This document shows positions 1 through 64,000 of a stretch of DNA of 64,000 nucleotides, piece after piece. The position numbers and the translations under genes are program-made. Origin of the DNA: a virus; the IMG/VR virus record IMGVR_UViG_3300045303_000152, positions 1-64,000 of that record; one strand, written 5' to 3'. The number at the start of each line of letters is the position of its first letter. Within the stretch, counting starts at the first letter, position 1. The notes under the pieces were generated by a model. That model saw nothing but the letters and a program-made list of their open reading frames with translations, did no database searches and was not told the DNA's origin.

Positions 1-2
1 CC

Positions 3-32
3 GGCGACTACTGCCTGGGTTGGAAAAACTAA
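3..32 (+). CDS. C-terminal end of an upstream gene (partial)
   Basis: The frame starting at base 3 reads GDYCLGWKN and stops at TAA (30-32), 12 bases before the next ATG and just before its ribosome site. That spacing is typical of this phage, so it is probably the tail of a gene cut by the window edge. Frame 1 is also open here, so the call is tentative. Confidence 0.3.
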   Translation, partial: GDYCLGWKN

Positions 33-44
33 CGGAGAGCAATC

Positions 45-533
45 ATGGCCACGCCTAATACACCGTCGAATGAGAATACACAGCCAAATGAAACGATTGG
101 AGCAACGTCTGCCAAGCCACGTGGCAAACCGTTCAAGAAGCTCGACCCGCCCAAGCCGGCCAACAAGTACGAGTATGTTCCTAATTGGATCGGCAACAAT
201 CTTGCATTGCTAGCCTGCCTCGTGCTGTTGGTGTTGGTAGTCGATCTCAAGCAGCGCACCATGACCCGGTTGCATGAGGTAGAAGCCAGCCTAAGCCAAC
301 TGATTACGACCATGGATGACAATAACAAGTCGAGCCACATCACCGAAATGGTAGAGATACGCTCGGCCCGCGATCAGATTTTGAAGGCTCGGTCCGATAC
401 TCCGCCACCGGCACCAGCACCGCAGCAAAACAACGGCGCCATCGAAGATAAGATAAAGGTGCTGAGCGTTCAGGTCGAAGACTTGCGCAAGCGTCAAATC
501 AGAACAACAAAGCGCCTTCGCCAAGGTGACTAG
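45..533 (+). CDS. Single-pass membrane protein with coiled coil
   Basis: 162 residues. The N-terminal ~45 are disordered and rich in N, P and T, ending in a basic K/P stretch. One membrane segment (about 51-67, LALLACLVLLVLVV) follows, then a long charged helical part with heptad-like spacing interrupted by a proline-rich linker near 118-130. Start chosen from GGAGAG seven bases before the ATG. The plan (disordered basic head, membrane helix, coiled coil) recurs in the minus-strand gene ending at 13011, which suggests a related envelope-associated or lysis role; that is inference. No family recognised. Confidence 0.75.
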   Translation: MATPNTPSNENTQPNETIGATSAKPRGKPFKKLDPPKPANKYEYVPNWIGNNLALLACLVLLVLVVDLKQRTMTRLHEVEASLSQLITTMDDNNKSSHITEMVEIRSARDQILKARSDTPPPAPAPQQNNGAIEDKIKVLSVQVEDLRKRQIRTTKRLRQGD

Positions 534-561
534 TTGGCGTAACAATAAGTGAGGGCTAGCT

Positions 562-1338
562 ATGACGACGAAACCGCGCCACATCTGCCTAGGCTATGAC
601 TCTCGAGAACAAGCAGCGTACAGCGTTGCTCGCAACTCGACCGACAAGTTCAAGCCCGACAACTTCGTTCAGCCAATACATCCATTGGTGCTGGGCGATC
701 TGATCAAGCAAGGGCTGTATACCCGCCCGATTGAATACCGCAAGGTAGAAAAGGGCAGTGGTGTTCAGCTGTACGATCCTATTTCTGAGGCCCCGATGTC
801 GACCGAGTTCGCCATCAGCCGGTTCTTGGCTATGGAGGTAGCTCGAAGGCACCATATTTCGAAGTGGCTGGACGATGGCCATTTAGGCTGGGTCTTGTTC
901 ATGGATTGCGACGTGATGGTGCGTCACTCGCTGGGGCAGCTTTTCAGAACTGTTGAGCTACACCCTGACAAAGCCTTGTTCTGCGTGCATCACAAGCACG
1001 AGCCGCCAGTTGGGCTAAAGATGGATGCTCAGGCTCAGGTGCGCTACGCTCGCAAGAATTGGTCGAGTGTCATGTTGTTCAACCTCGATCATCCCGCCAA
1101 CTGGACCTTGACGGTCGAGCTTATCAACAAGGTACCAGGACGAGATTTGCACAGGTTTTGCTGGCTTGACGACAAGTATATCGGTGAGTTGGATGTTAAG
1201 TGGAATTGGCTGGTTGGCTATTCTGACCCAATCGTTAATCCCTCAATCGTTCACTTTACCGAGGGCGGTCCGTGGTTTGCCGACTACTGCGATGTGCCCT
1301 ATGCCGAGGAATGGCGGAACAATTTATTGTATGGTTAG
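562..1338 (+). CDS. GT-A fold glycosyltransferase-like protein
   Basis: 258 residues. Begins with the beta-strand ICLGYDSRE and carries a DxD metal/nucleotide-sugar motif at D115-C-D117 within VLFMDCDVMV, the hallmark of GT-A glycosyltransferases. A later FTEGGPWF segment resembles the acceptor-site HxxGGPWF pattern of GT8-like proteins. Such proteins transfer a sugar from a nucleotide sugar; the acceptor here is unknown. Ribosome site GTGAGGGC lies upstream. It is followed by a terminator, so it closes the first transcription unit. Three further glycosyltransferase-like genes lie at 9.3-11.9 kb. Confidence 0.7.
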   Translation: MTTKPRHICLGYDSREQAAYSVARNSTDKFKPDNFVQPIHPLVLGDLIKQGLYTRPIEYRKVEKGSGVQLYDPISEAPMSTEFAISRFLAMEVARRHHISKWLDDGHLGWVLFMDCDVMVRHSLGQLFRTVELHPDKALFCVHHKHEPPVGLKMDAQAQVRYARKNWSSVMLFNLDHPANWTLTVELINKVPGRDLHRFCWLDDKYIGELDVKWNWLVGYSDPIVNPSIVHFTEGGPWFADYCDVPYAEEWRNNLLYG

Positions 1339-1339
1339 C

Positions 1340-1376
1340 AAGGGTTTGCGCGCCCTGGTCTAACGAAAACCCTTTT
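1340..1376 (+). terminator. Intrinsic terminator after the glycosyltransferase
   Basis: AAGGGTTT (1340-1347) pairs with AAACCCTT (1367-1374) and runs into TTTTG. It begins directly after the stop of the preceding gene and separates it from the nrdJ leader. Confidence 0.55.
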
Positions 1377-1470
1377 GCTAAGGTGGCGTGTTGAGGGTTT
1401 ATCGACTTACGGGGTAACTACTAGATCTGCAAAGCAACTACGTATCCTCTTAACTGAGGGGGAGGAAACT

Positions 1471-1500
1471 GTGCCTTATCGCATCTACTTTCGCTTGTAA
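1471..1500 (+). CDS. Nine-residue leader peptide upstream of nrdJ
   Basis: A GTG codon at 1471 sits seven bases behind an excellent ribosome site (GGGGGAGGAAACT) and opens a frame of nine codons, MPYRIYFRL, then TAA. A strong ribosome site in an otherwise non-coding 200-base leader is unlikely to be accidental. A hairpin starts five bases after the stop, so the arrangement resembles an attenuator or translation-coupled control of the reductase gene. Expression is unproven. Confidence 0.4.
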   Translation: MPYRIYFRL

Positions 1501-1505
1501 TAAAT

Positions 1506-1534
1506 CGTACCTTCGATTGTATGTACAAGGTACG
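1506..1534 (+). promoter_or_regulatory. Leader hairpin before nrdJ
   Basis: CGTACCTT (1506-1513) and AAGGTACG (1527-1534) form a perfect 8-bp stem with a 13-base loop, between the nine-codon leader frame and nrdJ. There is no U-run behind it, so it is more likely regulatory than a plain terminator. No B12 box was found, although the enzyme is B12-dependent. Confidence 0.4.
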
Positions 1535-1585
1535 GGGTTAAGCGCAAACGTCATCGCCTCAAACTAGACACGCAAGGGGAAAGTT

Positions 1586-3583
1586 ATGCAAGAGTTCGCA
1601 TCAGCCAACGTCGTTACAGCAATGCAGCAGTTGCCAACCATTCTTCAACAAGTAATTCACAAAACACGATACGCTCGCTGGAATGACGAACTGGGCCGGC
1701 GCGAGAATTGGTACGAGACGGTCGCCCGCTACTGCAACTTCTTTCAAAAGCACATCAAGAACAAGTTCGATTGCGACCTGGGCACGATACACAACCCCAG
1801 CACGCCCCTTGGGCAAGCTTTCCACGCCATCTACACCCTTCAAGCCATGCCGAGCATGCGCTGCTTCATGTCAGCCGGCCCAGCTCTCGAGGCTGAGGCA
1901 TTCTTTGGTTTCAATTGTACCTATCGCGCCGTCAACGACGTGCGGGCCTTCGATGAGATCCTCTACGTCCTCATGTGCGCATGCGGCGTAGGCTTTTCAG
2001 TAGAGCGGCAATTCGTTGGCCAATTGCCAATGATACCCAAGCGGCTCAAGCCAAGCACAGAGGTAATCGTCGTCGAAGACAGCCGCGAAGGCTGGGCCAA
2101 GGCATTCGCGCGATTGATCGAGCGGCTGTACCAGGGCAACATTCCTAGCTGGGATATCAGCAAGCTTCGCCCAGCCGGCGCTCGGCTGAAGACTACCGGC
2201 GGGTATTCAAGTGGGCCTGCCCCGTTGGTCGATCTGTTCAAGTTCACCGTCCACACGTTCGAGCAAGCCAAGAGCCGCCGCCTCAACTCCCTCGAATGCC
2301 ACGACATAGTATGCAAGATTGGTGATATTGTCGTCGTGGGCGGCGTGCGCCGTGCAGCGCTGATCTCACTCAGCAACCCGAGCGATATGCGGTTGCGCCA
2401 CGCCAAGATGGGTGATTGGCATCACACGACCCCTTGGCGAGCTTTGGCCAACAACTCCGCATGCTATACCGAGCGACCGACGACTGGCGCCTTTATGAAC
2501 GAATGGCTCGCACTCTATGACAGCAAGTCGGGCGAGCGGGGTATCGTCAATCGCGAGGCGCTGATTAACAAGAGTAGGAATATTGGCCGCCGCGTGCATT
2601 GGGATGATTTTGCCGATACCGAGGCTGAGGATACCATCGACTTCGGCGTGAACCCCTGCTCAGAAATCATTTTGCGCTCGCAGCAAACCTGCAACCTGAG
2701 CGAAGGCATTGTACGCGCCAACGACACCATACAGACTTTAGTGTGGAAGGCCCAAATCGCATCTATGCTCGGCACGTGGCAGGCGACGTTGAGCGACTAC
2801 GGCTATGTAGGCCCCGACTGGAAAAAGAATGCTGAGGAGGAGCGGTTGCTGGGCGTAAGCCTTACCGGCATCATGGATAACCCGATACTCTCGCATCGGC
2901 ATCACCCGCACTTCGAGTCCACCCTTGTCGCCATGCGGGCAGCCGCCAGTAAGACCAACCACGATTGGAGTAGCAAGCTCGGCATCAACTCTGCCGCTGC
3001 CGTTACCTGCGTCAAGCCGAGCGGCACCGTCAGTCAGCTTGTCGATAGCAGCAGCGGCATCCACTCGCGCCATGCGCCCAAGTATATTCGCCGCGTCACG
3101 ATGGATAACCATAACCCGATCTGTCAGTTTATGAAGGATTGTGGCCTGCCCAACGAGCCAAGCGCTTACAAGCCACACGTGAACACGATATTCTCATTTC
3201 CTGTACGGGCGCCTAACACCAACGAGAGGTTATTCAACCGCTCGGCCATCGAGCAGTTGGAGCATTGGCATGCCATCAATAGTGTTTGGGCAGAACACAG
3301 TGTAAGCTGCACGATCACAGCGGGTGAGGATGAGTGGCCGCAAGTCGGTGGCTGGGTGTGGCAGCACTTCGATGAGATTTCGGGCGTGAGCTTTCTGCCC
3401 AAGTCGAACTCGGTTTACCGGCAGATGCCCTACGAGGCTTGCGACGAGGCTACTCTCAAAAAGCTCGAAGCCCAAATGCCATCAACCATTGACTGGGACA
3501 AGCTAAAGAGCTACGAAGCTGTGGACACGACCGAAAACAGCCAGCAGCTCGCCTGCACCGGCGACAAGTGTGAGATGATCTGA
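1586..3583 (+). CDS. nrdJ: Adenosylcobalamin-dependent (class II) ribonucleoside-triphosphate reductase
   Basis: 665 residues. Reduces ribonucleotides to deoxyribonucleotides using a B12-generated thiyl radical. The key residues of the monomeric Lactobacillus RTPR type are present with correct spacing: C111 (FNC) and C369 (CNLSE) as the reducible pair, the radical cysteine C358 and acid E360 in NPCSEI, and the C-terminal shuttle pair C657/C662 (CTGDKC). The 11-residue distance C358-C369 matches C408-C419 of RTPR. It is somewhat shorter than the Lactobacillus enzyme (about 740). Start from AAGGGGAAAGTT before the ATG. The next gene begins at the base after its stop. With dcd at 8.0 kb it supplies deoxynucleotides for replication, independent of oxygen but dependent on host cobalamin. 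Confidence 0.93.
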   Translation: MQEFASANVVTAMQQLPTILQQVIHKTRYARWNDELGRRENWYETVARYCNFFQKHIKNKFDCDLGTIHNPSTPLGQAFHAIYTLQAMPSMRCFMSAGPALEAEAFFGFNCTYRAVNDVRAFDEILYVLMCACGVGFSVERQFVGQLPMIPKRLKPSTEVIVVEDSREGWAKAFARLIERLYQGNIPSWDISKLRPAGARLKTTGGYSSGPAPLVDLFKFTVHTFEQAKSRRLNSLECHDIVCKIGDIVVVGGVRRAALISLSNPSDMRLRHAKMGDWHHTTPWRALANNSACYTERPTTGAFMNEWLALYDSKSGERGIVNREALINKSRNIGRRVHWDDFADTEAEDTIDFGVNPCSEIILRSQQTCNLSEGIVRANDTIQTLVWKAQIASMLGTWQATLSDYGYVGPDWKKNAEEERLLGVSLTGIMDNPILSHRHHPHFESTLVAMRAAASKTNHDWSSKLGINSAAAVTCVKPSGTVSQLVDSSSGIHSRHAPKYIRRVTMDNHNPICQFMKDCGLPNEPSAYKPHVNTIFSFPVRAPNTNERLFNRSAIEQLEHWHAINSVWAEHSVSCTITAGEDEWPQVGGWVWQHFDEISGVSFLPKSNSVYRQMPYEACDEATLKKLEAQMPSTIDWDKLKSYEAVDTTENSQQLACTGDKCEMI

Positions 3584-4258
3584 ATGACCTGGGCATTGGT
3601 ATTGGGTGGGGCTGCAAATGTGTTCGAGGATGCTGATCGTGCAATCAGCCTCTTCGGGCAGCCCGACTTGGTTGTCGGTGTCAAAGACATTTGGATCACC
3701 TACCCTACCATGCACCATGTCGTTACCTTCCACATCGACAGAATACCCTTTGAGCTTGAGAAACGTCAGAAGCTGGGCTACGCCAACCCGTTAGCATTTT
3801 GGACCTACAACGGCGTGCGTTGCCCTCGCATGCGTATTGAGATAAAAACCCTCAAGGTGCGTGGTGGCTCAAGCGGCTTGCTCGGTGCCCTGGTCGGCAA
3901 GACTGTAGCCGACAAGGCGATACTCGCCGGCATTCCGCTTGACCCCAACATGCCTCACTTCCATAGCCGGCGACGTAACAAGCCGTGGGCAGAGGCTAAG
4001 CACTACCGGCATCATTGGAGTAATTATATGAAAGACCTTAAAGGCAACGTCATGTCAATGTCGGGCTACACCAAGGAACTACTGGGTGAACCAACATTAG
4101 AGTGGATGAGCTATGGACACCGCCCCCGTGTCGTACACGATACCACCCCAAGCAAAGCGGCCACGAGCGAAGCAGATCATCAAAGAGACACTGGCAAAGT
4201 ACGATGTGCCAATATGGATGGTCTACAACAACCCCAAAATACGGCCGCCCCTGGCTAA
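3584..4258 (+). CDS. Rossmann-like protein, function unknown
   Basis: 224 residues. Opens with a nucleotide-binding-like strand-loop (ALVLGGAANVFED), followed by VVGVKDIW and a VVTFHID strand, a pattern seen in uncharacterised phage proteins. The start directly abuts the nrdJ stop. Residues after about 176 (following LGEPTLEWM) are low in secondary-structure character and lie entirely in the 146-base overlap with the next gene; the original stop may have been lost and the frame extended. No catalytic motif can be assigned. Confidence 0.6.
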   Translation: MTWALVLGGAANVFEDADRAISLFGQPDLVVGVKDIWITYPTMHHVVTFHIDRIPFELEKRQKLGYANPLAFWTYNGVRCPRMRIEIKTLKVRGGSSGLLGALVGKTVADKAILAGIPLDPNMPHFHSRRRNKPWAEAKHYRHHWSNYMKDLKGNVMSMSGYTKELLGEPTLEWMSYGHRPRVVHDTTPSKAATSEADHQRDTGKVRCANMDGLQQPQNTAAPG

Positions 4259-4511
4259 GCAAGCCGTGCAGGAAATTTGTGGTCGTCTGTTTGTAGAGCT
4301 TGGGTATAGTATGGCAGTGATTAGCCAATGCACTGCTTGTACTGAAGCATCAACCAGAAGACAGGTTAGGGAATATGTCAACGCTCACGGCGATCCGCAA
4401 GCTCACGCCCAGCCAGCACGACGACTTGAACAGGTTGCAGAAGCTGCACGCAAAGCAGGAACGGCTACTATCACAGCACTTCCTGATGGCGATGGGCAAG
4501 CTAACGAATAA
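4113..4511 (+). CDS. DnaA C-terminal-domain-like HTH protein
   Basis: 132 residues. Residues ~20-85 (IIKETLAKYDVPIWMVYNN ... ASTRRQVREYV) follow the layout of the DNA-binding domain IV of DnaA: a helix, the S/N-x-x-R-P turn, a helix with A-x-Q, then a recognition helix region beginning at a T/S-rich turn. That fold binds DnaA boxes in hosts; here there is no ATPase part. It overlaps both neighbours by about 140 bases in different frames, and its last ~45 residues (P/A/Q-rich) lie inside the overlap with the next gene. Similarity judged by eye only. Confidence 0.5.
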   Translation: MDTAPVSYTIPPQAKRPRAKQIIKETLAKYDVPIWMVYNNPKIRPPLAKQAVQEICGRLFVELGYSMAVISQCTACTEASTRRQVREYVNAHGDPQAHAQPARRLEQVAEAARKAGTATITALPDGDGQANE

Positions 4512-5352
4512 AACCAGCATCGACCAAATCGCCTATCTACTACGAGCCGGCAACATCAACGGCGTTACTAATCTCGTCGACGACGCCATTGAGAAATTCA
4601 GCAACGTGCTTGGCGCCGTGCTGGCTCTGGCTGGTCACAACGAAGCGAGTGTTTGGGCTAAGAAGTTCCACAGGCTAGGCAAGTCGGCTGGCTTTTTGGA
4701 TTTCACTGATCGCCGTGTTGCCACCGCTATCGCCAGCAACAAGTTCAATTTCACCACCAATCTCATGCGGCAACAGCACAACTTGGTGCGGCTCGCGCTA
4801 ATCAACGAGCTGCGAGGCGATGCGACATATGAGCAGATCGCCACCCGGTTCACGCATATGGTCGGCTTGACAGATCAGCAGTACAAATCTGTTGGCGTGT
4901 ATCGGCGCGCGCTGCAAGCTCAGCGCATTCAAAACCAGACAGAAGTCGATCCCGTCGAAATCGTGAAGGTCGATGATAGCGTTGACGTGCTCTCTCCCTT
5001 CATGATCGACCGTATGGTCAATCAGTACGCACAAGTCCAACGCAAAGCCCGAGCCGATACCATCGCCGCGACCGATGGCTTGAAGCTGATAAACCAGGGT
5101 AGATACCTCGCCGTGAGCCAAGCAATGGACTCTACTGGCGCCAACGGTACCAAGACATGGCTGCACACGACTTCAGCCGAGCCTCGAGAAACTCACCTCG
5201 ATACGGTGGGCACAACTATAGACATTGACGAGCCATTTGATGTTGGCGGGGTATCAATGCTATACCCTGGAGACCAAAGCTTAGGCGCCGGGCCAGAGGA
5301 TGTAATAAACTGCAAGTGTGGAGTATCTTACGACTTGCAACCAGGAGACTAA
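4375..5352 (+). CDS. Minor head protein, Mu F / SPP1 gp7 type
   Basis: 325 residues. The C-terminal ~65 residues carry the signature of this head-morphogenesis family: KTWLHTTSAEPRETHLDTVG, then FDVGGVSMLYPGD and the closing INCKCGVSYDL cysteine pair. The N-terminal part is helical. Members sit near the portal and are packaged in small copy number. Unusually, this copy lies on the opposite strand and 30 kb from the portal gene at 35.4-37.0 kb. Start at 4375 has GGTTAGGGA upstream; an alternative ATG at 4486 has no ribosome site. Confidence 0.75.
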   Translation: MSTLTAIRKLTPSQHDDLNRLQKLHAKQERLLSQHFLMAMGKLTNKTSIDQIAYLLRAGNINGVTNLVDDAIEKFSNVLGAVLALAGHNEASVWAKKFHRLGKSAGFLDFTDRRVATAIASNKFNFTTNLMRQQHNLVRLALINELRGDATYEQIATRFTHMVGLTDQQYKSVGVYRRALQAQRIQNQTEVDPVEIVKVDDSVDVLSPFMIDRMVNQYAQVQRKARADTIAATDGLKLINQGRYLAVSQAMDSTGANGTKTWLHTTSAEPRETHLDTVGTTIDIDEPFDVGGVSMLYPGDQSLGAGPEDVINCKCGVSYDLQPGD

Positions 5353-5354
5353 CA

Positions 5355-5567
5355 ATGCCGCACAGACAGCTTTTCAAGAAGGTAGACAACAAAGCTGTTG
5401 GCATGATTGTTCTGTGCCTAGCTATAACGATTATGACCTTCTTCATTACGGTTGCGATGATTAGCTCAAGCATTTTCACAATGCGTAAGGAACTGATGAC
5501 TATTCACCACCGCCTGCTAGAAATAGAGAAATTCAACATCGAGCACCGCCTACTGGAAAAGAAGTGA
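5355..5567 (+). CDS. Small membrane protein with C-terminal coiled coil
   Basis: 70 residues beginning MPHRQLF. A basic N-terminus (KKVDNK) precedes a ~28-residue hydrophobic segment (about 14-41), then a short amphipathic tail ending IEHRLLEKK. The ATG lies two bases after the stop of the minor head gene, with GGAGACTAACA as ribosome site inside that gene's end. It heads the lysis block, so a holin or spanin-like role is possible but unproven. Confidence 0.65.
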   Translation: MPHRQLFKKVDNKAVGMIVLCLAITIMTFFITVAMISSSIFTMRKELMTIHHRLLEIEKFNIEHRLLEKK

Positions 5568-5592
5568 CGTAATCAACAGGGGAACTAGGGTC

Positions 5593-5904
5593 ATGTCAAG
5601 CTGGTGGAGAATTTACTGTGAGAACCACGGCATCACTATCACCGAAGGCAATAGCTGGGCGAAGATTGCCGCAGCTCACTTCAATGCAACTGACAATGCA
5701 TGCTCACACCCGAAACGCCTCGCTCTACTGGTTAGTTCAGCTGGCTCTCCGGGTTTACCTGCTCCGCCTGATGACGGCGTTAGTGCTGGTATTCTTGGGT
5801 ATGGTTGGACTCGCCAGCTTGCTGAAGATGACGTAGACACTGGCTTGCAATCGTCTAGCGCACGCACACTTGCCCTTGTCGGCGGGCGCGCACCTTTGAC
5901 CTAG
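5593..5904 (+). CDS. Small protein of uncertain frame
   Basis: 103 residues if read in one frame. The first ~35 (MSSWWRIYCENHGITITEGN onward) look like real protein; the rest is G/P/A/S-rich. In the +1 frame an ATG at 5696 opens 46 residues with a strong membrane segment (LYWLVQLALRVYLLRLMTAL) that ends in TAG at 5834-5836. Either two overlapping genes exist or a frameshift joins the soluble head to the membrane tail. Ribosome site GGGGAACTAGGGTC precedes 5593. Confidence 0.45.
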   Translation: MSSWWRIYCENHGITITEGNSWAKIAAAHFNATDNACSHPKRLALLVSSAGSPGLPAPPDDGVSAGILGYGWTRQLAEDDVDTGLQSSSARTLALVGGRAPLT

Positions 5905-5976
5905 CCGGTCCTATTTGGCTGTGCTATATAGCCTGCGCGCTTAGTTATAGGGAACCAACCTCAAGGGGTTAATAGC

Positions 5977-7281
5977 ATGACCGAACTAATTCCTGCCCCG
6001 CTGAAAACCATGCGGGACATTACTGGTACCCTGGAAGAGCCGGGGTCAGGTGACAATCCAGTAATCCTTGGCTGGGCCGACGAGATCGCTCAGCGCTTTC
6101 CTAACATGCGTTTGTACTGCGCACAGTACACCCACGACAGCATTCCATGGTGTGGGCTCACCGTCGGCTACTGCATGGCTCACAACGGCATCGAACCCGT
6201 TTTCGGCCCGAGCGATACCGACAAGTTTCTCTGGGCTCGAGCCTGGGAGCAATTCGGTACCGAGCGTGAGGGTGAGCCGCAATTGGGCGACGTGCTCGTT
6301 TTCCCCGGCCACGTCACCATGTACGATGGCCGGGAGGGTGATTACTACTTGTGCCGTGGCGGCAATCAGTCAGATAGCGTTCGCGTATCCCACATGCCGG
6401 CCGGCAGCGTGATCGCCGTGCGGGTGCCCCCTGGACCGACCTCAGTGCATGTACCGGCACAGAAGCCAGCACCAATCAAGATCAGCAGCAAGCCACGCTT
6501 CACTAACATCGTCGCTACTGTGTTCGGCGGTGCTGATGATCCCAACACCAGTGCTTATGACAATCACACCATCGACGATGACGAGTTGGGTGTAGCTCTG
6601 CCGGCGCGCTTCTCAGGCACTCGGCCTCGCGTGCGTGTGTTCAACGGCAGCCGCAGCGTCGATTGTACCATCGTGGACGTTGGGCCGTGGAACACCAACG
6701 ACAAGTACTGGGAGCACAATGCTCGACCCCAAGCAGAAAGTGGACGTGACCAAACTGGTCGCTCGACCAACCGGGCCGGCATCGACTTGACCCCGGCCGC
6801 CGCCTTCGCGCTTGGCATCAACGGGAAAGGCATAGTAGATTGGATGTTCATCCCAGCCGCTACGACTAACGAAGCGAAGGAAGAAGCTGTCGTTCGCGAC
6901 TCCTCTCGCAAAATGCAGCTGTTCGCCAATGTCCGCGCATTCATGAAAGCGGTGATTGCTGCCGTTGGTGGCGTGTTCACGATGGATAACTTTGGCCTGC
7001 TCAACTCCTGGCTGGGCATTGGTCAAGGCGCTGTGCCGATCACTACGCTGCTTGTTCTCGCAGCGGCCGGTGTCGGCGTATGGGTACTGGTGAACGTGCT
7101 GGACAAGATGTCGATGGAAGACTTCAAGGCCGGTCGCTGGATGCCCAGCGAGCTTGCCAAGGGCAACCCCATCGACGTGGCCAATCCGGTACCGGCTGGG
7201 CCAGTCAAGCCAGCTACGCAGCCAGAACCTTCAGCAGACGGCACCCCCGTACCGGAGTCGCCCAATGCGAGCACTACTTGA
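5977..7281 (+). CDS. Modular endolysin: cysteine amidase-like plus RlpA-like domain, C-terminal membrane anchor
   Basis: 434 residues. Residues ~15-150 resemble a TIGR02594/CHAP-like cysteine peptidoglycan hydrolase: PWCGLTVGYC places the nucleophile at C59, and GDVLVFPGHVTMYDG the histidine at H112. Residues ~165-290 match the RlpA-like double-psi barrel seen in alphaproteobacterial phage lysins (DVGPWNTNDKYW, NRAGIDLTPAAAFALGI, KGIVDWMF). A membrane segment lies near 355-375, followed by a proline-rich tail. Two wall-active modules plus a membrane helix suggest a lysis enzyme held at the membrane. The next gene overlaps its 3' end by 17 bases. Confidence 0.75.
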   Translation: MTELIPAPLKTMRDITGTLEEPGSGDNPVILGWADEIAQRFPNMRLYCAQYTHDSIPWCGLTVGYCMAHNGIEPVFGPSDTDKFLWARAWEQFGTEREGEPQLGDVLVFPGHVTMYDGREGDYYLCRGGNQSDSVRVSHMPAGSVIAVRVPPGPTSVHVPAQKPAPIKISSKPRFTNIVATVFGGADDPNTSAYDNHTIDDDELGVALPARFSGTRPRVRVFNGSRSVDCTIVDVGPWNTNDKYWEHNARPQAESGRDQTGRSTNRAGIDLTPAAAFALGINGKGIVDWMFIPAATTNEAKEEAVVRDSSRKMQLFANVRAFMKAVIAAVGGVFTMDNFGLLNSWLGIGQGAVPITTLLVLAAAGVGVWVLVNVLDKMSMEDFKAGRWMPSELAKGNPIDVANPVPAGPVKPATQPEPSADGTPVPESPNASTT

Positions 7282-7666
7282 ACATTGGGCCGGCTGGCTA
7301 GGTCTCGGAGCAACGTTCGCCTCGTTGGCGGCGTTGCTGGCCGGCGCATCGTGGATACCCGGCGTTGGGCTTGCGCTGCGTATCGCCATCGCCGGTCTCG
7401 AGGCTATATCGCCGCTGATCAATGGGTTCTTTGCCGCAATCGTTTGGGTATGGGCAAAGGTACTCTGGCCCGGCGCGCTGAACATCATGTCGCAGTGGTC
7501 CAGCATCTTCACTGTGATAATCATGGGCGCCGTGCTGTGGGTTGGTCTAATAGCCCGCTATGAGGCCAAGCTGGTAGCGAAAGGGTATGTAATATCACAG
7601 TGTAAGTCACCAGTTGAAGAGCCCGAGCCCGTGCTCGAACTGCCCTGGCCATTTAACTGGAAGTAA
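7265..7666 (+). CDS. Holin-like multi-pass membrane protein
   Basis: 133 residues. ATG at 7265 overlaps the endolysin stop and has CGGAG seven bases upstream, which decides the start. At least three hydrophobic segments are visible: LGLGATFASLAALLAGAS, the ~45-70 region GVGLALRIAIAGLE/INGFFAAIVWVW, and IFTVIIMGAVLWVGLIA. The tail is acidic and proline-rich. Position next to the endolysin supports a holin, but several phage membrane proteins look alike. Confidence 0.6.
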   Translation: MRALLEHWAGWLGLGATFASLAALLAGASWIPGVGLALRIAIAGLEAISPLINGFFAAIVWVWAKVLWPGALNIMSQWSSIFTVIIMGAVLWVGLIARYEAKLVAKGYVISQCKSPVEEPEPVLELPWPFNWK

Positions 7667-7674
7667 CGACGAGT

Positions 7675-7750
7675 TACCCAGCTAGTTACTGCCATTCCTG
7701 TGGCTGGGTAAAGGGCCGTAGTCTTCTCCCCCGTAAGGAGGCTACGGCCC
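7675..7750 (+). terminator. Double hairpin after the lysis block
   Basis: Two adjacent stems: TACCCAGC (7675-7682) with GCTGGGTA (7703-7710), then GGGCCGTAG (7713-7721) with CTACGGCCC (7742-7750), the latter extended by CTCC/GGAG. No U-run follows. It fits a termination or RNA-processing site separating lysis genes from the dcd unit. Confidence 0.5.
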
Positions 7751-7776
7751 AGTTCATATAAACCCCCGAGGCCCCA

Positions 7777-8001
7777 ATGCCCCCACCAATCTATACAGAA
7801 GAACGCATAGCGCAAGCCTTGTGTACGGCCGATGGCTACTCCCCCTACGAGCATCATGTATGGGAAGAAGTTGCCAAAGGCGGCGTCATGCAAGGCCCTC
7901 GCTGGCTGAGCTACGTACCAGAAGCCCGGCGATTTATAGCAGCCTATATCGCTATAACCACGCTGATGGTAGAAATGCAAAGCAACAAGGCACTACGATG
8001 A
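7777..8001 (+). CDS. Small protein preceding dcd, unknown function
   Basis: 74 residues starting MPPPIYTEERIAQALC; largely helical, with WEEVAKGG and a final amphipathic helix (RRFIAAYIAITTLMVEMQ). Ribosome site GAGG five bases before the ATG. Its stop overlaps the dcd start (ATGA), so the two are translationally coupled and may act together. No family recognised. Confidence 0.65.
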   Translation: MPPPIYTEERIAQALCTADGYSPYEHHVWEEVAKGGVMQGPRWLSYVPEARRFIAAYIAITTLMVEMQSNKALR

Positions 8002-8561
8002 TCCTCCCCGCCCAACAAATCCGCAAGCTCGCTTTTGAAAAGCAAATGATCGTGCCCTTTCTCGAGCGCGGTGTTTCAGCAGGCAAGACCTACGGCTTAG
8101 GCCCTTGCACCTATGACGTGCGCATCAAACAGCGCGTTACCATCTATCCCTGGAACCTTGCTTACCGCTACAGGTTCTACAAAGCTATTGATTGGGTACG
8201 CAGCAGGTTTGGTGAGCCCTTACGCCACGAGCATCTGCGGCTTGGGTTCACGCTGGTCAGCACGATTGAAACCGTGGCGATGCCCGATGACGTTGCTGCC
8301 CATGTAATGGATAAGTCGAGCTGGGCACGTAAAGGGCTTAGCGTCTACAACACCCACTTCGATCCGGGCTTCAAAGGCTACCCAACTCTCGAGCTTGCCA
8401 ATAATGGCAACAAGATAATCGACATACCTGAAGGTATTGCCATCTGCCAATTCAAGTTCGAGTGGCTGACTGAAGCCACCGAGATGCCGTATCGCGGAAA
8501 ATATTCCAATCAACCTGATCGGCCCGTTGAAGCTATCGTGGGTACGGATATTTGGTCATGA
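7998..8561 (+). CDS. dcd: dCTP deaminase (Dcd/DUT superfamily)
   Basis: 187 residues (E. coli Dcd is 193). Deaminates dCTP to dUTP, feeding dTTP synthesis. Trimeric dUTPase-fold motifs are visible: CTYDVRI, the DKSSWARKG phosphate-binding segment (~104-112) and DPGFKGYPTLELAN (~122-135), which holds the catalytic Glu region. Start fixed by the ATGA overlap with the preceding gene. Some family members also hydrolyse dUTP; which activity applies cannot be told. Works with NrdJ in nucleotide supply. Confidence 0.85.
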   Translation: MILPAQQIRKLAFEKQMIVPFLERGVSAGKTYGLGPCTYDVRIKQRVTIYPWNLAYRYRFYKAIDWVRSRFGEPLRHEHLRLGFTLVSTIETVAMPDDVAAHVMDKSSWARKGLSVYNTHFDPGFKGYPTLELANNGNKIIDIPEGIAICQFKFEWLTEATEMPYRGKYSNQPDRPVEAIVGTDIWS

Positions 8562-9025
8562 GATACGTCAGGCCCAACCCCCGAACAAAGTACATTGGGG
8601 CCTATGCGATTAGGCATAAGGACTCTGGTCGTTTGTATGTTGGCGGCTCAACTGATATCACTGGAAGGTATACACATCACAGATTTTGCTTGCGCCGAGG
8701 GACACATAAGTGTAAAAATCTTCAAGTGGCTTGGACTAAGTTTGGTGAAACAGCCTTCGAATTTATAACTCTTGAAAATTGCACGAAGCGTGAGCTACTT
8801 GCTACTGAAGATTGGTGGCATAAACAATATCCAGACTCATTCAACAAAGTTAAAGCAGCTAAAACTGGAGGACAGCGAGGGCCTTCCATAGCACAAAGCA
8901 ATGCAGCTAAACGCCGATGGTCAAATCCTAAGTATCGAGCCAAGCGAGAAGAATGGCTAGCTACCCGAGCACCAGGAGGTCAGTTTGTCAAACGCACCAA
9001 CATCAAAGCCTACCAAAATTTTTAG
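8558..9025 (+). CDS. GIY-YIG homing endonuclease
   Basis: 155 residues. IGAYAI (13-18) and YVGGS (27-31) are the two halves of the GIY-YIG nuclease motif, followed by the catalytic-type Arg (R37), H40, the LRRGTHKCKNLQVAW helix and a Glu in TLENC. The C-terminal part (QSNAAKRRWSNPKYRAKRE) looks like a basic DNA-binding repeat of the NUMOD type. The gene is richer in A+T than its neighbours and sits between dcd and the glycosyltransferases, typical of a mobile free-standing homing gene. Start overlaps the dcd stop (ATGA). Confidence 0.8.
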   Translation: MRYVRPNPRTKYIGAYAIRHKDSGRLYVGGSTDITGRYTHHRFCLRRGTHKCKNLQVAWTKFGETAFEFITLENCTKRELLATEDWWHKQYPDSFNKVKAAKTGGQRGPSIAQSNAAKRRWSNPKYRAKREEWLATRAPGGQFVKRTNIKAYQNF

Positions 9026-9035
9026 CGAGCGAGAT

Positions 9036-9284
9036 ATGCAAACATTGTTCCAATCACTTCCTGAGGTTAAAGCTAAATTTCACTATATGGGACTCCATGG
9101 CCATACATCAAGTATGGAAAGTGACTGCAAACGTGCGATATGGAATTTTCTTTCCTACATCACACGAGGCAATCAACCAAGTACCCTAACTGAACTCGCT
9201 TACGCAGCCTATAGAGAAATGGCTGAGTACAGCAGAAAGCATTTTCCTTCTTTAAGCCCAGCCGTGCCCTCACTAAGATTTTAA
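9036..9284 (+). CDS. Small protein, unknown function
   Basis: 82 residues from ATG 9036 (MQTLFQSLPEVKAKFHYMG). An alternative TTG at 8985 has a perfect AGGAGG (8974-8979) five bases upstream inside the homing gene and would add 17 residues; that signal may be the true start. A+T-rich like the homing gene, so it may have arrived with it. No motif recognised. Confidence 0.5.
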   Translation: MQTLFQSLPEVKAKFHYMGLHGHTSSMESDCKRAIWNFLSYITRGNQPSTLTELAYAAYREMAEYSRKHFPSLSPAVPSLRF

Positions 9285-9286
9285 TC

Positions 9287-10114
9287 ATGCGGGTCAGCGT
9301 CAACATTCTCAAGCACAACGGCAATGCGCTGCACACGTGCCGCGCTTTTGCTCGGGGCATCGAGCTATCCGGTGACGAGGCCGTGCTGCGTACAGAGCGC
9401 GACCATCGCATGGATGACTTCGACGCCGCCGTGCTTTGGGGTTATGTAACACCCTGCCAGAATATCGTCAAAGCCTGCCGCGATAAGCGGATACCTTTCG
9501 TGTTCATGGACCTTGGCTACTTTCGCCGCACTGAGAGCGGCTACTTCAAGGTGACGGTCAATGAGCGGCACCCGACCACTTACCTCATGGATACTAAGCT
9601 ACCGTTCGATAGGTTCGAGCGGCTAAAGCTTAACATCCGCCCCTGGCAACGTAACGGCGAGCACATTCTACTAGCAGGTATGTCAGGTAAGGCAGCATGG
9701 TCGTGGAAGCTTGAAGCCGAAAGCTACGAGCGCGAAGCTGTCAGGATATTAAAGAAGTATACCAAACGTTGCATCATCTACCGCCCAAAGCCGAGCTGGC
9801 CCGATGCTCGCCCTATCAAACACGCGAACATGATTAGAGGTACTGCATTAGAGCAGGCCCTCGAGAACGCGCACTGTGTCGTCGCGCATCATTCGAACGC
9901 TGCGTGCGAGGCATTGCTGGCGGGCGTGCCTGTATTCTGCAAGTACGGTGCGGCTTCGCTGTTCAATAGCGGTGAGCTGAGCCAAGTGGAAACCCCGCTC
10001 TACCCTGACGGCCGCGAGCAATGGGCTGCTAACCTCGCCTATAGTCAATGGAACCTTCACGAGATGGCCAGTGGCGAATGCTGGCGGCACCTCAAATCGG
10101 TGGGCTTGATATGA
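9287..10114 (+). CDS. GT-B-like glycosyltransferase paralogue A
   Basis: 275 residues; the shortest of three tandem homologues. Shared blocks: MDLGYFRR, IYRPKPSW, the donor-site-like AHHSNAACEALLAGVPVFC, and a C-terminal WAANLAYSQWNLHEMASGE. The HxSxxxxEALxxGVPV pattern is typical of the C-terminal domain of GT-B enzymes and capsule export/synthesis proteins, where it contacts the nucleotide sugar. The acceptor is unknown. Its stop overlaps the next start (ATGA), so the set is cotranslated. Confidence 0.65.
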   Translation: MRVSVNILKHNGNALHTCRAFARGIELSGDEAVLRTERDHRMDDFDAAVLWGYVTPCQNIVKACRDKRIPFVFMDLGYFRRTESGYFKVTVNERHPTTYLMDTKLPFDRFERLKLNIRPWQRNGEHILLAGMSGKAAWSWKLEAESYEREAVRILKKYTKRCIIYRPKPSWPDARPIKHANMIRGTALEQALENAHCVVAHHSNAACEALLAGVPVFCKYGAASLFNSGELSQVETPLYPDGREQWAANLAYSQWNLHEMASGECWRHLKSVGLI

Positions 10115-11010
10115 AACTCAACATCGTACTCTACCTGAGTTCGAAGAAGCGTGAGCAGGACTTTCACCGTGCCATGCTGACGGGCTTTAGCAAGCTTGGT
10201 GATCGGGTTAGCTACATGCCAAAGCAGACCTTCGACCTGAGCGACATTCCAGCCAATACCAACGTGCTCGTCATCGTCGGCGTGAAGAGCAAGCGTGTGT
10301 TTCAAGCGTGCAAAGACAAAGGCATTACCGTACTGATGGTTGACAAAGGCTACTTCAGGAATAGGGAGTACTACCGCTTCTCCCTGGGTGGCTATCAACC
10401 GCCTTATCTGGAGGAAATGAAATGTACCCCCGAGCGCATGCGTAGGCTTGGTGTGCGATTGCGGCCTCGTCAAGTGGAAGGTCGCACAATAATCTTTGCC
10501 GGCAGCAGCCACAAGTACTGTAACTTCCATGAGCTGGGAGATGTTAACCTCTATGCAAAACATGCGTGTTTGGCTCTCAACACTATTATGGGCGGTGCGA
10601 AAACTCTTATCTACCGTCCGAAACCTAGCTGGTGGGCGAACGATGCCAAAAGCGAAAAGCGCATCGCGCCCGATACCGACAACCTGCCAGCCAACACACG
10701 ATTTTCTGGTCCAAATGAATTGCTCTCCCAGCTACTCCCTGACTGCCATTGCTTGGTTACGCATGGATCAACCGCAGCCCTAGATGCTTTGGCTGCCGGC
10801 GTGCCGGTACTGCTACTGAGCGACAAAGGCGTCAGTCCAGCTTGGCCGCTGAGCGAGCTTGATATGCGTAAAGTGCTCAATCCTTTCTGGCCTGACGACC
10901 AGTTTCGCCAACAGATATTCGCCAACCTTGCGCACTGTCAGTTCAACTTAGCAGAGATGGCTGACGGTACAGCTTGGGCAAACCTCAAACCCTGGTACAA
11001 GAAGGTCTGA
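10111..11010 (+). CDS. GT-B-like glycosyltransferase paralogue B
   Basis: 299 residues from ATG 10111, overlapping the preceding stop. Aligns with its neighbours over VDKGYFRNREYYRFSLGGY, IFAGSSHKYC, LIYRPKPSWW, THGSTAALDALAAGVPVLLL, LNPFWPDD and FANLAHCQFNLAEMADGTAW. An N-terminal Rossmann-like part is followed by the GT-B donor-domain signature. Closer to paralogue C than to A in the middle region. Confidence 0.65.
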   Translation: MKLNIVLYLSSKKREQDFHRAMLTGFSKLGDRVSYMPKQTFDLSDIPANTNVLVIVGVKSKRVFQACKDKGITVLMVDKGYFRNREYYRFSLGGYQPPYLEEMKCTPERMRRLGVRLRPRQVEGRTIIFAGSSHKYCNFHELGDVNLYAKHACLALNTIMGGAKTLIYRPKPSWWANDAKSEKRIAPDTDNLPANTRFSGPNELLSQLLPDCHCLVTHGSTAALDALAAGVPVLLLSDKGVSPAWPLSELDMRKVLNPFWPDDQFRQQIFANLAHCQFNLAEMADGTAWANLKPWYKKV

Positions 11011-11015
11011 CACCA

Positions 11016-11924
11016 ATGCGAATTATCATCTATACCTTACCCAAGGTCAAGCAGCGTGAGATGACCGAACGTCTCATGAAAGGCTTTCTGGCCAATGGTG
11101 ACTACGTTTCAATCTACCCAGCGGCGCAGGCGTTTCATAGCAGCACCGACCGCTACGAGCTTCGCGATGCTGACCTAGCCGTGATGATCGGCGGGCAGTC
11201 CTTCAGCATTTACGGACAATGCCGCTCGCGCGTGCCGACGTTGTTTGTGGATAAAGCCTACGTCGGCCGGCGAGACTACTATCGCTTGGTGCTCAACGGC
11301 TATCTGCCTTACTACCTTGACGAGCTGGCGCCCAACTACGATAGAATGGAACTTTGTCAGATACCCTTCAAGCCGCGCGTTGCTTACGGCAAGTTTATCA
11401 TCTATGCCGGTTCATCGAACGCCTATTGCCAGCACCACGGCTTGGGCGGCGCTTTGGAATACGACCGCCGGGTATGCGCCCAGATTGTCCGCCAGCTTCA
11501 GGCACTAACGGTGGCTGATATACCCAAGACGATAATGTACCGCATGAAAGCCTCGCTGGTGCCACGCGATCACCTGAAGCAGTATTCCATGCCTGACACG
11601 TTGCCTCCAGGGGTGCAGTACTGTCCGCCCGACGTAAAATTAACTACGCTGCTTCCTGATGCTCATTGCGTGGTAACGTTCGGCAGCAATGCAGCTATAG
11701 AAGCCATCGCTAACGGCGTGCCGGCAGTTGTGCTATCGTCCGCAGGCATCAACCCGGCATGGTCGATAGCAGAACACAATGACGTGCTGAACCCTTACTG
11801 GGCGCCGGACGATCGACGTAGGAGTTTGCTGGGCCGCCTCGCGCAAGTACAGTTCAGCGCGCATGATATAGAGAGCGGATTAGCCTGGGCAATCGTGAGG
11901 CCCTGGTTAGGAAGAGGGAGATAA
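11016..11924 (+). CDS. GT-B-like glycosyltransferase paralogue C
   Basis: 302 residues from ATG 11016, five bases after the preceding stop. Same block order as paralogue B: VDKAYVGRRDYYRLVLNGY, IYAGSSNAYC, TFGSNAAIEAIANGVPAVVL, LNPYWAPDD, LAQVQFSAHDIESGLAW. The IYRPKPSW block is replaced by MYRMKASL, so a donor-site difference is possible. Followed three bases later by an FkbM methyltransferase, which suggests a glycan-decorating pathway. Confidence 0.65.
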   Translation: MRIIIYTLPKVKQREMTERLMKGFLANGDYVSIYPAAQAFHSSTDRYELRDADLAVMIGGQSFSIYGQCRSRVPTLFVDKAYVGRRDYYRLVLNGYLPYYLDELAPNYDRMELCQIPFKPRVAYGKFIIYAGSSNAYCQHHGLGGALEYDRRVCAQIVRQLQALTVADIPKTIMYRMKASLVPRDHLKQYSMPDTLPPGVQYCPPDVKLTTLLPDAHCVVTFGSNAAIEAIANGVPAVVLSSAGINPAWSIAEHNDVLNPYWAPDDRRRSLLGRLAQVQFSAHDIESGLAWAIVRPWLGRGR

Positions 11925-11927
11925 GCA

Positions 11928-12578
11928 ATGGCAGCCTACCAAACTAAGAGCGGCTTTTGGGTGCATGACAATCAGAAGCTGAAGTGGGATAAGCACATTA
12001 ATAGGAAAACGGGCGAGCCTCAGTACCAGATGCCTCAGCTTGAACAGGCGATAGCAGAGTGTAAGCGTGCGGGGCGCATGCATACCGTTATAGATGGTGG
12101 CGCTCACGTCGGCTTGTGGACCTATCACTTCGCGCAGCGCTTCCAGCGAGTACTGGCCTTCGAGCCCACGGTGGATAGCTTTGAGTGCCTACGATTGAAT
12201 AATAAGGATAAAGATAATGTGAAAGTTTACAACCTTGCCTTGAGCAATTACATAGGCACGCTCACGATGGCGCCCAGAAAAATGGGTTGGGAGCATGTAG
12301 CGGAAGGTACCCCCAATGCTATCGACTTGCCCTGTACCACGATTGATAGTTTGGCGTTGAACCAACTCGACTTGCTAAAGTTGGATATCGAGGGTCACGA
12401 GTTCGAGGCATTGAAGGGCGCGGTGCAAACAATCACGCGCTGCAAGCCGGTCATCGTCGTTGAGGATAAGCGGGATATCAGGCCCGGTGAGCTGCCAATC
12501 CACTACCTGATTGATTTGGGTATGGAGCTTGCCCATCGCCTCAAGCATGACCACATTTTTGTGTGGCCTGAAATCTAG
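11928..12578 (+). CDS. FkbM-family SAM-dependent methyltransferase
   Basis: 216 residues. Motif I of class I methyltransferases is VIDGGAHVGLWTYHFA (residues ~55-70), followed by the acidic VLAFEPT ribose-binding strand and the FkbM signature LDLLKLDIEGHEFEALKGA. FkbM enzymes mostly O-methylate sugars or natural products. Directly behind three glycosyltransferase-like genes, so a methylated glycan is a reasonable guess. A paralogue lies on the minus strand at 33831-34478. Confidence 0.8.
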   Translation: MAAYQTKSGFWVHDNQKLKWDKHINRKTGEPQYQMPQLEQAIAECKRAGRMHTVIDGGAHVGLWTYHFAQRFQRVLAFEPTVDSFECLRLNNKDKDNVKVYNLALSNYIGTLTMAPRKMGWEHVAEGTPNAIDLPCTTIDSLALNQLDLLKLDIEGHEFEALKGAVQTITRCKPVIVVEDKRDIRPGELPIHYLIDLGMELAHRLKHDHIFVWPEI

Positions 12579-12616
12579 TAGCTATTTTGTATTGGAGGCT
12601 AGCAATAATTTTTAGG

Positions 12617-12829
12617 CTACCTAGGTAGCACCCTATTTTGCTGAACGCTGTATATAGGGCTATAGCTATGGGATTTGGGGCTTAATTGGCACGGCGCCGG
12701 CGATGGCGGGGGCGCATCAACCCATATCACGGTAGGCCGTTCTAAGTACTCATGGCCGGTCCAAAAGGCGCCGCGCTGGTACAGCTCAAACAGCCAAGCG
12801 TCCAACCGGGCTTGTTCCTCAGGCGTCAT
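12617..12829 (-). CDS. Small protein at the end of the late operon
   Basis: 70 residues; MTPEEQARLDAWLFELYQRG looks like a genuine helical start, with WTGHEYLERPTVIWVDAPPP after it. The tail is P/S-rich and its last ~13 codons lie in the dispersed repeat. Start overlaps the preceding stop (ATGA). Last gene of the minus operon. Function unknown. Confidence 0.55.
   Translation of the reverse strand: MTPEEQARLDAWLFELYQRGAFWTGHEYLERPTVIWVDAPPPSPAPCQLSPKSHSYSPIYSVQQNRVLPR
12621..12655 (+). repeat. Two-block dispersed repeat, copy 1
   Basis: CTAGGTAGCACCCTA (12621-12635) followed two bases later by TTGCTGAACGCTGTATAT (12638-12655). Both blocks recur at 51577-51619 with ten bases between them. This copy lies where the plus and minus operons converge and overlaps the 3' end of the small minus-strand gene. 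Confidence 0.7.
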
Positions 12830-12996
12830 AGCGAACGGCCGCCCCTAGTTGTGGCGGAGTCCTGCTCTCGAGTGATGCCTAAGCTATTGATGGGCGGTGC
12901 CGGCGTAGCTACGCGGTCGCTGTCGATGCTGACCGTCTGTGGCGACAATAACGGTATCGGGGTTGGCGGGGTTGGCGGTGTATCTTGTTCTGCCAT
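12826..12996 (-). CDS. Proline-rich small protein
   Basis: 56 residues (MAEQDTPPTPPTPIPLLSPQ then a polar tail ending TRGGRSL). GTGAGGCTTGAAC precedes the ATG and the TGA overlaps the next ATG, so it fits the operon's spacing even though it has no recognisable fold. Disordered by composition. Function unknown. Confidence 0.5.
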   Translation of the reverse strand: MAEQDTPPTPPTPIPLLSPQTVSIDSDRVATPAPPINSLGITREQDSATTRGGRSL

Positions 12997-13010
12997 GTTC
13001 AAGCCTCACG

Positions 13011-13712
13011 TTACCTAGGGCGCATGTTAGTCGGTGGGGATAAAGGGTTTCGGTTATCTATCCTCTCCCATGAGCGTTCAACACGTCGCAGGGTATCGTC
13101 AATCGTCGTCAGCTTATTCTTGACGACTTCAACCTCTGTACGCAACTGCATCATTGCGTTGAGGCTGCTCTCAAGCCGTTCGAGGTTTTTGGTGAGCAGC
13201 ATGTAGCGCTCATCCATAACCACCATAGCGCGGGTATGCCGCTCTTCAATCAGCCTGACTTGAGCGGCATCCCTATCTTTCGACTGCTGATCGACTACGG
13301 TGATAGCCAACTGGTTAGCGTCTAGCCTCGCCAGCACGTGCGCGTAAGTAAACCCGAGCTGACCGATGTTGAGGGAGAGGGTCAAGGCCAACGTTATGAC
13401 TGCTAGTGGGCTAGCTTGCCACCACGCAGGTTTACCGTTTCTGCCATTCTCTCCATTATTACCCCCGCTACGTTTCATTACGGTTCGAACCCTCTGAGTT
13501 CTAGTGTTGGACCTACCTTTGGGCTTTTTCTTGGCGGCATGACGGGGTGCAGCCTTTTTGGTTTTTGAACGGGCATTTCTATTGGTGGAGCGGGACCTAT
13601 TCGCGTTTCCATTGGTAGCAGGCGTGTCCTGAGCTTGGGCAGGGCTGCCAGCCTCACCATTGGGTGCAAATCCGGGCACTGTGGGCTCATCGCCGTGTGC
13701 AGTCGTAGGCAT
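13011..13712 (-). CDS. Membrane-anchored coiled-coil protein (possible i-spanin-like)
   Basis: 233 residues from the 13712 start: a disordered N-terminus turning strongly basic (AAKKKPKGRSNTRTQR), a membrane segment (PLAVITLALTLSLNIGQLGF, ~103-122) and ~95 residues of coiled coil. An alternative start at 13478 (MKRSGG, 155 residues) overlaps the stop of the embedded frame as TAATG and would place the membrane helix near residue 25, closer to a classical Rz. The choice is open. Resembles the gene at 45-533 in layout. Encoded near the end of the late operon. Confidence 0.6.
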   Translation of the reverse strand: MPTTAHGDEPTVPGFAPNGEAGSPAQAQDTPATNGNANRSRSTNRNARSKTKKAAPRHAAKKKPKGRSNTRTQRVRTVMKRSGGNNGENGRNGKPAWWQASPLAVITLALTLSLNIGQLGFTYAHVLARLDANQLAITVVDQQSKDRDAAQVRLIEERHTRAMVVMDERYMLLTKNLERLESSLNAMMQLRTEVEVVKNKLTTIDDTLRRVERSWERIDNRNPLSPPTNMRPR

Positions 13713-13813
13713 AACCCCGTTACCCCCGCCAAAGCATCACTTCTCACTTGATTGGCTGCACTGACTGTTAAAATCGTCGCTAGCATTAGCAGGGTGTAGT
13801 ATCTATAGCTCAT
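13478..13813 (-). CDS. Overlapping secreted proline-rich protein (possible o-spanin analogue)
   Basis: 111 residues. N-terminal hydrophobic signal (YTLLMLATILTVSAANQ) and a proline-rich body (PAPPIEMPVQKPKRLHPVMP). AGGGGGA precedes the ATG at good distance, so initiation is well supported. It overlaps the 13712 frame by 235 bases in another phase. A signal peptide plus proline-rich body overlapping a membrane coiled-coil gene resembles Rz/Rz1, but no lipobox cysteine follows the signal, so the analogy is only partial. Confidence 0.5.
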   Translation of the reverse strand: MSYRYYTLLMLATILTVSAANQVRSDALAGVTGLCLRLHTAMSPQCPDLHPMVRLAALPKLRTRLLPMETRIGPAPPIEMPVQKPKRLHPVMPPRKSPKVGPTLELRGFEP

Positions 13814-13971
13814 TAGTCTTTCCCCCTGCTAACCAAGCTCGCGTAGGTTGTAGAGAAATAATTGTAGCTTTACCCTGTGTACCAGTCCTCGCCCCGAAAC
13901 GTCAAGCATAGGGTACGGATCAACTGCGAGTTAAGCTTAGACGCTGCCACAAGCAGCTTGCAAAAGGCTTA

Positions 13972-14006
13972 GGCGCACGAGACTATCAAAACCAGCCTCG
14001 TGCGCC
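13972..14006 (-). terminator. Hairpin downstream of the tail genes
   Basis: Perfect 10-bp stem GGCGCACGAG/CTCGTGCGCC with a 15-base loop, 30 bases after the stop of the gene ending at 14037. On the minus strand it is followed by TAAGCCTTTTGC, a weak U-run. The surrounding gap 13814-14036 holds nothing else that I can identify. Confidence 0.5.
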
Positions 14007-14036
14007 ATCACAACGTGGTATTTACGCTCGTTATTC

Positions 14037-14552
14037 TCAAGCGGGGCTGGATTTATCATTGGCAGCCCCGCTAGCATCTGCTGCGGGCGGCTCGTCTGCT
14101 GGTTTCTCTTGCCTTGTCGACTGCTCTCCTGCCTGACCGTTGACCACATTAGCCGGCGTTGATGGTGGCGCATCATGAGCGTCAGCTGCCTCCCTGGCCT
14201 CCTTTTGCAGTCTGATGACTTCCTCCATCGCCCCGGCGTATTGGAGCTCCTTCTCCTTGAGCTGCTCGGTTAACAGAGCAACGACCTGCTCGGCCTCGGC
14301 GTATTTGGCCATGTAGTGAGCTGCTCGGTCATCTGCTTCTGCCCTTTGCTGTACCACCGCCCGATAGAGCAACTGCAAATCAGACTCGTTAGCGGGGCGC
14401 AGCAGACGTGGCCCACCTGGCAATCCGGGCAACGGCGGTCCTGCTACTCCAGCTTGCCTGGGCCTCGCCCCTGTACTTTGCGCTATTTTGCTAGCTGCTT
14501 CCTGAAGGCGACGTGCCGTCATTTCGCGAACGTTGTTGCTGTCTTTCGTCAT
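14037..14552 (-). CDS. Coiled-coil protein, unknown function
   Basis: 171 residues. Start 14552 (MTKDSNNVREM) is chosen because AAGGA lies seven bases upstream; an ATG 15 bases earlier contains that site. A G/P/L linker (~45-53) separates an N-terminal helix from a long charged coiled coil (~65-125), then an A/P/E-rich disordered tail. Located after the tail-spike gene; could be a chaperone or a tail accessory, without direct evidence. Confidence 0.65.
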   Translation of the reverse strand: MTKDSNNVREMTARRLQEAASKIAQSTGARPRQAGVAGPPLPGLPGGPRLLRPANESDLQLLYRAVVQQRAEADDRAAHYMAKYAEAEQVVALLTEQLKEKELQYAGAMEEVIRLQKEAREAADAHDAPPSTPANVVNGQAGEQSTRQEKPADEPPAADASGAANDKSSPA

Positions 14553-14604
14553 GGGGGTGTCCTTCATTGATGTTGACTGGTGGGGGTATATGACCTTCTC
14601 AAAC

Positions 14605-15003
14605 TTAGGTTATAGCCTTTTCGTCGGCTTCGTCGGCCTCGTCGTCCTCGTTCTTGGTCTTGACCTGTGGTCGAGCTGCCTTAGCCCGAATTTCATTGAC
14701 ACGGTCCCGTTCTGCTTGCTCGGCTTTGGCGTGCTCCTCCTGTGCCTTCTCCGCCTCCTTTTGTTCCCTCACTTTCCTCTCGAAATCCGCTATTGAAATT
14801 TCCTTCATCTTAGCAAGGAAAGGAACTACCAAAGCATTCGTTTGCTCATGCGTGAGTATTTGTCGCTCACCGTACCCTCGCGTTAGATGTTTATCATCTT
14901 CTGTGACGACGTAACCATGCTCCAAAACGACGTGGGCAATGCGTCCATCTGGCTCAAGCATGATAGCCACGCTTTGTAGGTAGTCTTTCTTTGCCAAGGC
15001 CAT
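14605..15003 (-). CDS. Small protein with charged coiled-coil tail
   Basis: 132 residues from MALAKKDYLQSV; GGAGG five bases upstream decides this start over an ATG four codons earlier. The N-terminal ~55 residues look folded (VAIMLEPDGRIAHVVLEHGY), the rest is a K/E/A-rich helix ending in an acidic run (EDDEADEADEKA). Immediately downstream of the tail spike, a place often used for spike assembly factors. Confidence 0.65.
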   Translation of the reverse strand: MALAKKDYLQSVAIMLEPDGRIAHVVLEHGYVVTEDDKHLTRGYGERQILTHEQTNALVVPFLAKMKEISIADFERKVREQKEAEKAQEEHAKAEQAERDRVNEIRAKAARPQVKTKNEDDEADEADEKAIT

Positions 15004-15024
15004 GTTAACCTCCATTGTTTATCA

Positions 15025-18000
15025 CTACGCTGCGAACGTTCCGATGTTGTTAGGTGACATACGGCGACATAGCCATCTACTACCAAGGCGCGGCGTGATG
15101 GTACCACCAACGTTTTTAGTAGCCTGTATCTTCAAACTCGTGCCGGTGCCATTTTGCAGTTTGATCTTGAAGCGGGCGAAGTGTTCAACGGCAGTTGTCA
15201 ACGTGCCCGTAGTAAATGCTAGTGCCGCTGTGGCGTCCTTTTCAATCTGTCCGCGCAGCATTGTGGCAGACGCTGACCCAGGCGCTACTATACCTGTTAG
15301 CGGGCTCATTTCAAAGTCGATGTTCTGCGAGGTCGGCGCCGCCGAGTTGGTCAGCGTCCAGGTCACCGTGCCGGCCGTGGTATTGAGGAAAAATACCTCG
15401 ATTTCGATTTCGTAGTAGGCGCTGGCGACTAGCGAGATGTTGGACGTGGTGCCGAAGAAATTTGCGATCGTGCTGATCGTCGAGCCGTCAGCCGTAAGAT
15501 GGAAATACTGCTCGACCGGAACAGCACCGCGACCGCTCGATGTATCTATAGTCTTATAGTGCTGCACGCCATCGTATTCGTGCGTGCCGGCCACTGGTGT
15601 AGTTAGATTGGTACCCGATGCCATGCGCAACGGTGCGACGGTCGCCGTTCCAGCGGCGATGTCAACGAAGTGCGCGGGCGCGTTCGTGCTGCCGATGCCG
15701 AACATGCCCGTTGCCAACAAATCTCCCGCATTTATACTGGTCGCAGTGCCGATCGAGACACCACCGGCAGCCTGAATGTAGAGCCTATCAGAATTGTTGG
15801 TGGCAAAGCTCAGCCTCGCGTTGGCCTGCAAGTTGATAGACGTGTTGCCGCCGGAGCTGTTTTGATTGATTAGCAGCCCAGAGCCAGACGTGTCGTAGCG
15901 GAAGCGCATTTGGCCGCCGCCGCCGCTCTCAACAATGTCAAGCCGAACGGCGCCACCATCAGATGTATTCTGGTAGCCAAGTGATATGCGCCCGTTTTTG
16001 TTTATATAGACGGCCTGCGTCGCGCCATTGTTGCCGACGTTGAATGCAATGCCATCGGTGGCGCCAACCCCGGAGGTGGACTGCAGGGTGAGCGTCGAGC
16101 CGGTGCCCGTGCCGCCGATCACCTTCGGAGTGGTAATCGACGTGGTGAACGCCGGCGCTGTGTCGAACACATTGACACCCGTGCCTGTACTATCGGTCAG
16201 GGCCGTGCGTAGATTGGCACTCGATGGTGAAGTTAGGAATGTCTGTATGCCTGCTGCATTTGAGGCGAGAAGGTTTACACCCTCGACTGCGGCCACGCCC
16301 GCCGAAGCACGGCTCAGCGTAGTATCGCTGGCAGCCCCAAGTTCGATTGTAGCGAATTGTGGATTAGAAGTCGTCTTAACAGCTTGGTCGAACCAATCGG
16401 CCAGGGTGGGATTGCCGTTAAGAGTGACTGTTCGATCTGCATCTCCAGTTGTGAAATTAAGGATACGGTCAGCGGTCAGGTTCGATGGCGTCTTGATATT
16501 TAGCCAATTGCTGGCATCACTATCGTGCAGAAACAGACCAGCATTAGTAGAAATGAATGCACGATTGGTCGTTAAGTCGCCGTAGATCGTTCCGGCCATA
16601 GCATAAATTTGCGACCAGCGCTTGCTGGCACTACCGAGCGTGTAGAGATTATCGCCCGTCGGCAGCATGTCATGCGGCCATGCTGTCGTTGTGGCAATGC
16701 CATTGCTGTGGATCGTCTTGTCGGTGCCGGTGCTCGAGTCCTGGATCGCCGAGCCGGTCGTGCCACGCGTATCGTTGCCGATGAACTTCCAGTGGTCGCT
16801 GCCACCCGCTTCGACGATGAGGGCAGCAGCATTAGCTCCAGCTGTAAGGTTGGAACCCGCCTCATTGAAGGAAAAGTCCCAATCACTAACGCCGGCCTTG
16901 GTATAGAAGGCCGCAGTGGCGAAGCCACCAACCGAGTTGCCAAAGGCGCGATTACGCACGCCGGCGGCGTTATAAATGCCGATCGCGCCCGAGGCGATAA
17001 GATTGCCTACCGCGTTGAGCTCACCTGCCCAATTGGAGCGCACAGCTAGCGCCGAAGAACCAGTGTTTAGGCCGCCGTAGATTTCGCTGGAGTCGACATA
17101 GAGTGCTTTGCCATCGGTGGCGTCGATACTGCCGCCGGGCGACTGTGAGATAACACACTGGCTGATGAAGGTCAGATATGGTGCAGTGCCAGCACCGAGG
17201 TTACGCAGGCCAATGGCAGCAGTATTCCAACAACCTGAGAAGTCACTTTGGTCGATATGCGTTTCTGATGCCCCGGTGTCGAGCAGCAGGCTGTAGGAGG
17301 TCGTCGGCCCAACTAGGTTCCAAACGACGCTGCCGTCGGCTATATCCTGGAAATAGCTCTTGAGAGCCGGAGCGCTTCCCGCCGTCGTGCCGGCGGTTTT
17401 GCATTGAAGAATGAACCCGCTCAGCGTAGAGGTCTGGCCAGCATCGTAGTGCGTGGAGTTAGCTCGGGCTGAAGGGGCGGTATACCCATAAGCCGGCGTC
17501 GAGACAGGCCAACTCTGGTCGCATTTACATCGTCGCATCCACAGAGCGATGCCGCGATTGTACACCGACGCAGAGCCAAGCGCGTAGGCGATGAAACACC
17601 TGTCGATGATCGTGTCGGCGGCATCATTGAGAATGCAGGACCAGCCACCAGTGATGTAACAGCGCTCAATGTTTGCATCGACGCAACCGTCGAGATGGAT
17701 GGTATGGGCGCTACCGCTGATAGTCGTAATGTCGAGCGTGTTTGAAACAAAGCCCTGCCCCCCCGCGCCGAAAATGGCGACATCGCGGATATCAGGCCGA
17801 CCGCCGGTGAAATGCAGCAACTTGAAGTTCGAGCCCTGGGGTGCCTGTATCGCGGTCGTAAGCCATCCTGACCCACGCATGATAATGCTATCTGAGATAG
17901 TCACACCAGAGGCAGGCGTGTGGGCCCCTGGTGGCATCCACAATTCTGAACCATTGTCAACGCAATAGTCGACCGCGTGCTGAAAAGTGTCAAAATCCGT

Positions 18001-18378
18001 GACACTGACAATTTCGCGATCCTTTTCTAAGATAGTACGTTCGACAGCATTAGGATCATCTTGCGAAAACGGCAGCAGGTCTGGAAGATCTGCAACATCC
18101 GTTTCACCAGCCGTACCGATGGGCACGTATCTCCATGTACGCGAGCCGTCGGTATAACTGGCAACTATCTTATAAGCTCCGCCAGCAACATGGAAGAATA
18201 CGTAACCGTTACTATCCGCCGTTGCTGGATTATTTATAGGTGTAGTCCCAGCACGATCAGAGTAAATAATAGCTAACGGAAAACCTGCGGTTTCCGAGCG
18301 GACTTCAACTAATGCGCCCGGCTGGATATCACCAGCCTCGTTGACTATTGTTGCCTGCCAACGACCATAGATTGCCAT
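15025..18378 (-). CDS. Tail spike with parallel beta-helix
   Basis: 1117 residues. Residues ~1-95 form a virion-attachment-like module (YGRWQATIVNEAGDIQPGAL ... WRYVPIGTAGE) also found alone at 41890-42198. From ~125 a pectate-lyase-like right-handed beta-helix begins (FDTFQHAVDYCVDNGSELWM, then repeated short strands such as IHLDGCVDANIERCYITGG). Residues ~590-960 are T/S/G/N-rich fibre-like repeats and the end is a jelly-roll-like domain. Such spikes bind and often cleave surface polysaccharide. Catalytic residues cannot be assigned by eye. Confidence 0.8.
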   Translation of the reverse strand: MAIYGRWQATIVNEAGDIQPGALVEVRSETAGFPLAIIYSDRAGTTPINNPATADSNGYVFFHVAGGAYKIVASYTDGSRTWRYVPIGTAGETDVADLPDLLPFSQDDPNAVERTILEKDREIVSVTDFDTFQHAVDYCVDNGSELWMPPGAHTPASGVTISDSIIMRGSGWLTTAIQAPQGSNFKLLHFTGGRPDIRDVAIFGAGGQGFVSNTLDITTISGSAHTIHLDGCVDANIERCYITGGWSCILNDAADTIIDRCFIAYALGSASVYNRGIALWMRRCKCDQSWPVSTPAYGYTAPSARANSTHYDAGQTSTLSGFILQCKTAGTTAGSAPALKSYFQDIADGSVVWNLVGPTTSYSLLLDTGASETHIDQSDFSGCWNTAAIGLRNLGAGTAPYLTFISQCVISQSPGGSIDATDGKALYVDSSEIYGGLNTGSSALAVRSNWAGELNAVGNLIASGAIGIYNAAGVRNRAFGNSVGGFATAAFYTKAGVSDWDFSFNEAGSNLTAGANAAALIVEAGGSDHWKFIGNDTRGTTGSAIQDSSTGTDKTIHSNGIATTTAWPHDMLPTGDNLYTLGSASKRWSQIYAMAGTIYGDLTTNRAFISTNAGLFLHDSDASNWLNIKTPSNLTADRILNFTTGDADRTVTLNGNPTLADWFDQAVKTTSNPQFATIELGAASDTTLSRASAGVAAVEGVNLLASNAAGIQTFLTSPSSANLRTALTDSTGTGVNVFDTAPAFTTSITTPKVIGGTGTGSTLTLQSTSGVGATDGIAFNVGNNGATQAVYINKNGRISLGYQNTSDGGAVRLDIVESGGGGQMRFRYDTSGSGLLINQNSSGGNTSINLQANARLSFATNNSDRLYIQAAGGVSIGTATSINAGDLLATGMFGIGSTNAPAHFVDIAAGTATVAPLRMASGTNLTTPVAGTHEYDGVQHYKTIDTSSGRGAVPVEQYFHLTADGSTISTIANFFGTTSNISLVASAYYEIEIEVFFLNTTAGTVTWTLTNSAAPTSQNIDFEMSPLTGIVAPGSASATMLRGQIEKDATAALAFTTGTLTTAVEHFARFKIKLQNGTGTSLKIQATKNVGGTITPRLGSRWLCRRMSPNNIGTFAA

Positions 18379-18393
18379 GACGTTTTCTACTCT

Positions 18394-21300
18394 TTAGTTG
18401 ACTGTCGACCCACGACGATCGTTGGGAGATCCCACCGTCGTCACATGACTAACGCCGTCAATCGCATAACCCGCCGCACCACCAACCCCATGATACCCGC
18501 CACCTAAGTCTACACCATCCTGACCAGCTAGCCCAGGCCCACCACCCGCGCCATTCGTACCACCACCCAAACCGCCAGCATCTGCCGTACCGGCCACACC
18601 GGGGAAAAAGCCTGCTCCTCCAGCGCCCGGTACGGTACCTGCGCCGCCGCCACCGCCTACAGAAGCTATAAAGAAACCACCCGTACTGCCTAGACCGCCA
18701 CCGCCGCCACCGCCCCACAGCTCAGCCGTTGCAGCACTATCATCAAGCGTGATGGGTACTCGCGTATAAAGTGCAGTGCCACCTTGATATCCATCATTAT
18801 GGCCGACTTGGTTACCATCACCACCAGCACCTTGAATTCTACCATAGATGGTTATGGCAATTGGGAAGCCAACCGGCCAACCCGTTTGCACATCAAAGGC
18901 CCGTAGGCTTGTATTTGCAGAGCCAACGACGACGCCCGAGTTAATGATGACAGTTAGATTGACGCCATAGACCACGTCACTGTCAGTCGGTACTGGGAAG
19001 ATAGTGTTATGCAAGTCGTACAGATTGATATTGTTAATCGGCGTATCAATCGTGATGACGCGATCAATCAAAGCCGTGGCTGACTGCTCGGTGAACAGCA
19101 TCTCTTCTGCTGTTATTTCATAGCGATCGGCAAAGGGCGCGACTTGTGTTATCTGTATGGGCAACGTGATTACATTGCCCATCTCATCTTGGGAACCGTG
19201 ATAGCTCATCTGGTACCCACCGCCCTCGGCAGGTACTAGCACGTTACTGTTGCGCTGTATCGAAAAACTAACCTTTCTCGGTGGCGAGACGAACCTGCCC
19301 ACCTGAAGCTGATTGGCACGATCGGCAGCGTTGGACCCGAAAGCCGGTATCCAAAGCGCGTAACGCTTTAGAATTACTGCCGTGCCGCTGAATGACGCAG
19401 CCTCAAGATCAGTCAGCACGGCTCCTGATCTAAAGTTATTTTGCTTGTCGAGCGGGTCACACGGGTTACGCGTGCCGTAGAAGACCCAGGACTCTGTGAC
19501 TTGCTTGGTCGGCTGCTCTTGTACCTTTATGCTGCCTTGGATTATGTTGCTCTCATCGTAAGTATAGGCCGTAGTAGCAATAGCCCTCAGCACCTGCAAC
19601 TGTAGCAACTGGTTTAGGTTATCCCACCAGATTATCAAGCCGGCATCTTGAATTAAGTCCTTCAATAGCTCATTGATGCCTGTGGGCTGAGCAATAAGCC
19701 GTGAGTAGAGCAAGCCTAGGTTGGTCGAAACTTCCGTATCCCACGTGCTAAGAGGAATTACGCTCACCGGCACTGCGGTATAGCCCGTCAGCAAAGTATA
19801 GGCAGCCCGAGCCGGGGTTTGCGCGTTGATGTACAAACATTGCTGCACCCTATCTTCAGAACTATGATCGGCAGCAGTCGAGCCAAACTGGGCGCGAATG
19901 ATATTGAACCTATCACCCGATGTTGTGCTCCATGCAGCCCCCGGCACTTGAAAACTCTGAGCAACTCTAATATTCGCGTTGCCCTTGACCACTCGTATTT
20001 CGTCCATCCAGCCATTGAGGCTGTTGGCACCTGCAGAATTGCCGTCGCCCCCGATTGTCGGCCGGCTGGTACCATTTAAGTAGTTATTGACATCTGTATA
20101 GTCTAAACCTTGCTGCACTCCATTGAGGTACAACCGCGTAGTGCCGGAATATCTAACCAACGTGACAAAGTACCAAGTTGCAGTCGTCAACGTCGTCGCG
20201 CCGGTAATCCTATCTGCTGCGTTGGTGTGGTACACCAGCACATTACCAGCCGAGAGTTTGATGGTTGGATATAGCCCCGTCACACCTGACGGCCGGCTAT
20301 CGTATAGCGTGCGCGCAACGCCCACGGCATTCAAGCGCAACCAGAAATCAATTTGGAAGTCACCTGTACCGAACGCAAAGCCAGCCGAGCCGTCGCTGCT
20401 AAGGTAATCACCCGTACCATCAAACAGAGCGCTCGCCGTACCAAACTTGAATTGTGCAGTATCTATCTGCGCGTTGCCATTAGCAGTCGTAGTATGCCCA
20501 TTCCCCGAACTATCCGTGAAAGTCGTGCTGGCATCGACACCATCACAATGCAACAGCAGGGTTGTAAACGCGTCGATGCCAGGATCACGGTAGAAATTAA
20601 CTATCTCCGTGCCGGCGATGTTCACATAGCCTTGCGTGTCATATTCTATACTGCCAATACCCGTTGGTGTAATCACCATAGTGAGATCGACTGCAAGAAT
20701 ATTAGCCAGCAAAAAGCCTGAGTTAGAAAGTGGAGCCTGAGCGCGGTCGTCGTCGGCAAACTTAAGAATATCCTGAGCCGTGACGCTGAACACATCCTTA
20801 GCATCTGGCCCATCAAAGCTATCGGTATACAAGTAACGAGTGATGAAATCAGTTATCTCATCACCAATATAGCCATGCTTCAAGCGGAAAGGTTGGGCTC
20901 GCCTGAATATCTTGCTGGCGCGAAACTTGCCCCAATGCGTGCCAACGTCGTAGAACTCGCCATAGCTCGCGCCTGGACTATCAGAAAACTTGACGACGCA
21001 TTTGGCTCGCGTACCCAAATCCTGCCCCAGCGACAGCATGTTAGGCGTGTATTGGATATCAGTGATGCGAGGCTCTGCATCGAAGTCGATGGGTAAATAA
21101 CTAGCTGCCTTGGCATAGCGCAGAGTTTCAGTCGTAGCACCGAAGTAGCTGCGAGCTCTAAACATACCACAGTAGGATAGGTTCACAGCTGCAGTAGAGT
21201 ACAAACCAGCGTAACCCGCAGCAGTGATGGTACTACTAGAATCTATATATGATAGTTGGAATAAAGCCGGCTCGTCGCTAAGCTCACCGCGCCACACCTT

Positions 21301-22548
21301 GGCTCGAAGCTCAACACCATTGGCAACATCACTTACACTGATAGCGTCATATCTTATCCAGATATTTTCACCAACAAGATAGTCGAAACTGAGTGTAGCT
21401 AACGTTGAAACAACGCCAGCGTATCTCTTCTTGATAAAGAGCGAGTTGAGGCCGCCAAGTATACAATAATATCCCGAACCCGCAGCACCGACAGTTGTAT
21501 CCCCACGCAATACAATGCCTGGACTAGAAGCACTACTGCCCACTCGCACCCAAGCAATGGCAGAGACATCGTCGGTTGCTGGAAACAGCGTCCAGGCAGC
21601 AAATGAGGGCACACCCGTGCTGACAGTGCGTTCGAACTTCAGGCAACGATCTATAGAAAAACCAAACGCGTTGTCCGTCAGCAAAGTATAGGCCCGCGTT
21701 GGCGGGGTGAAAGCCGCAGTCCAACGTGCGACATTAGAAATACGGAACTCGTCAATCCAGCCGAGCCAGTCTCCTCCAGCAGCCCGCTCACCTTCCCTAC
21801 CAATCGCTAAGTTGTTGCTGCTATCGTTTATTGCGCCGGTGATGGCAACGGTGCTTTTTACAACGCCATCTATATACATGGTGATCACATTGCCTGAGCG
21901 AACAGCAGCAAAGTGATGCCATCCCGTATTGGTCAACCCAGTATATTGAGTGCCACTGCTACAGGCAATTACGGTAGAACCCTGCCCGACAAAGAAACTA
22001 AATTGATTGCTGACTACACGCGCGATCCTAAATGAAAGAGTTGAGGTAGTCTCTGTGCTATTGACTTGACCGGCAATGTGCCTCTGAACACCCCCAGCGC
22101 CATCGGAAGCGGCGATTTTGAACCAGCAGTCGATGGTCCAGTCACCTGATCCTAGCGTGAAATCCACATGATCGGGCGTATCGACGTAATCTCCAGTTCC
22201 ATCGAACAAGCCCGATGCAGTGCCAAACTCCTTATCAGCCGTATCGAGCTGTGCATTACCGTTAGCAGTCCAAGTATGTGCCGAGCCTCCCTGGTTACTG
22301 TCAACGAATGAGGTACTAGCATCAGTACCATCCATATGAAGCAAAACCTTGGTGTAAAAATCATTGCCACCAGGGTTAAGAATACCAGATGTATCATAGC
22401 CCTGCGCTGTGACTGAAGCTTGCGCCCAATAGATAGTAAAGTTGGGGACACTCTTACCATCACGTGAATTCTCAAACCGCGTAATGCGGTAAGCGTCGAG
22501 ATCCATCTCGACGAATTCAACTACCTCACCGACTATCGGGGCTGCCAT
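18394..22548 (-). CDS. Tail tip/hub protein with two LamG-like domains and Gly-rich C-terminus
   Basis: 1384 residues. Two concanavalin A/LamG-type modules, each opening with LLHMDG/LLHCDG and containing ASxLFDGTGDY and a DEIRV/DEFRI strand, lie at about 66-285 and 660-870. Between and after them is the tail-hub-like scaffold (for example DAEPRITDIQYTPNMLSLGQ and the KQVTESWVFYGTRNPCDP region). The last ~110 residues are glycine-rich (GGGGGGGLGSTGG), as in adhesin tips. ATG 22548 shares TGATG with the preceding stop. Probably the central tail-tip protein carrying receptor-binding lectin domains. Confidence 0.7.
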   Translation of the reverse strand: MAAPIVGEVVEFVEMDLDAYRITRFENSRDGKSVPNFTIYWAQASVTAQGYDTSGILNPGGNDFYTKVLLHMDGTDASTSFVDSNQGGSAHTWTANGNAQLDTADKEFGTASGLFDGTGDYVDTPDHVDFTLGSGDWTIDCWFKIAASDGAGGVQRHIAGQVNSTETTSTLSFRIARVVSNQFSFFVGQGSTVIACSSGTQYTGLTNTGWHHFAAVRSGNVITMYIDGVVKSTVAITGAINDSSNNLAIGREGERAAGGDWLGWIDEFRISNVARWTAAFTPPTRAYTLLTDNAFGFSIDRCLKFERTVSTGVPSFAAWTLFPATDDVSAIAWVRVGSSASSPGIVLRGDTTVGAAGSGYYCILGGLNSLFIKKRYAGVVSTLATLSFDYLVGENIWIRYDAISVSDVANGVELRAKVWRGELSDEPALFQLSYIDSSSTITAAGYAGLYSTAAVNLSYCGMFRARSYFGATTETLRYAKAASYLPIDFDAEPRITDIQYTPNMLSLGQDLGTRAKCVVKFSDSPGASYGEFYDVGTHWGKFRASKIFRRAQPFRLKHGYIGDEITDFITRYLYTDSFDGPDAKDVFSVTAQDILKFADDDRAQAPLSNSGFLLANILAVDLTMVITPTGIGSIEYDTQGYVNIAGTEIVNFYRDPGIDAFTTLLLHCDGVDASTTFTDSSGNGHTTTANGNAQIDTAQFKFGTASALFDGTGDYLSSDGSAGFAFGTGDFQIDFWLRLNAVGVARTLYDSRPSGVTGLYPTIKLSAGNVLVYHTNAADRITGATTLTTATWYFVTLVRYSGTTRLYLNGVQQGLDYTDVNNYLNGTSRPTIGGDGNSAGANSLNGWMDEIRVVKGNANIRVAQSFQVPGAAWSTTSGDRFNIIRAQFGSTAADHSSEDRVQQCLYINAQTPARAAYTLLTGYTAVPVSVIPLSTWDTEVSTNLGLLYSRLIAQPTGINELLKDLIQDAGLIIWWDNLNQLLQLQVLRAIATTAYTYDESNIIQGSIKVQEQPTKQVTESWVFYGTRNPCDPLDKQNNFRSGAVLTDLEAASFSGTAVILKRYALWIPAFGSNAADRANQLQVGRFVSPPRKVSFSIQRNSNVLVPAEGGGYQMSYHGSQDEMGNVITLPIQITQVAPFADRYEITAEEMLFTEQSATALIDRVITIDTPINNINLYDLHNTIFPVPTDSDVVYGVNLTVIINSGVVVGSANTSLRAFDVQTGWPVGFPIAITIYGRIQGAGGDGNQVGHNDGYQGGTALYTRVPITLDDSAATAELWGGGGGGGLGSTGGFFIASVGGGGGAGTVPGAGGAGFFPGVAGTADAGGLGGGTNGAGGGPGLAGQDGVDLGGGYHGVGGAAGYAIDGVSHVTTVGSPNDRRGSTVN

Positions 22549-23420
22549 CACTCTACTATCCCCTGCATGTCAAGCGTGATTTGAAACAGCTCGGGGTAGG
22601 TATGCGATATCTGTGGTATGGCATCACTCATGAGCCAAGCGTAGCCAACCTCAAGAGGGTAGCTAACGGGCGCCCACGCGAAGAAAAACGTTGCAGTACC
22701 CGAGGCATCGGCAAAGGGCTCGAAGTTCTCGCGATACCAATCAGGGCTCATGAACGCCAGCGAGCATGAAGTCTCGACCTTTTGACCGACAATGTTGCGG
22801 CCGAGAAACTGCCCGCTCTCGCTCATGCCTGACGTGACTTGCCGCTTGCGGCCATAGGGCAACGGTGTAAACGTCGCCTGCACCTTGCGCTCGCAGATTA
22901 GTAGCTTACCAACTGAGAGCACCGCCGCGCGAACCTTATCACTGGTACCACTGGCCGTCATAACCAGCTTGACAGCAACATAGATATCGGCCGTGAAGCG
23001 AAACATCAGTGGCCAGTTATTGGCCACGATAACGTCCTGTGTCACAGCCACGTATACGGGATTACCTGAACCATCTAGCGATGTCGCTCCGTACACTTGC
23101 AGTATACGGAGCCCATCGCCGAAGTTATGGCCAGCAACGGCCAAGCAATCAATCTCATCATCGTTATTGGCATCCATCCACTCGAAGAAGATGCTTTGCC
23201 CCGCCGACAACTGCTTGAAATAGTTACGACCTCCCGTTGAAGGATTGGCAAGGTTAATAGTCGGGTAGGAAGGATCCTCAACCGTAGCAAGACCAGTTGC
23301 CACATCAGCCGAGCGAATGTTAGACGTTGACACCTTGTTATCCCAAAGTATTAAGGGATTATCAGTGTCAAAACTCTCTTCACCTGGACTAAGGACCAGT
23401 GAACTTGATATAACGATCAT
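22548..23420 (-). CDS. Distal tail/minor tail protein
   Basis: 290 residues, beta-rich. Contains YGRKRQVTSGMSESGQFLGR and LAFMSPDWYRENFEPFAD, typical of minor tail proteins between tape measure and hub in siphophages. Overlaps both neighbours by 4 bases or fewer, so the tail-tip genes are coupled. Assigned mainly from position and general character. Confidence 0.6.
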   Translation of the reverse strand: MIVISSSLVLSPGEESFDTDNPLILWDNKVSTSNIRSADVATGLATVEDPSYPTINLANPSTGGRNYFKQLSAGQSIFFEWMDANNDDEIDCLAVAGHNFGDGLRILQVYGATSLDGSGNPVYVAVTQDVIVANNWPLMFRFTADIYVAVKLVMTASGTSDKVRAAVLSVGKLLICERKVQATFTPLPYGRKRQVTSGMSESGQFLGRNIVGQKVETSCSLAFMSPDWYRENFEPFADASGTATFFFAWAPVSYPLEVGYAWLMSDAIPQISHTYPELFQITLDMQGIVE

Positions 23421-25270
23421 CCGCTCCTCGTCTTCGTGGTAATCATGGTCGCGCCATTCTTCACAGCATCGTTCATGCGCTCGATCAGCGCGTTTAACTG
23501 GGTTCCCGTGTAAACCATTGCAGGATCCACACCCTCGATTGTGATTGCCTGACTAGGAGGTGTTGGGGGCGTGGTTGACGATGCGGCTGTTGCAGTAGTT
23601 GAGCCAGTACTCCCACCACCAAAACTGCCACCAGCCCCTCCACCACCACCACCAGCATTACCTATCTGCAGTGCGCCAGCAGCTATGATGCTAGCTATCT
23701 GAATAGCGCCCATAGCTTTGACAAAGGTGTAATACCCCCAATTAGGAGCAGGAGGCACAGCAAGTGCTTGCATAGCTGCCGCCTCATTCGCCATGTAAGC
23801 TTGCGCAACGGCCACGGCCGTATTGACCGCAAGTCCGGCGATAGCAGCAGCCTTGTTCTTCTGGCCCATGATTTGGAATACGTTCGCAATTCCTGTAGCT
23901 GCCGCAGTTGCAGCATTAAAGCCGATCATGAATTGCTGGCGCTGGATATTCGCGATGGCAATGTAACTACGAGCATTCTCCATCTCAAACAGCCGATTAG
24001 CTTCTACAGCTATCTCTTGCTTGTTGCTAAGATAAATTTGAAGCTCGGTCAACCGACGGGCAAAACTTTCCTTTTCTAGTTGCTCTTCGCCAACCAAGCT
24101 TTCACGAATTGATTGAAACTGACCAGCGGCCTGCGCAATTTGCAACTTATCGCGCATGGCCTTAGTCTCATCCTGAGTTAATTCCTTACCTGTAGTCCTA
24201 ACTTGGTTGGCAATCATGTAGAGTTTGTTCAATACTTCTTGCTCATAGGTAAGGAATTTACCCAACTCTATCTCTTTATCCAAATCAGCATTGATATCTT
24301 TTAATGTTTTCGACCGGGCAATTTCTTGCTCAGCTGTTAGCTTCTTCCCGGCAGCTATATCTATCTTATCTTGTAAATCGGCAATGACCTTCCAATTCTC
24401 TATTTGCCGACGCTGCGTATCTTGCAATAATGTTGCCCAACCAACCTGCGCCTTGGCCCGATCAGCTAATTCTTTAGCATACGTGTTAGCACTGGCTAGT
24501 TCATTCTTCCACTGAACAGTCTTATCTTCAACCTTTGGCATAAAACCAGCTATGTATGAAATAGCATCACGTACCTTACCAAGTAAGAATACGATGCCAC
24601 TACTCGCCCCAAGCAATTGATCTAGTCTAGCGAATGCATCACCAAACGCAGTCAATGCTTGACTAGCCGAACTTAGAATAGTTGGTTGTTGCAATGTTGC
24701 TAAGTGAGCTTCGTATGCCAAGAAGATCTTATTAACTTCTTCCACAGTAACGCGCGTACCGATAGCTGATTGCTGTAAGGCAGCGTAGCTCTTAGTCAAA
24801 TCTCCTAATGATTTCTGACTGGTTAGCGCAGCCGTAGTGATAACTGTGAAAGAGTTAGCTACCTGATTGCTGATACTGCTAACTTCTGCCAATGAGTTTT
24901 GCAAAGTTGCAAACTGGGTAATGCTGGATACAATAGCTAACACAACTCTAGATAGCATCTGAGTAGCAAGATTGCCCATCACCGTACCTAAGGCAATCGT
25001 AACCGGACTGACGCCAAGCATGCCGGTCGTCAACTCGCGCATGTAGCGGCCAAGATTGCCACTACTGCCGCCTAAGTCATCGGTTGGCTTTTTAAGCTTG
25101 GTGACGCCAGCCCCGGCTTTCTCCATCGAGTTAGTTAGATTAGTGACGTTGGCAGTTAGCCCCGTCATATTCTTAGCTAGCTCTTCGACATTCCCCTTCA
25201 GCGAGTTCAGGCTAGGGCCTAGCTTGCTTACATCTATTTCTACTTTAGTAGTCAGTGAGGCTACTTCCAT
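23417..25270 (-). CDS. Tape measure protein
   Basis: 617 residues. N-terminal heptad-rich part (LGPSLNSLKGNVEELAKNMT), hydrophobic segments near 85-120 (GMLGVSPVTIALGTVMGNLA, VVLAIVSSITQF), a helical middle and a second hydrophobic A-rich zone before a G-rich stretch (GGGGGGAGGSFGGGSTGS). This helical/hydrophobic pattern and its place between chaperones and tip genes identify it. Using the usual 0.15 nm per residue, the tail would be about 90 nm. Short for a siphophage, but consistent with one. Confidence 0.75.
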   Translation of the reverse strand: MEVASLTTKVEIDVSKLGPSLNSLKGNVEELAKNMTGLTANVTNLTNSMEKAGAGVTKLKKPTDDLGGSSGNLGRYMRELTTGMLGVSPVTIALGTVMGNLATQMLSRVVLAIVSSITQFATLQNSLAEVSSISNQVANSFTVITTAALTSQKSLGDLTKSYAALQQSAIGTRVTVEEVNKIFLAYEAHLATLQQPTILSSASQALTAFGDAFARLDQLLGASSGIVFLLGKVRDAISYIAGFMPKVEDKTVQWKNELASANTYAKELADRAKAQVGWATLLQDTQRRQIENWKVIADLQDKIDIAAGKKLTAEQEIARSKTLKDINADLDKEIELGKFLTYEQEVLNKLYMIANQVRTTGKELTQDETKAMRDKLQIAQAAGQFQSIRESLVGEEQLEKESFARRLTELQIYLSNKQEIAVEANRLFEMENARSYIAIANIQRQQFMIGFNAATAAATGIANVFQIMGQKNKAAAIAGLAVNTAVAVAQAYMANEAAAMQALAVPPAPNWGYYTFVKAMGAIQIASIIAAGALQIGNAGGGGGGAGGSFGGGSTGSTTATAASSTTPPTPPSQAITIEGVDPAMVYTGTQLNALIERMNDAVKNGATMITTKTRSG

Positions 25271-25276
25271 AGCGCG

Positions 25277-25708
25277 TTATTCTCCACCCGGTACGTAGGA
25301 TGTGGCAGTACGAATGTTACCGCCGATTGCAACATAAACTCTATCCGCAGTATTGATAATGGTTGGCGTCATGAAGGGCCTAGGCGCTACTCTACCCGTA
25401 CCAAACTCTAGCCAAGATGACTTAGGATCATTGCTAGAGAGTACCACCGTGCGGCTGTATTGATTGCCACGAAATACCACGCTGAGCCCGCTAACGAGCG
25501 CGCCGGTCTCACTAGCGGGAGCTTCTCCCGGCGCGCTGGCTTGGTGACTGCCGTACATGCGACCAGTCTTAGGCGTGTCGAGTATGAGGCGGCGAGCTTC
25601 AGCAATCAGTATCTCGCCCGTGCGGCGCAGCCCACCGTCAACGCCGGCCAATATACGGGCTTGAGCTTGATCGCCCTTCCAAACAAACTTGACTTGTACG
25701 ACTGCCAC
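25277..25708 (-). CDS. HK97 gp10-like tail-completion protein
   Basis: 143 residues from a GTG start with GGTAGG upstream. Shows the family's middle and end: TPKTGRMYGSHQASAPGEAP, then SSWLEFGTGRVAPRPFMTPT, matching the LExGT..APRPFM pattern of gp10/gpZ-like neck proteins. These usually sit between head connectors and tail tube; here the gene lies after the tail chaperones, next to the tape measure. Confidence 0.75.
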   Translation of the reverse strand: MAVVQVKFVWKGDQAQARILAGVDGGLRRTGEILIAEARRLILDTPKTGRMYGSHQASAPGEAPASETGALVSGLSVVFRGNQYSRTVVLSSNDPKSSWLEFGTGRVAPRPFMTPTIINTADRVYVAIGGNIRTATSYVPGGE

Positions 25709-25721
25709 AGCCTACCCCCAA

Positions 25722-26060
25722 CTAACGTCTGATCCTGACTGGACTTCGTGTATGCTTACTCCCAAACATTGCATCAAAAGCAGCAGGTGTCATTGGCGTA
25801 GGTTTACCACCAGCAGTGACAGGCAGCAATTTTACCTTTGAAGCATCCTGTTCTGCTTGGCGCTTCACTTGCCATGGAGCAAGTGTTGGCTCGCTTGAAC
25901 CGTGGATAGTCTTCAGCATTTCTAAATGCCCACGCTGCGCTAGCAGTATTGCATTGACATCGCTATGCAGCACTTGTTCTTCGCTCCAGTAAAGCCAACC
26001 TAAGGCAAACTCAGCTAATCCATCGTACCAGTTCTCAAGCTGAGTAAGCCGGTCGCGCAT
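25722..26060 (-). CDS. Tail assembly chaperone, T part (-1 frameshift product)
   Basis: 112 codons from ATG 26060, but this frame is best read as the extension of the preceding chaperone by a -1 shift at 26078-26084. Across the junction the -1 frame reads REELQLMRDRLTQLENWYDG, a smooth helix, so the ATG is likely internal. Later WQVKRQAEQDASK and AAFDAMFGS resemble the conserved end of such proteins (lambda gpGT-like), which recruit tape measure and tube subunits. Confidence 0.7.
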   Translation of the reverse strand: MRDRLTQLENWYDGLAEFALGWLYWSEEQVLHSDVNAILLAQRGHLEMLKTIHGSSEPTLAPWQVKRQAEQDASKVKLLPVTAGGKPTPMTPAAFDAMFGSKHTRSPVRIRR

Positions 26061-26482
26061 TAACTGGAGCTCTTCCCGTTTCCCATTGGCTCGTTACCAT
26101 CGGCCTCTTCCTTATCGAGATTGAGGGGGCGACCGCCGCGCATGAGAGCGATGATATACTTCTGACACGTCAAGGCGAAGGCTCCTGTGTCATCAGTAAG
26201 CCCAGCGCCGAACACCTTATCCATAAACTCCTTGCGCTGGCGAGCACTCTGATACGATGGGCCAAGGCCGAGCACCAGTACATCCTCTACTGCCTGCACG
26301 TCGAGCCGAGCCAGCTTGTCGATAACATCCTGCAAGCCACCGTACTTGCTACTGAGCACGCGCATGGCGTTGATAGTTGGCTTCATCTCGAAAGTGTGGC
26401 CATCCAACTCGAAGGTTACGTTACCTTGCCCGAGCTTTGGCGCGGTACTCAGTGGATTGGTGGTGGCGTCTTGCATTGGCAT
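26060..26482 (-). CDS. Tail assembly chaperone, G part
   Basis: 140 residues. NVTFELDGHTFEMKPTINAM followed by VLSSKYGGLQDVIDKL matches GTA gp10/tail-chaperone-like proteins, which are produced alone and as a frameshifted longer form. The stop TAA (26060-26062) overlaps the next ATG. Near its end the codons ATG GGA AAC contain the slippery heptamer described separately. Confidence 0.75.
   Translation of the reverse strand: MPMQDATTNPLSTAPKLGQGNVTFELDGHTFEMKPTINAMRVLSSKYGGLQDVIDKLARLDVQAVEDVLVLGLGPSYQSARQRKEFMDKVFGAGLTDDTGAFALTCQKYIIALMRGGRPLNLDKEEADGNEPMGNGKSSS
26078..26084 (-). other. Programmed -1 frameshift site GGGAAAC
   Basis: On the minus strand the sequence G GGA AAC is in the zero frame of the G-part gene in the exact X XXY YYZ register. 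Slipping by -1 bypasses the stop six codons later and joins the G and T frames. Lambda uses GGGAAAG at the same place in the same gene pair. Confidence 0.75.
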
Positions 26483-26605
26483 GGGGTTTGTTCCTCAGTT
26501 TCTAGGTCTTATTCGCTTTCGTTTCGCTCGCCGGCCACTTGCAGGTAGTTAGGGCGCCCGAAAGCTTGGCCGGTCCAAAGCATGCGATAGCGTGGCAATA
26601 ACTGA

Positions 26606-26633
26606 TTGACTTGCATAGTAACAGTGGTAATAT
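26606..26633 (+). promoter_or_regulatory. Sigma70-like promoter of the inserted HNH gene
   Basis: TTGACT (26606-26611), 16-base spacer, TAATAT (26628-26633), oriented toward the plus-strand HNH gene and against the surrounding late operon. Confidence 0.5.
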
Positions 26634-26670
26634 GCAAACCTGCTTTACGTTTTAACCTCAGGAGTTTGCA

Positions 26671-27258
26671 ATGCCCCGCCTCAAGTCAACCCGCCTTTGT
26701 TCTATTCCTAAATGTAATCAGAGACATCGAGCATTGGGATACTGCAACAAGCACTACCAGAAATACAAAAAGCTAGGAGATCCACTAGCTAATTTACCTA
26801 GAAGACCTACTTCTAAGTGGTTAAAAGAGCATTATCGTTATGATGGAGATGAATGTCTTATCTGGCCATTCAGCCTACTACCAAATGGATATGGACAGTG
26901 CGCTAATTACTTTGGAGTAGGCAAAGGCGCACATAGAAATATGTGCTACATGGTTCATGGTAAGCCGCCAACTCCAAAGCATGAAGCTGCGCATAGCTGT
27001 AAACAAAATAGAGCTTGTGTACACCCCAAGCATTTAAGCTGGAAGACAGCTAAAGAAAATAGAAAGGATAAAGTTAGACATAATACGCACAGGCGAGGCG
27101 AGCGTTGCCATCTAACAAAATTAACTGAGGCGCAAGTGAAACAAATAAGAAAATTGCAAGGACAGTACACGATGTATGTCCTTGCTGAAAGATTTGGCGT
27201 TAGCTACGGAGCAATCAACAACATCATGCTCCGACGTTCATGGGCATGGTTAGCTTAG
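26671..27258 (+). CDS. HNH homing endonuclease inserted in the tail operon
   Basis: 195 residues. An N-terminal CxxxxC...CxxH cluster (CSIPKCNQ, GYCNKHYQK) resembles a zinc finger; the HNH core runs from GKGAHRNMCYMVHGKPP through EAAHSCKQNRACVHPKHLSW; the C-terminus is a helix-turn-helix (LTEAQVKQIRKLQGQYT, YGAINNIM). Clearly A+T-rich against its neighbours. It reads opposite to the operon, has its own promoter and AGGAG site, and its stop TAG interlocks with the stop of the tail-tube gene. Typical free-standing mobile gene. Confidence 0.85.
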   Translation: MPRLKSTRLCSIPKCNQRHRALGYCNKHYQKYKKLGDPLANLPRRPTSKWLKEHYRYDGDECLIWPFSLLPNGYGQCANYFGVGKGAHRNMCYMVHGKPPTPKHEAAHSCKQNRACVHPKHLSWKTAKENRKDKVRHNTHRRGERCHLTKLTEAQVKQIRKLQGQYTMYVLAERFGVSYGAINNIMLRRSWAWLA

Positions 27259-27734
27259 TGCGAGGCTGAGACTCTCACAATGTTGGAATTCACACCAAGG
27301 TTTGCAGATAATTTAACGACATTGTTGGCACTGTCTAGCTTCTCCTCCACCGACATGATCTTGGCGATGAAGTAGCGGTAGCTGGGTGTGCCGCCAAGCG
27401 GCGCGTCGTTGAACTCTACCTTGAACGCGTAATCGTTGGGCGTGGCTTCGGCTGCGCGCAGGGCAATCTGGCCGACGTCTTCCCAGTCAATGCCGATCAC
27501 TAGGTCCATACTGCCGGCATTGCGCGTGCCCTTCAGCTTCTGGGTACGAGTTTCGCCGATGGCATCGAAGGTGATCTCTGCGCTCTTGTCACCGAACGAG
27601 CCCATATTCTCAACCCAGCTAATCTCCACCCAGCTATTGCCTGAGAAATCAGCGAGCACGAAGTCATCGCTTTGGGCAGACATCGACTGCCCGATTGAGA
27701 TTTTACTACCTGCTGTTGCGAAGATGCCAGCCAT
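27255..27734 (-). CDS. Major tail (tube) protein
   Basis: 159 residues, beta-rich. MAGIFATAGSKISIGQ, SWVEISWVENMGSFGDKSAE and the LKGTRNAGSMDLVIGID segment match short siphophage tube proteins. It lies between tail-completion genes and chaperones, as expected. Forms the stacked rings of the tail. Confidence 0.8.
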   Translation of the reverse strand: MAGIFATAGSKISIGQSMSAQSDDFVLADFSGNSWVEISWVENMGSFGDKSAEITFDAIGETRTQKLKGTRNAGSMDLVIGIDWEDVGQIALRAAEATPNDYAFKVEFNDAPLGGTPSYRYFIAKIMSVEEKLDSANNVVKLSANLGVNSNIVRVSASH

Positions 27735-27757
27735 GTCCCTCGTCCCTTCCTGATTGC

Positions 27758-28204
27758 CTAGCTACGAAGTGCAGCCAGCTCGATTGCCAAAGTCACTGCC
27801 ATTCCCTTATTTTGGTCATCTGCGAAGCTAGGCGCTGGCCCCGTGGCAGTGATCTGCACTACTGTCCAACCTGATACCACTATAGCCTGACGGTTACGAT
27901 GGAACAAGTCGCGGGTCAGTAAGGCCAAGGCAAAGGCTTTCCTCGCGTTGTCGGGTGTGTCATTGGCAGAGTAGGCCATGATTGCTCTGGTAAACGTGGG
28001 GCGAAAGTCATTCACCCCATCATTGTCCAGCACGCCCATATCTTCTGACACGATCATCATAGGTAAGGGTGCATCGGTCGGCACTGGCCGCAGCGTGTAC
28101 ACTGGAAAGCTACCTTTGTAAGCCGGCAGCAAAGCAGTGATCGAGGCGTTGCCGACGATGGCACTCCTTAATGACTGTGACAGATCTGGGCTCGCAGCCG
28201 TCAT
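27758..28204 (-). CDS. Tail terminator/completion protein (DUF3168-like)
   Basis: 148 residues. LSQSLRSAIVGNASITALLP, then YTLRPVPTDAPLPMMIVSED and alternating strands resemble the DUF3168/gpU-like tail terminators that cap the tube. Position directly before the tube gene agrees. Confidence 0.65.
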   Translation of the reverse strand: MTAASPDLSQSLRSAIVGNASITALLPAYKGSFPVYTLRPVPTDAPLPMMIVSEDMGVLDNDGVNDFRPTFTRAIMAYSANDTPDNARKAFALALLTRDLFHRNRQAIVVSGWTVVQITATGPAPSFADDQNKGMAVTLAIELAALRS

Positions 28205-28228
28205 GGCCGTTACTCTACCGGACTACCC

Positions 28229-28414
28229 TTACGCATTGAGCGCGCCGTACTTCTTCAACAAGATGTTGGCCATGTAGCGCGTGCCAGCGGGTGCGCCGGC
28301 ATCCAGATCGTTGCCGTACTTGCCGGTGGCCCAGTTCAGCCAGTAGAACGCGAAGTTGGGCATGGTCCCAGAAATCACGTAGTAGTTGATCCCAAAGCAC
28401 ACTACGAATTGCAT
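28229..28414 (-). CDS. Small conserved-looking structural-operon protein
   Basis: 61 residues, aromatic-rich (MQFVVCFGINYYVISGTMPN, FAFYWLNWATGKYG). Sits between the connector and tail-terminator genes with AGAGAGGACAAGGTT before the ATG. No family recognised; probably a virion component because of its location. Confidence 0.6.
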   Translation of the reverse strand: MQFVVCFGINYYVISGTMPNFAFYWLNWATGKYGNDLDAGAPAGTRYMANILLKKYGALNA

Positions 28415-28427
28415 AACCTTGTCCTCT

Positions 28428-28808
28428 CTAGGTCGGTGCTGCTATTTCGAAGCATTGCAGATTGATACTGGCACTTGCCGGGTCAATCTCCAACACCTTG
28501 CGAACCATGTGCCACTGATTGCGAATATAAATCTTGTCATCCTTCAGTGGCATAGTGAAAGGCACAGTGAGGTTAGCAATGAGCATGATCTTAACGTCGG
28601 TATTCGGAATGTTGTTGAACGTCGCGTAATAGGCTGAGAAGCTTTCGCGTATACCCTGCACCTGATAGGTCAACGGCGTGCCCGCAACCCTATCGCCATC
28701 ACTACCCACCGTCGTAGATACCTCACGTCGTAGCGTGCCGGTCATCAGCTTGCCATTAAAGGCGCTGGCGACGATGTTAGCGATTTCAGTTGGCAGCAGG
28801 GATGTCAT
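28428..28808 (-). CDS. Head closure/head-tail joining protein candidate
   Basis: 126 residues. A helical start (TEIANIVASAFNGKLM) then a beta-barrel-like pattern with VQGIRESFSAYYATFNNIPN, KDDKIYIRNQWHMVRKVLEI, close in style to head-closure proteins, where the W..V..V motif is common. Overlaps the preceding gene by 23 bases. Assignment rests on pattern and location. Confidence 0.55.
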   Translation of the reverse strand: MTSLLPTEIANIVASAFNGKLMTGTLRREVSTTVGSDGDRVAGTPLTYQVQGIRESFSAYYATFNNIPNTDVKIMLIANLTVPFTMPLKDDKIYIRNQWHMVRKVLEIDPASASINLQCFEIAAPT

Positions 28809-29184
28809 TCAACAACTCCTGCCACTTCGCTTCAGCGATTTGTATCAGCTTGGGGAAACCAGCGCGCGGTGGGAACGAGGTGTTGTGCGCCTGAAGCCAC
28901 AACCGCAGCTCGTCCATCGTCAGCTCTTCGAATACAGGCTTGTTCGGCGCTGACAAGCGCGGGGCTTCGTCCTGTGCCGTTTCATCGAACGGAGCCATCT
29001 TGATCCAGCGGCCGTTGTAAAGCAGTTCCAACAGCTTGGCGTTGACTGTGGTCTTGTCGAACGGTTTGCCCGCCGTAACCTTGTTCATGGCCACGCGACC
29101 GCTCTTTACACAAATGAATTGGCGCGAAGCATCGAAGGGCTCGCGCATCCGACCACCGAACTTGGCTCTTGGGGGGAAGTACAT
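28786..29184 (-). CDS. Structural-operon protein with HeH/SAP-like motif
   Basis: 132 residues. The C-terminal part (FEELTMDELRLWLQAHNTSF then PPRAGFPKLIQIAE) matches the helix-extended-loop-helix pattern of HeH/LEM/SAP modules, often linked to nucleic-acid binding. The N-terminus is beta-like (MYFPPRAKFGGRMREPFDAS). Directly downstream of the capsid gene and a strong hairpin. Confidence 0.6.
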   Translation of the reverse strand: MYFPPRAKFGGRMREPFDASRQFICVKSGRVAMNKVTAGKPFDKTTVNAKLLELLYNGRWIKMAPFDETAQDEAPRLSAPNKPVFEELTMDELRLWLQAHNTSFPPRAGFPKLIQIAEAKWQELLNDIPAAN

Positions 29185-29222
29185 TGTGATTTCCGTTTTG
29201 TTGCAGGTGCTAGTTAGTAGAT

Positions 29223-29259
29223 GGGCGAGGGGTTGCCCAAGGAACTCAACCCCTCGCCC
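29223..29259 (-). terminator. Strong hairpin just after the capsid gene
   Basis: Perfect 13-bp stem GGGCGAGGGGTTG/CAACCCCTCGCCC with an 11-base loop, 24 bases downstream of the capsid stop on the minus strand. No U-run follows, so it may act as a partial terminator or 3' stabiliser that keeps capsid mRNA more abundant than downstream connector mRNA. Confidence 0.6.
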
Positions 29260-29282
29260 GTTAACGCCCTAACCCCCAATCA

Positions 29283-30353
29283 TCAGGGCGCCAAATTGTC
29301 CACGGCCTTGCTGAAGAACACGCCGAGGTCCGAAGAGACCACCCGCATGTCCCAAGCCATACGGCCCTGGAAGAAGTCGCTATGCGCACGCGCCTCGCGG
29401 CCACGTTCGATCACGCCGCCAAGCTGGTTGGTGAAACCCGGTACGAGGCCGGTCCAGCTAAAGGTGGCGATAGCAGTCGGGCTATCCAGCGCGGGGTTCG
29501 GGTCGATGTAGCACAGCAGCATCGACTCCTCGTCCGCAATGAACTGGAAGCTGTCGGTAGCGCCTTCCGCAGCCGAGTTGTAAACGCTGCGAGCGACCAC
29601 GAGGTTGTCCACCTCGAACAAGCTGGCAAGAATGCCATCGTCCGCAACACCGGTCTGCGTGTACTTGATCCGGTCGGTGATGTCCGGGTGCGAACGGAGC
29701 ACCCGCTTCACTGCCGAGCCGAGCACCAGCGTATTCGGGCGGTAGCCCGTGTTCCGCATGATGCGTTCCTTGGCTGCGTCGATCACGTCGATTGGCGTCG
29801 AGGCGGGATCGTTGAAGTTCAGGAACTGGTTGGTACCCGGCGTCGAGGTACCCCCGAGGTAATCGACGGCCCAGATACCGGTAGCAAAGAACCGCTGACA
29901 CCACATGCGATCCTGCTTAATCATGTTCTTCTGCGTCAGCAGGGTCGTCGCATTCTCGTCGAGCCGGATCGGGTCGTCGGCATTCGAGCGCTGGCGGTCA
30001 TCGACCGTGTGCTCCAAGCCGTACTCGATCGCGGTGTAGGTGCCGCTGCTCACCTTGTAGCCAGCCTGTTGCGGGCGTCCGCCGAGGGGACGGGGCTGAA
30101 CCTCATCCCTCCAGAAGTAGCCACGGTCGTAGGTGACGTACAAGTCGGTCTGCTTCAGCACGGGGATCTGCGACGATGCCCGCTGGGCAACGAAGTTCGC
30201 TTCGTCCTGCACGAAAGCTACCGAGAAGTTTGTGAGGTAGCGATCCACGTGGAGCGCGCCCTCGATGTTGGTGGCGGTTGGGCTGTTCTTGCTCATAGCC
30301 CCGAAGATATCGGCGCCGCCAGCCTTCAACGTCATTACATCACTCTGTTTCAT
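29283..30353 (-). CDS. Major capsid protein (HK97 fold)
   Basis: 356 residues. ALHVDRYLTNFSVAFVQDEA at the start, the GYRPNTLVLGSAVKRVLRSH P-domain helix, DRIKYTQTG and LASLFEVDNLVVARSVYN, and the final GREARAHSDFFQGR are standard for capsid proteins of this group. CAGGAGAACTGAAA before the ATG is a strong ribosome site. Neighbours are the decoration-like and scaffold genes upstream. Confidence 0.88.
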   Translation of the reverse strand: MKQSDVMTLKAGGADIFGAMSKNSPTATNIEGALHVDRYLTNFSVAFVQDEANFVAQRASSQIPVLKQTDLYVTYDRGYFWRDEVQPRPLGGRPQQAGYKVSSGTYTAIEYGLEHTVDDRQRSNADDPIRLDENATTLLTQKNMIKQDRMWCQRFFATGIWAVDYLGGTSTPGTNQFLNFNDPASTPIDVIDAAKERIMRNTGYRPNTLVLGSAVKRVLRSHPDITDRIKYTQTGVADDGILASLFEVDNLVVARSVYNSAAEGATDSFQFIADEESMLLCYIDPNPALDSPTAIATFSWTGLVPGFTNQLGGVIERGREARAHSDFFQGRMAWDMRVVSSDLGVFFSKAVDNLAP

Positions 30354-30395
30354 TTTCAGTTCTCCTGTGCCCCTCTGTGGCGCTACGTTGTTAGA

Positions 30396-30764
30396 TTAGC
30401 CGATCATCGCCACAGCAACGAGCACGTTAGCGGCCCCTGCGGTCTCCAGCGTCACGCCGACTGGGTTGGTAGTGCCTGGAGTAATCTGCCCGTTCGTGGT
30501 TGCCTGCACACGCGTACCTGCAGGAATGGCGCCGGCAGCGCTTATCTTGGCAATGCCGCCAATCTGAATGCTGGCAGGCCCATACCGGCCGGCAGTAGCC
30601 GACAGCGGAACCTCGATGATTGGCCCGAGGGCCTTTTCTGCCGAACCGGCCAGCACCACCGTACCGTCCGCCTGAAGCTTGACGAGCCGATTGAGGCTGC
30701 CCGTCAAATCTGCCCCAGCCTCGCAGGCCCAGGTCAGGCTCTCATGTACCTTGAAAGTTGCCAT
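30396..30764 (-). CDS. Capsid decoration-like protein (DUF2190-like)
   Basis: 122 residues. Small beta-protein with ALGPIIEVPLS, SIQIGGIAKISAAGAIPAGT and NPVGVTLETA, the repeated glycine-turn pattern of DUF2190 proteins that coat the capsid exterior. Located directly upstream of the capsid gene as usual. Confidence 0.7.
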   Translation of the reverse strand: MATFKVHESLTWACEAGADLTGSLNRLVKLQADGTVVLAGSAEKALGPIIEVPLSATAGRYGPASIQIGGIAKISAAGAIPAGTRVQATTNGQITPGTTNPVGVTLETAGAANVLVAVAMIG

Positions 30765-30815
30765 GCTAGTCTCCTATCTAGGAATTAGTCGTGACTTGAT
30801 TGCAAAGGGTGCTGG

Positions 30816-32645
30816 TTAGTTTGCCTCCCCCTGCCAAGCATCGAAGCCCTCTGGGTCTTCCATGCGTGCCTTGCGCATGGCTTCCTGACGCTTCATGCCG
30901 CCCTGCTGGAGATCGGTAACGCGCTTCTCGAAGCTGCTACCACCCGAGCTCTTGAGCGTTTCGACCGTCGTGGCGCGCGTGCCAATACGCTGGAAGGCGA
31001 GCGAGGCGGTCTTGTTGGCCGCTGCGAACGCATTCTTGGCGTAGGTACGCTGAGCCTCTGGCATGCTTTCGAGCGACTTGAGGAAAGCAACCTTGTCCTC
31101 AGTCTTGCCCGGCAGGTGCGCCAGCTCGGTCTCGGCACGCTTGGTCAGCTCGACCTCTTCGCGCTTCTCACGCTCGACCTTGAAGTCCTTCTCGAGCTGA
31201 AGGGTGCGCGCCTGACTGGCCTTGAGCACGGCAAACATGCTGTCGCCCACGACCGACTTGAGGATCGTCTGGCCCTCGATAGCGAGGATCTCATCGCTGG
31301 CGATGGCCTTCTTCACCTCTGTAAGCCGGGCCGACTTGTCGAGTGCCAGGAACTTCTCCTTCGAGGCATCGTCCTTGCAAATGTTGTCGTAGTGCTCGCG
31401 CTCGTCGCCGGTCAGCTCGGCAACCTTCCTGGCAACAGCCAGCTCCTGCTCGGCCTTTTCACGGGCCTTCTTCTCCGTCGCCGCCGCTTTGGTCATCTCG
31501 TCGACCTTGGCAGACAGTGCATCCAGCTGCTTCTTCACTTCTGCGCTGGCGCTGGCTCCAGCATTTTTGTTCACAACCATGTTGTCCTCGTCCTTCTCTG
31601 CTTGAACCAGGGCCTTACTAACCGCCCCTTCTACTTCTGGCATGGCGGTTTTAAGGCCGGCCAGAAACCCTTCGACGCTAGTACGCAGCATATTCTGCCT
31701 AGTAGCGTCATCTACGTCTTGATCTGCGATAATCGAGCGAAGCGAAGTATCCAACGCGCTAATCAAAGGCCACGCGGCCGACATCATATCCTGATATTTC
31801 TTGTCGGCCTCGTACGTGTCGAGCACTTCGGTAAACGTCATTGCGCCATCGGATGGATCGATATAACGCTTGAGAATTTTACCAACTAGCCCTGGCGGTG
31901 TCTTGTCCTTCGCCGGTGCCTTACCCTTGCCCTTTGGAGGCGCCTTCTTGGGCTTCGCCGCAGCATCAACAGCGGCGTGAGCAGCAGCAGTATTGTCAGG
32001 ATGAGGATTGGCAACAGCATTGTCGATGGCGTCGTGAGCAGCACTAGCAGCATCGGCGCCATCAGGGCTATCTGTACCATCACCATTGTCGGCCCCCTCT
32101 TCTGCATTAGGGTCAGTGTTATCGGCCCCGCCCGCGTCGGCATTTAACTCGTCTGCCATCTGAGCCGCTGGGTCTGTCCCATCAGGTGCCGGGTTCGAGC
32201 CGTCATCCTGCAGCGGGTTCGGCATGTCGCCAGGGTGGCTATCCGGATACGCGATATGCCATGCATCGCGCAAGCGATTGAGCACGTCGTCGATGGCGTC
32301 GGTCGGAATGTGGTACTTCTGGGGCTTCACAGCGCCGCCGTTAGTGCCATCAACCGTCGAGGCTGCGTTGACGTTATCGCCAAATGCATCGATGGCCTTA
32401 TCCAGTCGAGCCTTCGAAATGTCGCCACCGGGCTCTTCGGTCAGCAACAACTTCCAGGTCTTGGTGTCCTTTGGGTCACCAACGTAGGCGAAATCCTCAG
32501 CCGGGTAGTCAAAGCGACCAACACTCTTCGTGATCGACTTGCGTTTCATGATCGCCATGACGGCTCCTTGCTGAGCTGGGACGTCAACAGTTGAGATTTC
32601 GCTGAGGCGAAACCTACGCATGATGTTCTTTTTAGGCGCAGCCAC
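30816..32645 (-). CDS. Scaffold-like protein with protease-target N-terminus
   Basis: 609 residues from a GTG start. The first ~40 (RRFRLSEISTVDVPAQQGA) match the EISxVDxPAxxGA segment found at the end of XkdF-type protease polyproteins. Residues ~150-230 are acidic and low-complexity (D/A/N/P), then basic (PKKAPPKGKGKAPAKDK); from ~330 to ~560 a long K/E/A coiled coil dominates. This is the composition of an internal capsid scaffold. It directly follows the XkdF-containing gene, as if a larger protease-scaffold polyprotein had split. Confidence 0.65.
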   Translation of the reverse strand: MAAPKKNIMRRFRLSEISTVDVPAQQGAVMAIMKRKSITKSVGRFDYPAEDFAYVGDPKDTKTWKLLLTEEPGGDISKARLDKAIDAFGDNVNAASTVDGTNGGAVKPQKYHIPTDAIDDVLNRLRDAWHIAYPDSHPGDMPNPLQDDGSNPAPDGTDPAAQMADELNADAGGADNTDPNAEEGADNGDGTDSPDGADAASAAHDAIDNAVANPHPDNTAAAHAAVDAAAKPKKAPPKGKGKAPAKDKTPPGLVGKILKRYIDPSDGAMTFTEVLDTYEADKKYQDMMSAAWPLISALDTSLRSIIADQDVDDATRQNMLRTSVEGFLAGLKTAMPEVEGAVSKALVQAEKDEDNMVVNKNAGASASAEVKKQLDALSAKVDEMTKAAATEKKAREKAEQELAVARKVAELTGDEREHYDNICKDDASKEKFLALDKSARLTEVKKAIASDEILAIEGQTILKSVVGDSMFAVLKASQARTLQLEKDFKVEREKREEVELTKRAETELAHLPGKTEDKVAFLKSLESMPEAQRTYAKNAFAAANKTASLAFQRIGTRATTVETLKSSGGSSFEKRVTDLQQGGMKRQEAMRKARMEDPEGFDAWQGEAN

Positions 32646-32655
32646 CTAACTCTCC

Positions 32656-33705
32656 CTACTCGACTTCTTCATCAACTAGGCGATGACCGCCAATGCTGAA
32701 GCCGGTAAGGGTACCGTCTTCAAAGTCCTTCAACACCTTCTTGTCGGTCGGCTTCACGCCAACCATCAAGCCTGTCGTGCCAGACTTCAACCCCATCGCC
32801 TTAGCGATCTCGGTTGTCATCGGCCATGCAAACACAACCTCGCCGGCCTGCTTGCCCTTGTGCATGACCTTCATGACACGGTGCTCTTCCATAAACTTGG
32901 TAGCAGCTTCGAGCATCGCGTCTTCTGGTATGTGGTCGCCCTGCAAATCGTAGTATTCTTCACCGCCGACCTTGCTGACGATAGCCCAACCAAACACCAA
33001 ACCTAGGTTCTTCAGGAATTTGAATACGCCTAGGTTTGGCTCGGCGGCGCCCTTCTCTGTAATGCTGTCGGCCCAACTACCATCGTCAACCTCTTCGAAA
33101 ATTTCAGGACCCAGCTCGATTGGCCCCGTGTAGGGTTCAACCTTACTAAGATCCATGCTGCCAACATCGTAGCTAATGCTAACATGAGGACTATAGTCAG
33201 GATAATCCCAACTACAACCATGAACTTTACAAAGCTCATTGAAGCGCCGATCAAGACTGGGACTTGCGAACTTGAGTACTACTGCCCCCTTGTCCCCCAA
33301 AGGCTCGACTACTCGGCCACGCTGGCTCTTGATGACAACGCTGTCATCATCCTGCACAGGCCAGTCCACAGCATCGGAACTATGTGCGACCGTAACATGC
33401 ATGTCGTGCGGCTGTAGGGTTTTCTCGAACCCCTGCGACTTGGCCCACTTGATGATGTCAGCTGCATTCTCGACATTGCGTCGGCCGTACAGGGTAGCAT
33501 TCTTGACCTTGTGTATCCAGCGCGTGCCACCACTTGGCTTCTTGTACTGCTGGCTGACCGCCGACCAAGCCGAACGAAAGGCAATCTCCTCCGACTTTCC
33601 ACCTTGTAGCTGGGCGTTGACCACCCTGCGAAACAGGGTTTGCGCCGCCACAGGTAGCGGGTTCTTCACACTTGTCGGAAGATCTTGGTTTCTGGCATAC
33701 GGCAC
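32656..33705 (-). CDS. ChaB / Acb1-like 2H phosphodiesterase / XkdF protease fusion
   Basis: 349 residues from GTG 33705; a TTG eight codons earlier is possible, but ChaB domains typically begin MPY..xxLP as here (MPYARNQDLPTSV). Residues 2-57: ChaB-like. Residues ~68-180: 2H phosphoesterase with both catalytic motifs, H103-V-T105 (DMHVTVAHS) and H174-V-S176 (SPHVSISYD), and the WDYPDY segment of T4 Acb1-type anti-CBASS enzymes, which hydrolyse cyclic nucleotide alarm signals. Residues ~230-345: XkdF-like prohead protease domain (FGWAIVSKVGGEEYYDLQGD, LTGFSIGG). It lies upstream of scaffold and capsid genes, so the protein may be made late and partly enclosed in the head. Confidence 0.75.
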   Translation of the reverse strand: MPYARNQDLPTSVKNPLPVAAQTLFRRVVNAQLQGGKSEEIAFRSAWSAVSQQYKKPSGGTRWIHKVKNATLYGRRNVENAADIIKWAKSQGFEKTLQPHDMHVTVAHSSDAVDWPVQDDDSVVIKSQRGRVVEPLGDKGAVVLKFASPSLDRRFNELCKVHGCSWDYPDYSPHVSISYDVGSMDLSKVEPYTGPIELGPEIFEEVDDGSWADSITEKGAAEPNLGVFKFLKNLGLVFGWAIVSKVGGEEYYDLQGDHIPEDAMLEAATKFMEEHRVMKVMHKGKQAGEVVFAWPMTTEIAKAMGLKSGTTGLMVGVKPTDKKVLKDFEDGTLTGFSIGGHRLVDEEVE

Positions 33706-33757
33706 TGTGGTTACATCCCTCGGCCCCAAGCGTTCTATTTAGAAAATGCCTCGTGCG

Positions 33758-33786
33758 CTTATAAGGCAAGAGCAAAGCAAATGCAA
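33758..33786 (-). promoter_or_regulatory. Possible promoter of the capsid sub-operon
   Basis: On the minus strand TTGCAT (33786-33781), 17-base spacer, TATAAG (33763-33758), 53 bases before the fusion gene start. The -10 is good, the -35 poor. It lies in the only sizeable gap (33730-33830) of this part of the operon. Confidence 0.3.
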
Positions 33787-33830
33787 CACGGAGGCACCAA
33801 CAATTTTAGTGCTATCCTTGAGTTATACAA

Positions 33831-34478
33831 CTACCATCTAAAGAAATAATCGTGACCGTTTTGCACGCCAGTACACGTCATGCCAAGGTCCGTGAGAAAG
33901 CCAATCGCCCGCTTCATCTTGTCGAGCTTCTCTTCAACGATCACAAAAGGCTTGCAGCGCATGATTGTTTCGCGCGCACCAAGCAGGCCCGCGTACTCAT
34001 GCCCTTCCAAATCCAGCTTCAGTAAATCGAGCTGGTCGAGCTTGAGGCTATCGACCGCCATGCATGGAAAGTGCTTAGGCTCGCCCCGCGACTTGGTGTG
34101 TGGGTGAGCTGCCCATCCAACTGCCCGTGGCGTCATGGCAAGCTGACCGGCCTTATCACTAAGCGCCAACCTGTACAGATCGAGGGCTCGATCAGACCCG
34201 CGCTCAGGGCCGTACACCTCAGTATTCTTTTCCAGGCAGGCAAAAATGTGCGGTATTGGTTCGAAGGCAATTACCCGCTTGAAGTAGCGGGCCAGATGAA
34301 TAGTCCAAATGCCGACGCATGCCCCGCCATCTATTGCAACGTTCAGCCGACTACCGCAAGCCTGCACGACTTGCTGGATATCATCGTATTGGTAGCTGGG
34401 CAGCCCATTGATAAATGGGCCTTCGAGCCAACGAGTCTTAATCTCATCAGGACTCCACACACCGTTTACGTGCTTCAT
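33831..34478 (-). CDS. FkbM-family methyltransferase, second copy
   Basis: 215 residues. Motif I AIDGGACVGIWTIHLARYFK, the VIAFEPIP strand and LDLLKLDLEGHEYAGLLGAR are collinear with the 11928-12578 gene, as are the VGWAAH and ETIMRCKPFVIVEE segments. The two copies are clearly paralogues but well diverged. Its place within the head operon, between connector and protease genes, is odd for a glycan-modifying enzyme and suggests that the substrate could be a virion component. Confidence 0.8.
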   Translation of the reverse strand: MKHVNGVWSPDEIKTRWLEGPFINGLPSYQYDDIQQVVQACGSRLNVAIDGGACVGIWTIHLARYFKRVIAFEPIPHIFACLEKNTEVYGPERGSDRALDLYRLALSDKAGQLAMTPRAVGWAAHPHTKSRGEPKHFPCMAVDSLKLDQLDLLKLDLEGHEYAGLLGARETIMRCKPFVIVEEKLDKMKRAIGFLTDLGMTCTGVQNGHDYFFRW

Positions 34479-34481
34479 TTA

Positions 34482-34856
34482 TCATTCTTCCGGTGCAACG
34501 TACTTAGGAACATCGGGTAACGGTACGTTCTGACCCGAAAGTGCGTGTGTGCTATCCTCACAAAACTTAATAATTCCATTGTGGATGAAATAGTGACACA
34601 CTATCGACTTGCCGCACATCTGGTAATCTATCTTTATTGATGGACCAAAGGTCGGTTGTAGCATGTTGCCATCAAATGTCCACTTAGCGCCGTTAGTAAA
34701 CGGATGTTCTACTGCGATTGCATGCATCTCCTCACAGCCAGGGCACCAATGCATCCAGCCTGCATCGGCATGCTCGGCACCCTCAGTATTAACACAGCCA
34801 TCCTTACCTACCTTCGTACAGTAGGTATAGCGCCGGAGTTTTATAGCTTTTGCCAT
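34482..34856 (-). CDS. DUF6527-like small protein
   Basis: 124 residues. WMHWCPGCEEMHAIAV gives a CxxC pair, followed by WTFDGNMLQPTFGPSIKI and CHYFIHNGIIKFCEDSTHAL, the conserved order of a widespread phage family placed in structural operons. Probable zinc site; function unknown. Confidence 0.7.
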   Translation of the reverse strand: MAKAIKLRRYTYCTKVGKDGCVNTEGAEHADAGWMHWCPGCEEMHAIAVEHPFTNGAKWTFDGNMLQPTFGPSIKIDYQMCGKSIVCHYFIHNGIIKFCEDSTHALSGQNVPLPDVPKYVAPEE

Positions 34857-35438
34857 TTAGATACCGTCGTTGTAGTCGAACTCGTCGTTGGTGACGCTCT
34901 GGGTCTTCCTATCCGTCGTCACGCCGGCACCAAAGGCTTGCCCGATAACTGCTGCTGTAGCGCCGCACATATACTTGCCGACCAGTTCCTGCACAGGTAT
35001 CGGGAAGCGAGCATTCTGATCGTAGTAGTTCTCGAGCCCCGGCCGAAAGTAGGTCAAGCTCACCGAACCCGCCTTGATTATCTGCAACCCTTGGCCGTTA
35101 GGCGTTGTCGTGCTCTGCACGTTGCTGCCAGCCATCAACAGATTGGCAAGCTCGATGCAGCCATCGACAATATCGGTAGGCACGACATTGTCCTCTACAC
35201 CGTCTATACCTGTATCAGTGCGCGGCCACTGCAATGCTTGGCCGCTAGTCATAGTCTTCTCACCTACCCAGCACTGCCTATCCATCGTGCGGGTAGCCGT
35301 AATCAATGCTTGTGCCTTCTGAGTTTCAGTCGCCGCTGCCCATGCCGTGGCGCTGAGCATGCCAGCAAGATACATATCAGCATCGCCAACACTTGCGTAA
35401 ACGTCGTACAGAGTGGAGTCAATCGCAACTACAGTCAT
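34857..35438 (-). CDS. Head-tail connector/adaptor (gp6-like, DnaT-like annotation)
   Basis: 193 residues. DADMYLAGMLSATAWAAATE followed by QKAQALITATRTMDRQCWVG and the LQWPRTD motif are characteristic of the connector ring proteins often labelled DnaT-like in phages. Lies directly downstream of the portal gene, fitting an adaptor that docks under the portal. Confidence 0.75.
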   Translation of the reverse strand: MTVVAIDSTLYDVYASVGDADMYLAGMLSATAWAAATETQKAQALITATRTMDRQCWVGEKTMTSGQALQWPRTDTGIDGVEDNVVPTDIVDGCIELANLLMAGSNVQSTTTPNGQGLQIIKAGSVSLTYFRPGLENYYDQNARFPIPVQELVGKYMCGATAAVIGQAFGAGVTTDRKTQSVTNDEFDYNDGI

Positions 35439-35450
35439 GCGTACCCCCGA

Positions 35451-36992
35451 TTATTTGCTAGCCGCTGTGTTACGCGGCAGCCGTTGCATTTCTGGACTTT
35501 GCTTTGGATTACCCTGCGCATCTACCTCACCTGTACCGGGCGTGTGTGGATCAACGCTGTTAGCTGGTGGCAACACCTTGGGCAATGGTGCCGGCGGCTG
35601 GTTTGGGTCGTTAGGATCAGCCGTCAACACCTCTTGCTCGGGTTGAAACTTGGTACGGCTGACGCCGAGCATGTCGCGCACGTCATTGACGACGGGATCA
35701 TCCGGCGCGAGCGTTGCACCACTCTGGCTCAAGCGGGCAAGCGTCGTGGCAACCTCGACAACGTCCTTCGGGGCTATGTTCTCAGCTACGAGGTGAGGCC
35801 TAAGCCTATCATCAAAGCCGTTAAGCGCCCACAATGGAGTAATGATATCATGTTGCATAGCAGCTACGATGGTACGGAGCACGCTGTTGGCAATCAGATA
35901 GACATTTTGCGACTTATCTGAAGCCACGGCCTTTGCACCGCCAGCCGTACCGCCCCCGAGCATGAGATGCTCGATGCCCATGATGCGCGCCATTTCACGT
36001 TGGATGCGATCAATCGCAGCGCTGATCTCGCTCAGGCCCAAGGCTGGGCCGCTCAGCAGGTCCAAACTCCACTGCTTTTCGCTAGAAACTACCGGGCCGC
36101 CAGCCGTGATGGTCGTAAAAGTCTGGCTATCCAACAGCAGGCCGGTATCCGACTGCTTGACCTGGGTTTGGACCATATCGACCATACCCTGGACCAACCG
36201 TGCGCCTTCCTCAGCCGTCATGTTGCCGGCCTTAACCGCCTGATTGATGGCCGACAACGGCGCCCGACCTACGGGAATACCACGCAAATCCCGCTCATAG
36301 GCCCGCACCTCAAGCTCAAGAAAGCGTCGCAGCCGCGAGTATGGCTCGACCAAATGCCGAAAGACCCCCAAACCCTCGGGGCTATCGGTGAGGTTATCTT
36401 CCTTCATATAAACCAGCTTGCTTCTAGGCAAGCCTAGCAATGCATTGTTCTGTGGATTGCGCTGAAAGCAGCCCAGCACGTGGCCAACCTCATCCACCGC
36501 CCATTGCTCGATGGTATGCTGTGGCCGCACCTCAATGTCAGAAATGCCGATCAGCCCGTCGATTGACCGATGCTCGGCAGTCCACTCTTGAACGCTAAAG
36601 CCATGAAAGCGAAACATGCCGGCCTGTCGCACGATGTTAGGCCAGGGAGTATGCGTATTGGCCAGCACATCGTTCACGAAGTCAGCCATATCCTTCGCTT
36701 CACTACTAGCGTCGGCAGGCTGGGCCGTCCATTTGGGGTTTGAAATCAGGTTGAGGAAATAGTGAACGCCGGCCGCTACCACGCTGGCGTTTACGGCTAG
36801 CTCGCTCGAGAGTATCCAGCGCTGCCGGCCATGCCACTGTGACGAGGCATCCTTATTCTGAATGTAGCCGCCCCAAGTGGCAGTACCAGTAGAACCCTGA
36901 GTTTGGTAAGGCGTTGGTAGAGGAAGTTGCGGTGCGCCCCAGAGGCTTCGACCCCACTTCCTGAGTTGATCTATGCTTAGTGGATTTGCCAT
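35451..36992 (-). CDS. Portal protein (DUF935/Mu gp29-like)
   Basis: 513 residues from ATG 36992, with GAGGGG about nine bases upstream (a TTG six codons earlier is less likely). SSELAVNASVVAAGVHYFLN, FRFHGFSVQEWTAE, a KLVYMKEDN strand and the RFLELEVRAYERDLRGIPVG helix match the portal clade that accompanies Mu F-type minor head proteins. Forms the dodecameric DNA gate. C-terminal ~60 residues are P/N-rich. Confidence 0.8.
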   Translation of the reverse strand: MANPLSIDQLRKWGRSLWGAPQLPLPTPYQTQGSTGTATWGGYIQNKDASSQWHGRQRWILSSELAVNASVVAAGVHYFLNLISNPKWTAQPADASSEAKDMADFVNDVLANTHTPWPNIVRQAGMFRFHGFSVQEWTAEHRSIDGLIGISDIEVRPQHTIEQWAVDEVGHVLGCFQRNPQNNALLGLPRSKLVYMKEDNLTDSPEGLGVFRHLVEPYSRLRRFLELEVRAYERDLRGIPVGRAPLSAINQAVKAGNMTAEEGARLVQGMVDMVQTQVKQSDTGLLLDSQTFTTITAGGPVVSSEKQWSLDLLSGPALGLSEISAAIDRIQREMARIMGIEHLMLGGGTAGGAKAVASDKSQNVYLIANSVLRTIVAAMQHDIITPLWALNGFDDRLRPHLVAENIAPKDVVEVATTLARLSQSGATLAPDDPVVNDVRDMLGVSRTKFQPEQEVLTADPNDPNQPPAPLPKVLPPANSVDPHTPGTGEVDAQGNPKQSPEMQRLPRNTAASK

Positions 36993-37071
36993 CCGTCCGT
37001 GACCCCTCAAGAGCGCCCAAAGTTTATTTTGTGCGCCAGACTAGCATAAAGCTGTCTCGCGAACAACCTGC

Positions 37072-38913
37072 CTAAGCCCTGATAATCATTGGAGCAACAA
37101 ACGTGGAATTAGAAGCCATCATATCGGTTGGCACTGGCCAGCTCGCTATGACCACGGCTTCTGCAAGGTTAGGTGACTGTCGATCATGCTCGGCCTTTAC
37201 AATCATGAGCTTCATCTTGGCCGATTTAGCCGTCGTCGCCTGCACTTGGCACAGCTCGTCACGCAGCTTGTGAAGCAAACCAATCTCAATGCTCTTAGTC
37301 TCAATGCAAATCATCTCCTTAACGTCAAACTTCTCACCGTTGACCACCGCGCGCCACGTATTATAGAATAGCCTGCCTACGTGGGTCCACGCCTGCGCCT
37401 TCATGTTCGCGTAGTAGTCCTTATTCATCATGGACTTTTCGTCGTTAGGCACAATCCGCCCAAAGGGATTAAGTGGGGTAGCACCTGCATTCCATGGCAC
37501 AAGAGTGAGCGAAGCTGGAAACAGATTGTCGTCGGCTAGCCTGAAACACTCGGCCTTGACGCCGGCGCCGACGCCTAGACAATCGTAGTTCAACGTGCAA
37601 GGCAAAAACGACTGGCACAAGCCAACGGCCATTCTTGCAGTTATGGCAGTGTCGCGAACGGCCCACGTGTTCAACGCCTTTACGGTCTGAGCCATCTTGA
37701 TCGCGCAGGCGTTGGCAGCTTCGCCACCATCGGCAACGTCTAGCCCGCCGTAAGTGTCGCCATCATCCATCGTGATGCCTAATTTCTCATTGGCATTGCA
37801 GGCGGCCTCAAACCACTCCTGCTTGATGATGGCGCCTTGGGTCACGGCAGCGTAATCGCGACCGATCTCGCGCGCGTACACGTGGCCGAGCCCTTTATCC
37901 TCAAACATTTTCTTGCGCTTGGCCGCCCACTCGGCGTTCTTTTCAGGGTGATCGCGCCAGTCGAGCAAAAACACATTGGCGCGCTCGGTCTGTATCTTTT
38001 TGCCGGGCGCCCACTCTATCCCAGCCTGCCGAGTTCGATGGAAAACAGTACCAGGAGCACTAACGCTGCTAATGTCAATGCGCACACGAGTATTTTCACT
38101 GAGCGAGCCTTCCACTGCATCGGGGCGCTCCAAGTAGGCTGCCTCGTCAACGAAGTACACCCTGGTTCTACCACCTCGCCCGATGTTGTCGCCAATCTCA
38201 CCGACAATCGACGAGCCGTTGTCGGGGTTGACGACCCGCTTGAACATCAGGTTCTCGTCTTTGAACTTCTTGGGCTTGAATATCGGCGGCATGCCGCGAA
38301 TGACCATACGCACTTTCTCAAAAATGCTGCTGGCATCGCCAAGCCGGTCGAGCTTCTCGCTGTTTGCCGAGCCCCACCCGATGGCCGAGCCCGGTATGAA
38401 CTTCCACATCCAAACCGAGTAGCCCACGCCGCACCACGTCGCGCCCATATCACGCGACTTTTCTACAAGCCCGGTGCCTTCCTCGACCACGCAGGCATGA
38501 AAAAACTGTATCAGCTCCTCTTGCCGCTTGAACAGCACGAAGGGAAATCGCGTCGGCAGGCCCCGGCCGGCGTTGCGGGGCTCATAAATATCTACCCAAT
38601 GGCACACAAACCTGACGGGATCATTGATGTACAAGCTTTCGATCATACTTGGATCGTCGTTAAACTTGCTCATCATCCGATGGCGCCAACGCTGCACCAT
38701 CACGTAATCGCGTGTGGGCCATTCCTCATGCGTCAAGGCATGAGGCTCAGGCGGATCGACCTGATTTGGTATTTTGCCGTCACGAAAGTTCATCTCATCT
38801 CTAATTTCGGCCAGCACGGCCTCCAGCAACACAGGATCAGCCTTGCCCAAAAAGTCGTCTTCGACTTGGGCGGTGTTATCTACTGTATTGCCCTTTAGCT
38901 TCTTACGTGCCAT
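37072..38913 (-). CDS. terL: Terminase large subunit
   Basis: 613 residues. ATPase: adenine/Walker A-like GLVEKSRDMGAT (~149-159) and Walker B VYFVDEAAYLE (~252-262). Nuclease: YGGLDVADGGEA with the first metal Asp near 392, a second Asp in LNYDCLGVGAG, and the final DRQSPNLAEAVVIA helix. ATG 38913 has GAGGAAAG upstream and overlaps the small subunit stop by 11 bases. Packages DNA into the prohead. Confidence 0.92.
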   Translation of the reverse strand: MARKKLKGNTVDNTAQVEDDFLGKADPVLLEAVLAEIRDEMNFRDGKIPNQVDPPEPHALTHEEWPTRDYVMVQRWRHRMMSKFNDDPSMIESLYINDPVRFVCHWVDIYEPRNAGRGLPTRFPFVLFKRQEELIQFFHACVVEEGTGLVEKSRDMGATWCGVGYSVWMWKFIPGSAIGWGSANSEKLDRLGDASSIFEKVRMVIRGMPPIFKPKKFKDENLMFKRVVNPDNGSSIVGEIGDNIGRGGRTRVYFVDEAAYLERPDAVEGSLSENTRVRIDISSVSAPGTVFHRTRQAGIEWAPGKKIQTERANVFLLDWRDHPEKNAEWAAKRKKMFEDKGLGHVYAREIGRDYAAVTQGAIIKQEWFEAACNANEKLGITMDDGDTYGGLDVADGGEAANACAIKMAQTVKALNTWAVRDTAITARMAVGLCQSFLPCTLNYDCLGVGAGVKAECFRLADDNLFPASLTLVPWNAGATPLNPFGRIVPNDEKSMMNKDYYANMKAQAWTHVGRLFYNTWRAVVNGEKFDVKEMICIETKSIEIGLLHKLRDELCQVQATTAKSAKMKLMIVKAEHDRQSPNLAEAVVIASWPVPTDMMASNSTFVAPMIIRA

Positions 38914-39667
38914 CACTTTCCTCGGGCTGCTTTACCAACTCAATCTCTTCAGCCTCGACCGCGTCCAACCTTCTCAAGCTTTGGTTAGGCGTTAAGGCTG
39001 CCTGCAATACCTGCATCAGCTTGCGGAGTTGATCGGTACTCATACCGCGAATATCGCTGATGTTGATTTGGCCGGGAACATTAGGGTTCTTAGCGGAGTC
39101 AGGATCACGCCCCCATAGCTCGGGATTGCGGTTAATCATCCAGAACTTAGCTGCGTTGAAGTTGCGTGGTACTTGCTCCTTATACCTGATGATCTTATGC
39201 CCCTCACCCTCCTGATTAAATATCTTGACTGCGGGTATCTCATAACCGACAGCCATCTCGTACATGCTGCGCATGACGTTGGCATCGACAAGGCTGGCCT
39301 GCCGACTTATGACGAGAGCTTGAGCAAACTCGGGGTAGCAGGTCTTCCACATGCGCAATACGGGCAACGTGGTTTTGAAGTACGTCACCAATTCCTTTTC
39401 CGTCGCGCCGTTGAGTACCTGAGCAGCAGCTTGCTGAGGATAATCCTCCTGATACTCGTGAAACAGCCGATTAAAACGACCGTTGCCGAAGTTCTGACGA
39501 ATGGCGCCTTCAGGTTTCGGCTTGGCAATGCGCTTGCCTACCTGCTCGATAGGAATTTCCTCAGGCTCGACTAATCGCTCGAAGCTGTCGTGAGCTCCGT
39601 TAAGTTTGGCCGGTAACAGACGCTTGCGCGGTAGCGGCTTTGCCTTGGGCTTTTTCTCTCGCGGCAT
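38903..39667 (-). CDS. terS: Terminase small subunit-like protein
   Basis: 254 residues from MPREKK; GAGGAG eight bases upstream sets the start. A basic N-terminus is followed by an HTH-like stretch with GATEKELVTYFKTTLPVLRM and WKTCYPEFAQAL, the usual TerS recognition pattern, then NAAKFWMINRNPELWGRD as in phage TerS/DUF families. Overlaps TerL at one end and the RepA-like gene at the other. Confidence 0.75.
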   Translation of the reverse strand: MPREKKPKAKPLPRKRLLPAKLNGAHDSFERLVEPEEIPIEQVGKRIAKPKPEGAIRQNFGNGRFNRLFHEYQEDYPQQAAAQVLNGATEKELVTYFKTTLPVLRMWKTCYPEFAQALVISRQASLVDANVMRSMYEMAVGYEIPAVKIFNQEGEGHKIIRYKEQVPRNFNAAKFWMINRNPELWGRDPDSAKNPNVPGQINISDIRGMSTDQLRKLMQVLQAALTPNQSLRRLDAVEAEEIELVKQPEESDGT

Positions 39668-40619
39668 TAAACATTCTCCTCGCACGTTCTACTGAAGCCA
39701 AACCCCCACTACCCGGCCGGCAAACCACCGTGCTCATGTATGGGCTAGGTTTCCACCTCCGCTGCCCCTCAAGCTTGGTGTGCGGAAACCTACTGTAATC
39801 GAAATACCCCCTATGCTTCTTGTACCATCGCTTGACTAGAATAAATGTTTCCAACGGGCACCAAGGCAATGTACCTAATGCCTTGCGGTTGCCGCTGACT
39901 ATGAAAAAGAAGTCGTTGATATGAAACTTCTCCTCTGTACCCCTGTACATCGTGTAGAGCACGATGTTTTGCGCCGTACCGTACTGTGGCAACGGCAGCG
40001 GTACGACCTTCTTGCTCTGTTTGCACAATTCGAGCCATTTGGGATGTATCGTTATCTCAAACGAGGCGTAGGGGGTCTTCGCGTGGTGCTTGCTTATGTT
40101 AGGTGTCAGCTTCAGTTGTGCAATAGGGGGCGGCAAATCTAGGTCTGGCCACGTCACGGCGAGCTGCTGCCACAGCCTTATCCCGTCCCACAACGCCTTA
40201 TGGTAGACAACATGGGTTACGTTCATTTGCTTGAAGATGTTACGGTACATCTCCGCGTAGGTGCGAAAGCGAACCGGGTTGCCGTAGTAAGTAGCCTCTC
40301 TAATCAAGCCAAACAGAATGGTCATGTCCATGCCGGTCGGTATGCGCGGCTCGATGCGAATTCTGGGTGGCTTACCAGCACCGAGTAGGTCAGGGCACTT
40401 AGGCATCCAATGCATGATGACCTCTTTCTTCCAGTTGCTGGGCTCAACGCCCGCACTGCCTGGAAGTGTCACCTCGTACTTGGCTCCGGGCTTTTTACCG
40501 TATCGCCAAGTCCTTTCAACACGGCAATCCCGAGCCAGCGGTTGCGCCATTAGCTGACGAAACAGATGTACTCGGTTTTTCTTGTCACCATTCTTGAGGT
40601 TGTACTTGGGTTTGTCCAT
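39600..40619 (-). CDS. RepA-like replication initiator candidate
   Basis: 339 residues. Two winged-helix-like halves can be traced: GMDMTILFGLIREATYYGNP then FRTYAEMYRNIFKQM and LWDGIRLWQQLAVTW; and HPKWLELCKQSKKVVPLPLP, NIVLYTMYRG, then a final domain. The VPLPL + LYT order resembles plasmid RepA-type initiators. Its last 22 codons overlap terS in another phase. Family call is tentative; a DNA-binding structural-operon protein is the alternative. Confidence 0.5.
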   Translation of the reverse strand: MDKPKYNLKNGDKKNRVHLFRQLMAQPLARDCRVERTWRYGKKPGAKYEVTLPGSAGVEPSNWKKEVIMHWMPKCPDLLGAGKPPRIRIEPRIPTGMDMTILFGLIREATYYGNPVRFRTYAEMYRNIFKQMNVTHVVYHKALWDGIRLWQQLAVTWPDLDLPPPIAQLKLTPNISKHHAKTPYASFEITIHPKWLELCKQSKKVVPLPLPQYGTAQNIVLYTMYRGTEEKFHINDFFFIVSGNRKALGTLPWCPLETFILVKRWYKKHRGYFDYSRFPHTKLEGQRRWKPSPYMSTVVCRPGSGGLASVERARRMFNAAREKAQGKAATAQASVTGQT

Positions 40620-40623
40620 TGGC

Positions 40624-40995
40624 TCACACGACTAGCTGCATGAAGGCGACAACGTTGATAGGTCTCGACCCCCGACTGTATGCAACCAACCCCTGCCAGT
40701 ATCTAAACCTTGCCCCAAGTTGCTTCTGCGCGATCTTGCGCATGCTATAGCCCGTATTCCACACATCATCCACAACCAGCACTGTATTGGCTTTGGGCGT
40801 GATGTGTGGCTTGAGTAATTCTGCCAGGATTAACCCGCCCTTTGGCACACCGATCACCTTGCCAAAGGGTTGCAGCTTGGGAAGGCACGCCTCGACTATA
40901 ACCTTCCACTCAGGCGCGAGCATGTAATCACACTCGATCTTGAAGGGTACGGGAAAACCCGCTGCCCCAATGAACTCGCCCGGCACAAGCAACAT
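40624..40995 (-). CDS. Type I phosphoribosyltransferase-like protein
   Basis: 123 residues from ATG 40995, GGAG seven bases upstream. VLVVDDVWNTGYSM is the PRPP-binding loop (hydrophobic strand, DD, TG, S/M), preceded by GVPKGGLILAELL. Shorter than typical enzymes (about 170-210), so a minimal or regulatory member. First gene of the late minus operon. Could belong to nucleotide salvage or nucleoside-modification; the base is unknown. Confidence 0.7.
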   Translation of the reverse strand: MLLVPGEFIGAAGFPVPFKIECDYMLAPEWKVIVEACLPKLQPFGKVIGVPKGGLILAELLKPHITPKANTVLVVDDVWNTGYSMRKIAQKQLGARFRYWQGLVAYSRGSRPINVVAFMQLVV

Positions 40996-41029
40996 CGGCA
41001 CTCTCCACCCTTCCTATACGTTGACGTAG

Positions 41030-41059
41030 TCTATACCACCAAACGATAACTTTAGGCAA
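41030..41059 (-). promoter_or_regulatory. Possible promoter of the late minus-strand operon
   Basis: On the minus strand TTGCCT (41059-41054), 18-base spacer, TATAGA (41035-41030), 35 bases before the first gene. The 200-base gap 40996-41199 separates divergent operons, so promoters in both directions are expected; a TTGACT at 41122-41127 may belong to the plus-strand one. Confidence 0.4.
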
Positions 41060-41199
41060 GTTAACCCAAGTCAAGTCGGTCAACGGAAATTAGAAGGTCT
41101 GTGATAGTTCACCACAATGAGTTGACTAATTGCCCCTAACTTGCAATACCTCAATACGATTTAGTCACGTCATTTAGTTTTAGGAGGCTCTGGGGCATC

Positions 41200-41769
41200 A
41201 TGAGAACTAGACGTGCAAGCCAATCAGCCGAAATTGAAACTATGACCTCCATCGAAGTACGAGGCATTGCATTACGCGAGTACTTAGAGCATATAATAGA
41301 GGAACGAGATAGACTCTACCATACACGGTTCGAAGCTTCCGCTATCGCTGTCAATGCCGCGCTGGCTGCACAAGAGAAGGCTGTAGCCGCAGCATTCTTA
41401 GCTTCAGAAAGAGCTATTAGCAAAGCTGAAGAAGCTCAGAAAGATTATAATGTGCGATCTAATGAATTTCGTGGACAACTTGATGATCAAGCTAAGGGAC
41501 TAATGCCTCGTATTGAGACTATGGGCATGTTCAAATCAATGGATGAGAAGCTTGAGGCTATGCGACGATTTTTTGAGAGCCGGCTCGAAAGCCAACGACT
41601 TTCATTTGAGAAAAGCACTGAGACTCAAGCAAAAGAGATAGCAAGCCTGCGTGAGTCTCGAAGCGAAATACAAGGTATCCGAATTAGTAGTCGTGAGACC
41701 TTAAGCTACGCGTTTGCTCTTATAGGTGTAGCTATAGCTGGAGTTACGTTATTATTGAAGTTCCACTAA
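41200..41769 (+). CDS. Coiled-coil protein with C-terminal membrane anchor
   Basis: 189 residues. Almost wholly helical and charged with A/E/K heptads (~20-160), then a final hydrophobic segment (LSYAFALIGVAIAGVTLLLK). Tail-anchored topology with the long coil presumably in the cytoplasm. AGGAGG lies 12 bases before the ATG. First gene of the right plus arm. Related layouts are common in phages without known function. Confidence 0.7.
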   Translation: MRTRRASQSAEIETMTSIEVRGIALREYLEHIIEERDRLYHTRFEASAIAVNAALAAQEKAVAAAFLASERAISKAEEAQKDYNVRSNEFRGQLDDQAKGLMPRIETMGMFKSMDEKLEAMRRFFESRLESQRLSFEKSTETQAKEIASLRESRSEIQGIRISSRETLSYAFALIGVAIAGVTLLLKFH

Positions 41770-41789
41770 AGTTCAATTTTGAACTTTAG
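41766..41789. repeat. GTTCAA palindrome, copy 1
   Basis: Arms of 11 bases (CTAAAGTTCAA and TTGAACTTTAG) around TT, starting at the stop codon of the preceding gene. Same core at 54476-54493 and 60714-60727. Could be an operator or a bidirectional terminator stem. Confidence 0.7.
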
Positions 41790-41889
41790 GTCCAGCCAAA
41801 CGTTGGTATGTTCAAGGGCACAAACCCCCGACAACATACCACTTGCACTCGGCAAGCTGCCGGGCGTGCTGGTATAGAAGAGATGTGAG

Positions 41890-42198
41890 ATGACAAAACT
41901 CTATAAGTGGCAATCGACTATCATGGATGAACAAGGCTTGCCGTTGAAAGGCGTTATTGTTCAAATTCGCCACGAGATGCCAGATTTACACTACCCCTTA
42001 GCTTGTCTCTATGCTGACCAAGCCGGCAACCACCTGCTCGGCAATCCAATTATCTCAGGCGACAAGGGTGAGGTCTCTTTCTTCGTAGTAAGGGGCGCGT
42101 ATCGAGTAGTTGCGACTATCGGCACCCGGATCCAACGAATATGGCGTTACGTCGGCATCGGTTTGATAACCGAACTAACCAAGGACAACGGAGAGTGA
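41890..42198 (+). CDS. Free-standing tail-spike N-terminal domain homologue
   Basis: 102 residues that align end to end with residues ~5-90 of the tail spike at 15025-18378: shared Y-x-WQ-x-TI-x-x-E-x-G, the PLAxxYxDxAG block, NP, GAYxxVA and WRYVxIG. This spike part is expected to fix the spike to the tail. A separate copy could cap or compete for attachment sites, or serve another virion position. Confidence 0.75.
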   Translation: MTKLYKWQSTIMDEQGLPLKGVIVQIRHEMPDLHYPLACLYADQAGNHLLGNPIISGDKGEVSFFVVRGAYRVVATIGTRIQRIWRYVGIGLITELTKDNGE

Positions 42199-42200
42199 CC

Positions 42201-42416
42201 ATGTTTACCAGAAGCCAAGCCAATGAAACAGCAAGTGCAATCATGTCGAGAAATACTACCTTCAAGGTGCTCGCTATCGTAGCGGTCAGCTGGACTCTCG
42301 GGCATCTATGGTCGAGCGTTAACCTGCTGGATAGGCGCGTAGCAACACTAGAAGCCGCCACCTCGACGTTGCAGCAATTGCAATTAGAACGGCAAAGGCA
42401 AAGCGATGCGCGTTAG
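42201..42416 (+). CDS. Small membrane protein with short coiled coil
   Basis: 71 residues. GAGAGTGACC before ATG 42201. One membrane segment (FKVLAIVAVSWTLGHLW, ~21-38) then heptad-rich LLDRRVATLEAATSTLQQLQ. Same head-membrane-coil layout as the products at 45 and 5355. Confidence 0.65.
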   Translation: MFTRSQANETASAIMSRNTTFKVLAIVAVSWTLGHLWSSVNLLDRRVATLEAATSTLQQLQLERQRQSDAR

Positions 42417-42594
42417 AACCTACCGCAAGCAACAAAAGCGTAAGCGAGTAGTGCAAACTCGCTTGCTGCACTATTGGTGGATTATTGAAGATCCGGCTAT
42501 AATAGGCTCAGGTACGACTTGCATCAGATGTGGAGAAGTGCGTACGCTCGATAATATTCTATCAATATGCCCCGGCGAACGGTTGGAGAGTTAG
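42406..42594 (+). CDS. Small basic protein with two cysteine pairs
   Basis: 62 residues. Very basic start (MRVRTYRKQQKRKRVVQTR), then HYWWIIEDP and CIRCGEVRTLDNILSICPGE, a zinc-ribbon-like CxxC...C arrangement. Overlaps the preceding gene by 11 bases. Possibly nucleic-acid binding. Confidence 0.55.
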   Translation: MRVRTYRKQQKRKRVVQTRLLHYWWIIEDPAIIGSGTTCIRCGEVRTLDNILSICPGERLES

Positions 42595-42596
42595 CT

Positions 42597-42914
42597 ATGC
42601 ACACCATTCGAGCAGAAGCTACGGAAGCAATCAGCGACTTCGCTAAGCGCATGGTTGTCGAGGCGTACACGCGCAACGACATGGTCTTTGGACTATTCAA
42701 CGAGCACACGTTGATGGCCAAGCCGGGCACCAAGGCTGAGGAAGTTGTGAGCATGTGGGATAGGCTACAATTGCGCGCTGCTATCAAGAACCAGCTAAAA
42801 CAGATGAATGCCCAGCGTCGCGGTCGTGGCATTACGTGGACTACAATGAGCGCCGATTGGTATCAAGAGTATGCTAGGCTGGAAGCACAACTAGCCAAGC
42901 TATCGAAAGGGTGA
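42597..42914 (+). CDS. Helical small protein, unknown function
   Basis: 105 residues from ATG 42597 with GGAGAG upstream. Begins MHTIRAEATEAISDFAKRMV; contains KAEEVVSMWDRLQLRAAIKN and ends in WYQEYARLEAQLAKLSKG. All-helical, charged, cytoplasmic by composition. No family recognised. Confidence 0.6.
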   Translation: MHTIRAEATEAISDFAKRMVVEAYTRNDMVFGLFNEHTLMAKPGTKAEEVVSMWDRLQLRAAIKNQLKQMNAQRRGRGITWTTMSADWYQEYARLEAQLAKLSKG

Positions 42915-42919
42915 CAGAA

Positions 42920-43144
42920 ATGGCCGATGTACCAAAAGAGCACGCAACTCGTATCAGCAAGTGGTGGAGTAGCTTAACTGAAGCCCAGCGAGCCGATGTA
43001 TTAAAGATGATAGATGCTCATAACGCAAGCGAGCGTCGGTGGGAGGTAGCGACTAAGATTCTGCGATTTGTAATGCTGTGGCTGGTGCTCATGGCCGTGG
43101 TTGTGCCTATCACGCTGGTAATCGTCCGGCGGCTGTTCGAATGA
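42920..43144 (+). CDS. Tail-anchored small membrane protein
   Basis: 74 residues from ATG 42920 (a GTG three codons earlier overlaps the preceding stop). A soluble helical part (ATRISKWWSSLTEAQRADVL) and a C-terminal membrane helix (MLWLVLMAVVVPITLVIV). Function unknown. Confidence 0.6.
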   Translation: MADVPKEHATRISKWWSSLTEAQRADVLKMIDAHNASERRWEVATKILRFVMLWLVLMAVVVPITLVIVRRLFE

Positions 43145-43289
43145 CTTGCTGAGCAAAACCAATGGACTAGCCCTCGCATGAGTACAAGTCGCAATTGAGT
43201 TTCAGCCGAATTTGCAACCTTTCGCCAGCGCAGGCGTTACTATGGCGTGAGGCTCAGGCGAGCCGAATGGGTGAAAGGATCAAATCACC

Positions 43290-43394
43290 ATGGGCAATCC
43301 GATCGCAGTGATGTGGTTATTGGGAAATATAGCCCTCACAATTGGAGGCTGCATGGTACTGCGCTACTACCTGATGAACCACGACAAGAGGTAA
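43290..43394 (+). CDS. Very small membrane protein
   Basis: 34 residues, mostly one membrane helix (AVMWLLGNIALTIGGCMVL) with YYLMNHDKR outside. AAAGGA ten bases before the ATG; the next gene starts seven bases after the stop. Confidence 0.5.
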   Translation: MGNPIAVMWLLGNIALTIGGCMVLRYYLMNHDKR

Positions 43395-43400
43395 CATGCA

Positions 43401-43649
43401 ATGGGCATAGAAGCCATCGTGATGGGGCTCATCTATCTCTGCCTCATCGTCATAGCCATTTACCTAGTGATCTGGGTACTTGGCCAGCTCGGCATCAGCA
43501 TTCCAGACAACATCATGAAGGTGCTCTGGGTGATCGTGGTGCTGATCGCAGTGCTGGTGCTCGTTCGCACCGTGTTACCCGGCATGGGTATCAGATTAGG
43601 CGCCGTACATCACGGCGCGGTGCAGTACGTCATGGCAGCCATAACGTAG
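43401..43649 (+). CDS. Two-helix small membrane protein (Thivi_2564-like)
   Basis: 82 residues with two strong membrane helices (AIVMGLIYLCLIVIAIYLVI and NIMKVLWVIVVLIAVLVLV) joined by GQLGISIPD. The loop plus second helix resembles a widespread small phage/bacterial membrane family of unknown role. Last gene before a strong terminator. Confidence 0.65.
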   Translation: MGIEAIVMGLIYLCLIVIAIYLVIWVLGQLGISIPDNIMKVLWVIVVLIAVLVLVRTVLPGMGIRLGAVHHGAVQYVMAAIT

Positions 43650-43684
43650 AACTCTAACCCCTGAAGTAACTGGCGCAAACTGAG

Positions 43685-43718
43685 GAGGCCCTAGGCTAAA
43701 CCCCTAGGGCCTCTTTTT
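43685..43718 (+). terminator. Intrinsic terminator ending the 41.2-43.6 kb unit
   Basis: Perfect 10-bp stem GAGGCCCTAG/CTAGGGCCTC, nine-base loop, then TTTTT. The clearest rho-independent terminator in the window. Confidence 0.9.
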
Positions 43719-43736
43719 CATGTCAGCAAGGTAGAT

Positions 43737-44180
43737 TTAGCTGACGGTCGGCGTGATGGCGATAGATGATAGCACTTGAGGCTCGGGCACCACTTCGACA
43801 TCTAGTGTCGCGGTGAACAAAACCCCACCAACGGTCACTTTGACATTGATGGTATCTACCCCCGCTGCGACAGGTACGGCACTAGCTGAAAGCCCATCTG
43901 CCGAACTGGTCAGCGTTTCGACCCCGGCATCCATGTTTTGCCACACCGGCACGTCATCTGGCACCACGGGTGAAAGCATGGGGTTGCCGTGCTGGTCTAG
44001 AAACGAAATGGCCGCTGTGAGGCTATGGCCAAGCGACAGTTTCACGTTCATGTAAACTTCTCCTTCGAAGGCTAAACCGCTACTGATGATTTCATCACCT
44101 AGCATCAAGAGCATGTACGTCGGGTGTTGCTTGTGCTTGTGATGCTTTCGGTGATGTTTGCGACGTATGTGCTTGAACAT
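43737..44180 (-). CDS. Ig-like domain protein with His/Lys-rich N-terminus
   Basis: 147 residues. Two starts are supported: 44180 (GAGG eight bases upstream) and internal 44051 (AGGAG eight bases upstream, 104 residues). The long form adds MFKHIRRKHHRKHHKHKQHP, a metal- or nucleic-acid-binding-like tail. The common part is beta-rich with AAISFLDQHGNPM, DTINVKVTVGG and LDVEVVPEP, as in bacterial Ig-like (BIG2-type) modules on virion surfaces. Monocistronic, convergent with the plus arm. Confidence 0.6.
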   Translation of the reverse strand: MFKHIRRKHHRKHHKHKQHPTYMLLMLGDEIISSGLAFEGEVYMNVKLSLGHSLTAAISFLDQHGNPMLSPVVPDDVPVWQNMDAGVETLTSSADGLSASAVPVAAGVDTINVKVTVGGVLFTATLDVEVVPEPQVLSSIAITPTVS

Positions 44181-44309
44181 TCTTAGTACCTCGTCATGGC
44201 TCGTACCCCTTTTCGCTCTGAGCTAAAACTTGCTACCTGCGCCCCTTGCATACGCGCAAAGTGTGACGGCAGCAAGTCAGCTAAAGCGGGCGAACTCGCC
44301 GTGGAATTT

Positions 44310-44771
44310 TCAGGCAGCTTTGCGGTAGGCGAGCCATGCTTTGAATGGAGTGTTGAAGGTACCGAGCCGGTGTACTTTACGGTTTTTAGTGATTGTAGCT
44401 TTGTACTGATGTGGACTCACACAATGAACGCCTTTGTAGTCGCTAGATTTGGTCATTCGCTTTTTGTTGGCCATGTTTTGTGAGAACGTAGCTAGTCGTA
44501 AGTTGGTCCAACGATCATTAGCAGGCATGACGTCTCTGTGTTCTATTTGATAGCCGTGTGGGGGCCATTCACCTTTTACGATCACCCAAATTAGATGCGA
44601 TGCTTGGTATCGACCGTAGTCTAACCACACTTGCCTGTGCCCGTCGCTTACGATGGTGCCGGCAATGCTTCCAGCTCTTACACGTTGTCGGCTTTTGCGC
44701 CATGTGAGCACGCCCGTTTTTGGATCGTACTTCAATATGCTGCGAACTCGTTTTATGGAAGGTTTGCTCAT
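44310..44771 (-). CDS. HNH endonuclease with AP2-like domain, truncated by a stop
   Basis: 153 residues. HNH core: GYQIEHRDVMPANDRWTNLR then ATFSQN; AP2-like DNA-binding part: SSDYKGVHCVSPHQYKATIT, LGTFNTPFKAWLAYRKAA. After the TGA (44310-44312) the same frame continues KFHGEFARFS, which is the usual end of this domain (xxHGEFAxxN), and then stops at 44277-44279. So a single nonsense change has removed the last ten residues, unless the codon is read through. Start MSKPSIKRVR preferred over an upstream ATG. Confidence 0.75.
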   Translation of the reverse strand: MSKPSIKRVRSILKYDPKTGVLTWRKSRQRVRAGSIAGTIVSDGHRQVWLDYGRYQASHLIWVIVKGEWPPHGYQIEHRDVMPANDRWTNLRLATFSQNMANKKRMTKSSDYKGVHCVSPHQYKATITKNRKVHRLGTFNTPFKAWLAYRKAA

Positions 44772-44990
44772 TTGGGCCTGACGTTGGGGGTTGCGTAGCA
44801 TTAACATACGTTGTGCGATTTAGCTAGAACTCGGGTTCAAAATTGCACTGATGTTCTAATACCCCAATTTTGCCGTAAAAATTGGCGGATGTAAAATTTG
44901 CGAAAGGGCTTTTGACCCCTGGCTACTTAGATCTTTTACCGGATTTACCTTAGAAAATTATATCTACAGAATTTTGGGGCTGCCCCGCAA

Positions 44991-45003
44991 AGTTGTATCC
45001 GCA
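44991..45003 (+). repeat. AGTTGTATCCGCA, copy 1
   Basis: Thirteen identical bases recur at 48479-48491, flanking the tiny-gene cassette on its two sides. The core AGTTGTAT appears again at 48519 and 48811. Confidence 0.5.
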
Positions 45004-45902
45004 TCTGTTGCTGGAAATCAACACAGTGAAAATTTCGAACAACCAGTCTGAGCCAGCGCTTGACATCCGTTGTATTTACATCCGAACGTCAATGCATAAA
45101 GCCTTTGATTTACTTGTCAATATGGCTCTTTTGCAACACGTTGCATTCTGCGATTGACGTGTCTTTTTGGCAACGATTTGTATTGCATCTACACTTCCGC
45201 TTCGGGCTGGCGTTGCCCAATTGTAAATAAAAGGCGACCTGTGATCCCCCGACAACACTTCAATTGAAAACCCGACATCGCACACAACTGCCATTGACTA
45301 TGGCAATCGCAACACTGATTTGCAATGCACCTACATCCCCAGCAGGTTCGCGACCGTAACTCCCTCGCAACACTGGCTCGCACAATCGCACAAACGCACG
45401 GCATTGCAACATCGAATGACTATTGACACGCACGAATCACTTCCAGGCTAGGGTACTAGCTAAAGGCTCGTTTGCTTGTCAGCGGCCACGCTAGGCGCAT
45501 TGGCTGCGTTGAGCCTTACAACTCTGTCATTGGCACAAGGTTTGCACTCGCGCACACATGCGCATGCCTGAGCAATGAGCGACCGATCACCCTGGCAAAC
45601 TCTAGTTGCAACAGCACCGCAACGTTAACGCTTTTTTAACTGATTGCGCCTTATACCTTGGGCGTCGTCGGGTTGACGGCATGGGTACCTAGCGCCGTGA
45701 TGGCGTCAGTTGCCCCCCTATGAAACCCGATGCCCCAACCGGCGCCCATTCACTCGGCTTTTGCGCGCTGCTGCTGCGGGGTTTGCTACCAGCATCGCCA
45801 GTGCCCATCGTGGCCGCGTGCGAGGCATGGTCGGCCGCTAGTGCGGTCGGGCAATAGCACTCACGAGCTAGAGCACCAACGTCGCCCCATTGCTTACCGT
45901 CA

Positions 45903-46031
45903 CACGCGCGCACCGTCGCTGCACCGTGACGCGGGCATGGCTACCGGCGCCCGTAACCCCTAGCACCAACAAACCCCAAACTTGCGAAACCCATGTTTCG
46001 CCTTCAATGCTCGGCACGCGCGCACCGTCGC
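45903..46031 (+). repeat. 17-base direct repeat pair
   Basis: CACGCGCGCACCGTCGC occurs exactly at 45903-45919 and 46015-46031, 112 bases apart, shortly before the first gene of the cassette region. Confidence 0.7.
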
Positions 46032-46115
46032 CACAGCACGAGCATTGCGGCCGATACCATCGGGCATGATTGAACTAATCAGCATGCAAACCAACATCGA
46101 CGGGGGTTTTACACT

Positions 46116-46367
46116 ATGACGCGAATTGATCGGTACAAGCACAATCGCAACGTTGCCGAGCAATCGGCAACACTCACGGTCGGCTCAATTGTGCGCATCA
46201 CTAGCGAGCACAATTTTTACAACGGTCGGCTTGCAGTCATCATCGGGCACGTTCAATTCGCAATGAGCGAGCTTGATTGCTATTGGGTGCGTATCACTGA
46301 TACGCAAGTCACTTGCCTTGAACGGGCAAACGAACTGCGCTTGATTGATCGTCAGCACTCAAACTAA
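46116..46367 (+). CDS. Small beta-rich protein, cassette gene 1
   Basis: 83 residues. GGGGGTTTTACACT directly precedes ATG 46116. The middle reads VGSIVRITSEHNFYNGRLAV then IIGHV, an SH3/KOW-like barrel pattern. First of the genes that share the G-tract leader. Function unknown. Confidence 0.65.
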   Translation: MTRIDRYKHNRNVAEQSATLTVGSIVRITSEHNFYNGRLAVIIGHVQFAMSELDCYWVRITDTQVTCLERANELRLIDRQHSN

Positions 46368-46380
46368 GGGGTTTACACTG

Positions 46381-46800
46381 ATGGTTAAACGCCCATTCGA
46401 CGGCATCAACGTTGATGCCTTGCAAGCTTGGCTCGATAACTTCGAGCGAGCGCACCCGACGACTAGCGTTAAGCCGGCCTTGCCCACTAAGGCGCAAACG
46501 TTTGCCGAGCTTGATCGACTCGCAACACCAACAACCCTTGCGACCGTGAGCATTCGCACGCGCAAGGGTTATCGACCGCTGAAGGGTTACAGCTACCCAT
46601 TCGACAGTACACCGAATGATAGCGTCGTGCATACGCTGGTGCATTGTTGGTTCATTGATTACGTCGGCCCCGACAAGCCCGCGCGCTATGGCAATGTCGA
46701 AATTTCGGCCGACGAAACGGCGACTTTGCTTGCATGGGTAGCCGAGTGGCGCATTGCGCGTCGTCGCCCCATCAAACGCGTGGCTAACTGCTATCGCTAA
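46381..46800 (+). CDS. Cassette gene 2, unknown function
   Basis: 139 residues from ATG 46381, leader GGGGTTTACACTG. Begins MVKRPFDGINVDALQAWLDN; contains VHTLVHCWFIDYVG and ISADETATLLAWVAEWRIAR, a mixed alpha/beta protein with a basic C-terminus. No family recognised. Confidence 0.65.
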   Translation: MVKRPFDGINVDALQAWLDNFERAHPTTSVKPALPTKAQTFAELDRLATPTTLATVSIRTRKGYRPLKGYSYPFDSTPNDSVVHTLVHCWFIDYVGPDKPARYGNVEISADETATLLAWVAEWRIARRRPIKRVANCYR

Positions 46801-46840
46801 CCTTGCCTCGCCTCACTTGCCTGCGATCACTCGCGGGCTT

Positions 46841-46886
46841 GTGGGCCGATGCAATCGCATCGGTTGCCGTTTCGGCTTAGGCCCAC
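46841..46886 (+). promoter_or_regulatory. Intergenic hairpin of the cassette
   Basis: Inner perfect stem CCGATGC-AATC-GCATCGG (46846-46863), with flanking GTGGGCC (46841) and GGCCCAC (46880) able to form a competing outer stem. Preceded by GGGCTTGTGGGCCG, a phrase repeated after other cassette genes. Confidence 0.6.
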
Positions 46887-46920
46887 GGCGAAAACACTGC
46901 ACACTGAGGGGTTTACGATC

Positions 46921-47271
46921 ATGGCTCGTTCGATCAAGCATGCCAAGGCCAAGGGCGCGACCGTCACCAAGGCCAATGGCAAGGCCAAGTCGGCCAAGTC
47001 GCGCAAGGGCGCCAAGTCGCGCAAGGGCGCCAAGTCGCGCGTTGTCGCTCGCGAGTACCAGCCCAAGCCCGGTACCGGGCTCGAGTTCACCGACGACACG
47101 CGCATCACTGTGCTAGTGCGCGAAAACCCGAAGCGTGGCAAATCGGCCAAGCGCTTCGCAGGGTACCTCACCAAAAAGCCGAAAACCGTCGCGGCCGCGA
47201 TTGCCGCCGGCCTCACCCGCGCCGACATTCGCTGGGATGCCGGCAAGGGTTTCATCAAGCTGGGCAAGTAA
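46921..47271 (+). CDS. Histone-like Lys-rich small protein, cassette gene 3
   Basis: 116 residues from ATG 46921, leader GGGGTTTACGATC. Residues ~8-42 are K/A/S-rich with the repeat AKSRKG (coded by an 18-base tandem repeat); the remainder looks folded (FTDDTRITVLVRENPKRGKS, AAAIAAGLTRADIRWDAGKG). The tail would bind nucleic acid by charge, and the C-terminal part may be a small recognition domain. Resembles histone H1-like tails only in composition. Confidence 0.65.
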   Translation: MARSIKHAKAKGATVTKANGKAKSAKSRKGAKSRKGAKSRVVAREYQPKPGTGLEFTDDTRITVLVRENPKRGKSAKRFAGYLTKKPKTVAAAIAAGLTRADIRWDAGKGFIKLGK

Positions 47272-47412
47272 GCTCGGCTAGTCGCGTGGTAGCGTAGCGC
47301 GTCAAACATCAGCCCACAAACTGCAACGCCCACGCGCACACGGTTGCCAAGCTGGCGATTGTGTGGCGTGGGCTTTTTTGTTTGTACACTACCAATCATC
47401 ATGGGGGTTCAC

Positions 47413-47526
47413 ATGCTCGACAAGCTTTGCGCGTGGGCATACCGGCTGCCGTTTCGTTTGTGCGAGCCGGCTTACCTGCGAGCCGACTACTGGCGCGAGG
47501 TGCATCATGCATCGCGGCATACATAA
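47413..47526 (+). CDS. Tiny cassette protein 4
   Basis: 37 residues from ATG 47413, which directly follows GGGGGTTCAC. Sequence begins MLDKLCAWAYRLPFRLCEPA; amphipathic, with two Cys. Overlaps the next frame by 20 bases. Supported mainly by the shared leader. Confidence 0.45.
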   Translation: MLDKLCAWAYRLPFRLCEPAYLRADYWREVHHASRHT

Positions 47527-47701
47527 GCTAATTCACCAATGGGTTGCTCGGCACAACGTTTGGGCAATCATAGCGTTTTGTGTACTGATGATTTACGCAC
47601 CTCGCGTGCTGCAAGTCGCGTGGCCGTTCATTGGCCAGCTAGCTTGCGCGACAATCGTAGCCTGCGCGGTCGCGGCAATCGTCGCACGCTTCACACGTTG
47701 A
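47507..47701 (+). CDS. Small membrane protein in the cassette
   Basis: 64 residues from ATG 47507. Two hydrophobic stretches (VWAIIAFCVLMIYAPRVL and PFIGQLACATIVACAVAAIV) behind a His/Arg N-terminus. GCGAGGTGCATC is its only ribosome-like signal; it lacks the G-tract leader and is probably coupled to the preceding gene. Confidence 0.5.
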   Translation: MHRGIHKLIHQWVARHNVWAIIAFCVLMIYAPRVLQVAWPFIGQLACATIVACAVAAIVARFTR

Positions 47702-47717
47702 ACGTTTCGCCTCACGG

Positions 47718-47846
47718 GCTCGCACGATGCGAGCTTGTGGGCCGACACGTGGCGCAATCATGTGTCGGGCTTGTTGCCGCGCGCCAAGTACGGCGCAACG
47801 CCTGATGAGGTTAGCCGGGTTCAACCCGTTACCCGCTAAACCTCAT
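47718..47846 (+). promoter_or_regulatory. Three-hairpin intergenic block
   Basis: GCTCGCA-CGA-TGCGAGC (47718-47734); CCGACAC with GTGTCGG (47742-47768); and a two-layer structure in which ATGAGGTTAGC (47805-47815) pairs with GCTAAACCTCAT (47835-47846, one bulged A) around an inner CGGG-TTCAA-CCCG stem. The phrase CTTGTGGGCCGA again follows the first stem. Confidence 0.65.
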
Positions 47847-47916
47847 TGGCCGTTGCACTGAGCGGCGGGCGCGCTGGCGATTGTCAGCGTGCAAACTAAA
47901 CTCAATGGGGGTTCAT

Positions 47917-48099
47917 GTGCGATACGCAATTGTTGACTTGCGCACCGGGGAAACCATGCGCGTTTGCGTCAGCATGCTCGCAGCGTTGCGTGAGGTGCGG
48001 CGCTTCAATGACCACGCGGCACAATGGCACGGCGCCTTGTCGCGCTACGCGATTGTGCCGACTTATGACGCGGCGAACCTTTGCGGGTTCGAACTGTGA
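47917..48099 (+). CDS. Cassette gene 5, unknown function
   Basis: 60 residues from GTG 47917; the leader GGGGGTTCAT aligns exactly with GGGGGTTCAC-ATG of other cassette genes, which decides for GTG and against the out-of-frame ATG two bases earlier. The product reads VRYAIVDLRTGETMRVCVSM, then AALREVRRFNDHAAQW, a compact alpha/beta protein. Confidence 0.6.
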   Translation: MRYAIVDLRTGETMRVCVSMLAALREVRRFNDHAAQWHGALSRYAIVPTYDAANLCGFEL

Positions 48100-48104
48100 C
48101 GCCT

Positions 48105-48178
48105 GACAAGCTGCGAGCCTCGCACGTTCGCAGCTTGTCGGCCGCTACAGGCTAGCGGCGCCTCGCAATCGTGCGAGG
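48105..48178 (+). promoter_or_regulatory. Three back-to-back perfect hairpins
   Basis: Stems of 12, 7 and 7 bp: GACAAGCTGCGA/TCGCAGCTTGTC (48105-48139), GCCGCTA/TAGCGGC (48141-48159) and CCTCGCA/TGCGAGG (48161-48178), separated by one base each. The last ends 10 bases before the next G-tract leader. Confidence 0.8.
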
Positions 48179-48198
48179 TGCAATCGACGGGGGTTCAC

Positions 48199-48426
48199 AT
48201 GATGCAATCGCATAGCGTCACTCAGTTGCGCCACGCCATGACTCACGGCCACTATCGCCGCATGCGCGCGGGTGACCTGTTGACGGGCTTGGTGCTCGGC
48301 ATGGCACTCGGCATGGCACTCGGCACAATCATCACGCTCGCATGCCTGCGACTTGATGAACTGACGCACAGCAGCGCCCGCGCGGTCGTGAGCGAGCGCA
48401 CGTGCATCGAGGCGATGTTACGCTAA
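48199..48426 (+). CDS. Cassette gene 6, small membrane protein
   Basis: 75 residues from ATG 48199, leader GGGGGTTCAC. A His/Arg-rich N-terminus (SHSVTQLRHAMTHGHYRRMR) precedes one membrane helix (LLTGLVLGMALGMALGTIIT; a 12-base DNA repeat codes GMAL twice) and a short tail with Cys. Function unknown. Confidence 0.6.
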   Translation: MMQSHSVTQLRHAMTHGHYRRMRAGDLLTGLVLGMALGMALGTIITLACLRLDELTHSSARAVVSERTCIEAMLR

Positions 48427-48440
48427 CCCGCTGCTGCCTG

Positions 48441-48464
48441 CTGCTACCCTCGCGAGGGTAGCAG
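48441..48464. repeat. Perfect 24-base palindrome
   Basis: CTGCTACCCTCG is followed immediately by its exact reverse complement, with no loop. It lies 15 bases after the last cassette gene. Could serve as terminator stem, operator or nuclease site. Confidence 0.75.
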
Positions 48465-48654
48465 TGGCCAGCAACGGCAGTTGTATCCGCAACACCGTTG
48501 CTTGTCGCACGCAAGCCGAGTTGTATATCAAAGTAGTTCATGTTGGAATTGCAACTTGTTGGTGTGTCAGCGGTCGCGGTCGCGAGGCTCGCGAGGGTAG
48601 CTGGCCACGGGCTTGCGAGGCGCGATGCCGCATATGGTCACAATGGGGCCTAGC

Positions 48655-48771
48655 GCGGTCGCTGGCTCGCATCGTGCGAGGTGCGGCACTGCCCTAGCCG
48701 CGCGCGGTCGCTGGCCACGGGCGACGCTGCTAGGGGGCTTGCGTGCGTTGCGTGACGTGCGGTCGCTGGCC
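48655..48771 (+). repeat. GCGGTCGCTGGC direct repeats
   Basis: Exact copies at 48655, 48704 and 48759 (spacing 49 and 55), with the related phrase GCTGGCCACGGGC at 48600 and 48710. Confidence 0.65.
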
Positions 48772-48888
48772 AGCTCGGCAGCTTGCCCAGCTCGGGGCCG
48801 ACCGTGGCAGAGTTGTATAGTCAACAGAAGTCGAGTTTCCTCAACCTGAGGTTTCAATGCACATACATCTTCGCCTTGACTGTACATC

Positions 48889-48958
48889 TGAACCGCGTTC
48901 ATCTTGTAGCTACATTCTGAACCGCGTTCATCTTGCATATGCATCTGATCAGCGTTCA
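48889..48958 (+). repeat. Three TGAAC-N3-GTTCA iterons
   Basis: TGAACCGCGTTCA at 48889-48901 and 48918-48930, and TGATCAGCGTTCA at 48946-48958: inverted repeats spaced 29 and 28 bases, embedded in a longer unit (CATCTGAACCGCGTTCATCTTG). The spacing is near three helical turns, as for protein-binding arrays. Confidence 0.75.
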
Positions 48959-49424
48959 GTTGCATGTCGAACGCAGGCAGGCAGGCGGCGGCTCCTTGTA
49001 ATCGGCCTCGGTCGCCTCGGTCGCGCCGAAGTCCAGCAAATCTGAGATTTGTCTTGGGAAAATCTTAAATCTGAAGCTCGAAGCTTTTTGCCTCGGTCGC
49101 TTTTTCAACAATTCAATTCGAAACTTTCACAAACGATCCTTATGACGCCGCCCCACGCGCGGGCGCGCGCTGCCATGTTGTTGACGATTTGCTCGGCGAT
49201 GCTGGGCAACTCCTTAGCAACAGATGCAGCTTTTGCTATAAGCTCAACGCTGAGCGATAGCACTAGCCTTGGGCTAGATCTACAGCATTGTTGCAAATCG
49301 TACATCGTATGATCGGCATGCGAGGTTCGAAAAACGGTTTTTCAATTTCGATTTGGATTTTCCAAGTTCAAAATTTCCAAGTGCCAGTGAGGAAGCAACC
49401 AGTGCAACAAGTGAGGAGCGTGCT

Positions 49425-49724
49425 ATGAAAGTGTCAGAAGCAGGCGTGCTGACATTTCAGGGGGTCAGCTTCAATTACACCCTGAGGAAGCCAGAGCACT
49501 ATCGCAGTGCGATGTTTCAATACTGCAATCGCAACGCCTTCAAGGTTGAAGATAGCAGAATATGGGGCATCGAGCTGGAACATGCAATCGAGTGCTTACG
49601 CAAGTACGCGCAACTGAAGCTGCCCGACATCATCGCCGATCAAGAGGCGATGTTTCGAGCTCTCGGCTTCAACGTAACGTGGGGCACTAACAGCAAGGCC
49701 CAACACGTCATCATCATTCACTAA
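49425..49724 (+). CDS. Small protein, unknown function
   Basis: 99 residues from ATG 49425; GAGGAGC five bases upstream sets the start. VLTFQGVSFNYTLRKPEHYR then HAIECLRKYAQLKLPDIIAD, an alpha/beta protein. First of the densely packed right-arm genes. Confidence 0.65.
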   Translation: MKVSEAGVLTFQGVSFNYTLRKPEHYRSAMFQYCNRNAFKVEDSRIWGIELEHAIECLRKYAQLKLPDIIADQEAMFRALGFNVTWGTNSKAQHVIIIH

Positions 49725-49736
49725 GGAGAAAGGATC

Positions 49737-50000
49737 ATGCCCGCCCCGTTAGGCAAAACGATCAGGCTCGAAACCTACAAGAAGAATGTGTACCGATGCG
49801 TAACGAACATTCGGTATCAAGAAACCCAACTGCATGAGCTAACGATGCAGTTGGCCGGAACTACAAACCTGTACCGTCAGTCGAAGCTGCGCAAGCTTAT
49901 CAAGAATAAGCACTTCACCATCGCACGCTGGCGTGACAAGTTAAAGTTCGAGAATGCTCGCGAGATAGAACCTGAGCCTAGACCAACACGAGTACGCTAA
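49737..50000 (+). CDS. Small basic helical protein
   Basis: 87 residues, very K/R-rich and helical (RLETYKKNVYRCVTNIRYQE, KLRKLIKNKHFTIARWRDKL). AAGGAGAAAGGATC before the ATG. Composition suggests nucleic-acid contact. Unknown. Confidence 0.65.
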   Translation: MPAPLGKTIRLETYKKNVYRCVTNIRYQETQLHELTMQLAGTTNLYRQSKLRKLIKNKHFTIARWRDKLKFENAREIEPEPRPTRVR

Positions 50001-50038
50001 CCTGCACTGCACAGTCTGACACTCAATGGAGCATGACT

Positions 50039-50341
50039 ATGCCTATCAGCCGAAAGACCAACCTGCCGCCCACCAAGCCCAAGGTAAAGGTAGAAGAAGC
50101 TGCGCCTACCCCAAGCGTCGAGTACAAGCCTTCTACAACCAAATACCTGTTCACGCCCAAGCATCACCGCAAGCTCGCTGAGTTCTGCGCTGCTCATATC
50201 AAGAAGGTTGAGCAGCGTGAGCGTGAGCAAGCATGGCAAATGGCCTATGATATGGGCGAGATGTTACAAGCCGACCATCGCGAGCACTTCAAGCCAACTG
50301 AGTTCTTCGCGCTGGTACATCAGCTAGTAGACCAGAAGTAA
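50039..50341 (+). CDS. Small protein, unknown function
   Basis: 100 residues from ATG 50039, preceded by the recurrent AATGGAGCA leader. A disordered K/P N-terminus is followed by helices (HHRKLAEFCAAHIKKVEQRE, WQMAYDMGEMLQADHREHFK). Unknown. Confidence 0.65.
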   Translation: MPISRKTNLPPTKPKVKVEEAAPTPSVEYKPSTTKYLFTPKHHRKLAEFCAAHIKKVEQREREQAWQMAYDMGEMLQADHREHFKPTEFFALVHQLVDQK

Positions 50342-50379
50342 ACTGCACACACTGCACAACTAACAAATGGAGCACTACT

Positions 50380-50898
50380 ATGCCTAGGTTCGAATACATG
50401 AAGCTCAATCTTAGTCATGAAGATCGTGACGGCGATGATGTGGATAGCTTGAACTACTACGGCGAGCAGGGTTGGCAAGTCATCGCCGTGCAAGTGAACG
50501 GCATGGCATATCTGATGCGGGCTGTAGAAGAAACTACTAGTGCAACCGTCGACACGCCACCTGCAAGCCCGCGTGGTGTGCTGACGCTCGACGTAACATC
50601 CTTCGACCGCAAGGCTGATGAGACAATGTTGCGCGAGCTACACATACTGCGCAAACTGGCTACACAGGAAATAACGAAGTTGTCAGAGTTTGTTGAGGTG
50701 GTTCAATATCTGGAACCGACCGTCGAGTATGCGTCGGTAGTAGCGCTGCTCGACAGGCTCGAGAACGTCGGCGTGGTTACGCGGCCCCAGAAGGGCAAAT
50801 ATACGGCAGGCCCGAATGCACAGCAATATATGCTGCTACTTATTCAAACGCTGACGGAACGGAAAGTAGAAATACCCAATGGGGTTCACAAGAAGTAA
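50380..50898 (+). CDS. DUF4177-like N-terminus plus winged-helix-like C-terminus
   Basis: 172 residues. Residues 1-48 (FEYMKLNL, LNYYGEQGWQVIAVQVNG, YLMRA) match the small DUF4177 beta-alpha-beta fold. From ~75 on helices follow, including VVALLDRLENVGVVTRPQKG, which resembles the recognition helix and wing of a winged helix. A DNA-binding regulator is possible. Leader AATGGAGCACTACT. Confidence 0.6.
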   Translation: MPRFEYMKLNLSHEDRDGDDVDSLNYYGEQGWQVIAVQVNGMAYLMRAVEETTSATVDTPPASPRGVLTLDVTSFDRKADETMLRELHILRKLATQEITKLSEFVEVVQYLEPTVEYASVVALLDRLENVGVVTRPQKGKYTAGPNAQQYMLLLIQTLTERKVEIPNGVHKK

Positions 50899-50939
50899 GC
50901 AGCGCCTAAACCAAACCAGCTAATGAGGGGGAATATCAA

Positions 50940-51254
50940 ATGCCCGCGACTGACAACGCCTTGATGGCAAAGCCTCGTAATGTGGATGTTACCGATGCAC
51001 GCACCCCGATGTGGATTGTACGCAAGATCGTACATCGCTTGGTGCTCGACTTCGGCAGCATCTACGTGGTTGATCAGATACAAGTGGCGATGGTTGGCAA
51101 GGCGTATGGGTTTATGGTCAGTTTCGAACTGACGCCCCAATCACCAAACGTGGAGTTGATGTTCAACGTGAGAATTGCGTACTTCGACTATGTTGGGGAG
51201 ATCAAGTGGTGTTGCCTTACTACCAGAAATGAGGTAACTGGGAGGTGGCAGTAA
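50940..51254 (+). CDS. Small beta-rich protein
   Basis: 104 residues. IWKK-type signals are absent; alternating strands dominate (FGSIYVVDQIQVAMVG, GFMVSFELTPQSPNVELMFN). GAGGGGGAATATCAA upstream. The stop overlaps the next ATG (TAATG). Unknown. Confidence 0.6.
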   Translation: MPATDNALMAKPRNVDVTDARTPMWIVRKIVHRLVLDFGSIYVVDQIQVAMVGKAYGFMVSFELTPQSPNVELMFNVRIAYFDYVGEIKWCCLTTRNEVTGRWQ

Positions 51255-51520
51255 TGTCAACACAATACGCCGTCATGCGGCGGAGGGAAGTGAATATGTG
51301 GTATGTTGAGATGTGCAATGGCAAACGTCACGGCCCATTCGAAAGCTATGAAGATGCTAACCAAATGGCTAGCGACGACGTAGCCAGAATATACCGGGTT
51401 CACAGCGTATCTCATCTACTGGCCTATGACAGAGCCATGCGCGAGCGGCGTGGCAAGCTGTCGCCCATAACGCTGCCAACGCCAGATCACCCGGCATTGC
51501 GGCGCCTGCTTGACGAGTAG
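51254..51520 (+). CDS. Small protein, unknown function
   Basis: 88 residues from ATG 51254 (GGGAGG eight bases upstream, coupled by TAATG). A second good start lies at 51296 (GGAGGGAAGTGAAT before ATG), giving MWYVEMCNGKRHGPFESYED and 74 residues. WYVEM...GPFESYEDA resembles small host-takeover proteins in style only. Confidence 0.6.
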   Translation: MSTQYAVMRRREVNMWYVEMCNGKRHGPFESYEDANQMASDDVARIYRVHSVSHLLAYDRAMRERRGKLSPITLPTPDHPALRRLLDE

Positions 51521-51576
51521 TCGTTCTACCCCAATTACCCCTAGCTATTAATGTAGATCTAGTACCATTAGCTGCC

Positions 51577-51619
51577 CTAGCTAGCACCCTAGCGCCCAAA
51601 ATTGCTGAACGCTGTATAT
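51577..51619 (+). repeat. Two-block dispersed repeat, copy 2
   Basis: CTAGCTAGCACCCTA (51577-51591) and TTGCTGAACGCTGTATAT (51602-51619), as at 12621-12655 but with ten bases between blocks instead of two. It sits in the 200-base gap 51521-51722. TGTATAT could be an extended -10 for the gene at 51723. Confidence 0.7.
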
Positions 51620-51722
51620 GCACTAATAGCTACCAGATTTCGACCGTAAATCGCGTATGTTTCGAGTACCGGCCAACGCCGAACCCTACAAACCAACGTC
51701 AACTTATGAAGAGGAACTAACC

Positions 51723-52295
51723 ATGCCTGCATTCATCAATGCCGCGACTGGCAAGCCTGAGAAGAAGCGCATGCGAATGGAAACTACGATGCAAAGCGGC
51801 AATCGCCCATTGTCATTCGAGGATGCGTGCAAAAGGTTCAAGAAGCGCTTCACCCTCGATCACACACCGGGCTGGGCGCGTCACATCGTCGAGCGCACGG
51901 GCAAGTATCCGGCTCCTCGGTACAACAGCGACGTGGAATGGTACCAACGGTCGGAGTTCATCGGTTTCGCTACGACCGGCAGCCGTAAGTACATTCGTGA
52001 GAACGACCCGACATGGCCGGTTGGTCGCTGGCTCGATAAGCCGTTCAAGCGTGAGGAGTTTGGCAAGGTAGCCAAGGCCAAGCAGAAAGCCGAGCGTTAT
52101 GGCACGCAGCGCAAAACGTTGAGTAATCCTACTCCCAAGGCTTTGCAAGAGCTCGATCGGCTGATTACCGCTACCAAGCCCGCTGCACCAACTCAAACGG
52201 TGCCAAAAGGTCGGATCAGCGGTAAGAAGGCCAATCACCGGCCGACCAAAGCTGGCAAGAAGCCGACCAACGGCAACAAGAACGGCAAGAAGTGA
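51723..52295 (+). CDS. Basic protein, unknown function
   Basis: 190 residues from ATG 51723 (GAGGAACTAACC upstream). A folded N-terminal half (FEDACKRFKKRFTLDHTPGW, WYQRSEFIGFATTGSRKYIR) and a K/P/T/N-rich basic tail (ISGKKANHRPTKAGKKPTNG). The tail suggests nucleic-acid or polyanion binding. No family recognised. Confidence 0.65.
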   Translation: MPAFINAATGKPEKKRMRMETTMQSGNRPLSFEDACKRFKKRFTLDHTPGWARHIVERTGKYPAPRYNSDVEWYQRSEFIGFATTGSRKYIRENDPTWPVGRWLDKPFKREEFGKVAKAKQKAERYGTQRKTLSNPTPKALQELDRLITATKPAAPTQTVPKGRISGKKANHRPTKAGKKPTNGNKNGKK

Positions 52296-52323
52296 ACAAA
52301 CGTCAACTCAAGGAACGTGCGTC

Positions 52324-52530
52324 ATGAGCGAGTCTGAAGCAGTTGCGTGGGTAGCACTGGGCTGGTGCTACTTCTGGGGAGCCATAGTTTCATTTGTACT
52401 GGTCTATATGCTTCGTGCTCCTGATCCAACAATAAATAGGTGGATTGTGCTGGTAACTTTCTCATGGCCAGTAACAATGCCTTGGATGATCGTTGATGCA
52501 CTCGCCAACATGGTGAAGGACAAGAAATGA
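52324..52530 (+). CDS. Two-helix membrane protein, paralogue 1
   Basis: 68 residues. WVALGWCYFWGAIVSFVLVY and a second helix WIVLVTFSWPVTMPWMIV. Shares ALGWxYFWG and the SWPV/CWPV second helix with the gene at 53730. The stop overlaps the ArdC start (ATGA). Confidence 0.65.
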   Translation: MSESEAVAWVALGWCYFWGAIVSFVLVYMLRAPDPTINRWIVLVTFSWPVTMPWMIVDALANMVKDKK

Positions 52531-53492
52531 AAGCGCGCACATTCGACAAGGCCGATGTGTACGAGCGCATAACTGCTCAGATTATTAAGGACGTTGAGGC
52601 TGGGACGATACCCTGGCTGATACCCTGGTCACATTCTAAAGCCACTCAGGCTCGAGATTTGACCTTGCAAGACGTGTGGCCGGCTAACGCAATCACCGGC
52701 CACCTGTACAACGGCGCAAACGTGTTTCAATGCTGGATGCATCAGTCAAGGCTGAAGGCAGAAGGGCCACCGCTGTTCTTAACCTTCAAGCAAGCGAAGG
52801 CAGCCGGCGGCTACGTGCGCAAAGGAGAGCAGAGCATCATCGTCATCGGCTTCAACAGTGGCTTGAAGAAAGTCGAGCAGGACGATGGTACGACCAAAAC
52901 CAAAAAGACTTTCTATGCGTTCGGCCACTTCGTATTTCACATCAGCCAATGTGAGAATGTGAAGCTGCCAAAGCGCAAGCCCATAGAGCGACCCGTGGGC
53001 CTCGACGATGACAAGGCATGGCAGGCGTTCATCAAAGCTACCGGAGCAGACATTCGCCACGGTGGCACGAGTGCTCACTACAAGCCCATCGCAGACTACA
53101 TACAAATGCCGACGGCCAAGGCGTTCAAGACTAAGGATGATTACAAGGCTGTCGAGTTGCACGAGTTGACACACTGGACAAGCCACAAGACTAGGTGCGA
53201 CAGGCCAATCATGCACATGTTCCAAAGCGAGGGCTACGCAAAGGAGGAGCTGATTGCCGAGCTGGGCAGTGCATTTCTATGTGCCAAGCTGGGCGTCGTG
53301 CAAAAGACTGTGCGTCACGCCGACTATGTTGGCGATTGGCTGAAAGTGCTCAAGAACGACAAGCGCGCCATCGTGCGCGCTGCGTCGCAGGCAATGAAGG
53401 CCACAACCTTCATTGAGACGCTGGTAGGTGATGCGTTGAAACCAAAAGTGAAGCGCAAGCGTTTGAAACCATCGAAAGGAAAAAGGCGATGA
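52527..53492 (+). CDS. ArdC-like antirestriction protein
   Basis: 321 residues. N-terminal ssDNA-binding-like domain (VYERITAQIIKDVEAGTIPW, GHLYNGANVF, FLTFKQAKAAGGYVRKGEQS) and C-terminal zinc metalloprotease-like domain with HELTH at 212-216 and the downstream YAKEELIAELGSAFLCAKLG helix holding the third ligand. ArdC proteins of conjugative plasmids protect incoming DNA from restriction. Basic tail (KVKRKRLKPSKGKRR). Coupled to both neighbours by 4-base overlaps. Confidence 0.8.
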   Translation: MKARTFDKADVYERITAQIIKDVEAGTIPWLIPWSHSKATQARDLTLQDVWPANAITGHLYNGANVFQCWMHQSRLKAEGPPLFLTFKQAKAAGGYVRKGEQSIIVIGFNSGLKKVEQDDGTTKTKKTFYAFGHFVFHISQCENVKLPKRKPIERPVGLDDDKAWQAFIKATGADIRHGGTSAHYKPIADYIQMPTAKAFKTKDDYKAVELHELTHWTSHKTRCDRPIMHMFQSEGYAKEELIAELGSAFLCAKLGVVQKTVRHADYVGDWLKVLKNDKRAIVRAASQAMKATTFIETLVGDALKPKVKRKRLKPSKGKRR

Positions 53493-53725
53493 CCCCAAGA
53501 CACGGCGTAGCAGCAGCGACCTTCTTCACAGGCACGAGAAAGAATGGTGACAAGGTATGGATCAACGTGGCTGAAATAACCACGATGATCGACCACACCG
53601 ACAAGAAGAAACCTGACAACAGGTACACCATCATCGCAACGGTGCATGGCGTGAGCCAGCAAGCTATGTTTCTGAACGAAACGCCAGAAACCCTGATCGC
53701 CACGGCGGTAACGATAGTCGGGTAA
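53489..53725 (+). CDS. Small beta-rich protein
   Basis: 78 residues, coupled to ardC (ATGA). FFTGTRKNGDKVWINVAEIT, then TIIATVHGV and NETPETLIATAVTIVG give a small strand-rich fold like many KTSC/YodL-style phage proteins. Unknown. Confidence 0.6.
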   Translation: MTPRHGVAAATFFTGTRKNGDKVWINVAEITTMIDHTDKKKPDNRYTIIATVHGVSQQAMFLNETPETLIATAVTIVG

Positions 53726-53729
53726 GCCC

Positions 53730-53984
53730 ATGTCAACTCGAGAAACGCTGCTGGTGCTGGCATTGGGTTGGCTCTATTTCTGGGGCCTGTTCATAACATT
53801 CTGCTTTCAAATGCTGACGGTAGCCTATTTCAAACAGACTAAGGAGATGAACGGCCTGCATTTGGCCTACATCATCTTCTTATGCATATGCTGGCCTGTT
53901 AGCTTACCCAAGGCTGGCGTGCCAGCTATCGGCGACATGCTGTCAACGTTGGCAGCTCACATCAAGCAAAGGAGAAAGAAGTGA
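53730..53984 (+). CDS. Two-helix membrane protein, paralogue 2
   Basis: 84 residues. LVLALGWLYFWGLFITFCFQ then LAYIIFLCICWPVSLPKAGV, homologous to the gene at 52324; the pair brackets ardC. Basic C-terminus. Function unknown. Confidence 0.65.
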   Translation: MSTRETLLVLALGWLYFWGLFITFCFQMLTVAYFKQTKEMNGLHLAYIIFLCICWPVSLPKAGVPAIGDMLSTLAAHIKQRRKK

Positions 53985-54160
53985 GAGTGTTCAGGCGCCT
54001 GTCAGATGATGGGCATGCTTCTGTATTCAAGTCAAGGGTAAGCGCCGGCATGATCGTACTGGAAATTGCCTATGCGCATGGCTTGGCCAGAATGATCACA
54101 ACCTTATCCAAGGAGGAGGCCAAGCGTTACGCAACGTGGTTACTAAGCAAAACGGAGTGA
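53981..54160 (+). CDS. Small helical protein
   Basis: 59 residues from GTG 53981, overlapping the preceding stop (GTGA), with AAGGAG six bases upstream. MRVFRRLSDDGHASVFKSRV then LSKEEAKRYATWLLSKTE. Unknown. Confidence 0.55.
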   Translation: MRVFRRLSDDGHASVFKSRVSAGMIVLEIAYAHGLARMITTLSKEEAKRYATWLLSKTE

Positions 54161-54179
54161 GCTAATGACTGGGGGTCAC

Positions 54180-54344
54180 ATGACGTTCATTGAGGAATAC
54201 CTAGGCTGGGAGATATACCTCGATATGCCAGCGAAGATGTACTACGCAATAGATCCTAGTAGCGGCACTCGCTACGGGCCTAGCCGCAGTCGAGCCGACT
54301 TGAAACTCTATATCAACAGAGTAAAAAGTAGCTTTAGCCTGTAA
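54180..54344 (+). CDS. Small protein with the G-tract leader
   Basis: 54 residues from ATG 54180, directly behind GGGGGTCAC, the only copy of the cassette-type leader outside 46-48 kb (an in-frame ATG 15 bases earlier contains it). MTFIEEYLGWEIYLDMPAKM, then YYAIDPSSGTRYGPSRSRAD: a compact alpha/beta fold. Confidence 0.55.
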   Translation: MTFIEEYLGWEIYLDMPAKMYYAIDPSSGTRYGPSRSRADLKLYINRVKSSFSL

Positions 54345-54375
54345 CAATTAACATTCAAAGAAAGGAGAACTGACC

Positions 54376-54468
54376 ATGCCGCAACTTGCGAGAGTTACCG
54401 TGCTGATGGGCCTAGTCACGGCATTTGCCATCGTGCTGGCTATCAGCTTGATCGTGATATTCGGGTAG
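54376..54468 (+). CDS. 30-residue membrane peptide
   Basis: Single membrane helix (VLMGLVTAFAIVLAISLIVI) after MPQLARVT. AAAGGAGAACTGACC is a strong ribosome site. Small toxins, holin modulators and superinfection factors look like this; none can be chosen. Confidence 0.55.
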   Translation: MPQLARVTVLMGLVTAFAIVLAISLIVIFG

Positions 54469-54475
54469 TCTGCAA

Positions 54476-54493
54476 AAGTTCAAAATTGAACTT
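54476..54493. repeat. GTTCAA palindrome, copy 2
   Basis: AAGTTCAA and TTGAACTT around AA, eight bases after the preceding stop and 19 before the next gene. Confidence 0.7.
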
Positions 54494-54511
54494 CACCAAG
54501 GAGAGGGAAAT

Positions 54512-54778
54512 ATGAGCGAGCATCGAGACGTGCGTAGTGACGCTTATTGGCAGGAGTGGGCCGATAACTACAAGCCGACGCCAAGTGGTCCACAGCCAAC
54601 CGCCACGGGTTATCTGCTGCTGGCGGCGTATGGTAAGGCTAAGCGGGCACTCATTCGGCTGGTGTGCTTTGTGTACCAGCACGACATCGAGACTGAAGAG
54701 TGGGATGAAGTCAACTACAAGATCGAAAACATACCCTGGCACTGCCGGCGTTGCGGTGCTGGCGGCATAACCCGCTAA
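54512..54778 (+). CDS. Small protein with CxxC
   Basis: 88 residues. AYWQEWADNYKPTPSGPQPT, a helix LLLAAYGKAKRALIRLVCFV, and a final HCRRCGAGG, which may bind zinc together with upstream residues. AAGGAGAGGGAAAT upstream. Unknown. Confidence 0.6.
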   Translation: MSEHRDVRSDAYWQEWADNYKPTPSGPQPTATGYLLLAAYGKAKRALIRLVCFVYQHDIETEEWDEVNYKIENIPWHCRRCGAGGITR

Positions 54779-54837
54779 GGCTAAGCTTCAACACAATCAG
54801 GCAGTATGTAAACTCTAAGGAAGAGAGGGATCGAGCT

Positions 54838-55041
54838 ATGGCTAAAACAACCCAAGTCTGCATCAATGAGAACTGCGTGTTCGTGTTTCAGACCAATCAC
54901 GGCTCGCTAGTAGTGAGGTTCGAGAAGGTAGGCACCCGTGATACTATTTACAGCGTCGTGACCTATCAGGACAAAAACAATACAATCATCGGGCCGAACA
55001 TCGGCTACGCGTTCAAGCCGAGAAACAGCAACGAGGCGTGA
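54838..55041 (+). CDS. Small beta-rich protein
   Basis: 67 residues from ATG 54838 (GAGAGGGATCGAGCT upstream). CVFVFQTNHGSLVVRFEKVG and YSVVTYQDKNNTIIG, an all-beta pattern. Unknown. Confidence 0.6.
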   Translation: MAKTTQVCINENCVFVFQTNHGSLVVRFEKVGTRDTIYSVVTYQDKNNTIIGPNIGYAFKPRNSNEA

Positions 55042-55087
55042 GCATATGTGGATACACAAAGTAGAACGAATATTAAAGGAGGGAACT

Positions 55088-55312
55088 ATGGATGTGCAAA
55101 TCGAGGCGATGCGTTGTCAAGTATCGAACGTGTTCTACCCTCATTGGGCACTCAGAAGGGTAGCGCTTGATACTAGCAAGGACACCGGCAAGAGCATCAT
55201 CGTGCATGAGCCGTTGGCTCGAATGACAGCAACGGCTGTAAGGAACAATAGCCTAGAAGCTTTTGTGAAGCTGGTACGACTGTCGCAAACACTAAAAGAC
55301 ATAAAGGAGTGA
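55088..55312 (+). CDS. Small protein, unknown function
   Basis: 74 residues from ATG 55088; AAGGAGGGAACT decides this start. MDVQIEAMRCQVSNVFYPHW, then a helical end FVKLVRLSQTLKDIKE. Unknown. Confidence 0.6.
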   Translation: MDVQIEAMRCQVSNVFYPHWALRRVALDTSKDTGKSIIVHEPLARMTATAVRNNSLEAFVKLVRLSQTLKDIKE

Positions 55313-55317
55313 GTAGC

Positions 55318-55677
55318 ATGGGGAAGAACAGACGTAAGCCAATCGAGCGCAAGCGGCTAGGCCCAGTCGGTGGGCGATACTCGACGCCGTTCTTGAACTA
55401 TGGCGCGGGCGTTATGAAGGTAACGCCACGACCCATCGACATCAAGATACCTCGCCGCTTGCTGCTTGCCTTGCAAGTACGTGAGGATAGCAAAAAAGAA
55501 TGGGGTAACCTGCGCGCGCATTCGATCAACCAGTACACACCCGAAAGCCAGAAAAACAAGCTAAGAAAGGAACTCGAGTACTTGCGTGAGGGTTGGATGG
55601 TGAATGCCTACTTCGGTAGCAATGCATCATTCAGAATTCACGAGGTTTACACCCGGCCCGAGGCAGCCACCTACTAA
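55318..55677 (+). CDS. Basic small protein
   Basis: 119 residues from ATG 55318 (GGAGTGAGTAGC upstream; a GTG nine bases earlier overlaps the preceding stop). MGKNRRKPIERKRLGPVGGR, later YTPESQKNKLRKELEYLREG. Basic and helical in the C-terminal half. Unknown. Confidence 0.6.
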   Translation: MGKNRRKPIERKRLGPVGGRYSTPFLNYGAGVMKVTPRPIDIKIPRRLLLALQVREDSKKEWGNLRAHSINQYTPESQKNKLRKELEYLREGWMVNAYFGSNASFRIHEVYTRPEAATY

Positions 55678-55691
55678 GGAACATGAATATC

Positions 55692-56039
55692 ATGACAAAG
55701 AAAGCAAAGAAAAAGCTCAACGGCGTTCACGTGCAAGTCGCAGCGGAGCCAATCGAAGCACCTCAATACCTGGGGCACAAGCCGCGCATGGGTAAAGGCA
55801 ATAAGATCGCCTTGGCCCGAGCAATAGCAGCAGCACGCAACGCCGCTCGCAAGAGCAACTTGTTCGACGGCATCAGGGGGCACGGCATCGTGATACTCAT
55901 AGATGCTGCATTGCAGGATGCATTCTTACCCAAGGGCAAGATCGAGGTGCGCCGCGAGGGGGATCGCTTACAACAAGCATTGAAGCTAGTGAGAGACAGC
56001 CAGCGCATGCAGCAGGCACCGCCAGGATTGCTAACCTAA
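55692..56039 (+). CDS. Basic helical small protein
   Basis: 115 residues from ATG 55692; an ATG three codons earlier lies too close to AAGGA. KIALARAIAAARNAARKSNL and KIEVRREGDRLQQALKLVRD are amphipathic helices; IRGHGIVILIDAALQDAF a central strand. Unknown. Confidence 0.55.
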   Translation: MTKKAKKKLNGVHVQVAAEPIEAPQYLGHKPRMGKGNKIALARAIAAARNAARKSNLFDGIRGHGIVILIDAALQDAFLPKGKIEVRREGDRLQQALKLVRDSQRMQQAPPGLLT

Positions 56040-56050
56040 TGGAGCCAGAA

Positions 56051-56245
56051 ATGAAACACAAGCTAAAGCCCAAGGCTAAACCTAAGCTTGAGGAGTACAT
56101 ATACGCAATCGCAAATCCAGTCACCGGCATGGAGTTGGTGCGCTCGACCTGGGCGTACTCACTGCAGGAAGCTACTCGCCAAACTGAGAATATTGCTCGG
56201 TGCTTTGGCAAGTCAACAGAAGTTGTTCATGTTGAGAGGGCCTGA
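56051..56245 (+). CDS. Small protein, unknown function
   Basis: 64 residues from ATG 56051, leader AATGGAGCCAGAA. A K/P head (KHKLKPKAKPK) and a folded part YIYAIANPVTGMELVRSTWA, YSLQEATRQTENIARCFGKS, a beta-hairpin plus helix. Confidence 0.6.
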   Translation: MKHKLKPKAKPKLEEYIYAIANPVTGMELVRSTWAYSLQEATRQTENIARCFGKSTEVVHVERA

Positions 56246-56472
56246 TGATTAGAATAACACTGCCCCCTTATCCAGAAGTGATCCACATCATGGGCACGCA
56301 CGGCCTACAATCGCTGACCACTGATAGATTTGCATACCTAGAGAGGGAGTACAAGCAACATCTAGCCTTGCTGGTCAGCATGCAATACCACGGCAAGTTC
56401 ACCGCAGATCAAATAACGGGCATGGTCTTTATCATAGGACTAATGCTGCAAGCACCCGATGGAGGTAACTGA
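56245..56472 (+). CDS. Small protein, unknown function
   Basis: 75 residues, start overlapping the preceding stop by one base, with GAGAGGG upstream. ITLPPYPEVIHIMGTHG, then helices FAYLEREYKQHLALLVSMQY and ITGMVFIIGLMLQA. Unknown. Confidence 0.6.
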   Translation: MIRITLPPYPEVIHIMGTHGLQSLTTDRFAYLEREYKQHLALLVSMQYHGKFTADQITGMVFIIGLMLQAPDGGN

Positions 56473-56831
56473 TGGCAACGTACAAACAATTCCCACACTG
56501 TCACGCATTCGCAGCCGGGCATGCTGCTGAGAACAGCATACCGCACGACGCCTTTCATCGCCTAAGGGACTGTGAGGTGTTGCAGACTGAAATCAACCTT
56601 TGGAATAGGACTGAAACCGTACTCGCTGCGCTGAAGCTAGATACTCCTGGTGGCAAAATTTCAGAGCGGCAAGCTGCACTGTTTCAGCTCGGCTATACCC
56701 AAGCAATGGGTACGGATGAAATTGCCGATGCCGCTGACGATACCGAGCGCGACAAGCTTGAGAAGGAGTACGACCAAAAGCTGGGCCTCGACGACCCGAC
56801 TATCAGAGAGTTTGTGATTTCGCTGTACTGA
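56472..56831 (+). CDS. Helical small protein
   Basis: 119 residues, one-base overlap with the preceding stop. His-rich start (QFPHCHAFAAGHAAENSIPH), then an acidic helical body (IADAADDTERDKLEKEYDQK). GGAGG upstream. Unknown. Confidence 0.6.
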   Translation: MATYKQFPHCHAFAAGHAAENSIPHDAFHRLRDCEVLQTEINLWNRTETVLAALKLDTPGGKISERQAALFQLGYTQAMGTDEIADAADDTERDKLEKEYDQKLGLDDPTIREFVISLY

Positions 56832-56860
56832 AAGCAAACTCAACCCTAAGGAGACTTACT

Positions 56861-56971
56861 ATGGAACCCAAGTTGGAATTCGCATTGACTTCGTGGTGCG
56901 TGATCTGCCGTAAGTTCGTGCTCGTGCCTTGCGAGCGTGGTGAGTTCGCCAGTAGTAAGAAACCAAGCTAA
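56861..56971 (+). CDS. 36-residue Cys-containing peptide
   Basis: MEPKLEFALTSWCVICRKFV, then LVPCERGEFASSKKPS: a CxxC and a third Cys, like half of a zinc ribbon. AAGGAGACTTACT before the ATG. Sits just before the helicase gene. Confidence 0.5.
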   Translation: MEPKLEFALTSWCVICRKFVLVPCERGEFASSKKPS

Positions 56972-56997
56972 GCAAGCGCAAGCTAAGGAGATTTGTA

Positions 56998-58905
56998 ATG
57001 GCCGCTACTCGCAAGGTTAAAGAGCCAACAACTGCCAGACGTAAGGCAGCCGCCAAGAAAAATGAAAAGGTGGTGAAGGAGTATATAAGAAAAAAGCTGC
57101 CGAAGCCTTCGGCGAAGAAGTTCACGCCGAAGGCAATGATCGTCACGAGCAAAACGATCAAAAACACACCGGGCATGCCGCTCACGGCCAAGGCGTATTT
57201 GAAGAAGCCTACCAAGCCCACCGCAAAGGCAAAGAAGCCAGCCAAGGCTAAGGAGACTGTTAAGCGTTGGATACCAGCGCTCAGTGAACCCCAAGCCGAG
57301 CGAATGGCTAAGAAGCTAACCGAACAAATGGCTGCGGAGCTAACAGTTGAGTGGAAACCCAAGTACGAGCTTATTCTGCCCAAGGGCAACGTACCGGCCT
57401 CGCCGCAACAGTCTATATTATTTGATTGGATCATCGTGGGTTCCGGCAACGCGTTCGTGGAAGCTGTCGCCGGCAGCGGTAAGACGACATCGCTGACGCA
57501 AGGCTGCCGGTTCATGAGTGGCAGCGTGATGTTGACTTGCTTCAATAAGAAGATAGCGGTCGACATCAGCACCAAGCTGGAACAGTTGAAGCTGGCCAAC
57601 GTGAGTTCCAGCACGTTCCACTCGGTTGGTTGGAAAGCATGCATCAGAGCTTACAAAGGCGTCAAGCTCGACGCCCGTGGTAAGCGCGATGCCATGTTCG
57701 AGTATTTGCGGGTAGAGGCTACCTTGATGGAGTTTCCCGTCAAGCTGCGCAGCATCGTCGGCAACCTCGTATCACTGGCAAAGCAGAAGGGCGTGTTCAA
57801 GTTTCACGAGCCTGATGATCGGGAGTTTTGGCATGACATCATCGAGCATCACAACCTCGATGATGAGATCGAAGACCCCGCAATGGTCGAGCAGGCAATC
57901 GAGTTCGCCATCAGCGGCATCAAATGGTCGAAGGAGATTGCACCAAAGCTGATGGACTTCGACGATCAGATTTGGATGCCCATCATCACCAACATGCAGG
58001 TGCCTAAGTTCGACTGGGTGCTGGTAGATGAAGCGCAGGATACGAATGCAGCACGCCGGGCATTGGCACACAAGATGATGCACGAGCGCAGCCGCATTGT
58101 ATTCGTCGGTGATCGCAACCAAGCCATCTACGGCTTTTGCGGTGCCGACAGCGATGCCATCGACATTTTGATGAAGGACTTCAACTGTATCGCCCTGCCG
58201 TTGAATGTCACCTATCGCTGCCCGCAAGCCGTGGTGCGTGAGGCTCAGAAATACGTGAGCCACATCGTAGCGTGGGATCAGGCAGCCATCGGCTCAGTGG
58301 CCAGCGTCAACGCCACCGAGTTTTGGGATAACGAAGTGGCGAAGCTTTATCCCGAATGCGCCATACTGTGCCGCAACACCAAGCCGCTCGTTGCATTGGC
58401 GTTTCAGTTGATCCGTCGCAACGTGGCTTGCCATGTCGAGGGTCGCGACATTGGCCAAGGTTTGCTCAAGCTGACCCAACGATGGAAAGTCACTGAGATA
58501 GGTGAGCTGCACGACAAGCTCGAAGAGTATCTCGAGCGTGAGCGGGCCAAGCTCGACCTTGCTCGTAAGGAGGCTCAGTCGGCCGCCCTGCAAGATAGGG
58601 TCGAAACCCTGTACATTTTGATGGAGGGCTGCACGACCGTATCGCAGCTTGCCGCCAAGATAGACAACCTGTTCAAGGATACCGAGGGTAGCCAAAAGCG
58701 AACCGTCACCCTGAGCACCGTACACAAAGCCAAGGGTCGAGAGTGGGACTACGTGTACATTCTCGGCTTCGACAAGTACATGCCGAGCAAGTGGGCCAAG
58801 CAATCGTGGGAGAAGGAGCAAGAGACTAATATCATTTACGTCGCGATCACCCGAGCCATCAAACAACTCACGTTCACCGAGCACTTGGAGGATAAGAAAG
58901 CATGA
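56998..58905 (+). CDS. SF1 (UvrD/Rep-type) DNA helicase
   Basis: 635 residues. An unusual basic K/A/P/T-rich head (~1-90) precedes the helicase. Motifs in order: Q-motif SPQQSILFDW, Walker A VEAVAGSGKTTSL (~153-165), DEAQDT (~344-349), FVGDRNQAIYGFCGAD, LNVTYRCP, TVTLSTVHKAKGREWDYVYI and IIYVAITRA. A 3'-5' translocase for replication or recombination; shorter than UvrD (720), with reduced 2B region. AAGGAGATTTGTA sets the start. Confidence 0.88.
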   Translation: MAATRKVKEPTTARRKAAAKKNEKVVKEYIRKKLPKPSAKKFTPKAMIVTSKTIKNTPGMPLTAKAYLKKPTKPTAKAKKPAKAKETVKRWIPALSEPQAERMAKKLTEQMAAELTVEWKPKYELILPKGNVPASPQQSILFDWIIVGSGNAFVEAVAGSGKTTSLTQGCRFMSGSVMLTCFNKKIAVDISTKLEQLKLANVSSSTFHSVGWKACIRAYKGVKLDARGKRDAMFEYLRVEATLMEFPVKLRSIVGNLVSLAKQKGVFKFHEPDDREFWHDIIEHHNLDDEIEDPAMVEQAIEFAISGIKWSKEIAPKLMDFDDQIWMPIITNMQVPKFDWVLVDEAQDTNAARRALAHKMMHERSRIVFVGDRNQAIYGFCGADSDAIDILMKDFNCIALPLNVTYRCPQAVVREAQKYVSHIVAWDQAAIGSVASVNATEFWDNEVAKLYPECAILCRNTKPLVALAFQLIRRNVACHVEGRDIGQGLLKLTQRWKVTEIGELHDKLEEYLERERAKLDLARKEAQSAALQDRVETLYILMEGCTTVSQLAAKIDNLFKDTEGSQKRTVTLSTVHKAKGREWDYVYILGFDKYMPSKWAKQSWEKEQETNIIYVAITRAIKQLTFTEHLEDKKA

Positions 58906-59093
58906 GACGGCTTTTGAAATGGTGGCGTAGGGAGAATTTGCGTGCAGCGGTCTACGGCGAGCAAATGCGATTTTTCTACCTCACACACCCCGACGACGTA
59001 TCGGCTGAAGAGCTAGCAAAACATCGTGCGGATTGGGCTCGCCGTTTGCAACTTGCTGATGCTGAGTACAGGCTGGAGGAGAAGAAGTCATGA
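58902..59093 (+). CDS. Small helical protein coupled to the helicase
   Basis: 63 residues, ATGA overlap with the helicase stop. Basic start MRRLLKWWRRENLRAAVYGE and an acidic tail. Could be a helicase accessory because of the coupling; no other evidence. Confidence 0.6.
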   Translation: MRRLLKWWRRENLRAAVYGEQMRFFYLTHPDDVSAEELAKHRADWARRLQLADAEYRLEEKKS

Positions 59094-59317
59094 ACTACTA
59101 CTGGGTTTGGTTTCGTACCTCTAAGTACGAGTCACTGGAAATAGCCAAGTTCGATAGTCAGGAGGGTGTGACGACCTTTCTAAACGCTTACGCCGGCAAT
59201 AGTGAACTCGAGTTTACCGTCGTGTTTGGATCAGAGATCAAGTTCAGAGCTGTCACTGTCATCACCAAGTACGAGCGGGATGATACCGGCGAAAACCAAG
59301 GGGAGAAGAAAGCGTGA
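59090..59317 (+). CDS. Small protein, unknown function
   Basis: 75 residues, ATGA overlap. MNYYWVWFRTSKYESLEIAK and FTVVFGSEIKFRAVTVITKY, a ferredoxin-like strand/helix alternation; acidic C-terminus. Unknown. Confidence 0.6.
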   Translation: MNYYWVWFRTSKYESLEIAKFDSQEGVTTFLNAYAGNSELEFTVVFGSEIKFRAVTVITKYERDDTGENQGEKKA

Positions 59318-59601
59318 CGGACCAGTACTGTAGCAAGTGTAGAAGTAGAATGGACATGATTATCACTGACTGCTCACAAATAGGTAGGTGGGTGGGCAGT
59401 GATGGGCTAACCGCAAATCGCCAGTTTAGAAAGGACACTGGTGAAGAGATTATGGTGCGTATGTGGGTGTGCCCCAACTTCAATAAGAGAACCAACAACA
59501 ATTGGTTTCAAGTAAACGTGCTAGGGCATGCCAAGTACGAGCAGCATGACAAGCAAGCAGAGTTTGTAAACCATGACAACCCGCACGCTGTAATCCTATA
59601 G
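59314..59601 (+). CDS. Zinc-ribbon-like small protein
   Basis: 95 residues from GTG 59314 (GTGA overlap, GGGGAGAAGAAAGC upstream). YCSKCRSRMDMIITDCS and MWVCPNF give CxxC plus further cysteines. Unknown. Confidence 0.6.
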   Translation: MTDQYCSKCRSRMDMIITDCSQIGRWVGSDGLTANRQFRKDTGEEIMVRMWVCPNFNKRTNNNWFQVNVLGHAKYEQHDKQAEFVNHDNPHAVIL

Positions 59602-59631
59602 CGCGCAACCCCAACCAAGGAGAACTACCCA

Positions 59632-59904
59632 ATGTTACAAGATAAGCTCATACCCCTACTGCTGGGCGCTGCTGTTTGCACCCTGGCCGGCGCGCTGGTA
59701 TTTGGCGTTTCCACCATACCACGTGACCCGCCGCTGGCGCCGATCAAGCCAATGAGCTTGAACACGGCAATCCAGCATTGCAACGATGCCGCCTACCAGA
59801 AGGCGCCCAACGTCAAGCAGTGGGACATCACCGAATGCCTGTACCATGCGCTGGATGGCAAGTACCCGATCAAGTCTTCCATTTCGAAGAAGCTGCCACA
59901 GTAG
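59632..59904 (+). CDS. Small membrane-anchored/exported protein
   Basis: 90 residues. N-terminal hydrophobic segment (LIPLLLGAAVCTLAGALVFG) and a soluble domain with two Cys (IQHCNDAAY, ITECLYHALDGKYP) that could form a disulfide in the periplasm. AAGGAGAACTACCC upstream. Unknown. Confidence 0.65.
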   Translation: MLQDKLIPLLLGAAVCTLAGALVFGVSTIPRDPPLAPIKPMSLNTAIQHCNDAAYQKAPNVKQWDITECLYHALDGKYPIKSSISKKLPQ

Positions 59905-59944
59905 GTATGTTATAGGCGAGGCTGCATCAACCCCGAGGGCTCAA

Positions 59945-60325
59945 ATGCGACGCAAACAACTAACCTCACAAAGGCGCAGAATCGCACCGCCGGCGCCTGA
60001 TCGCCCGCCAGTAAAGGAGATGCTGGTCGGGCCAAAGAAAGCTTTCAAGCCATCGCTGCTCGCGCAGTTTCAGCGGTTGCTTGAAAAGACCCCCGGCAAC
60101 TACTGGATAATCGTGTACAGTGGCAAAGGGTATACTGACCTGGATTTGAATACTACCAAAGAATCCACCGTCAGCACCATACGCCACTTCAAGCACTGTT
60201 ACCCAGATGCCAAAGTGATCTACTTGAAAATACCCGACGAAGAGCCTAAAGCTAGCCCCAAACCAGCCAAGCGCAGCTTTGATAAAAAGAAGTACGCGAA
60301 AGCTGCCAGAGCCCGTCAATACTAA
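59945..60325 (+). CDS. Basic protein with central alpha/beta domain
   Basis: 126 residues from ATG 59945 (CGAGGGCTCAA upstream). A basic head (MRRKQLTSQRRR), a folded centre (YWIIVYSGKGYTDLDLNTTK, VIYLKIPDE) and a basic K/A/R tail. Unknown. Confidence 0.6.
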   Translation: MRRKQLTSQRRRIAPPAPDRPPVKEMLVGPKKAFKPSLLAQFQRLLEKTPGNYWIIVYSGKGYTDLDLNTTKESTVSTIRHFKHCYPDAKVIYLKIPDEEPKASPKPAKRSFDKKKYAKAARARQY

Positions 60326-60343
60326 ACCCAGTGGAGGCGTACC

Positions 60344-60706
60344 GTGCTTCGCTTAATAGTCAAAGTGTGCCCGAAAGAAAATGGCCGTTTCAACGGTGAT
60401 GACGAAAGCATCAACCTGAAATGCTACAAAGTTTTCGAGGTGGAGCACGAGGACTTGGAGGACTACATCACTGAGCAGCGTGATAATGGCCAGCCAATCA
60501 AGCTGGTGGCAATAGAAGTGTTCGAGCAAGCGCCACTGCCATTGGCAACGCCAGTGTTTCCAGAGTACAAGCCGAGCGATGCAAGCCCCGCCGCGCAAGG
60601 CTCATTGATGGCAGCACTCGCAGCGAAGCACAAGCCGGCTAATGACTTCTGGGGCAGCCTGTTCAAGCGTAAACGCTACGTGCCGCCGCTCAACTTGCCT
60701 AAGTAG
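60344..60706 (+). CDS. Small protein, unknown function
   Basis: 120 residues from GTG 60344 (GGAGG nine bases upstream). LIVKVCPKENGRFNGDDESI, NLKCYKVFEVEHEDLEDYIT then a P/A-rich linker and WGSLFKRKRYVPPLNLPK. Unknown. Confidence 0.6.
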   Translation: MLRLIVKVCPKENGRFNGDDESINLKCYKVFEVEHEDLEDYITEQRDNGQPIKLVAIEVFEQAPLPLATPVFPEYKPSDASPAAQGSLMAALAAKHKPANDFWGSLFKRKRYVPPLNLPK

Positions 60707-60713
60707 AATTGGC

Positions 60714-60727
60714 GTTCAATTTTGAAC
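60714..60727. repeat. GTTCAA palindrome, copy 3
   Basis: GTTCAA and TTGAAC around TT, eight bases after a stop codon, upstream of a hairpin. Arms are shorter here than in the copies at 41.8 and 54.5 kb. Confidence 0.6.
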
Positions 60728-60745
60728 TTGTGGGGTAGAAACAGC

Positions 60746-60784
60746 TAGGGCGGTCGAGGGTGATGGGATTCCCTGACCGCCCTA
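60746..60784 (+). terminator. Hairpin ending the 49.4-60.7 kb run
   Basis: TAGGGCGGTC (60746-60755) pairs with GACCGCCCTA (60775-60784); an inner AGGG/CCCT adds a second stem. No U-run. It is the first larger gap after the dense early genes. Confidence 0.5.
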
Positions 60785-60886
60785 ACTCGTTGCACCCGCG
60801 CCGTCAACCCCTTGCGCGTCACAGGAGCATCATAACACTAGCGTAAACATACCTAATCGTCAACCTAAACTGAGGGAGAACTAGCT

Positions 60887-61234
60887 ATGAGCCTTAATTG
60901 GGAGAACGACAAATGCCGCAAGTGCAAGCTAGCGCGCACACCTGAAGGGCACGACCCATGCCTAGGTGAACTGCCGGGGGTTTTGTTCGCATGTTGCGGG
61001 CATGGCAACGGTGCGGGGTACATCTACTTCCAAAGCGGGGTGCTTATCAACTTCGGCTTTTGCTCGATTGAGCAAGTACCGCCAGAAAAGCTGGCTCAAA
61101 GCCGAGCATTGAAGCAATCAGAGTTATTCGAGGCTTACAAGCTCAGGCGATTGAACAATACCAGCATTGTTAAGCGAGATTCTGATGCATTAGTAAAGGC
61201 TAGAACATTCAGGTGGAGTAAGCAGTCGGGCTAG
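60887..61234 (+). CDS. Cys-rich small protein
   Basis: 115 residues. CRKCKLARTPEGHDPCLG, then FACCGHGNGAGYIYFQSG: a probable zinc-binding knuckle followed by GVLINFGFCSIE. GAGGGAGAACTAGCT upstream. The C-terminus is basic and helical. Unknown, but the CxxC...C...CC-H arrangement is distinctive. Confidence 0.65.
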   Translation: MSLNWENDKCRKCKLARTPEGHDPCLGELPGVLFACCGHGNGAGYIYFQSGVLINFGFCSIEQVPPEKLAQSRALKQSELFEAYKLRRLNNTSIVKRDSDALVKARTFRWSKQSG

Positions 61235-61877
61235 AGGGTTAGGCTGGCAGGCATAGGCTGGGCAACCCCGTTGCCGCCCCTACGAGCCTCGGCACTGGTG
61301 CTAGGGCTGGTACTGGGCATGCAACTAGAGTGCTAACCAGCATTGTTGAACCAGAAGAGAGTGAATAGTAGATTGGCGGGGTTCAACACGTTACTGGCTT
61401 GAAGCAGTTTCAGCGACGACCTACAGGCGCTTTTGTTTTGCCAGAGCCTCAACTGGCCGCCCCTACGATCCGCAGGGTTTGGTTTGCATCAGTGGAGCCC
61501 CCACTGATCGAGCTACGCGCTTCCATGAGCGTGTTGCCGTATGCTCGCTGTTCGGTAGCAACCGGCCTTCAAACCGCATTGCTATATCCGGGGTTATGAG
61601 ATTTGTCGCAGTAGGTGCTCGGCAGCACCGTCGCCTTTCATTGGTGGGCGGTGAAGGGTCAAGTTCCGCTGAAGCATCATCAGGCCGTAATCGCTAGGCA
61701 GTAGGCGGCGGAGGTCACGCTTCAACACCACTCCGCTCTTTAACAAGCTCGATCAGCTATTAGCTGGGCTCGCCTAGTGTGTAAGTACAACCATACTGCG
61801 ATTCTTAAATCAAGTTGGTAATCGTATGTTGAAAGTGAGCAAGCAATCGGGCTTCGCTCAAACTCGAAGGTAACATC
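61235..61877 (+). other. 640-base non-coding gap
   Basis: No frame with a ribosome site and protein-like content. Contains a hairpin ATCAGTGG/CCACTGAT near 61490-61510, and a boxA-like element at 61734. Might encode a small RNA or a long leader of the downstream ParB-like gene. Confidence 0.5.
61734..61766 (+). promoter_or_regulatory. boxA-like antitermination signal with hairpin
   Basis: CGCTCTTTAACAA (61734-61746) matches the E. coli rrn boxA core GCTCTTTAACA exactly. Seven bases later CAGCT-ATT-AGCTG (61754-61766) forms a small stem in the position of a lambda boxB. Confidence 0.5.
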
Positions 61878-62828
61878 ATGTCACGTATGGAATCCAAAGC
61901 TTTGGAGCGGGCTATTGAAGCGTTCCGCAAGTTTACTGAAACACAAACAACATTGATGGCATTGACCATCGGCCCTGAAGAGCTCATGAAGTTTTTGCAA
62001 TGCAGGGGGAGTTGCATCATAACAGTAACACCCTCGCTCGCTCGCTGGATACTTGATAACATGGGCGGGCGCAATCGCGATATCGTCAAGGCTACGGTAG
62101 ATCGGTACGCCGAAGCCATGAAGAAGCCCAATGGCTGGCGCGTCACTGGTCAAGGGCTAATCTTCAACCGGGCTGGTAAGCTTGACGATGGGCAACACCG
62201 TCTCAGCGCTTGCATACAAGCCGAGGTACCATTCCAAACCTTCGTGGTGTTCGGCATGGAAGAAGACATTTTCAAGTACCTCGATGACAACAAGCCGCGC
62301 CGTGGCTCGGACATTTTCAAAATCAACGGCGTGCCTCTCTATGAGCCTACGGCAAATGCCATGCGTTGGCTTATGGTGCTTCGCAGTGAGGGTAACAACA
62401 AGAAGCGCGTCAGCAACGATGACAAGCTTGATTTCTATATCGAGCATGTTCGCGAGGTTGACAAGGTAGAGTTCATGCGCGAGTGCGCCGAAACCGCCTT
62501 GCAATTGGTGGGTGTTGGTGGGTTTCCAAAGGGGATCTTGGCAGCGCTGCTGTTCGAGGCCGGCGAAAAGCACGGTGAGCCAAAAGCACAAAAGGTCATG
62601 CAGGACCTGAAGCTCAACAAAGGCGAAGCGCGGATCTTCCGCGAAAACTACGGCAAAATGATGACTGGCTTCAGAGACGACAAGTCGTCATTGACTGACA
62701 CTGCCAAGTTGCGAGCCATTGCCGAGGGCGTTACGGCTTGCATCGAGGAACGCCGCGTTTCGGTTAGCGCGCTCATGCGTGCAACTAACGTGAACAAGCC
62801 GGAGGAAACTGAGCCCAGCAACAAGTAA
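61878..62828 (+). CDS. ParB/sulfiredoxin-fold phage protein
   Basis: 316 residues. WRVTGQGLIFNRAGKLDDGQ with DDGQHRLSACI (D103-R108) is the nucleotide-binding motif of the ParB/Srx fold; FVVFGMEEDIFKYLDDNKPR follows as usual in a family widespread in phages. The C-terminal half is helical. Likely DNA-associated NTP-binding or nuclease activity; unproven. Follows the boxA-like leader. Confidence 0.7.
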   Translation: MSRMESKALERAIEAFRKFTETQTTLMALTIGPEELMKFLQCRGSCIITVTPSLARWILDNMGGRNRDIVKATVDRYAEAMKKPNGWRVTGQGLIFNRAGKLDDGQHRLSACIQAEVPFQTFVVFGMEEDIFKYLDDNKPRRGSDIFKINGVPLYEPTANAMRWLMVLRSEGNNKKRVSNDDKLDFYIEHVREVDKVEFMRECAETALQLVGVGGFPKGILAALLFEAGEKHGEPKAQKVMQDLKLNKGEARIFRENYGKMMTGFRDDKSSLTDTAKLRAIAEGVTACIEERRVSVSALMRATNVNKPEETEPSNK

Positions 62829-62845
62829 CATTTGGAAAATGGATG

Positions 62846-62879
62846 GGGTAGGCTCAGTATGTATAGTACGAGCCTACCC
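62846..62879 (+). terminator. Hairpin between the two ParB-like genes
   Basis: GGGTAGGCTC (62846-62855) and GAGCCTACCC (62870-62879), perfect 10-bp stem, 14-base loop, followed by TAACCTTTTGG. Confidence 0.6.
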
Positions 62880-62900
62880 TAACCTTTTGGAGCTTACAAC

Positions 62901-63650
62901 ATGGCCGACTTCAAGGTACAAAATCTACGGGTTGCGAGTATAGGCTTTCCAGTCATTCGCCTTCGCAAGATCAACGATCAAAATGTTGCCGCTTTAGCTT
63001 CTTCCATGAAGCGAATTGGACTTCAACAGCCAATCATCGTTTACCATGCCACGCGCGGGGCGATGGGGTTTGAGTTGGTCGCTGGTAAGCATCGGTTGCT
63101 GGCAGCAAAGAAATTAAAGTGGAAAACCATACCGGGGCGCGTGCTGCCTCACGATCAAGTTAGGCAGGCTACTTTGATTGAGATAGATGAAAACCTTTGC
63201 CGAGCTGAGTTAACACCAGCCGAACGTGTGGCGCACCTTGCCGAGCGTAAGCGCTTATATGAAGAAGATCACCCTGAAACCAAACATGGCAAGGCCTCCA
63301 AAAGTAAAGGCGCAAAGTTTGCGCCTTTATTTAAGGATAAAGCTTTTCATAAAGATACAGCAGATAAAATTGGTAGGTCAGCGCGAGCAGTTCAACTTGA
63401 CGCAGAACGTGGCGCAAAGATAGCGCCAAAAGTGCTTCAACGTATTCAAGGCACAGCTCTTGATAAAGGGGTACATCTCGATACATTGAAAAACTTGAGT
63501 ACTAAGGAACAGCATAAGTACGTGGACGATATGTTTCGTAAACCAAAAGAGCCTAGGTTAAAACCAACAGTCCGGTTGATAACATGCCCACGTTGTAAGA
63601 ATTGCCCTGATTGTCACGGCACTCGAAAGATCGAAGTTGAAATCGACTAA
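62901..63650 (+). CDS. ParB-like nuclease/partition-type protein with zinc tail
   Basis: 249 residues. ParB N-terminal domain: VIRLRKINDQNVAALASSMK, IGLQQPIIVY and VAGKHRLLAA (GKHR 62-65), then AELTPAERVAHLAERKRLYE and a short HTH-like part (DTADKIGRSARAVQLDAERG). The end carries CPRCKNCPDCHG, a four-Cys cluster. The peptide GAK-F/I-AP occurs twice. Similar genes in phages regulate transcription or methylate/nick DNA together with partners; the role here is open. Confidence 0.75.
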   Translation: MADFKVQNLRVASIGFPVIRLRKINDQNVAALASSMKRIGLQQPIIVYHATRGAMGFELVAGKHRLLAAKKLKWKTIPGRVLPHDQVRQATLIEIDENLCRAELTPAERVAHLAERKRLYEEDHPETKHGKASKSKGAKFAPLFKDKAFHKDTADKIGRSARAVQLDAERGAKIAPKVLQRIQGTALDKGVHLDTLKNLSTKEQHKYVDDMFRKPKEPRLKPTVRLITCPRCKNCPDCHGTRKIEVEID

Positions 63651-63670
63651 CATCAATGGAGCACGAGAAA

Positions 63671-63889
63671 ATGCGTAAGAATGCCAAAGTAGCTCGCTCA
63701 GACCGCGAGCTTACAAAACTAACTGATCTGGAGAGACTTGCGTGGCGCTTGGTCCGTCACGACGCGCACGCTGCCTTCAGAGAAGGTAGACCTGGATGTA
63801 TTGAACTGAAGCATCTTTACGCTTGGTTAGTAGAGCAGCGAAGCATTAAGCTCGGCCATCCATTACACAAGCTGTTATATCAGGAGTAA
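63671..63889 (+). CDS. Small basic helical protein
   Basis: 72 residues from ATG 63671; the recurrent AATGGAGCA leader lies just upstream and contains an earlier ATG. RKNAKVARSDRELTKLTDLE, then CIELKHLYAWLVEQRSIKLG. Unknown. Confidence 0.6.
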   Translation: MRKNAKVARSDRELTKLTDLERLAWRLVRHDAHAAFREGRPGCIELKHLYAWLVEQRSIKLGHPLHKLLYQE

Positions 63890-63935
63890 GCTTGAGTATA
63901 GCGTAGCCAACGAAACCTCAATGGAGCAGACTACC

Positions 63936-64000
63936 ATGACCAACCGTGATTATGAAGAAACAGAAGCTAACAGGCGTAACCGCGATCATATGGAGCTCTG
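63936..64000 (+). CDS. Start of a gene running off the window
   Basis: ATG 63936 behind AATGGAGCAGACTACC opens MTNRDYEETEANRRNRDHME and stays open to the last base. Only the charged beginning is visible. Confidence 0.5.
   Translation, partial: MTNRDYEETEANRRNRDHMEL

Follow-up and report, generated by a model that had tools for sequence, protein, structure and literature searches.

The internal proteins and Alt of phage T4 are effectors carried in the phage head and set a precedent for the delivery of proteins to the next cell. PMC5512222 draws on the same precedent, and the Dar proteins of phage P1 are co-ejected, with one of them cut by the prohead protease (PMC12810830). Iyer and colleagues (2017, 2022; PMC5512222, PMC9503650) propose that a 2H domain joined to a MuF or portal protein travels in the particle and is injected as a countermeasure against nucleotide signalling. 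For Nudix domains joined to MuF, to the portal or to the capsid-processing serine peptidase they likewise propose packaging. Acb1 is an enzyme that destroys CBASS signals, and its T4 version has the catalytic tetrad H44, T46, H113 and T115 (Hobbs et al., PMC9117128), the base-stacking residues Y12, W74, F107 and W147, and an adenine contact at E141 (PMC9117128). PMC12409349, citing Richmond-Buccola 2024, also reports that the prohead protease of phage Bas13 interacts with a CBASS sensor and triggers growth arrest. The general idea of head-fused, injected 2H enzymes that destroy signals is thus not new (2017, 2022; PMC5512222, PMC9503650). We found no description in the open-licence literature of a 2H or Acb1 domain fused to a maturation protease, or occurring with ChaB, and as far as literature searches show the maturation-protease fusion of Acb1 with ChaB is undescribed.

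Such a fusion is encoded in a stretch of 64,000 nucleotides (the window) from a tailed phage of metagenomic origin, whose virus record runs to 109,752 bases. An earlier note on this DNA had placed the gene in a capsid operon, and it does lie in an unbroken minus-strand run of head and tail genes in the order terminase, Mu-type portal, adaptor, DUF6527 protein, FkbM methyltransferase, fusion, 609-aa protein, small head protein and major capsid protein, followed by tail genes. The main features of this run are as follows.

37072..38916, minus strand: terminase large subunit (PHROG 2 and 5989)
35451..37010, minus strand: Mu-type portal protein, here without an Acb1 domain (Pfam PF06074, PHROG 113)
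34857..35438, minus strand: head-tail adaptor Ad1 (PHROG 477)
32656..33705, minus strand: ChaB-Acb1-XkdF fusion gene, 349 aa, GTG start with GAGGG upstream
30816..32645, minus strand: conserved 609-aa protein directly downstream of the fusion, which it adjoins in relatives too (PHROG 19463, unknown function)
29283..30353, minus strand: major capsid protein (PHROG 1005, E 4e-79)

The 609-aa protein is possibly scaffold-like. A TTG codon at 33729 is a less likely start for the fusion gene, because its relatives begin at the same M/V-P-[YW]. The window shares its gene order with L001, the closest relative; L102-L110 keep this order too, starting at the fusion and as far as their contigs extend. 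The DUF6527 gene (34482-34856), found between the adaptor and FkbM genes in the window, is absent from L001, meaning that the head operon has either gained or lost it. Two FkbM-type methyltransferases are encoded in the window, at 11928-12578 and at 33831-34478, the latter a head-operon gene a short way upstream of the fusion. Elsewhere, the adjacent genes 10048-11010 and 10974-11924 both match the DUF6716 putative glycosyltransferase and are probably a tandem duplication, and a MuF-like protein is encoded on the plus strand at 4375-5352, far from the head operon.

The earlier note had read the protein as ChaB, Acb1 and XkdF protease domains in that order, and this reading is confirmed by three significant Pfam domains, all above their curated cut-offs. 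The three-domain fusion is far beyond chance.

33511..33681, minus strand: ChaB domain, residues 9-65 (Pfam PF06150, E 3.5e-11; PDB 1sg7)
33082..33495, minus strand: Acb1 2H phosphoesterase domain, residues 71-208 (Pfam PF23474, E 1.9e-38; Foldseek 7t26/7t27)
33391..33399, minus strand: first catalytic motif HVT, residues 103-105, aligned with T4 H44/T46
33193..33210, minus strand: WDYPDY segment, residues 166-171, in which Y168 aligns with Acb1 F107
33178..33186, minus strand: second catalytic motif HVS, residues 174-176, aligned with T4 H113/T115
33025..33066, minus strand: short Acb1/protease linker, residues about 214-227, with the lowest between-domain model confidence and a length that varies in relatives
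32683..33000, minus strand: XkdF-type (Peptidase_S78_2) head maturation protease domain, residues 236-341 (Pfam PF14550, E 2.4e-8; PHROG 1530 and head maturation protease families)
32860..32862, minus strand: presumed protease catalytic His282, invariant in the alignment, its role taken from the S78 family
32695..32697, minus strand: presumed protease catalytic Ser337 (FSIGG), likewise invariant, its role taken from the S78 family

The ChaB match scores 44 bits against a cut-off of 27, and misses the PRK09582 equivalog cut-off, so that the domain does not classify as an ortholog of E. coli ChaB. The protease match scores 34.5 bits against a cut-off of 24 and, with its His and Ser conserved, bears out the proposed fusion to a head maturation protease. 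PHROG 1530, which matches the protease domain over residues 226-347, is labelled "DNA methyltransferase", and this label has passed to records such as RDJL Phi 2 gp60.

The Acb1 match is the strongest of the three, at 131.9 bits against a cut-off of 27 and covering profile positions 2-139 of 144; Pfam 2_5_RNA_ligase2 reaches only E 0.032 on the same protein. A PDB sequence search with the fusion protein returned the Pam3 portal C-terminus (E 9e-19), FBB1 Acb1 (7t26, E 8e-11) and ChaB (1sg7, E 0.0023). An AlphaFold2 model, built on a 54-sequence alignment taken only from the window and fetched loci, has a pLDDT of 88.8 with all three domains folded and a pTM of 0.61, which leaves the relative placing of the domains uncertain. 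The best PDB matches of this model in Foldseek are 7t26 (FBB1 Acb1, E 7.8e-8) and 7t27 (E 3.5e-7), with TM scores of 0.72-0.74 by target, followed by a Burkholderia phage phosphodiesterase and then LigT, with other 2H enzymes lower. The 2H fold of T4 Acb1 type put forward in the earlier note is recovered in the predicted structure, with FBB1 Acb1 as the best PDB match, and the HVT, HVS and WDYPDY segments lie in the translation at exactly the residues to which that note had assigned them. In alignment with T4 Acb1 the two motifs give a complete catalytic tetrad, the four residues being H103, T105, H174 and S176.

Residue conservation was counted over 121 aligned Acb1 domains, less two that lack the region. 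Among the remaining 119, H103 is His in all, T105 is Thr in all, H174 is His in 118 and S176 is Thr or Ser in all. The Ser of the window is shared by eight of these domains, and L001 has Thr. Since the tetrad is nearly invariant, catalysis appears to be under selection in the fused forms. Equivalents of the ligand contacts Y12, F107, E141 and W147 of T4 are present as Y73, Y168, E204 and W211. The equivalent of W74 is V132 by sequence alignment, and the residues common in this subgroup are not aromatic at that place; with its base pocket changed at this one position, the fused Acb1 may differ from that of T4 in substrate range.

Relatives were gathered in two scans of viral contigs and a domain survey, and as the scans were seeded with the window protein the following counts are not prevalences. 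The architectures found were portal PF06381-Acb1 (80), ChaB-Acb1-XkdF (13), Acb1-XkdF (10), portal PF06074-Acb1 (6), portal PF04860-Acb1-MuF (3), portal PF04860-Acb1 (2), Acb1-S78 protease (1) and other or partial forms (6); removal of near-copies left eight distinct ChaB-Acb1-XkdF and seven distinct Acb1-XkdF proteins. Acb1 is thus attached to the C-termini of portals of PF06381, PF06074 and PF04860 and to proteases of PF14550 and PF04586, with representatives confirmed by both Pfam and NCBIfam. Among annotated phages, portals account for most of the closer Acb1 matches, and the distant matches are T4-type 57B proteins that stand alone. A scan of genome contigs gave only one protease relative without Acb1, and among host genomes of the sampled class Acb1 exceeded its cut-off in only one of 385. 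As judged from these architectures, phages seem repeatedly to have added Acb1 to head proteins, probably so that each particle carries the enzyme into the next cell, and its presence on several families of portal and on two of protease suggests selection for the head location itself. The Acb1 tree groups the ChaB-bearing form together. Its point estimate suggests several events of Acb1-XkdF joining, but a single origin is compatible with the data by the AU test (p 0.53); we accordingly claim no count of joining events.

Several proteins met in the survey depart from these architectures. A 2,732-aa phage protein of polyvalent type (L126:5337-13532) has an Acb1 domain near residue 890, and a portal-Acb1 protein (L023:2905 onward) has an extra 238-aa tail with a JAB-like HHNHP motif seen by eye and no Pfam match. 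The annotated "prohead protease" gp129 of the cultured Roseobacter phage DSS3P8 (L180:6989-7441) is not a fusion but a misnamed stand-alone Acb1 of 150 aa, the name having probably spread from fusion proteins. XkdF proteases with other N-terminal additions, some annotated as ParB-like, occur in L134, L179 and the Vibrio phage records H58-H60; Pfam did not confirm ParB in L134. The variety of these additions makes the protease N-terminus look like a place where domains are added in general.

We take Acb1 to be the added part of the fusion because the annotated proteins closest to the protease, RDJL Phi 2 gp60 for one, stand alone. When the window is compared with L001, most of the synonymous change falls in Acb1, with a dS of 0.78 there against 0.25 in ChaB and 0.17 in the protease. 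The densest 90-codon run of synonymous change starts at residue 106 and was equalled in none of 5000 shuffles, although other patches of the alignment are divergent as well; this pattern is what would be expected of an exchangeable accessory domain. In two contigs, L115:8001-8879 and L117:8001-8879, the Acb1 catalytic core has been lost in frame; ChaB and the protease remain, and of Acb1 the first strand and the tail. These contigs are near-identical yet distinct, differing at several residues, and the deletion is therefore probably no assembly error. No other Acb1 was found in the 44-kb contig of L117. As ChaB and the protease were kept when the core was lost, the enzyme looks dispensable for head building in this one lineage.

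Combining these observations, we propose that ChaB and Acb1 ride at the N-terminus of the head maturation protease, as a passenger that is packaged, released and delivered to cleave CBASS signals, a reading to which we assign a probability of roughly 0.6. The protein would be made late with the head genes, and the protease domain would bring its passenger into the prohead, as expected from how such proteases work. There either the protease of the same fusion or a neighbouring copy could sever the passenger at the variable linker, after which the Acb1 part would be retained in the head and enter the next cell with the DNA. In the new cell Acb1 is predicted, from its fold and catalytic residues, to cleave CBASS-type cyclic oligonucleotide signals 3' of adenosine, as do T4 and FBB1 Acb1. 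As a guess, ChaB might tether the passenger, either to DNA or to the inside of the prohead. Packaging is indirectly supported, on sequence evidence, by the recurrence of Acb1 on portals and two maturation-protease families and by the in-frame loss of its core with the protease kept. Against packaging, self-degradation is common among maturation proteases, which then exit as peptides, and the passenger could be lost in the process.

No motif in the fusion stands out as a cleavage site. The I-T-E-K junction resembles known prohead sites, but the conserved W-x3-[IL]-x-E junction was rejected as a self-cleavage site since portal-fused Acb1 has it as well. The fusions of L104, L107, L109 and L161 contain a movable segment (GARH...QxIHDxxVxLGAxC, about 28 aa) at either the ChaB/Acb1 or the Acb1/XkdF junction; a regular expression for it matched only these protease fusions and their near-copies, and a linker or processing site is possible.

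The enzyme might instead act late, with protease-tethered Acb1 at the prohead destroying a CBASS alarm signal triggered by the head or protease, so that no delivery is needed. The reported triggering of CBASS by the Bas13 prohead protease (PMC12409349) fits this explanation, as does the position of the gene in the head operon, from which late expression is presumed. We nevertheless consider it unlikely: fused Acb1 was found far more often on portals than on proteases, so that what the fusions have in common is not proximity to the protease, and a free soluble Acb1 would do equally well in the same cell, as in T4. Late action in the producing cell and delivery to the next are not mutually exclusive timings. 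The fusion could even be a built-in antidote, in which a protease that CBASS can recognise carries the enzyme that destroys the signal, and processing would silence the alarm while heads are built and also supply the particle with freed Acb1 for the next infection; this we hold to be distinctly unlikely.

It is very unlikely, in our estimate, that the 2H domain is packaged and injected to act on another substrate, such as RNA or RNA ends, the cyclic oligoadenylates of type III CRISPR, or some other nucleotide signal. An RNase role is among the proposals for head-fused 2H domains in PMC5512222, T4 Acb1 itself cleaves cAAA (PMC9117128), which makes a CRISPR signal possible, LigT, Usb1 and 2'-5'A phosphodiesterases appear lower in the Foldseek list, and the W74 equivalent is not aromatic. 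Acb1 provides the closest structures, however, the Pfam separation from 2_5_RNA_ligase2 is sharp, and both E204, the Glu that contacts adenine, and W211, the Trp of the lid, are retained. That the Acb1 fold is structural in the head, or an inactive passenger, deserves very little credence: one ChaB-Acb1-XkdF protein (L110, 4288-5331) does lack the second catalytic His, with a natural change to Tyr (PYITIS), but the catalytic residues stay nearly invariant while the rest diverges and many protease relatives have no Acb1, and we reject a purely structural role on that conservation and the L115/L117 deletion.

If Acb1 is indeed carried in the particle, the phage would have its weapon against CBASS at hand as soon as infection begins, whereas T4 makes Acb1 as a separate protein during infection. 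The choice of a protease as partner is pointed, given that a prohead protease is a reported CBASS trigger (PMC12409349). The natural L115/L117 deletion offers a ready comparison, and the presence of portal-fused Acb1 in cultured phages (phiPSA1, RHEph04, Pam3) makes virion proteomics feasible now.

A comparison with known systems shows both shared and distinct elements. The fused domain resembles Acb1 of T4 (gp57B) and FBB1 (PF23474) in its fold, family score, HxT/Hx[TS] tetrad and equivalents of Y12, F107 (here Tyr), E141 and W147. Unlike these small stand-alone proteins, it is a domain of a head protease, its W74 equivalent is not aromatic and its activity is predicted. The XkdF-type protease of Xiamenvirus (RDJL Phi 2 gp60, PHROG 1530) is up to 61% identical to the protease domain and occupies the same place between portal/adaptor and capsid genes, but is a stand-alone protein of about 130 aa without ChaB or Acb1. 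Searches of the virus's own genome, which reproduced the domain coordinates of the fusion, found no second Acb1 anywhere in the 109,752-base record. The T4 internal proteins and Alt and the P1 Dar proteins are also head-carried effectors, some of them processed by the head protease; in contrast to the fusion they are separate from that protease and have other targets. The 2H-MuF and 2H-portal polyvalent proteins of Iyer follow the same proposed logic of head packaging, injection and destruction of nucleotide immune signals; in the available parts of those texts the 2H partners are MuF and portal, a maturation protease is named as partner only for Nudix, and ChaB is absent from the 2017 text. 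Portals with a C-terminal Acb1, as in cyanophage Pam3 (8hds) and Rhizobium phage RHEph04, place the same enzyme family on a head protein without ChaB or a protease, and are the closest sequence relatives of the fused Acb1 outside the protease fusions. With a conflict enzyme on a head protein, among the genes from portal to terminase, the fusion shares the context of head-packaged effectors.
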